Source: Archaeoglobales archaeon (lineage in GTDB: Archaea > Halobacteriota > Archaeoglobi > Archaeoglobales > Archaeoglobaceae). From it: a stretch of 10,875 bases of DNA. The notes below the pieces were generated by a model. That model was given only the letters and a program-made list of their open reading frames with translations. It did not search any database and had not been told where the DNA came from. Position numbers and translations under genes: made by a program. Where the stretch lies: NCBI GenBank assembly GCA_003662985.1, contig QMZD01000027.1, forward strand, positions 1 through 10,875, given 5' to 3'. Below are positions 1 to 10,875 of the stretch, one piece after another (position 1 is the stretch's first letter; each line of letters opens with the position of its first letter).

Positions 1-71
1 CCTGTATATACTATAGCCACAAATAAAAACGCAGTAATCACCAAAACCCCTACCTTTTCAAATCTTTTCAT
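1..71 (-). CDS. Start of a membrane-anchored protein, cut by the left edge
   Basis: Only the first 23 codons are present. An ATG at 71-69 follows a TGGAGTG ribosome site about seven bases upstream, just after the stop of the 102-470 gene, so it continues the same operon. The visible peptide begins MKRFEK and then runs into a hydrophobic stretch (VGVLVITAFLFVAIVY). A short basic N-terminus followed by one hydrophobic segment is the pattern of a signal peptide or a single N-terminal membrane anchor. The product cannot be named because the body lies outside the window. The gene at 474-974 has a similar N-terminal anchor, so two envelope-associated proteins may sit close together here. Confidence 0.6.
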   Translation of the reverse strand, partial: MKRFEKVGVLVITAFLFVAIVYT

Positions 72-101
72 ACTTTCACTCCATTTAGCAAACTTACAAA
101 T

Positions 102-470
102 CTAAGCTAGCCGCTGAAACTCCCCGTAAACGTCGAAAATCTCCGCATATACATCGCAAGGATCTTCCGTCTTGAAAAACCTTGTCTTGTCACAGCTTAC
201 CATTCCGTAAACCGTCCATCCCCTTACACCCTCATTTTCCCTGTATACGGAGAAGTCAAACTGGTAGAATTTATTCTTGCAATTTATGTCCTGGGAAGCC
301 CCCGGCTGAATGCTCACCTCCTCTCCACTCTTAAGGGCCTTTTTCCTCTTCAAAGCCTCAGTTATCCACTTTTTCAAAACATCATCGAAGAAGGGTTCTC
401 TCCCCGTGCAGACATATCCTCCTTCGAAAATGTCCGTGATCTCAGACTCAACAATCTCACCGACTTTCAT
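102..470 (-). CDS. Small acidic protein of unknown function (122 aa)
   Basis: I do not recognise this protein. It is soluble-looking, with no signal peptide or membrane segment, and contains four scattered cysteines rather than a zinc knuckle. Aromatic and charged residues in the second half (YQFDFSVYRE, WTVYGMV) suggest beta strands. The ATG at 470 is supported by GGAGG at 482-478, which lies inside the last codons of the upstream gene (stop at 474-476), so the two are probably translationally coupled. It sits between two genes for membrane-anchored proteins. No function is inferred. Confidence 0.75.
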   Translation of the reverse strand: MKVGEIVESEITDIFEGGYVCTGREPFFDDVLKKWITEALKRKKALKSGEEVSIQPGASQDINCKNKFYQFDFSVYRENEGVRGWTVYGMVSCDKTRFFKTEDPCDVYAEIFDVYGEFQRLA

Positions 471-473
471 TTT

Positions 474-974
474 TTATTCCTCCGAAATCCACGCTTTTCC
501 AAAAATTAGTCTTTTTCCATATTGAATTAGCTCTGCCCTCACGAACACTTCATCTCCCTTATTGATCTCCCTAAGACGGTCGAGAGTCTCATCGCCCTTT
601 GGTAAAACCTCGTAGACTAGCACTTCTGTCCCGCTCGTGTTTAACCACGCTTTGGCCGCGCAATGTGAGATTGCGCACTCTATGTCGAGGTCAACAACCC
701 TTGCTGTGAAGCAAAAGTCTTTACCAACGAACAACGCCTGTTGAGCTGAGGTTTTATTTTCAAGCTCTTCAAGTTTGTGACATGAGTAATTCTCTTTGGG
801 AGTTCCCCAGACCTCGACCATTATGTGTTCTCTTGCTGTTTTGTAACCTTCCGTGTAGTCTTCCGCCGCATGCTTGGCAATAATCTCGTGAGCAGTTGGA
901 GAAAGGATTGCCCATGTGAGAAATCCAAACCAAGCTATAAACACTACAGCTGCCAGCACATATATTTTCCTCAC
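474..974 (-). CDS. Membrane-anchored protein with a possible OB-fold domain (166 aa)
   Basis: The protein begins with a short basic segment (RKIY), then one hydrophobic helix at about residues 5-25 (VLAAVVFIAWFGFLTWAIL), followed by a long outward-facing region. The C-terminal 80 residues alternate hydrophobic and polar residues, with a GDEVFVRAELIQYGKRLIFGKAW segment split by turns, which resembles the strands of an OB-fold; this is a visual judgement. Four cysteines in the middle could form disulfides. I chose the GTG at 974 because AGGAGG at 988-983 lies eight bases upstream and the previous gene's TGA (978-976) ends one base before it. An in-frame GTG at 983 overlaps the SD itself and is unlikely. 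Function unknown; an extracytoplasmic role is inferred from the anchor. Confidence 0.75.
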   Translation of the reverse strand: MRKIYVLAAVVFIAWFGFLTWAILSPTAHEIIAKHAAEDYTEGYKTAREHIMVEVWGTPKENYSCHKLEELENKTSAQQALFVGKDFCFTARVVDLDIECAISHCAAKAWLNTSGTEVLVYEVLPKGDETLDRLREINKGDEVFVRAELIQYGKRLIFGKAWISEE

Positions 975-975
975 T

Positions 976-1365
976 TCATTCACCTCCTAGGGTTTTCTGA
1001 ACCAAAACCTTCCCTGGCTTTGCCAGTGAGTTGACGAGGCTGCCCCTTCCTCTCTCTTTCTCCCACGGACATGGTGAGATTGTCGCATACGGGCAGCAAG
1101 GAGTGCAGCAGAAAGCATCCGGGCAAGGATCTGACTCCTTGTAAACAACAGGCTTGCCGCAGTTCTTGCACCTTACTTCTCCCTCCTGCAGGGGATACTT
1201 CTTAACGTTCTTGTGGTATTCTTTGGCGGCCTTCCTCCTCAGCTCCTCTATTCTATCCTTCTTGAACTCTCCGCTCTTAAAATATTTGGCATAGCATTTA
1301 GGCCCTATCCCCCTCCTGAGCGATTGAGGGTTAGATAGGGGCCTTCCACAGATTGCACACCTCAT
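976..1365 (-). CDS. Zinc-finger protein with a DUF6011-like N-terminus (129 aa)
   Basis: The first 24 residues read C3-x2-C6-GRPL, then a spacer ending in GIGPKC24. This CxxCGRPL...GIGPxC pattern is what I associate with DUF6011, a small zinc-binding domain common in phage and mobile-element proteins; the match is from memory, not a search. A basic helical linker (about 30-57) follows, then a second cysteine cluster with C66-x2-C69, C81, C86, C87, C90, C91 and C99. The basic C-terminal tail would suit nucleic-acid binding. The ATG at 1365 has an AAAGGTGG ribosome site overlapping the stop of the 1377-1598 gene. Its TGA is one base from the GTG start of the membrane-anchored gene downstream. 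Confidence 0.8.
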   Translation of the reverse strand: MRCAICGRPLSNPQSLRRGIGPKCYAKYFKSGEFKKDRIEELRRKAAKEYHKNVKKYPLQEGEVRCKNCGKPVVYKESDPCPDAFCCTPCCPYATISPCPWEKERGRGSLVNSLAKPGKVLVQKTLGGE

Positions 1366-1376
1366 TCTACCACCTT

Positions 1377-1598
1377 TTATTTTACTAAATATTTAGTCGG
1401 GGTTTGCCTATCTGGGACGAATGCAGCAAAGCACTCCACAACGAAGACGGCATCTCCCTCATCTAGGTCATTAAGCCAGATGTGGCTCGCCCTTTTGACG
1501 GCTTCGTCGTAATCATCAAAAAGCTCGTAGTTCACCCTCTCTATGTACTTCTCCAGCTTCGGCTGGTACTCGTTCTGGATTATCAAAACCAAGAACAT
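1377..1598 (-). CDS. Small protein of unknown function (73 aa)
   Basis: Not recognised. It has a hydrophobic beta-like start (FLVLIIQ), a charged helical middle (EYQPKLEKYIERVNYELFDDYDEAVKRASHI split by turns) and a second beta-like segment (DAVFVVECFAAFV). This resembles a compact alpha/beta fold. There is one cysteine, so no zinc site. The ATG at 1598 is preceded by AGGTGA, which overlaps the TAG stop of the PCNA gene at 1607-1609, so it is probably co-translated with PCNA. A role connected to the clamp is possible from position alone. Confidence 0.7.
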   Translation of the reverse strand: MFLVLIIQNEYQPKLEKYIERVNYELFDDYDEAVKRASHIWLNDLDEGDAVFVVECFAAFVPDRQTPTKYLVK

Positions 1599-1606
1599 CT
1601 TCTCAC

Positions 1607-2332
1607 CTACTCTACCTCATACCTTGAAGCTAACACGTACCTTACTCTCAAGTCATCATTCTCAGCGCTAACAATCATTGGTTTATTTGTAGCATATTTT
1701 ATCTTAACCCACTCGGCAAAATCCAACCCGTTTGCGATCTCCTTCAAATACTCCAGAGAGTAAAATGCAGTGGCGTCTTCTCCCTCAGCTCTTCCAACGT
1801 TTGTCTGAATTGAATCCTCACACTCCGTTTCGAAGAAGCACACCCCTTCAGACGATGTAACCTTAAGAACAACGCCAAACGCAGAGTGTTTGTATATAAT
1901 CTTGCTAAATTCGTGCACCTCTACCTCCGTCGTGAGATGTTTCTCAAGCCTAGCCAGGGCCTCTTTCCTTGGTTCTTTTCTTATCCCGGTGGGATCAATG
2001 AGTGATATTTTGATAACATCCTCCCCCGATGCTGGGCTAATCTCCATCCACTCGTCAAAGATTGTCACCTGGATGTTGGTTTTCCAGTCAAAGACTCCAT
2101 CCAGCCGGTACCCATCGAGAGATTCCCAGTTTACCCCAACCACCTTTCTCTCCTCGAGTTGTGAGTTGTGTTTAACCATGGCATCGACTAGGCAAACATT
2201 ATCCGGCGAGGTTGTAAACACCCTCATTGTGTCCTCGTCTAAGTGCAACCTCGATTCATAAATCAAGGACGCCACAGCCTTAACAAACGTTCCAAAAACC
2301 TCAGGATCAAGTCTAAATTTTACCTCCTGCAT
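1607..2332 (-). CDS. pcn: DNA polymerase sliding clamp, PCNA (241 aa)
   Basis: This is a homologue of archaeal PCNA, the trimeric ring that tethers polymerase, ligase and nucleases to DNA. The length is just below the usual 245-250 aa, so both clamp domains are present. The interdomain loop at about residues 109-121 (SLIDPTGIRKEPR) matches the archaeal (A/S)LIDPSAIRKEP signature, and YSLEYLKEIA plus the C-terminus VRYVLASRYE match the strand and tail beside the PIP-box pocket. It is clearly divergent: host clamps usually have LAPRIE where this has LASRYE, and the N-terminal domain is only loosely similar. The ATG at 2332 has a GGTGG site immediately upstream and overlaps the end of the preceding gene by 20 bases. 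Genuine chromosomal PCNA genes are not normally embedded among tiny unknown zinc proteins, so I read it as an element-borne copy. Confidence 0.93.
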   Translation of the reverse strand: MQEVKFRLDPEVFGTFVKAVASLIYESRLHLDEDTMRVFTTSPDNVCLVDAMVKHNSQLEERKVVGVNWESLDGYRLDGVFDWKTNIQVTIFDEWMEISPASGEDVIKISLIDPTGIRKEPRKEALARLEKHLTTEVEVHEFSKIIYKHSAFGVVLKVTSSEGVCFFETECEDSIQTNVGRAEGEDATAFYSLEYLKEIANGLDFAEWVKIKYATNKPMIVSAENDDLRVRYVLASRYEVE

Positions 2333-2510
2333 CTTCCACCACCCTACAATACCTTTTTGCCAAAATTCCTACGATTACCTCACCCTTGTAAAAATAGTAG
2401 AATTCATCATCTTCCCTATACCTGTCGAAGAAAATCGATACTCCCTTTCTGTAAACCCTGTGGTTGTTAAGGCGGAATATTTGCCTGTGTGGCTCGTGTT
2501 TTATCGGCAT
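2313..2510 (-). CDS. Small basic protein of unknown function (65 aa)
   Basis: Not recognised. The protein is rich in Arg, His and aromatic residues (RQIFRLNNHRVYRKGVSIFFDRYRE), with a likely beta-sheet centre (FYYFYKGEVIVGILA). One cysteine. The ATG at 2510 has GAGGTGG four bases upstream. That ribosome site sits inside a hexanucleotide repeat in the end of the upstream gene, which overlaps this one by 44 bases. Its 3' end overlaps the PCNA start by 20 bases, so all three are likely translated from one message. Confidence 0.65.
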   Translation of the reverse strand: MPIKHEPHRQIFRLNNHRVYRKGVSIFFDRYREDDEFYYFYKGEVIVGILAKRYCRVVEDAGGKI

Positions 2511-2775
2511 GATCCACCTCTGCCTCTGCCTCTGCTTCTGTGTCTAAATCAAAAATAGAAATCGTAAGACCTACTATGTGCTCTCTCTCCATTCTGCTCA
2601 GGATGTCTAAACATTTGAGGTTGTAGCACTCGCCATCTTCAGACTCTTGTCTCAGGGGACATTCCTCATTGCACCAGAGCTCATCGATTAAGGGAAACAG
2701 GTCAAAAAGCTCCTTCAGGGTTATAGAAACTTTCAATCCGTTCAATTTGCTTAAAATATACTCTTCAAATCCCAT
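2467..2775 (-). CDS. Small acidic Cys-cluster protein (102 aa)
   Basis: Four cysteines in the middle (C35-x3-C39-x10-C50-x4-C55) could bind zinc or an iron-sulfur cluster. Before them is a helical, leucine-rich region (SKLNGLKVSITLKELFDLFPLIDEL in pieces). The C-terminus is a low-complexity Glu-Ala run encoded by a GCAGAG repeat, followed by a polar tail. I chose the ATG at 2775 because GAGGAGGA lies seven bases upstream and overlaps the TGA of the preceding gene; a longer frame from 2817 lacks such a site. The last 44 bases overlap the next gene in another frame, so the tail may be under weak selection as protein. Function unknown. Confidence 0.7.
   Translation of the reverse strand: MGFEEYILSKLNGLKVSITLKELFDLFPLIDELWCNEECPLRQESEDGECYNLKCLDILSRMEREHIVGLTISIFDLDTEAEAEAEVDHADKTRATQANIPP
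2517..2540. repeat. Hexanucleotide repeat, (CCTCTG)x3 plus a variant unit
   Basis: Three exact CCTCTG units and a fourth (CTTCTG) lie end to end. On the minus strand they encode the Glu-Ala run near the end of the 2467-2775 protein. Each unit carries GAGG, and the last one runs into GAGGTGG, the ribosome site of the 2313-2510 gene. Expansion or contraction would alter both the protein tail and the number of SD-like motifs. Confidence 0.85.
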
Positions 2776-2786
2776 AATATTCCTCC

Positions 2787-3020
2787 TCAACGCGATCGCC
2801 TGTCGGGCATCGCACAATGGTCATCATAGTATAAATCAAAAGTGGAGTTGCAGTTCAAGCACAGTCCAGTCTTTCCCTTGTCGATGATTTTCCTCGACTT
2901 GCAGTAGGGACAGTGCTGCCTTCTCACCTCTTTGTAGAGCTTACCATCCTGATGCACCCATCCCTTACCGGGGATGAAGCGCAAGGGCTCCCCGCACCAC
3001 AAACACCTAGTTTGGCTCAT
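2787..3020 (-). CDS. Double zinc-ribbon protein (77 aa)
   Basis: Cysteine pairs are C6-x2-C9, C37-x2-C40 and C54-x2-C57, with H23 in a GKGWVHQDG motif and C69 near the end. C37/C40 with C54/C57 form a classic zinc ribbon (CPYC-x13-CLNC); C6/C9 with H23 could be part of a second site. The arrangement fits a small nucleic-acid-binding or protein-docking factor. The ATG at 3020 is preceded by AGGTGAGGGA, and the TGA overlaps the GAGGAGG site of the next gene. A gap of 49 bases upstream holds nothing else I can support. Confidence 0.78.
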   Translation of the reverse strand: MSQTRCLWCGEPLRFIPGKGWVHQDGKLYKEVRRQHCPYCKSRKIIDKGKTGLCLNCNSTFDLYYDDHCAMPDRRSR

Positions 3021-3069
3021 TTTTATCCCTCACCTAATTTTGCTCAAGATTAACCATTCCAATCTATCC

Positions 3070-3300
3070 TCATTTTCTCTTCTCCATTACCTTCTTAATC
3101 TTCTCGAGTTCTTTCTCAAGTCTACCCTTTGAGATTTTAAGGTTCATCTCAGAAAACTGAAGGTAGTTGATTAAAACTGCGCAAGTCCTCCACTTCTCAA
3201 AAGTGTTACAGTCTGAATAGTGCTCGCAGTTCAAACATGGTGGCTTCTCCTTAACTTCCAAATCCTCAGCATCAAAATTCGGGTAAAGTAAAGGTATCAA
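3070..3300 (-). CDS. Cys4 protein with a C-terminal coiled coil (76 aa)
   Basis: Four cysteines (C22-x2-C25-x5-C31-x8-C40) form a likely metal site. After it, residues 53-76 are strongly charged and heptad-like (ISKGRLEKELEKIKKVMEK), which suggests a coiled coil and self-association. The start is TTG at 3300; AGGAGGTGG lies four bases upstream and no ATG or GTG is available in frame nearby, so the SD decides this start. It follows directly on the winged-helix gene, whose stop overlaps the SD. Function unknown; a small regulatory or adaptor protein is possible. Confidence 0.72.
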   Translation of the reverse strand: MIPLLYPNFDAEDLEVKEKPPCLNCEHYSDCNTFEKWRTCAVLINYLQFSEMNLKISKGRLEKELEKIKKVMEKRK

Positions 3301-3301
3301 A

Positions 3302-3310
3302 CCACCTCCT
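3302..3310 (-). promoter_or_regulatory. SD site deciding a TTG start
   Basis: AGGAGGTGG reads on the minus strand from 3310 and overlaps the TAG stop (3311-3309) of the upstream gene. It places translation at TTG 3300-3298, the only plausible start for the Cys4 coiled-coil protein. Confidence 0.7.
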
Positions 3311-3794
3311 AGTGTAGGAGTAGCTTAGTGTAGGAGTAGGCAACCCCGCTCACCATCATGAAGGCTTTTCCTGCCTCCCTTCTCGCCTCCTCAATCTCAT
3401 CCCTGTCGCAGACCTCGCAGAGCCATCTTCTGTACTTCTTAACCGTTGAGAATCGCGGAGATTTAACGTAAGCGGTGATAAGATAAGGTGTCATTGGCTT
3501 TCCGCATTTACATCTTACGACAAAGGCCTTTCCCTTCTCAGTCAGGCGAATTATTGTATCTGAGGAGGTTAGATCTCCCTCAGCCTCGATAAATCCCTCC
3601 TCAATTGCTCTGCGCAAAATTGACACCCTGTGGGATTTTGGTTTTCCGTAGAGCGGGGCTCCAGGGGCTCTCAGTCCGGTTCCCGGGTAGTAATCATCAT
3701 AATAGTCCATTTTCCTCTTTCCTCCTACCCCTATTGCCATTTTCCCCCCGTAGAGCTTCAGGTAGGAAATTAGCTTTTCAACCTGCTCGTCCAC
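3309..3794 (-). CDS. Winged-helix-like protein with a zinc ribbon (161 aa)
   Basis: An N-terminal helical segment (EQVEKLISYLKLYGG) and a later HRVSILRRAIEEGFIEA...IIRLTEKGKAF region resemble a winged-helix DNA-binding domain: helix, recognition-type helix, then a wing and the familiar LTEKGKAF ending. Immediately after it C95-x-C97 and C126-x2-C129 could make a zinc site. A Tyr/Asp/Gly-rich insert (DYYDDYYPGTGLRAPGAP) between the first helix and the core is unusual. I chose GTG 3794 because AGGTGAT lies five bases upstream; a GTG at 3803 overlaps the SD. A DNA-binding transcription factor is a reasonable inference, not proven. The C-terminal codons come from a 16-base tandem duplication. Confidence 0.72.
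   Translation of the reverse strand: MDEQVEKLISYLKLYGGKMAIGVGGKRKMDYYDDYYPGTGLRAPGAPLYGKPKSHRVSILRRAIEEGFIEAEGDLTSSDTIIRLTEKGKAFVVRCKCGKPMTPYLITAYVKSPRFSTVKKYRRWLCEVCDRDEIEEARREAGKAFMMVSGVAYSYTKLLLH
3310..3339. repeat. 16-base tandem duplication at a gene end
   Basis: The 14-mer TAGTGTAGGAGTAG occurs at 3310-3323 and again at 3326-3339, a period of 16. The second copy is read in a different frame from the first and supplies the TAG stop of the winged-helix gene. Confidence 0.85.
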
Positions 3795-3814
3795 AATAAT
3801 CACCTACATGTCAT

Positions 3815-4228
3815 TTACAAGTCTCTTTCTATAAACTTGATTCCCTCGAGTATGCAGAACTTCTCAAACCTGTAGTGGCGGTAGATCTTAATCCCACTGT
3901 TGTAGTCCCTGCTTTCTATGATTGTATCATAATCCTCCATGAATTGCGGGCAGGGTTGCTGGTAGCACTCGTGGATGCTCTTCATCTTAGCCATGATGAT
4001 CTTTATCCCCTCTTTCGATGCCTGATCAACTAGGTAGGCAATAAAGGAAAGGGGCAGGACGGGGATGATATACTCTGCCCCGCACTCTTTGGCAAGGTGG
4101 ATGGCATCAGCTGCCGTGGATAGTGGCCTCTGGTATTTTACAATCTTCACTTCGCCAAATTTTCGTCTGAGGGCTGAAACCTGAGCCGGCAGGGGTTCAT
4201 GCCGGCTTAGCCAGAGAATTGTTGTCAT
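3815..4228 (-). CDS. Rossmann-like protein of unknown function (137 aa)
   Basis: The protein opens with a beta strand and loop (TTILWLSRHEPLPAQ), then a helix (VSALRRKFG), a strand (EVKIVKYQ), a helix (TAADAIHLAKECG) and strands AEYIIPVLP and IKIIMA. This alternation suggests a Rossmann-like alpha/beta fold of about 85 residues, followed by a small tail with C88 and C93. I have seen the ILWLSRHEPLPAQ opening in hypothetical proteins of mobile elements but cannot assign a family. I chose ATG 4228, one base after the TAA of the MGYTHYW gene; the upstream GGGAAAGAG is only a modest ribosome site, so coupling is likely. An in-frame start further upstream would run deep into the neighbouring gene. 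Confidence 0.7.
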   Translation of the reverse strand: MTTILWLSRHEPLPAQVSALRRKFGEVKIVKYQRPLSTAADAIHLAKECGAEYIIPVLPLSFIAYLVDQASKEGIKIIMAKMKSIHECYQQPCPQFMEDYDTIIESRDYNSGIKIYRHYRFEKFCILEGIKFIERDL

Positions 4229-4229
4229 G

Positions 4230-4883
4230 TTACTCTTTCCCGCAATACCAGTCGGGCTCGAAATCCTCACCGTAGCCAAGGACATCCTGACAAATGTGCA
4301 TAGCGTCGTACCAGTGCTGAATCTCCCCATCGCTACTGATGATTATTTTATCGCCCAGGTGGTGCTTTGCAATTATCAAAAAAGCCGTTACGGCTATGTC
4401 GTAAGGCCTGTAGGCTGTTTTACAGAACCCGAATACCTTACCAACTTTTCTGGAATCGTTGTAAACCGGTCTGCCACTTGCATCATAGTAGGCAATCTTT
4501 CCGATCACCATACCATCCTCATCAACCCTCGGGAACCAGAATGTCTCATAGCTGCAATCTCCGTCACATGTCCTTGCTTTTATCAAGTGGCCGGCAAACC
4601 ATACTCCCTCCCTCGGGTCTTTTGCTTTGGAGAGAACAACTCCACCAGCTTCTTCAGTTGGCCACGGAATTATAAGATCACGTTTTGGGTGTCCACAGAG
4701 AGCATCGCCGTTGAAAACGACAGCATCGTTTGAAATCTCAGGCTCACCCGTTCCATCTCCCCCACGGAGCTTTATTCCCATGCTTTCAATAGCCTCAGCT
4801 ACCTTTTTAAAATCCTCAACGATTGCTGAGAATGTCTTCTTCGGGATCTTCTTAGGTCTATACCAATAGTGGGTATATCCCAT
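4230..4883 (-). CDS. Conserved MGYTHYW-type phage/mobile-element protein (217 aa)
   Basis: The N-terminus MGYTHYWYRP and the motifs RTCDGDCSYETF (residues 104-115), KTAYRPYDIAVTAFLII (155-171), AKHHLGD (172-178) and SSDGE (183-187) are the conserved blocks of a family I recall from phage and archaeal-virus genomes, where it is annotated only as hypothetical. H174, H175, D184 and the C106/C110 pair could be functional residues. The length looks complete. The ATG at 4883 has GGAGGGAT upstream, and the stop lies one base before the next gene's start. No biochemical function is known to me. Its presence supports a viral or mobile origin for the region. Confidence 0.82.
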   Translation of the reverse strand: MGYTHYWYRPKKIPKKTFSAIVEDFKKVAEAIESMGIKLRGGDGTGEPEISNDAVVFNGDALCGHPKRDLIIPWPTEEAGGVVLSKAKDPREGVWFAGHLIKARTCDGDCSYETFWFPRVDEDGMVIGKIAYYDASGRPVYNDSRKVGKVFGFCKTAYRPYDIAVTAFLIIAKHHLGDKIIISSDGEIQHWYDAMHICQDVLGYGEDFEPDWYCGKE

Positions 4884-4885
4884 TT

Positions 4886-5083
4886 CTATCCCTCCAGCAG
4901 GTGTTTTACATCGAATAAGATCTGCCTGAGAATTCTGGAGTGTTTGATGAAGGTTCCACCGTGGAGAAAGCTACCCTTGCGGATTTCAATTCTGAATCTG
5001 GTTTTTGATTCGTTGAAAGTCACTTCATACCCCTTTTCTTCCAGCTTGGGGATTAATTCCTTTATCTCCTCAATTTCCCTCAT
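4886..5083 (-). CDS. Small charged protein of unknown function (65 aa)
   Basis: Not recognised. An acidic helix (REIEEIKELIPKLEEKGYE) is followed by a beta hairpin (VTFNESKTRFRIEIRKG) and a C-terminal helix (SRILRQILFDVKHLLEG), an alpha-beta-alpha pattern typical of small folded domains. No cysteines. The ATG at 5083 overlaps the upstream TGA as ATGA, and GGGAGGA lies four bases before it, so it is translationally coupled to the upstream zinc protein. Confidence 0.72.
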   Translation of the reverse strand: MREIEEIKELIPKLEEKGYEVTFNESKTRFRIEIRKGSFLHGGTFIKHSRILRQILFDVKHLLEG

Positions 5084-5313
5084 GATTCCTCCCTCTCTAC
5101 TACCACATATTCTTCAGAAACAGGACGGCCACACTCCCGGCAAATATAGCAGCCATCACTGGGATCAGCCATACTAGTTGCCCACCTTACTGAGAATCTC
5201 CTGAACTGGAGGTGTACCTTGCCTAGGTACATTATCCCACATTTCCCACAGATACACAGGCGATGGAACTGATTATTTTCAGGAAGATCTCCAATTACAA
5301 TCTTCATGGCCAT
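5080..5313 (-). CDS. Zinc-knuckle protein (77 aa)
   Basis: Two cysteine clusters, C20-x-C22-x2-C25 and C55-x2-C58-x2-C61, flank a basic middle (LQFRRFSVRW). The second ends in the CGRPV pattern seen in other zinc ribbons of this window. Together they could bind one zinc in a ribbon. Start at ATG 5313 is supported by GGTGAT three bases upstream, matching the distal half of the anti-SD; an ATG two codons later is possible. The stop overlaps the next gene's ATG. Function unknown. Confidence 0.72.
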   Translation of the reverse strand: MAMKIVIGDLPENNQFHRLCICGKCGIMYLGKVHLQFRRFSVRWATSMADPSDGCYICRECGRPVSEEYVVVEREES

Positions 5314-5343
5314 ACTATCACCCTAGCCTAAAAGGAGTCATAA

Positions 5344-5667
5344 TCAACACTCAAAGACTTTGCGAACTCCTTCCTTCTTAATGTCTCTCTCAAGAAGGGA
5401 ATAAGCTTTCTTGATGGCTTCTTCTCTCGTCTCGGCCTCAACCACATAGGTCGCCCTAAAGTGGATGTGGTGCCTCATTGCAACCGACTCTCCCCTCAAC
5501 TCCCTTATCCTTCTAGCCTCCTCTTCAGCCTCTCTTTCCAACTCGTATTCGCTAACCCAGTACGGGCATGTCCCGCATCTTCTGAATCCACACTCCTCAG
5601 GCTCGAAATCATCATCCGTGGCCTCGTGGTAGTAATATGAATTTGGGTTCTCACAAACTCCCCTCAT
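5344..5667 (-). CDS. Cys-cluster and helix protein, possibly two domains (107 aa)
   Basis: The N-terminal third carries C5, C26, C31 and C34 (CGFRRCGTCPYW), a likely metal site. A charged helix (about 40-60) links it to a C-terminal segment (HIHFRATYVVEAETREEAIKKA) of the type xxVEAETxEEAIKKA, a common beta-alpha module of small phage proteins. An ATG at residue 64 could start a separate 44-aa protein, but the spacing from GGGGAG is long, so I keep one gene. The ATG at 5667 is preceded by GGTGA. Function unknown. Confidence 0.7.
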   Translation of the reverse strand: MRGVCENPNSYYYHEATDDDFEPEECGFRRCGTCPYWVSEYELEREAEEEARRIRELRGESVAMRHHIHFRATYVVEAETREEAIKKAYSLLERDIKKEGVRKVFEC

Positions 5668-5691
5668 GGTTTCACCAACAAGCAGGGGGGC

Positions 5692-5961
5692 TTATAAGCA
5701 GATTGGACAGATGTCCCAATACCCCCTTTCAGGCTTCAAGAGCGTTTCTGTCTCTTTGCCATTCTCTATTTTGACTCTTCTACAGTAGTGTTTTCCTGTA
5801 TTACTTATATCGATGATGTCAATGATGCCAGTACCTTCGACAATGATGTCCCAGTGGTTGCCAGTTCTGCTGAAATTTGTCTCAATGATTTCCACATCTC
5901 CTTCAACTCTTCTAACAGAAGTGTAAGCTCCTCTACCAGTATTTCTACCTCCTATTTTCAT
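5692..5961 (-). CDS. Small beta-rich protein of unknown function (89 aa)
   Basis: Not recognised. The sequence is dominated by alternating beta-type residues (GDVEIIETNF, HWDIIVEGTGIIDIIDI, HYCRRVKIENG), consistent with a small beta sandwich or barrel. It ends in CPIC, a lone Cys-x2-Cys pair that could dimerise around a metal. The ATG at 5961 has GAGGTGGT upstream. The gene lies directly downstream of the DnaJ-type zinc protein, separated by nine bases. Confidence 0.7.
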   Translation of the reverse strand: MKIGGRNTGRGAYTSVRRVEGDVEIIETNFSRTGNHWDIIVEGTGIIDIIDISNTGKHYCRRVKIENGKETETLLKPERGYWDICPICL

Positions 5962-5970
5962 CCTACCACC

Positions 5971-6351
5971 TCACAAAAACCTGAACAAGAGTTCGTCGGG
6001 CTCATCGGTGTTTTCAAGGGCAGACTCTAAAAACTCCTGCTTGTTTTCACCGGGCTTTCCAGATCCTCCGCATTTCTCACATGGTTCATCAAGGAAGCCT
6101 TTCCCATCGCAAACCGGGCATGGCTCGGTGTGTCTTTCAGGGTAGTAAAAAGTTAGAACTCCCTCTCCCCAGCATCTTTCGCATCTCTGCTTTCCCGTTC
6201 CGTTGCAGGCCGGGCATTTCTTGCCGAAGTCGCAACAGGGGCATCCTTCCCCGTTTAAGAATTTCTCCCTCTCATCGGGCTCCAAATCGCCGTGGTAAAC
6301 GCCATATGCCTCCCACGGCTCCCCACACTTAGCGCAGTAAATATCTCCCAT
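5971..6351 (-). CDS. Stand-alone DnaJ-type cysteine-rich zinc domain (126 aa)
   Basis: Four CxxCxGxG repeats occur in order: CPACNGTG, CERCWGEG, CPVCDGKG and CEKCGGSG, spanning about residues 46-99. This is the pattern of the DnaJ/Hsp40 cysteine-rich domain, which binds two zinc ions and helps hold unfolded clients. There is no J domain (no HPD motif) and no substrate-binding C-terminus, so it is not a full co-chaperone. An additional knuckle (CAKC near the N-terminus with CPCC) precedes it. The start is ambiguous: ATG 6360 overlaps the upstream TGA as ATGA but has no spaced SD; ATG 6351 is better placed after AGGGGATGAT, so I use it. The tail is acidic. Confidence 0.85.
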   Translation of the reverse strand: MGDIYCAKCGEPWEAYGVYHGDLEPDEREKFLNGEGCPCCDFGKKCPACNGTGKQRCERCWGEGVLTFYYPERHTEPCPVCDGKGFLDEPCEKCGGSGKPGENKQEFLESALENTDEPDELLFRFL

Positions 6352-6356
6352 TTTTA

Positions 6357-6995
6357 TCATCCCCTGAGTTTGTAAACGAATTTGCCCATCTTGTAGTATT
6401 TCTGTCCTTCGTGCTCAAAGAATCCCTGTACCTTTGACGTTATTGGTTTGTCTTTGCACTCTAGCTCTAGAACTTCTGTGTACTCGACTTTTTTGTCTTG
6501 AAGTTCTATCGTTCCGTCTAGCTTCTTCCCTCTCTCCTGGAATCTCTGAACAATGTACAACACTGAATCCGTCTTTATGTTATTTAGAATCTCTAGAACC
6601 TTCTCAAGTTGTTCCTTGTTCATTAGCATCAATAGTTCTTTCAACAGTGAGCCAAAATCAAATAGCTCTAGTGGAATATCGTGGCTCGGTTTATGGTTCG
6701 TTGTCCAGCCGACTTTACTAGCTTCAAGATCAAACGTTAGTTTATACTCGTACTTGATAGTCCACCACTCGGCAATTACTTGATTTATTTCATCATTTAT
6801 CAAAATTTGATATTTTTTGGACCCAAAGTACACTGTCGTCTTATGGAACGGGCAGGTTGCGTAGGTACTTAGATAATCGGCGAATGGCTGTAGCTCAAGT
6901 TTTTGTACAATTTGCTGCCTAATCTTGTATTTCTCCCTGATTTCTTTGCACCATTCACAATCACTTGGCCAGAAGCTTGTTATTTTTTTAACCAT
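6357..6995 (-). CDS. Protein of unknown function with an N-terminal Cys/His pair (212 aa)
   Basis: Not recognised. C13-x2-C16 and C48-x2-H51 near the N-terminus could bind a metal (WPSDCEWCKE, ATCPFHKTTVYF). Residues 55-95 look beta-rich, residues about 112-150 are helical and leucine-rich (LELFDFGSLLKELLMLMNKE, LEKVLEILNNI), and the C-terminus (GQKYYKMGKFVYKLRG) is a beta hairpin. The protein is one of the longest here. The ATG at 6995 has a strong GGAGGTGA five bases upstream, which overlaps the TGA of the Cys-rich gene before it. Confidence 0.75.
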   Translation of the reverse strand: MVKKITSFWPSDCEWCKEIREKYKIRQQIVQKLELQPFADYLSTYATCPFHKTTVYFGSKKYQILINDEINQVIAEWWTIKYEYKLTFDLEASKVGWTTNHKPSHDIPLELFDFGSLLKELLMLMNKEQLEKVLEILNNIKTDSVLYIVQRFQERGKKLDGTIELQDKKVEYTEVLELECKDKPITSKVQGFFEHEGQKYYKMGKFVYKLRG

Positions 6996-6999
6996 ACTC

Positions 7000-7302
7000 T
7001 CACCTCCTGTACTTAGGGCATGAAAAAAGTTCGCAACCGATTGCGTAGCATATGCGAAAGTCGTCGGGTAGTAAAAAGCATCTGTCTATCGCATAACCTA
7101 TCGGGCACGGCGAATACGCTGTTGCTCCGCAAGCATCGCATTCGTTGATATCACAGTTTGCGCAGAAATTCGGAATTGCCTCAACGGCATCAACGACTTC
7201 ACTAACGAGGTCGTCGTATTTACAATCCACACAATGGTTTCTCCAGCCCTCACAATTTTGGCATCTTTCATTCAACTCAAATATCTTGTTTTTTATTTCC
7301 AT
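7000..7302 (-). CDS. Cysteine-rich protein with 13 cysteines (100 aa)
   Basis: Cysteines fall at residues 14, 17, 24, 27, 47, 50, 55, 58, 66, 75, 85, 90 and 95. Three x2 or x4 spaced pairs (C14/C17, C24/C27, C47/C50 with C55/C58) suggest two or three metal sites; the later cysteines are more irregular. The acidic helix between the first two clusters (LVSEVVDAVEAI) is the only clear secondary structure. Zinc sites or iron-sulfur clusters are both possible. The ATG at 7302 overlaps the upstream stop as TAATG with GAGGTGAT before it. Function unknown. Confidence 0.75.
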   Translation of the reverse strand: MEIKNKIFELNERCQNCEGWRNHCVDCKYDDLVSEVVDAVEAIPNFCANCDINECDACGATAYSPCPIGYAIDRCFLLPDDFRICYAIGCELFSCPKYRR

Positions 7303-7532
7303 TATATCACCTCATAGGTTTCTAAAATCTTCTCAAACTTATCCTTTTCCAAAACCCTCAACTCAGAGGGCTGGAAGCCGTAGAACTCCTCGATGGCCTT
7401 TACTCCTCCAACCCTAACGAGCAAATCTAGGTTGGAGAAGTAGTAAACCCTGAAAATCCGCGGAGCTCCCACTATCGTAAAACAAATTGGCTTTCCATTC
7501 CCTTTTTTTCCGTTAAAACCATTCCCACTCAT
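7302..7532 (-). CDS. Small protein of unknown function (76 aa)
   Basis: Gly/Asn/Lys-rich N-terminus (SGNGFNGKKGNGK), then a beta-rich region (PICFTIVGAPRIFRVYYFS, LLVRVGG) and a C-terminal helix (VLEKDKFEKILETYEVI). Not recognised. I use ATG 7532 because AGGAGGGAT lies four bases upstream; an in-frame ATG at 7583 has no comparable site and would place a leader hairpin inside the gene. A long imperfect hairpin (7401-7442) lies within the coding sequence, the lower boundary of the inverted-repeat zone. The stop overlaps the next ATG by one base. Confidence 0.72.
   Translation of the reverse strand: MSGNGFNGKKGNGKPICFTIVGAPRIFRVYYFSNLDLLVRVGGVKAIEEFYGFQPSELRVLEKDKFEKILETYEVI
7401..7442. repeat. 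Imperfect inverted repeat inside a gene
   Basis: The perfect core is CTCCAACC (7406-7413) with GGTTGGAG (7430-7437), 8 bp. It is extended outward across one mismatch by TACT (7401-7404) with AGTA (7439-7442), and inward past a bulged C by two pairs. In total about 14 pairs lie inside the 7302-7532 coding sequence. Confidence 0.75.
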
Positions 7533-7556
7533 TTTATCCCTCCTGGGGCAGACAAC

Positions 7557-7578
7557 TCGCTTAAGTCCCATTAAGCGA
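7557..7578. repeat. 8-bp inverted repeat in a gene leader
   Basis: TCGCTTAA (7557-7564) and TTAAGCGA (7571-7578) flank a six-base spacer, about 12 bases upstream of the SD of the 7302-7532 gene. It could be a hairpin in the leader RNA or a dyad operator for a DNA-binding protein. Confidence 0.7.
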
Positions 7579-7600
7579 ACCATCCGCCCTATCAGGGGGT

Positions 7601-7624
7601 AAAAATTAATAGTTTTTAATTTTT
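7601..7624. terminator. AT-rich hairpin after the 45-aa gene, possible terminator
   Basis: AAAAATTAA (7601-7609) and TTAATTTTT (7616-7624) form a perfect 9-bp stem with a six-base loop. On the minus strand it starts at the stop codon of the 7624-7761 gene and ends in TTTTT, so it may terminate or pause that transcript. Archaeal termination mainly needs a T-run, so the call is tentative. Confidence 0.4.
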
Positions 7625-7761
7625 CAAGAAAATCCTAGATTATATAGTTCTGACAGTAAGATGTCTCTCTTACTGTCGTCCAACGACCTGCAATATGTGC
7701 ACAGCAGGTCGTATAAATTTTGTGTTATTTTTATTTTACATTTTTTACATATTTTATCCAA
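7624..7761 (-). CDS. Overlooked small zinc-knuckle protein (45 aa)
   Basis: A TTG start at 7761-7759 follows a perfect AGGAGGTGA (7775-7767) by five bases. The frame stays open for 45 codons to TGA at 7626-7624. The peptide contains C5-x2-C8 and C21-x2-C24 (KICKKCKI, LLCTYCRS), the same two-knuckle layout as many neighbours, then a helical tail (DDSKRDILLSELYNLGFS). Knuckles, SD and operon position together make a real gene likely, although a TTG start and short length make it easy to miss. Two perfect hairpins (7652-7677 and 7683-7712) lie wholly inside it. Without experimental support a non-coding structured RNA is the alternative. Confidence 0.62.
   Translation of the reverse strand: MDKICKKCKIKITQNLYDLLCTYCRSLDDSKRDILLSELYNLGFS
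7652..7677. repeat. Perfect 10-bp hairpin in the 45-aa gene
   Basis: GACAGTAAGA pairs exactly with TCTTACTGTC around a six-base loop (7662-7667). It lies only five bases from the next hairpin. Confidence 0.88.
7683..7712. repeat. Perfect 9-bp hairpin with a palindromic loop
   Basis: ACGACCTGC (7683-7691) and GCAGGTCGT (7704-7712) enclose a 12-base loop whose last eight bases, TGTGCACA (7696-7703), are themselves a perfect palindrome. Confidence 0.88.
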
Positions 7762-7766
7762 TTTTT

Positions 7767-7775
7767 TCACCTCCT
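7767..7775 (-). promoter_or_regulatory. Perfect SD site formed by the end of a gene
   Basis: AGGAGGTGA encodes the last two arginines and the TGA stop of the 7767-8291 protein. It is also a full match to the archaeal anti-SD, five bases before a TTG. A site this good with no annotated gene behind it is what points to the 45-aa protein. Confidence 0.75.
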
Positions 7776-8291
7776 CAATTTAGGTACAACTATTTTGACC
7801 TTGACCTTATAGCAATCTTTATTCCAGTAGTGCTCTACTATTTCATATTCCCCAATACCGGGGAATATGATCTTAAAGTACGGTGATGAGGCGTTGAGAT
7901 CCCCGCTCATAACTGGTAAGGGGATTATTTTAACCCCTTTTGAGGGGATAACACTGATTTTGTGTGCTCTGCTATTGACCCGTTTCACGAAGAAAACGGG
8001 TTTTTTGCGGAGTACAATAGTTTTACCATTAAGGTCTCGCATATCTTTGATGCTCTCTATGAACGCATAGAACTCTTTGAATTTCTTGTAGAGTTTCTGT
8101 GTGTAATCGTCTGCCTTGTGTTTTATGTAGTGTTCATCCTCCCAGTATACCACATCGTTGACAACGTGGTATACTTTTTTGTTGGATTCGGGTTCGTTTT
8201 CCTTCTTAACCCTGAATATAACATACTCAGGGTTTAACCACTCTATGTCGCACCAAAACCAAGTGTTTTGGTGCTTAATTTTATACTGCAT
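7767..8291 (-). CDS. Unknown protein encoded by hairpin-dense sequence (174 aa)
   Basis: Not recognised. The protein is basic and beta-rich, with aromatic clusters (TWFWCDIEWL, YVIFRVKK, VYHVVNDVVYW, KPVFFVKRV, YFKIIFPGIGEYEI), a lysine-rich central helix (YTQKLYKKFKEFYAF) and a basic end (VKVKIVVPKLRR). It has no cysteine knuckles, unlike most neighbours. Several peptide segments that read as beta strand-turn-strand are encoded exactly by the perfect DNA hairpins at 7843-7870, 7978-8001, 8144-8175, 8208-8234 and 8250-8274. The ATG at 8291 has AGGTGGTGA upstream. A nucleic-acid-binding role is possible from charge, but unproven. Confidence 0.75.
   Translation of the reverse strand: MQYKIKHQNTWFWCDIEWLNPEYVIFRVKKENEPESNKKVYHVVNDVVYWEDEHYIKHKADDYTQKLYKKFKEFYAFIESIKDMRDLNGKTIVLRKKPVFFVKRVNSRAHKISVIPSKGVKIIPLPVMSGDLNASSPYFKIIFPGIGEYEIVEHYWNKDCYKVKVKIVVPKLRR
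7843..7870. repeat. Perfect 11-bp hairpin, longest in the window
   Basis: TCATATTCCCC pairs with GGGGAATATGA around a six-base loop (7854-7859). On the minus strand it encodes an IIFPGIGEYE segment of the 174-aa protein. Confidence 0.9.
8144..8175. repeat. Perfect 10-bp hairpin with an alternative inner stem
   Basis: AGTATACCAC pairs with GTGGTATACT across a 12-base loop. Within the loop CGTT (8156-8159) can pair with AACG (8163-8166), which competes for one base of the outer stem. It encodes VYHVVNDVVY. Confidence 0.88.
8208..8234. repeat. 8-bp hairpin extended by an inner stem
   Basis: AACCCTGA pairs with TCAGGGTT. One mismatch inward, TAT (8217-8219) pairs with ATA (8223-8225) around a three-base loop, giving 11 pairs with a single mismatch. 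Confidence 0.85.
8250..8274. repeat. Perfect 10-bp hairpin near a gene start
   Basis: GCACCAAAAC pairs with GTTTTGGTGC around a five-base loop. It lies about six to fourteen codons after the start of the 174-aa protein and encodes HQNTWFWC, where an mRNA stem could slow early translation. Confidence 0.88.
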
Positions 8292-8316
8292 TTTTCACCA
8301 CCTGAAATACCGCCCT

Positions 8317-8553
8317 TTAAAAATCCGCTGGATTGTCACTCCATCGAAAAGTCACTGTTAGCGACTGCTCATCCCAGTCCGTGAAGTCCCAATATTGGGA
8401 TAACACGGACGTATCATAGCCATTTTGCTGTAAAATCTCCTCTGCAAGCTCCTCTTTCCTTTCCACATCCCCAGCCTTGAGGCTGAGGATTTGTTTAAGT
8501 TGGCTGGGTGTAACAGCCAGCTCATAGCTTATATTTTTCTCCATCTTTATCAT
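8317..8553 (-). CDS. Small acidic protein of unknown function (78 aa)
   Basis: Not recognised. The N-terminal half is helical (TPSQLKQILSLKAGDVERKEELAEEILQQNG in pieces), the C-terminal half aromatic and beta-like (SVLSQYWDFTDWDEQSLTVTFRWSD). No cysteines. The ATG at 8553 has GGGGG six bases upstream, just after the stop of the 225-aa gene. Nested inverted repeats at 8322-8334, 8377-8410, 8467-8490 and 8501-8519 cover much of the coding sequence, so it shares the hairpin-rich character of the two genes downstream. Confidence 0.72.
   Translation of the reverse strand: MIKMEKNISYELAVTPSQLKQILSLKAGDVERKEELAEEILQQNGYDTSVLSQYWDFTDWDEQSLTVTFRWSDNPADF
8377..8410. repeat. Nested inverted repeat around a 14-base palindrome
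   Basis: GTCCGTG (8377-8383) pairs with CACGGAC (8404-8410). Separated by three unpaired bases on each side sits TCCCAATATTGGGA (8387-8400), a perfect palindrome. The result is a symmetric two-stem hairpin inside the 8317-8553 gene. Confidence 0.88.
8467..8490. repeat. Nested inverted repeat, 5 bp plus 4 bp
   Basis: CAGCC (8472-8476) and GGCTG (8481-8485) enclose TTGA. One mismatch outward, ATCC (8467-8470) pairs with GGAT (8487-8490). It lies next to another stem, TGGCTG/CAGCCA, at 8501-8519. Confidence 0.8.
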
Positions 8554-8564
8554 AATAATCCCCC

Positions 8565-9242
8565 TTATACCAATGCATGAGCCTTCAAAATAGCATACAA
8601 CTTATCATCTGTCTCATCAAAATCATTTTTTCCAGTTATTGCCGTAAGAATAAACCTCTTAGTATCTCTATACTTCTCCTTCAGCTCTAGCACCCTGAAA
8701 TAAAGTTTCATTAGCTCAACAACACTTTCAAAATCCTCTTTTTTAACAAGAATATCGAACCCAGTCGAAAATACATTGCTCGTCGTTCCAAAAACAATCG
8801 CAAAGTCGATTTTTGCCTCCCACAAGATTTTCTTGAGGTTTTCATAGAACCTTCCAAGATACTCTGCATCTTTCGAGCCGTGAAGAATTGCATCTTCATG
8901 TATTTTTACCCATTCACCCGCTACAGGCTCATAGTATCCTCTCCAGGGATCTGTAGACACCCATTTAAACTGTATTGGGCTATTTTCCTCCATCAAAATA
9001 TCAAAATTAAGATCGTCGTACTCGTCTAGGCTAGATATGCTCTGAGAAAGGTGTACGTCTTCGACTGAGTAAATAATAAATTTGTCAACAGTACCTTCCT
9101 TTGGGTAAAAAACAATCACAGTTCCTTGGGGGTAGTCCTTTTCTGCATCAAAGCAATATTCGCAAAGTGTGGCATCTAATTTATCTGAATATAGCTCATG
9201 TCCTTCTTTAATCTCCTCTCCACAAATCTTACATTTTACCAT
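8565..9242 (-). CDS. Zinc-finger protein with a DPWRGYY domain (225 aa)
   Basis: The N-terminus holds one zinc finger (C4-x2-C7, C27-x2-C30). Residues 90-110 read IQFKWVSTDPWRGYYEPVAGE in pieces, followed by a helical region (ILHGSKDAEYLGRFYENLKKIL) and an alpha/beta segment (IDFAIVFGTTSNVFSTGFDILVKKEDF). The WVSTDPWRGYYE block looks conserved and I recall similar segments in hypothetical proteins of archaea and phages, but can give no function. The ATG at 9242 has GAGGTGG five bases upstream. It is the longest unknown protein here. Base composition is more AT-rich than the genes near PCNA, and I see no dense hairpins in it. Confidence 0.78.
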   Translation of the reverse strand: MVKCKICGEEIKEGHELYSDKLDATLCEYCFDAEKDYPQGTVIVFYPKEGTVDKFIIYSVEDVHLSQSISSLDEYDDLNFDILMEENSPIQFKWVSTDPWRGYYEPVAGEWVKIHEDAILHGSKDAEYLGRFYENLKKILWEAKIDFAIVFGTTSNVFSTGFDILVKKEDFESVVELMKLYFRVLELKEKYRDTKRFILTAITGKNDFDETDDKLYAILKAHALV

Positions 9243-9259
9243 AAAACCACCTCAGGAGA

Positions 9260-9376
9260 TCACTTTATATACCAATTAATTATTATCTCTCCTCTCTCAT
9301 CTATTGTAGCAGTCCTGAGGAGGTCTCTTTTTCCAGTTTTAGTTTCTAAAACTCCTTTCCCTACAACAACTTCCAT
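9260..9376 (-). CDS. Overlooked 38-aa protein of unknown function
   Basis: An ATG at 9376-9374 follows AAGGTGAT (9388-9381) by four bases. The frame runs 38 codons to TGA at 9262-9260, followed shortly by the SD of the next gene. The peptide (MEVVVGKGVLETKTGKRDLL, then RTATIDERGEIIINWYIK) alternates beta residues and looks like a small beta sheet. Its SD overlaps the TAA of the 115-aa gene upstream, so it fits the operon grammar exactly. An in-frame ATG at 9382 overlaps the SD and is less likely. Function unknown. Confidence 0.72.
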   Translation of the reverse strand: MEVVVGKGVLETKTGKRDLLRTATIDERGEIIINWYIK

Positions 9377-9380
9377 ATGC

Positions 9381-9388
9381 ATCACCTT
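9381..9388 (-). promoter_or_regulatory. SD site of the 38-aa gene
   Basis: AAGGTGAT on the minus strand overlaps the TAA stop (9390-9388) of the 115-aa gene and sits four bases before ATG 9376. Confidence 0.65.
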
Positions 9389-9735
9389 TAAATCTCCTCT
9401 GCACCGCCGAAAATTACAGGAGCTCCGTCGAGGTAGCCCAGAATCTCTCCGGGCTTGATTACTGCCTCTTCTAGTAGTTTAACAAACTCCTCTGGGAAAA
9501 CTGCCTCTTTTGCACCTAAAACCGGGCTCAGGTGTGGGAAATAGCTCCCCTTGGTGTTGTAAACTCCCTTCCGAGTTGCGGGATCTACCTTTAGGATTAT
9601 TCTAGAGCCCTGAGCGATCAGGTTGCCCTTGTCGGTCTTCATTACAAGAAGGGAATCCGGTTTTCTCATTCTTCCAAGCTTAACAACCACACGCCCACTT
9701 CGGGCTTCTAAAACCTTAACTTTCAATTCCTCCAT
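9388..9735 (-). CDS. Beta-rich protein of unknown function (115 aa)
   Basis: Not recognised. Basic beta-rich N-terminus (ELKVKVLEARSGRVVVKLGR), then SLLVMKTDKGN and RIILKVDPATRKG; the C-terminal half carries a helix (PEEFVKLLEEAVI) and an LGYLDGAPVIFGG ending. No cysteines, so it stands apart from the zinc proteins. The ATG at 9735 has GGGGAGGGATT upstream. A 92-base gap with a GC-rich hairpin lies before the gene, making it a candidate for separate transcription or leader control. Confidence 0.75.
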   Translation of the reverse strand: MEELKVKVLEARSGRVVVKLGRMRKPDSLLVMKTDKGNLIAQGSRIILKVDPATRKGVYNTKGSYFPHLSPVLGAKEAVFPEEFVKLLEEAVIKPGEILGYLDGAPVIFGGAEEI

Positions 9736-9761
9736 TTCTAATCCCTCCCCTAATTTTATAA

Positions 9762-9798
9762 GGGCAGGGGAGCATTTTTCAGCCCCGAAAACCTGCCC
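9762..9798 (-). promoter_or_regulatory. GC-rich hairpin in the leader of the 115-aa gene
   Basis: In the 92-base gap 9736-9827, GGGCAGG (9762-9768) pairs with CCTGCCC (9792-9798); an overlapping GGGG (9767-9770) could alternatively pair with CCCC (9783-9786). On the minus strand the hairpin is preceded by a T-run (9809-9804) that could end the upstream message, and by an AT-rich TTAATATT that is a weak TATA candidate. It is followed by the SD at about 20 bases. Confidence 0.5.
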
Positions 9799-9827
9799 AT
9801 GACAAAAAATATTAAGAATTTTTTACT

Positions 9828-9944
9828 CTAAACTACCTCAGCCTCTGGTAATTCACCTAAAAGCTCTTTCAGAACATCTATTGCAAGCTCATAATCTCCT
9901 GAGCAAATATATTCTATTGCCTTATATTTTAATTCAGATTCCAT
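9828..9944 (-). CDS. Small acidic helical protein (38 aa)
   Basis: The peptide (MESELKYKAIEYICSGDYEL, then AIDVLKELLGELPEAEVV) looks like two amphipathic helices. I chose ATG 9944 because GGAGGGG (9957-9951) lies six bases upstream. A longer in-frame ATG at 10016 with a weaker AAAGGTAG site would add 24 residues encoded by the hairpin leader (LNGGANPPPSFFKPVEG), which looks like translated structured RNA rather than protein. Not recognised; helix pairs of this size are often dimeric regulators or inhibitors, which is only a guess. Confidence 0.6.
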   Translation of the reverse strand: MESELKYKAIEYICSGDYELAIDVLKELLGELPEAEVV

Positions 9945-9951
9945 CTTTATC

Positions 9952-9996
9952 CCCTCCACCGGCTTAAAAAAGGAGGGTGGGGGATTTGCACCCCCA
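9952..9996 (-). promoter_or_regulatory. Leader 1: T-arm-like hairpin, anti-SD, T-run, SD
   Basis: On the minus strand, in order: a stem of TGGGGG and CCCCCA (9996-9991 with 9983-9978) with a seven-base loop TGCAAAT; then CCCTCC (9977-9972); then TTTTTT (9971-9966) and AAGCC; then the SD GGAGGGG (9957-9951) of the 38-aa gene. CCCTCC can pair with GGAGGG over a 14-base loop and would hide the SD. The same order recurs at 10550-10597. It could be a terminator, a translational switch, or both. Confidence 0.55.
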
Positions 9997-10002
9997 TTAA
10001 GA

Positions 10003-10329
10003 TCAAAAAGGCTCATTTCTACCTTTCCATTGCCTTATATATTTATTTAAATACATTTCATTCTGTAATATCTCTGCTTTCTCTTTAAACTCATCGAGAT
10101 TATTTTCACCATATGTTTTAGTTATGTAAGCTATTACTTCCCCGTAATTTTTAAAAACTAAAGAATTTGCATAAGTATCTTCTCCCTTTTTTATAGACTC
10201 TACAACTATAAAATCCCCCTCTTTCGATGTACGGTGTAGACTAATCTCTATTGCATCAACAGTTTCAGATATGTTAACTGCCACAAGTCTTAAACCTTTT
10301 TCCGTTGCCCTATCTTCAAACTCCATCAT
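10003..10329 (-). CDS. Small protein of unknown function (108 aa)
   Basis: Not recognised. Beta strands dominate the first half (LRLVAVNISETVDAIEISLHR, DFIVVESIKKG), followed by a mixed region (YGEVIAYITKTYG) and a C-terminal charged helix (LDEFKEKAEILQNEMYLNKYI). No cysteines. The start ATG 10329 has GGAGG six bases upstream; the second codon is also ATG. Its 3' end lies a few bases from leader 1, so the hairpin and T-run there may end its message. Confidence 0.72.
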   Translation of the reverse strand: MMEFEDRATEKGLRLVAVNISETVDAIEISLHRTSKEGDFIVVESIKKGEDTYANSLVFKNYGEVIAYITKTYGENNLDEFKEKAEILQNEMYLNKYIRQWKGRNEPF

Positions 10330-10376
10330 ATCAAGCCTCCATCGGCCCTAAAAGTTCTCAAATCCCTGTCCATCGC

Positions 10377-10396
10377 AGGAGGGGCAAATTCCTCCT
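10377..10396 (-). promoter_or_regulatory. Orphan SD/anti-SD hairpin in the 10330-10413 gap
   Basis: AGGAGG (10396-10391) and CCTCCT (10382-10377) form a 6-bp stem with an eight-base loop. The SD-like arm is not followed by a convincing gene: the next frames give only 9 codons from TTG or 15 codons from a later ATG. The rest of this 84-base gap holds only the SD of the 10003-10329 gene. Confidence 0.5.
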
Positions 10397-10413
10397 CCAA
10401 TATTCGATTAAGT

Positions 10414-10542
10414 TTATATTCCTTCCAGATATTGTTTCAGATCCGCTAAAAAATCCAGAAGATCATCACATTTGATGTTTTCGCTTTTATACCCCTCAAT
10501 CGCTTCTTCGATCATTTCTATAGCCCTGGCAATATTTTTCAT
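10414..10542 (-). CDS. Overlooked small helical protein (42 aa)
   Basis: An ATG at 10542-10540 follows GGAGG (10554-10550) by seven bases and runs to TAA at 10416-10414. The peptide (MKNIARAIEMIEEAIEGYKS, then ENIKCDDLLDFLADLKQYLEGI) is predicted to be almost entirely two helices, with one cysteine. It resembles in size and character the 38-aa product downstream, and both sit behind the same type of leader. Function unknown; a two-helix regulator is a guess. Confidence 0.7.
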   Translation of the reverse strand: MKNIARAIEMIEEAIEGYKSENIKCDDLLDFLADLKQYLEGI

Positions 10543-10549
10543 CCTACCA

Positions 10550-10633
10550 CCTCCATTAGCTTAAAAAAATAGGAGGCCCCGGGATTCGAACCCGGGGAAT
10601 GTTCTTGCTCCGTGGCAATGAGGCCCCACGGAG
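10550..10633 (-). promoter_or_regulatory. Leader 2: two hairpins, anti-SD, T-run, SD
   Basis: On the minus strand: CTCCGTGG (10633-10626) pairs with CCACGGAG (10615-10608), 8 bp. Then CCCCGGG and CCCGGGG (10597-10591 with 10583-10577) form 7 bp around TTCGAAT, a canonical tRNA T-loop sequence. Then CCTCC (10576-10572), a T-run (TTTTTTT, 10569-10563), AAGC, and the SD GGAGG (10554-10550). CCTCC can pair with the SD or with GGAG of the upper stem, giving alternative folds. Order and spacing match leader 1. Confidence 0.6.
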
Positions 10634-10663
10634 GTTGGCCTTCTCCCTTTTTTCAAAAACTAC

Positions 10664-10738
10664 TCAATTTGCCTTCTTGACTTTTCTCCTTGCCCGACAC
10701 CCTTTCCGAGCCCAAATCTCCTCCTTGTGCACTCCCAT
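10664..10738 (-). CDS. Possible short basic ORF (24 aa), weak
   Basis: An ATG at 10738 overlaps the TGA of the frame upstream by one base (TGATG). The 24-codon peptide is very basic (KEEIWARKGCRARRKVKKAN). There is no well-placed SD. The base composition of this stretch is richer in G and C than the genes downstream. It may be a real coupled mini-gene, a decayed gene end, or chance. Confidence 0.25.
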   Translation of the reverse strand: MGVHKEEIWARKGCRARRKVKKAN

Positions 10739-10875
10739 CAATGTTCAAGCACCCGTATGGTGTTTTCTGAACAAAGGACGCATGCTCCTTCCACCCTCAC
10801 GGCTACGGCGTCATTGGAACAACCCCCGCAACCGCTCAGGCTTCCGGAAGCATGCGTTGCCCTCAAGCAAAGCTC
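10738..10875 (-). CDS. Possible C-terminal end of a gene cut by the right edge
   Basis: A minus-strand frame is open from the right edge for 45 codons to TGA at 10740-10738. It contains a CGGC and a CVLC pair, again a two-knuckle layout (LSGCGGCSNDAVAVRVEG, ACVLCSENTIRVLEH). Whether it is a real protein end or a structured right end of a mobile element cannot be decided from this fragment. GC content is about 56% over 10681-10875. Confidence 0.3.
   Translation of the reverse strand, partial: ELCLRATHASGSLSGCGGCSNDAVAVRVEGACVLCSENTIRVLEH
10742..10773. repeat. Two-part inverted repeat
   Basis: TGTTCA (10742-10747) pairs with TGAACA (10768-10773), and inside it CACC (10750-10753) pairs with GGTG (10759-10762). 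It falls in the GC-rich right end, with the 12-base palindrome GCTTCCGGAAGC at 10840-10851 nearby. Confidence 0.65.

Follow-up and report, generated by a model that had tools for sequence, protein, structure and literature searches.

Short perfect palindromes clustered in and between small genes of a mobile-element-like archaeal contig, with repeated fold-back copying as a possible origin

Rickettsia palindromic elements lie in-frame within genes. The closest described relative in kind of the locus considered here is found in the mitochondria of Nematomorpha (hairworms), several protein-coding genes of which are reported to contain perfect inverted repeats; template switching is discussed there as a possible mechanism, insertions overlap the repeat regions in a few cases, and repeats have been gained and lost multiple times (PMC6649704). 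In the template switching described for quasi-palindromes, a single event can leave a perfect inverted copy beside its source, and several neighbouring residues can be replaced (PMC8794818, PMC8604942, PMC3820800); the reported outcomes include perfect stems from single events (PMC8794818) and, in yeast genes, the replacement of several residues at once (PMC8604942). Short palindromes are also known as REP sequences, Rickettsia palindromic elements and MITEs (PMC3733652, PMC10969869). A literature search found no coding palindromes for an archaeal mobile element.

The window, the whole stretch of 10,875 nucleotides that was analysed, belongs to a contig of an Archaeoglobales archaeon (QMZD01000027.1) that is mobile-element-like. 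Its hairpin zone is formed by four genes on the minus strand, in the order D-C-B-A, together with the gap between, and occupies about 1.2 kb (Table 1). A stem search confirmed the ten perfect inverted repeats with arms of 8–11 bp listed in the initial annotation, all of which lie at 7406-8274 and have loops of 5–16. That most hairpins fall within four small genes is correct for the eight located in the frames of A (one), B (two) and C (five); gene D contains imperfect hairpins and no perfect stems, and the remaining two perfect stems are intergenic (7557-7578 and 7601-7624). The arms vary between hairpins and have no repeated motif or common loop, which bears out the statement that they are mutually unrelated. 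A dispersed palindromic repeat family was rejected because the arms differ, leaving the copies without a shared consensus; REP sequences, Rickettsia elements and MITEs, which the zone resembles in the shortness of its palindromes, share a family sequence.

Table 1. Genes, hairpins and associated features of the zone. Arm and loop lengths are those of the perfect cores.
Feature	Position	Strand	Arm (bp)	Loop	Description
Gene A	7302..7532	-			76 aa; start ATG 7532-7530; codon score 0.166, like other window genes
Hairpin 1	7401..7442		8	16	gene A; perfect core 7406-7413/7430-7437; 13 bp with one G-U, minus strand
VRVGG-coding stretch	7404..7418	-			15 nt; missing from five gene A homologues; contains 10 of 13 nt of arm 7401-7413
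Shine-Dalgarno-like AGGAGG, gene A	7539..7544	-			5 of 6 bases paired with 7593-7599 in predicted 70 °C fold
Hairpin 2	7546..7589		8	6	between genes B and A; perfect core 7557-7564/7571-7578
Hairpin 3	7601..7624		9	6	intergenic; arms A+T only
Gene B	7624..7761	-			45 aa from TTG 7761 (48 aa from GTG 7770); two CxxC pairs
Hairpin 4	7652..7677		10	6	gene B
Hairpin 5	7683..7712		9	12	gene B
Gene C	7767..8291	-			174 aa; codon score 0.129; no homologue found besides itself
Hairpin 6	7843..7870		11	6	gene C
Hairpin 7	7978..8001		8	8	gene C; imperfect extension 7963-8016 suits plus strand better
Hairpin 8	8144..8175		10	12	gene C; 14 bp with two G-U, minus strand
Hairpin 9	8208..8234		8	11	gene C; 12 bp with one G-U, minus strand
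Hairpin 10	8250..8274		10	5	gene C, close to gene start
Gene D	8317..8544	-			75 aa (78 aa from ATG 8553); codon score 0.056; no homologue found besides itself
Imperfect hairpin	8377..8410				gene D; 7 bp, 3x3 internal loop, 5 bp
Imperfect hairpin	8464..8493				gene D; 10 bp with one G-U, minus strand (8467-8490)
Imperfect hairpin	8498..8522				gene D; wobble is G-U on plus strand

Perfect inverted repeats above chance in protein-coding genes, here eight of ten stems, including two in gene B, whose codon score is not typical of coding sequence, are shared with the Nematomorpha coding palindromes. The initial view that no described system matches the zone was too strong, because Nematomorpha mitochondrial genes carry coding palindromes, and by analogy the zone appears to be a far shorter-armed example of the same kind. 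The Nematomorpha repeats reach 284 bp (PMC6649704), whereas the arms of the zone have 8–11 bp, or 19 bp at most when G-U pairs are counted. Numerous repeats are reported in the mitochondrial genomes of four Nematomorpha species; within the window, the archaeal cluster is limited to 1.2 kb. The long Nematomorpha repeats are depleted of phase 3, whereas four of the ten coding hairpins of the zone (perfect and imperfect) are in phase 3, with five in phase 2 and one in phase 1. The template-switch studies cited above deal with separate events across many genes, in contrast to ten perfect stems in 1.2 kb, and ancestral states were reconstructed in those studies, whereas here one hairpin has its earlier state judged from distant homologues.

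The excess of stems is large and sharply limited to genes D-C-B-A. The whole window contains 17 perfect stems (arms of at least 8 bp, loops 3–30), ten of them at 7406-8274 and seven dispersed across the other 9.7 kb; with loops restricted to 3–16, 10 of 14 belong to the zone. Local composition predicts 0.20 stems per 1.1 kb, matching the initial estimate of about 0.2. The codon-preserving check proposed with that estimate did not refute the excess: when genes A–D were shuffled synonymously with the gaps kept fixed, ten stems were reached in 0 of 2000 shuffles under either scheme (within-gene mean 3.04, maximum 6; pooled mean 2.86, maximum 7), two stems of every count being the fixed intergenic hairpins. 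Among 29 ORFs, each shuffled 200 times, 7302-7583, 7624-7770 and 7767-8291 had more stems of at least 8 bp than any shuffle; of the other 26, the single stem in 3815-4330 was equalled by 3 of 200 shuffles and that in 9260-9385 by 10 of 200. Chance and base composition are ruled out by these three results. In contig C1, which is probably adjacent to the window, no 1.1-kb stretch of the initial 20 kb contains more than 2 stems.

The zone is also the strongest outlier among 148 loci, and a common genome background is ruled out: 80 contigs of the same bin (855,200 bases) contain 235 stems; the densest 1.1 kb has 5, three of which are A+T-rich and close together, unlike those of the window. Nor is such a cluster common in archaeal viruses, to judge from five records (HHTV-1, AFV1 and SIRV2 whole; STSV1 and ATV first 50 kb), in which the best 1.1-kb segments by P contained 3, <3, 5, 7 and 4 stems, respectively, and the lowest P was 5.5e-8 (STSV1) as against 2.2e-14 for the zone. 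A non-coding RNA of known family was rejected, since Rfam gave no match for 7301-8600 at E up to 1 or for the whole window at gathering scores.

The history of one hairpin can be traced through gene A, which has distant homologues (28–37% identical) at five loci in three related genomes. A six-row alignment shows that VRVGG is a 5-residue insertion unique to the gene A of the window, placed between NLxL and VK. Arm 1 of hairpin 1 encodes a conserved part of the protein and arm 2 lies mostly in this lineage-specific insertion. The insert has an 8-nt inverted match within 45 nt upstream; a comparable match was found for 17 of 2012 control 15-mers and at 2 of 57 gene A positions, the insert itself being one of the two. 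The proposed comparison of homologues was made for gene A, and its stem is not conserved, because all five homologues lack stems of at least 7 bp (loops 3–20) in that gene. Judged against these distant homologues, the hairpin fits an inverted copy of its neighbour. The gene A profile search also gave two matches within frames of 775 aa (E 1.3e-4 and 3.2e-4), unreported on re-scoring, and a 30-residue fragment from the end of a contig (G029); these were left out, as was L141 (E 0.008). The gene A protein cluster has two member sequences.

Among the four explanations initially put forward, strand-switch replication is the best supported, through the gene A insertion and the amino-acid-level palindromes of gene C, and there is roughly an even chance that the short coding palindromes clustered in the zone were produced by repeated fold-back (template-switch) copying. 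During replication or repair a nascent strand would repeatedly fold back and copy a neighbouring stretch in reverse complement; each hairpin would then consist of a source arm and its inverted copy, and outcomes without stop codons would be retained. The remaining nine hairpins would have arisen in the same way as that of gene A, and the zone would be a copying hot spot, perhaps through heavy transcription or a single-stranded state. Perfect Watson–Crick arms support such copying, as does structure far in excess of expectation on the minus and the plus strand alike (whole-zone z -13.1 and -12.6, respectively; 37 °C, span 150, 20 shuffles). Against it, one of ten hairpins is traceable, by comparison with homologues of 28–37% identity, and it lies in a variable loop where the gap could go elsewhere; the effect of amino acid order described below is confined to gene C; a mutational hot spot bounded by gene borders is odd; and the stems are extended by contiguous G-U pairs mainly on the sense strand, an asymmetry not expected from copying alone.

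This last feature speaks for selection on the structure of the sense (minus-strand) mRNA, as a heat-stable chain of hairpins that would control translation or shield the transcript, a possible but doubtful alternative. With contiguous G-U pairs included, the ten cores gain 27 bp on the minus strand, where the null mean is 4.6 (0 of 5000), and 2 bp on the plus strand, where the null is 4.5. When compared with the G-U extension of the 235 background stems, 27 bp was reached in 19 of 100000 draws, or in 784 of 100000 without the best stem. Hairpin 2 forms a continuous 19-bp helix on the minus strand, counting five G-U pairs, each of which is an A-C mismatch on the opposite strand. The predicted fold of the zone at 75 °C has -80.9 kcal/mol as against a null of -19.2 (span 60), and in the predicted 70 °C fold a basal stem covers the Shine-Dalgarno bases of gene A; that fold, however, leaves part of the G-U run open, and the basal stem is lost from the prediction at 80 °C. 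The mismatch census is likewise divided. Sense-type wobbles exceeded their composition share in two of nine settings (P 0.012 and 0.014) but showed no excess at 0.05 in the other seven, sense did not differ from antisense in any of the nine (P at least 0.25), and the strand-neutral census counted 8 sense, 5 antisense and 8 other mismatches (P 0.58). The whole-zone z-scores given above are similar on the two strands, gene C folds better in antisense than in sense relative to synonymous shuffles (z -5.0 and -3.9), gene A taken by itself shows no significant folding (5 of 60 shuffles equally low), and the empty Rfam search stands against this reading as well. Action through the sense strand is possible: the G-U extension is clear, but the neutral census and the folding energies do not confirm it.

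A DNA-level element, in which a single-stranded or cruciform stage (an origin, packaging or transfer region) requires DNA hairpins, would account for excess structure on both strands and for stems in genes and gap alike. It is improbable given that GC and AT skew are unchanged at the zone, that the arms have neither a repeated motif nor a common loop and that the majority of hairpins lie within reading frames; a replication origin gave no sign by skew, and the replication-region proposal is unsupported.

In gene C the palindromes reach the protein. Synonymous codon permutation lowered its stems from 5 to 1.4 (mean 1.41 for stems of at least 7 bp), randomisation of amino acid order gave a mean of 0.38, and 0 of 100 randomised orders were as high; the stems persist in part under synonymous permutation and fall when the order is randomised, and therefore the palindromes shaped the protein. 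This effect was seen in gene C and not in A, B or D. In a structure model built from the single sequence (mean pLDDT 55; residues 81-174 below 50), the centres of the five hairpins and those of predicted strand-turn-strand units are 2.2 residues apart on average (0.5–5.2), and circular shifts came as close in 399 of 20000 cases, or 774 of 20000 for residues 1-80 only. Local inverted copying in a mobile element might make new protein parts, with the DNA of a β-strand folded back and copied in reverse complement to give the partner strand, palindromes becoming β-hairpins and the orphan gene C being largely built in this way; such a role is unlikely. Least probable is the converse, that β-hairpins of gene C with strands in mutually complementary codons gave rise to the palindromes by protein design: the importance of amino acid order and the predicted proximity of the centres favour it, but the model is of low confidence, synonymous permutation removes most of the stems and the intergenic stems require a separate cause.

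Copying and selected RNA structure represent two general ideas about the origin and persistence of perfect hairpins. If fold-back copying is the correct reading, it is a natural hot spot in which short template switches accumulate inside genes, and their triggers and the amount of protein novelty that they supply become addressable. If selection on mRNA is correct, the mRNA of a DNA element would here be densely set with hairpins, which are predicted to stay folded in heat.

The coding status of gene B is uncertain, its codon score (-0.108) not being coding-like. Among 5.8 billion proteins gene C matched only itself, on two contigs (longest 59,920 bp), and gene D likewise matched only itself; distant relatives may escape this search because it requires shared 5-residue words, and the gene A homologues were missed by it. 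Scans of viral contigs with gene C, PCNA, the 225-aa gene and gene A, and of genome contigs with gene A and gene 976-1365, gave no relative among records from which those near the window's own were perhaps excluded. Four weak hits to gene C (E 0.016-0.27) and three to gene D (E 0.047-0.083) were observed. The window gene 4230-4883 matched 21 viral loci, one of which has a short weak match to one further gene of the window.

The palindromes in the hairpin-packed zone of about 1.2 kb, which comprises genes D, C, B and A, form a genuine, extreme and sharp-edged cluster of short coding palindromes. The initial annotation had counted ten perfect stems where about 0.2 were expected by chance, and both figures were borne out; local composition predicts 0.20 per 1.1 kb. 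The codon-preserving shuffles that it had proposed were run with the four genes permuted among synonymous codons and the gaps held fixed, and none of 2000 trials reached ten stems, within-gene or pooled. Imperfect stems in gene D open the run and perfect ones in C, B and A complete it; the flanking genes 8565-9242 and 7000-7302 contain no perfect stems of at least 7 bp. A scan of 144 windows, each 150 nt long, gave 12 whose minus-strand folding z is below -3; the start points of eight of these fall at 7351-8251. Over four settings and both strands, with 20 shuffles each, the zone gave z-scores of -6.7 to -13.4, against +0.7 to -2.6 in upstream and downstream control stretches. Among 148 loci (1,693,340 bases, partly overlapping, the window included) the zone has a P of 2.2e-14, the runners-up being STSV1 (5.5e-8) and a viral contig, L110 (8.0e-8).

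Features of the window and their positions
Feature	Positions	Details
Gene A	7302-7532	codon score 0.166
Gene B	7624-7761	codon score -0.108
Gene C	7767-8291	codon score 0.129
Gene D	8317-8544	codon score 0.056; alternative frame 0.079
Hairpin run	8522 down to 7401	perfect and imperfect stems
Ten perfect stems	7406-8274	arms 8-11 bp, loops 5-16
VRVGG insert, gene A	7404-7418	15 nt
Arm overlapping the insert	7401-7413	10 of 13 nt covered by the insert
Partner arm	7430-7442	codes YF-x-NL stretch
Best G-U-extended stem	7546-7589	19-bp helix with five G-U pairs
PCNA sliding clamp gene	1607-2332	NCBIfam PRK01115 subfamily
Overlap with contig C1	1-123	identical to L126 6062-6184
tRNA-like sequence	10561-10599	minus strand
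Second tRNA-like sequence (by eye)	9979-9995	minus strand

In codon score genes A and C resemble other window genes, gene D is weak and gene B is not coding-like. A search of 5.8 billion proteins with genes C and D returned no match but the genes themselves, and gene A alone offers relatives by which the origin of the hairpins can be judged: three related genomes carry five homologous loci, three with 36-37% identity and two with 28 and 32%. Alignment of the six sequences shows a five-residue addition, VRVGG, that only the window carries, between a conserved NLxL and VK. The partner of the arm that it overlaps encodes invariant F, N and L, and no stem of at least 7 bp is present in any of the five homologues. 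Just upstream of the insert lies an 8-nt inverted match, as is found for 17 of 2012 control 15-mers and at two of 57 gene A positions, the insert being one. In fold-back copying a hairpin arm would be written as an inverted copy of neighbouring sequence, and the insert with its inverted match is the trace that such copying would leave, though with homologues this distant another placement of the gap is possible.

The palindromes of gene C extend into the protein, because amino-acid order, and not just codon choice, affects the stem count. Stems of at least 7 bp average 1.41 after synonymous permutation and 0.38 under random amino-acid order, with none of 100 random orders reaching 1.41; the same permutation test gave no such effect in genes A, B and D. 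The five hairpin centres of gene C lie on average 2.2 residues from the centres of predicted strand-turn-strand elements (399 of 20000 circular shifts as close), a suggestive agreement, though with a weak single-sequence AlphaFold2 model, which is confident only for roughly the first 80 residues (block means of 65-88 there, against an overall mean of 55).

Repeated inverted copying most likely made the cluster, the main rival being selection for mRNA structure. Unbroken G-U extension of the ten cores adds 27 bp on the minus (sense) strand versus 2 on the plus, about 4.5 being expected for either. When ten stems at a time were drawn from the 235 elsewhere in the bin, 19 of 100000 draws reached at least 27 bp; with the best stem omitted, the remaining extension was matched in 784 of 100000. 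At the base of that best stem, a 19-bp helix, the predicted 70 °C fold has a further stem in which five of the six bases of the gene A Shine-Dalgarno are paired, but the predicted 80 °C fold lacks this basal stem. A census treating every kind of mismatch equally gave eight sense-type, five antisense-type and eight other (P 0.58) with a preference in none of nine settings, although in two of them sense-type mismatches exceeded composition (P 0.012 and 0.014). For the zone as a whole the two strands have similar z-scores. With 60 synonymous shuffles each, genes B, C and D fold below all shuffles on either strand, gene C more so antisense (z -5.0) than sense (-3.9); for gene A, 5 of 60 shuffles fold as low on the sense strand and 3 of 60 on the antisense, which is not significant. 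Since the census and the whole-zone and gene folding do not bear out the sense-strand bias of the G-U extension, no claim is made that the structure acts in RNA.

The nearest described case found is that of coding palindromes in hairworm mitochondria, for which template switching is discussed and insertions overlapping repeats are reported (PMC6649704). These differ in having far longer arms and in being numerous across the genome. Template switching has been described as creating perfect RNA stems (PMC8794818) and, in yeast genes, changes that span several residues (PMC8604942). A literature search, mostly without subscription papers, found no such palindrome cluster for an archaeal virus or plasmid.

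All window genes discussed lie on the minus strand of contig C27 (10,875 bp), in a bin of 383 contigs that is 80.7% complete. We infer a virus-like element of an archaeon, extrachromosomal or integrated and about 60 kb or more in size, because a 59,920-bp contig also carries genes C and D; its archaeal origin rests on the PCNA. The PCNA match (E 4.9e-19) lies under the model cut-off; the gene weakly resembles PCNA of haloviruses CGphi46 and HHTV-1 and shows 30% identity with another sequence of the bin (L065). Contig C1 (25,184 bp), which shares a 123-bp end overlap with the window, is probably its neighbour within one element and carries a HerA-like ATPase (also resembling a PHROGs terminase family), a subtilase, a DNA methylase and a glycosyltransferase.

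Relatives of window genes also occur in related genomes at L143 (G065:C236), L144 (G005:C1), L146 (G019:C16) and L114 (G065:C263). Among these are places where a PCNA has relatives of 976-1365, 2787-3020 or 5344-5667 as neighbours within a few kb, besides a small contig that has a relative of 9388-9735; they may be sister elements or else chromosomal genes in the vicinity of PCNA. The same genomes yielded no relatives of genes C and D. On G003:C14 (L006 160-1156) two adjacent frames, of which the first is a relative of gene 8565-9242 and the second looks similar by eye, adjoin a Cdc6-like ATPase (by eye), and the locus looks like an integrated element.

By eye, the two tRNA-like sequences resemble a tRNA 3' end, with T-arm and acceptor end. 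The longer shares 18 identical nt with contig L057 of the same bin and is 78-90% alike at about a dozen places in related genomes among the matches listed (E 0.004-0.12). ARAGORN found no tRNA under default settings and a single doubtful, intron-bearing candidate under relaxed ones, and every Rfam match fell under its gathering score; the sequence is a candidate integration site or tRNA-like leader. A 454-aa frame at L012 2274-3638, integrase-like by eye, contains VGFEPTRAEPNGLAGHR, a stretch resembling the translation of a tRNA end, as though the gene harboured an attachment site.

As to the runners-up in hairpin density, STSV1 (L157), a known Sulfolobus virus, has seven perfect stems in 1.1 kb from 4901. 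L110 (IMGVR_UViG_3300030090_004814), reached through gene 4230-4883, has six with unlike arms in 1.1 kb (3951-5050), four of them between ORFs of at least 50 aa.
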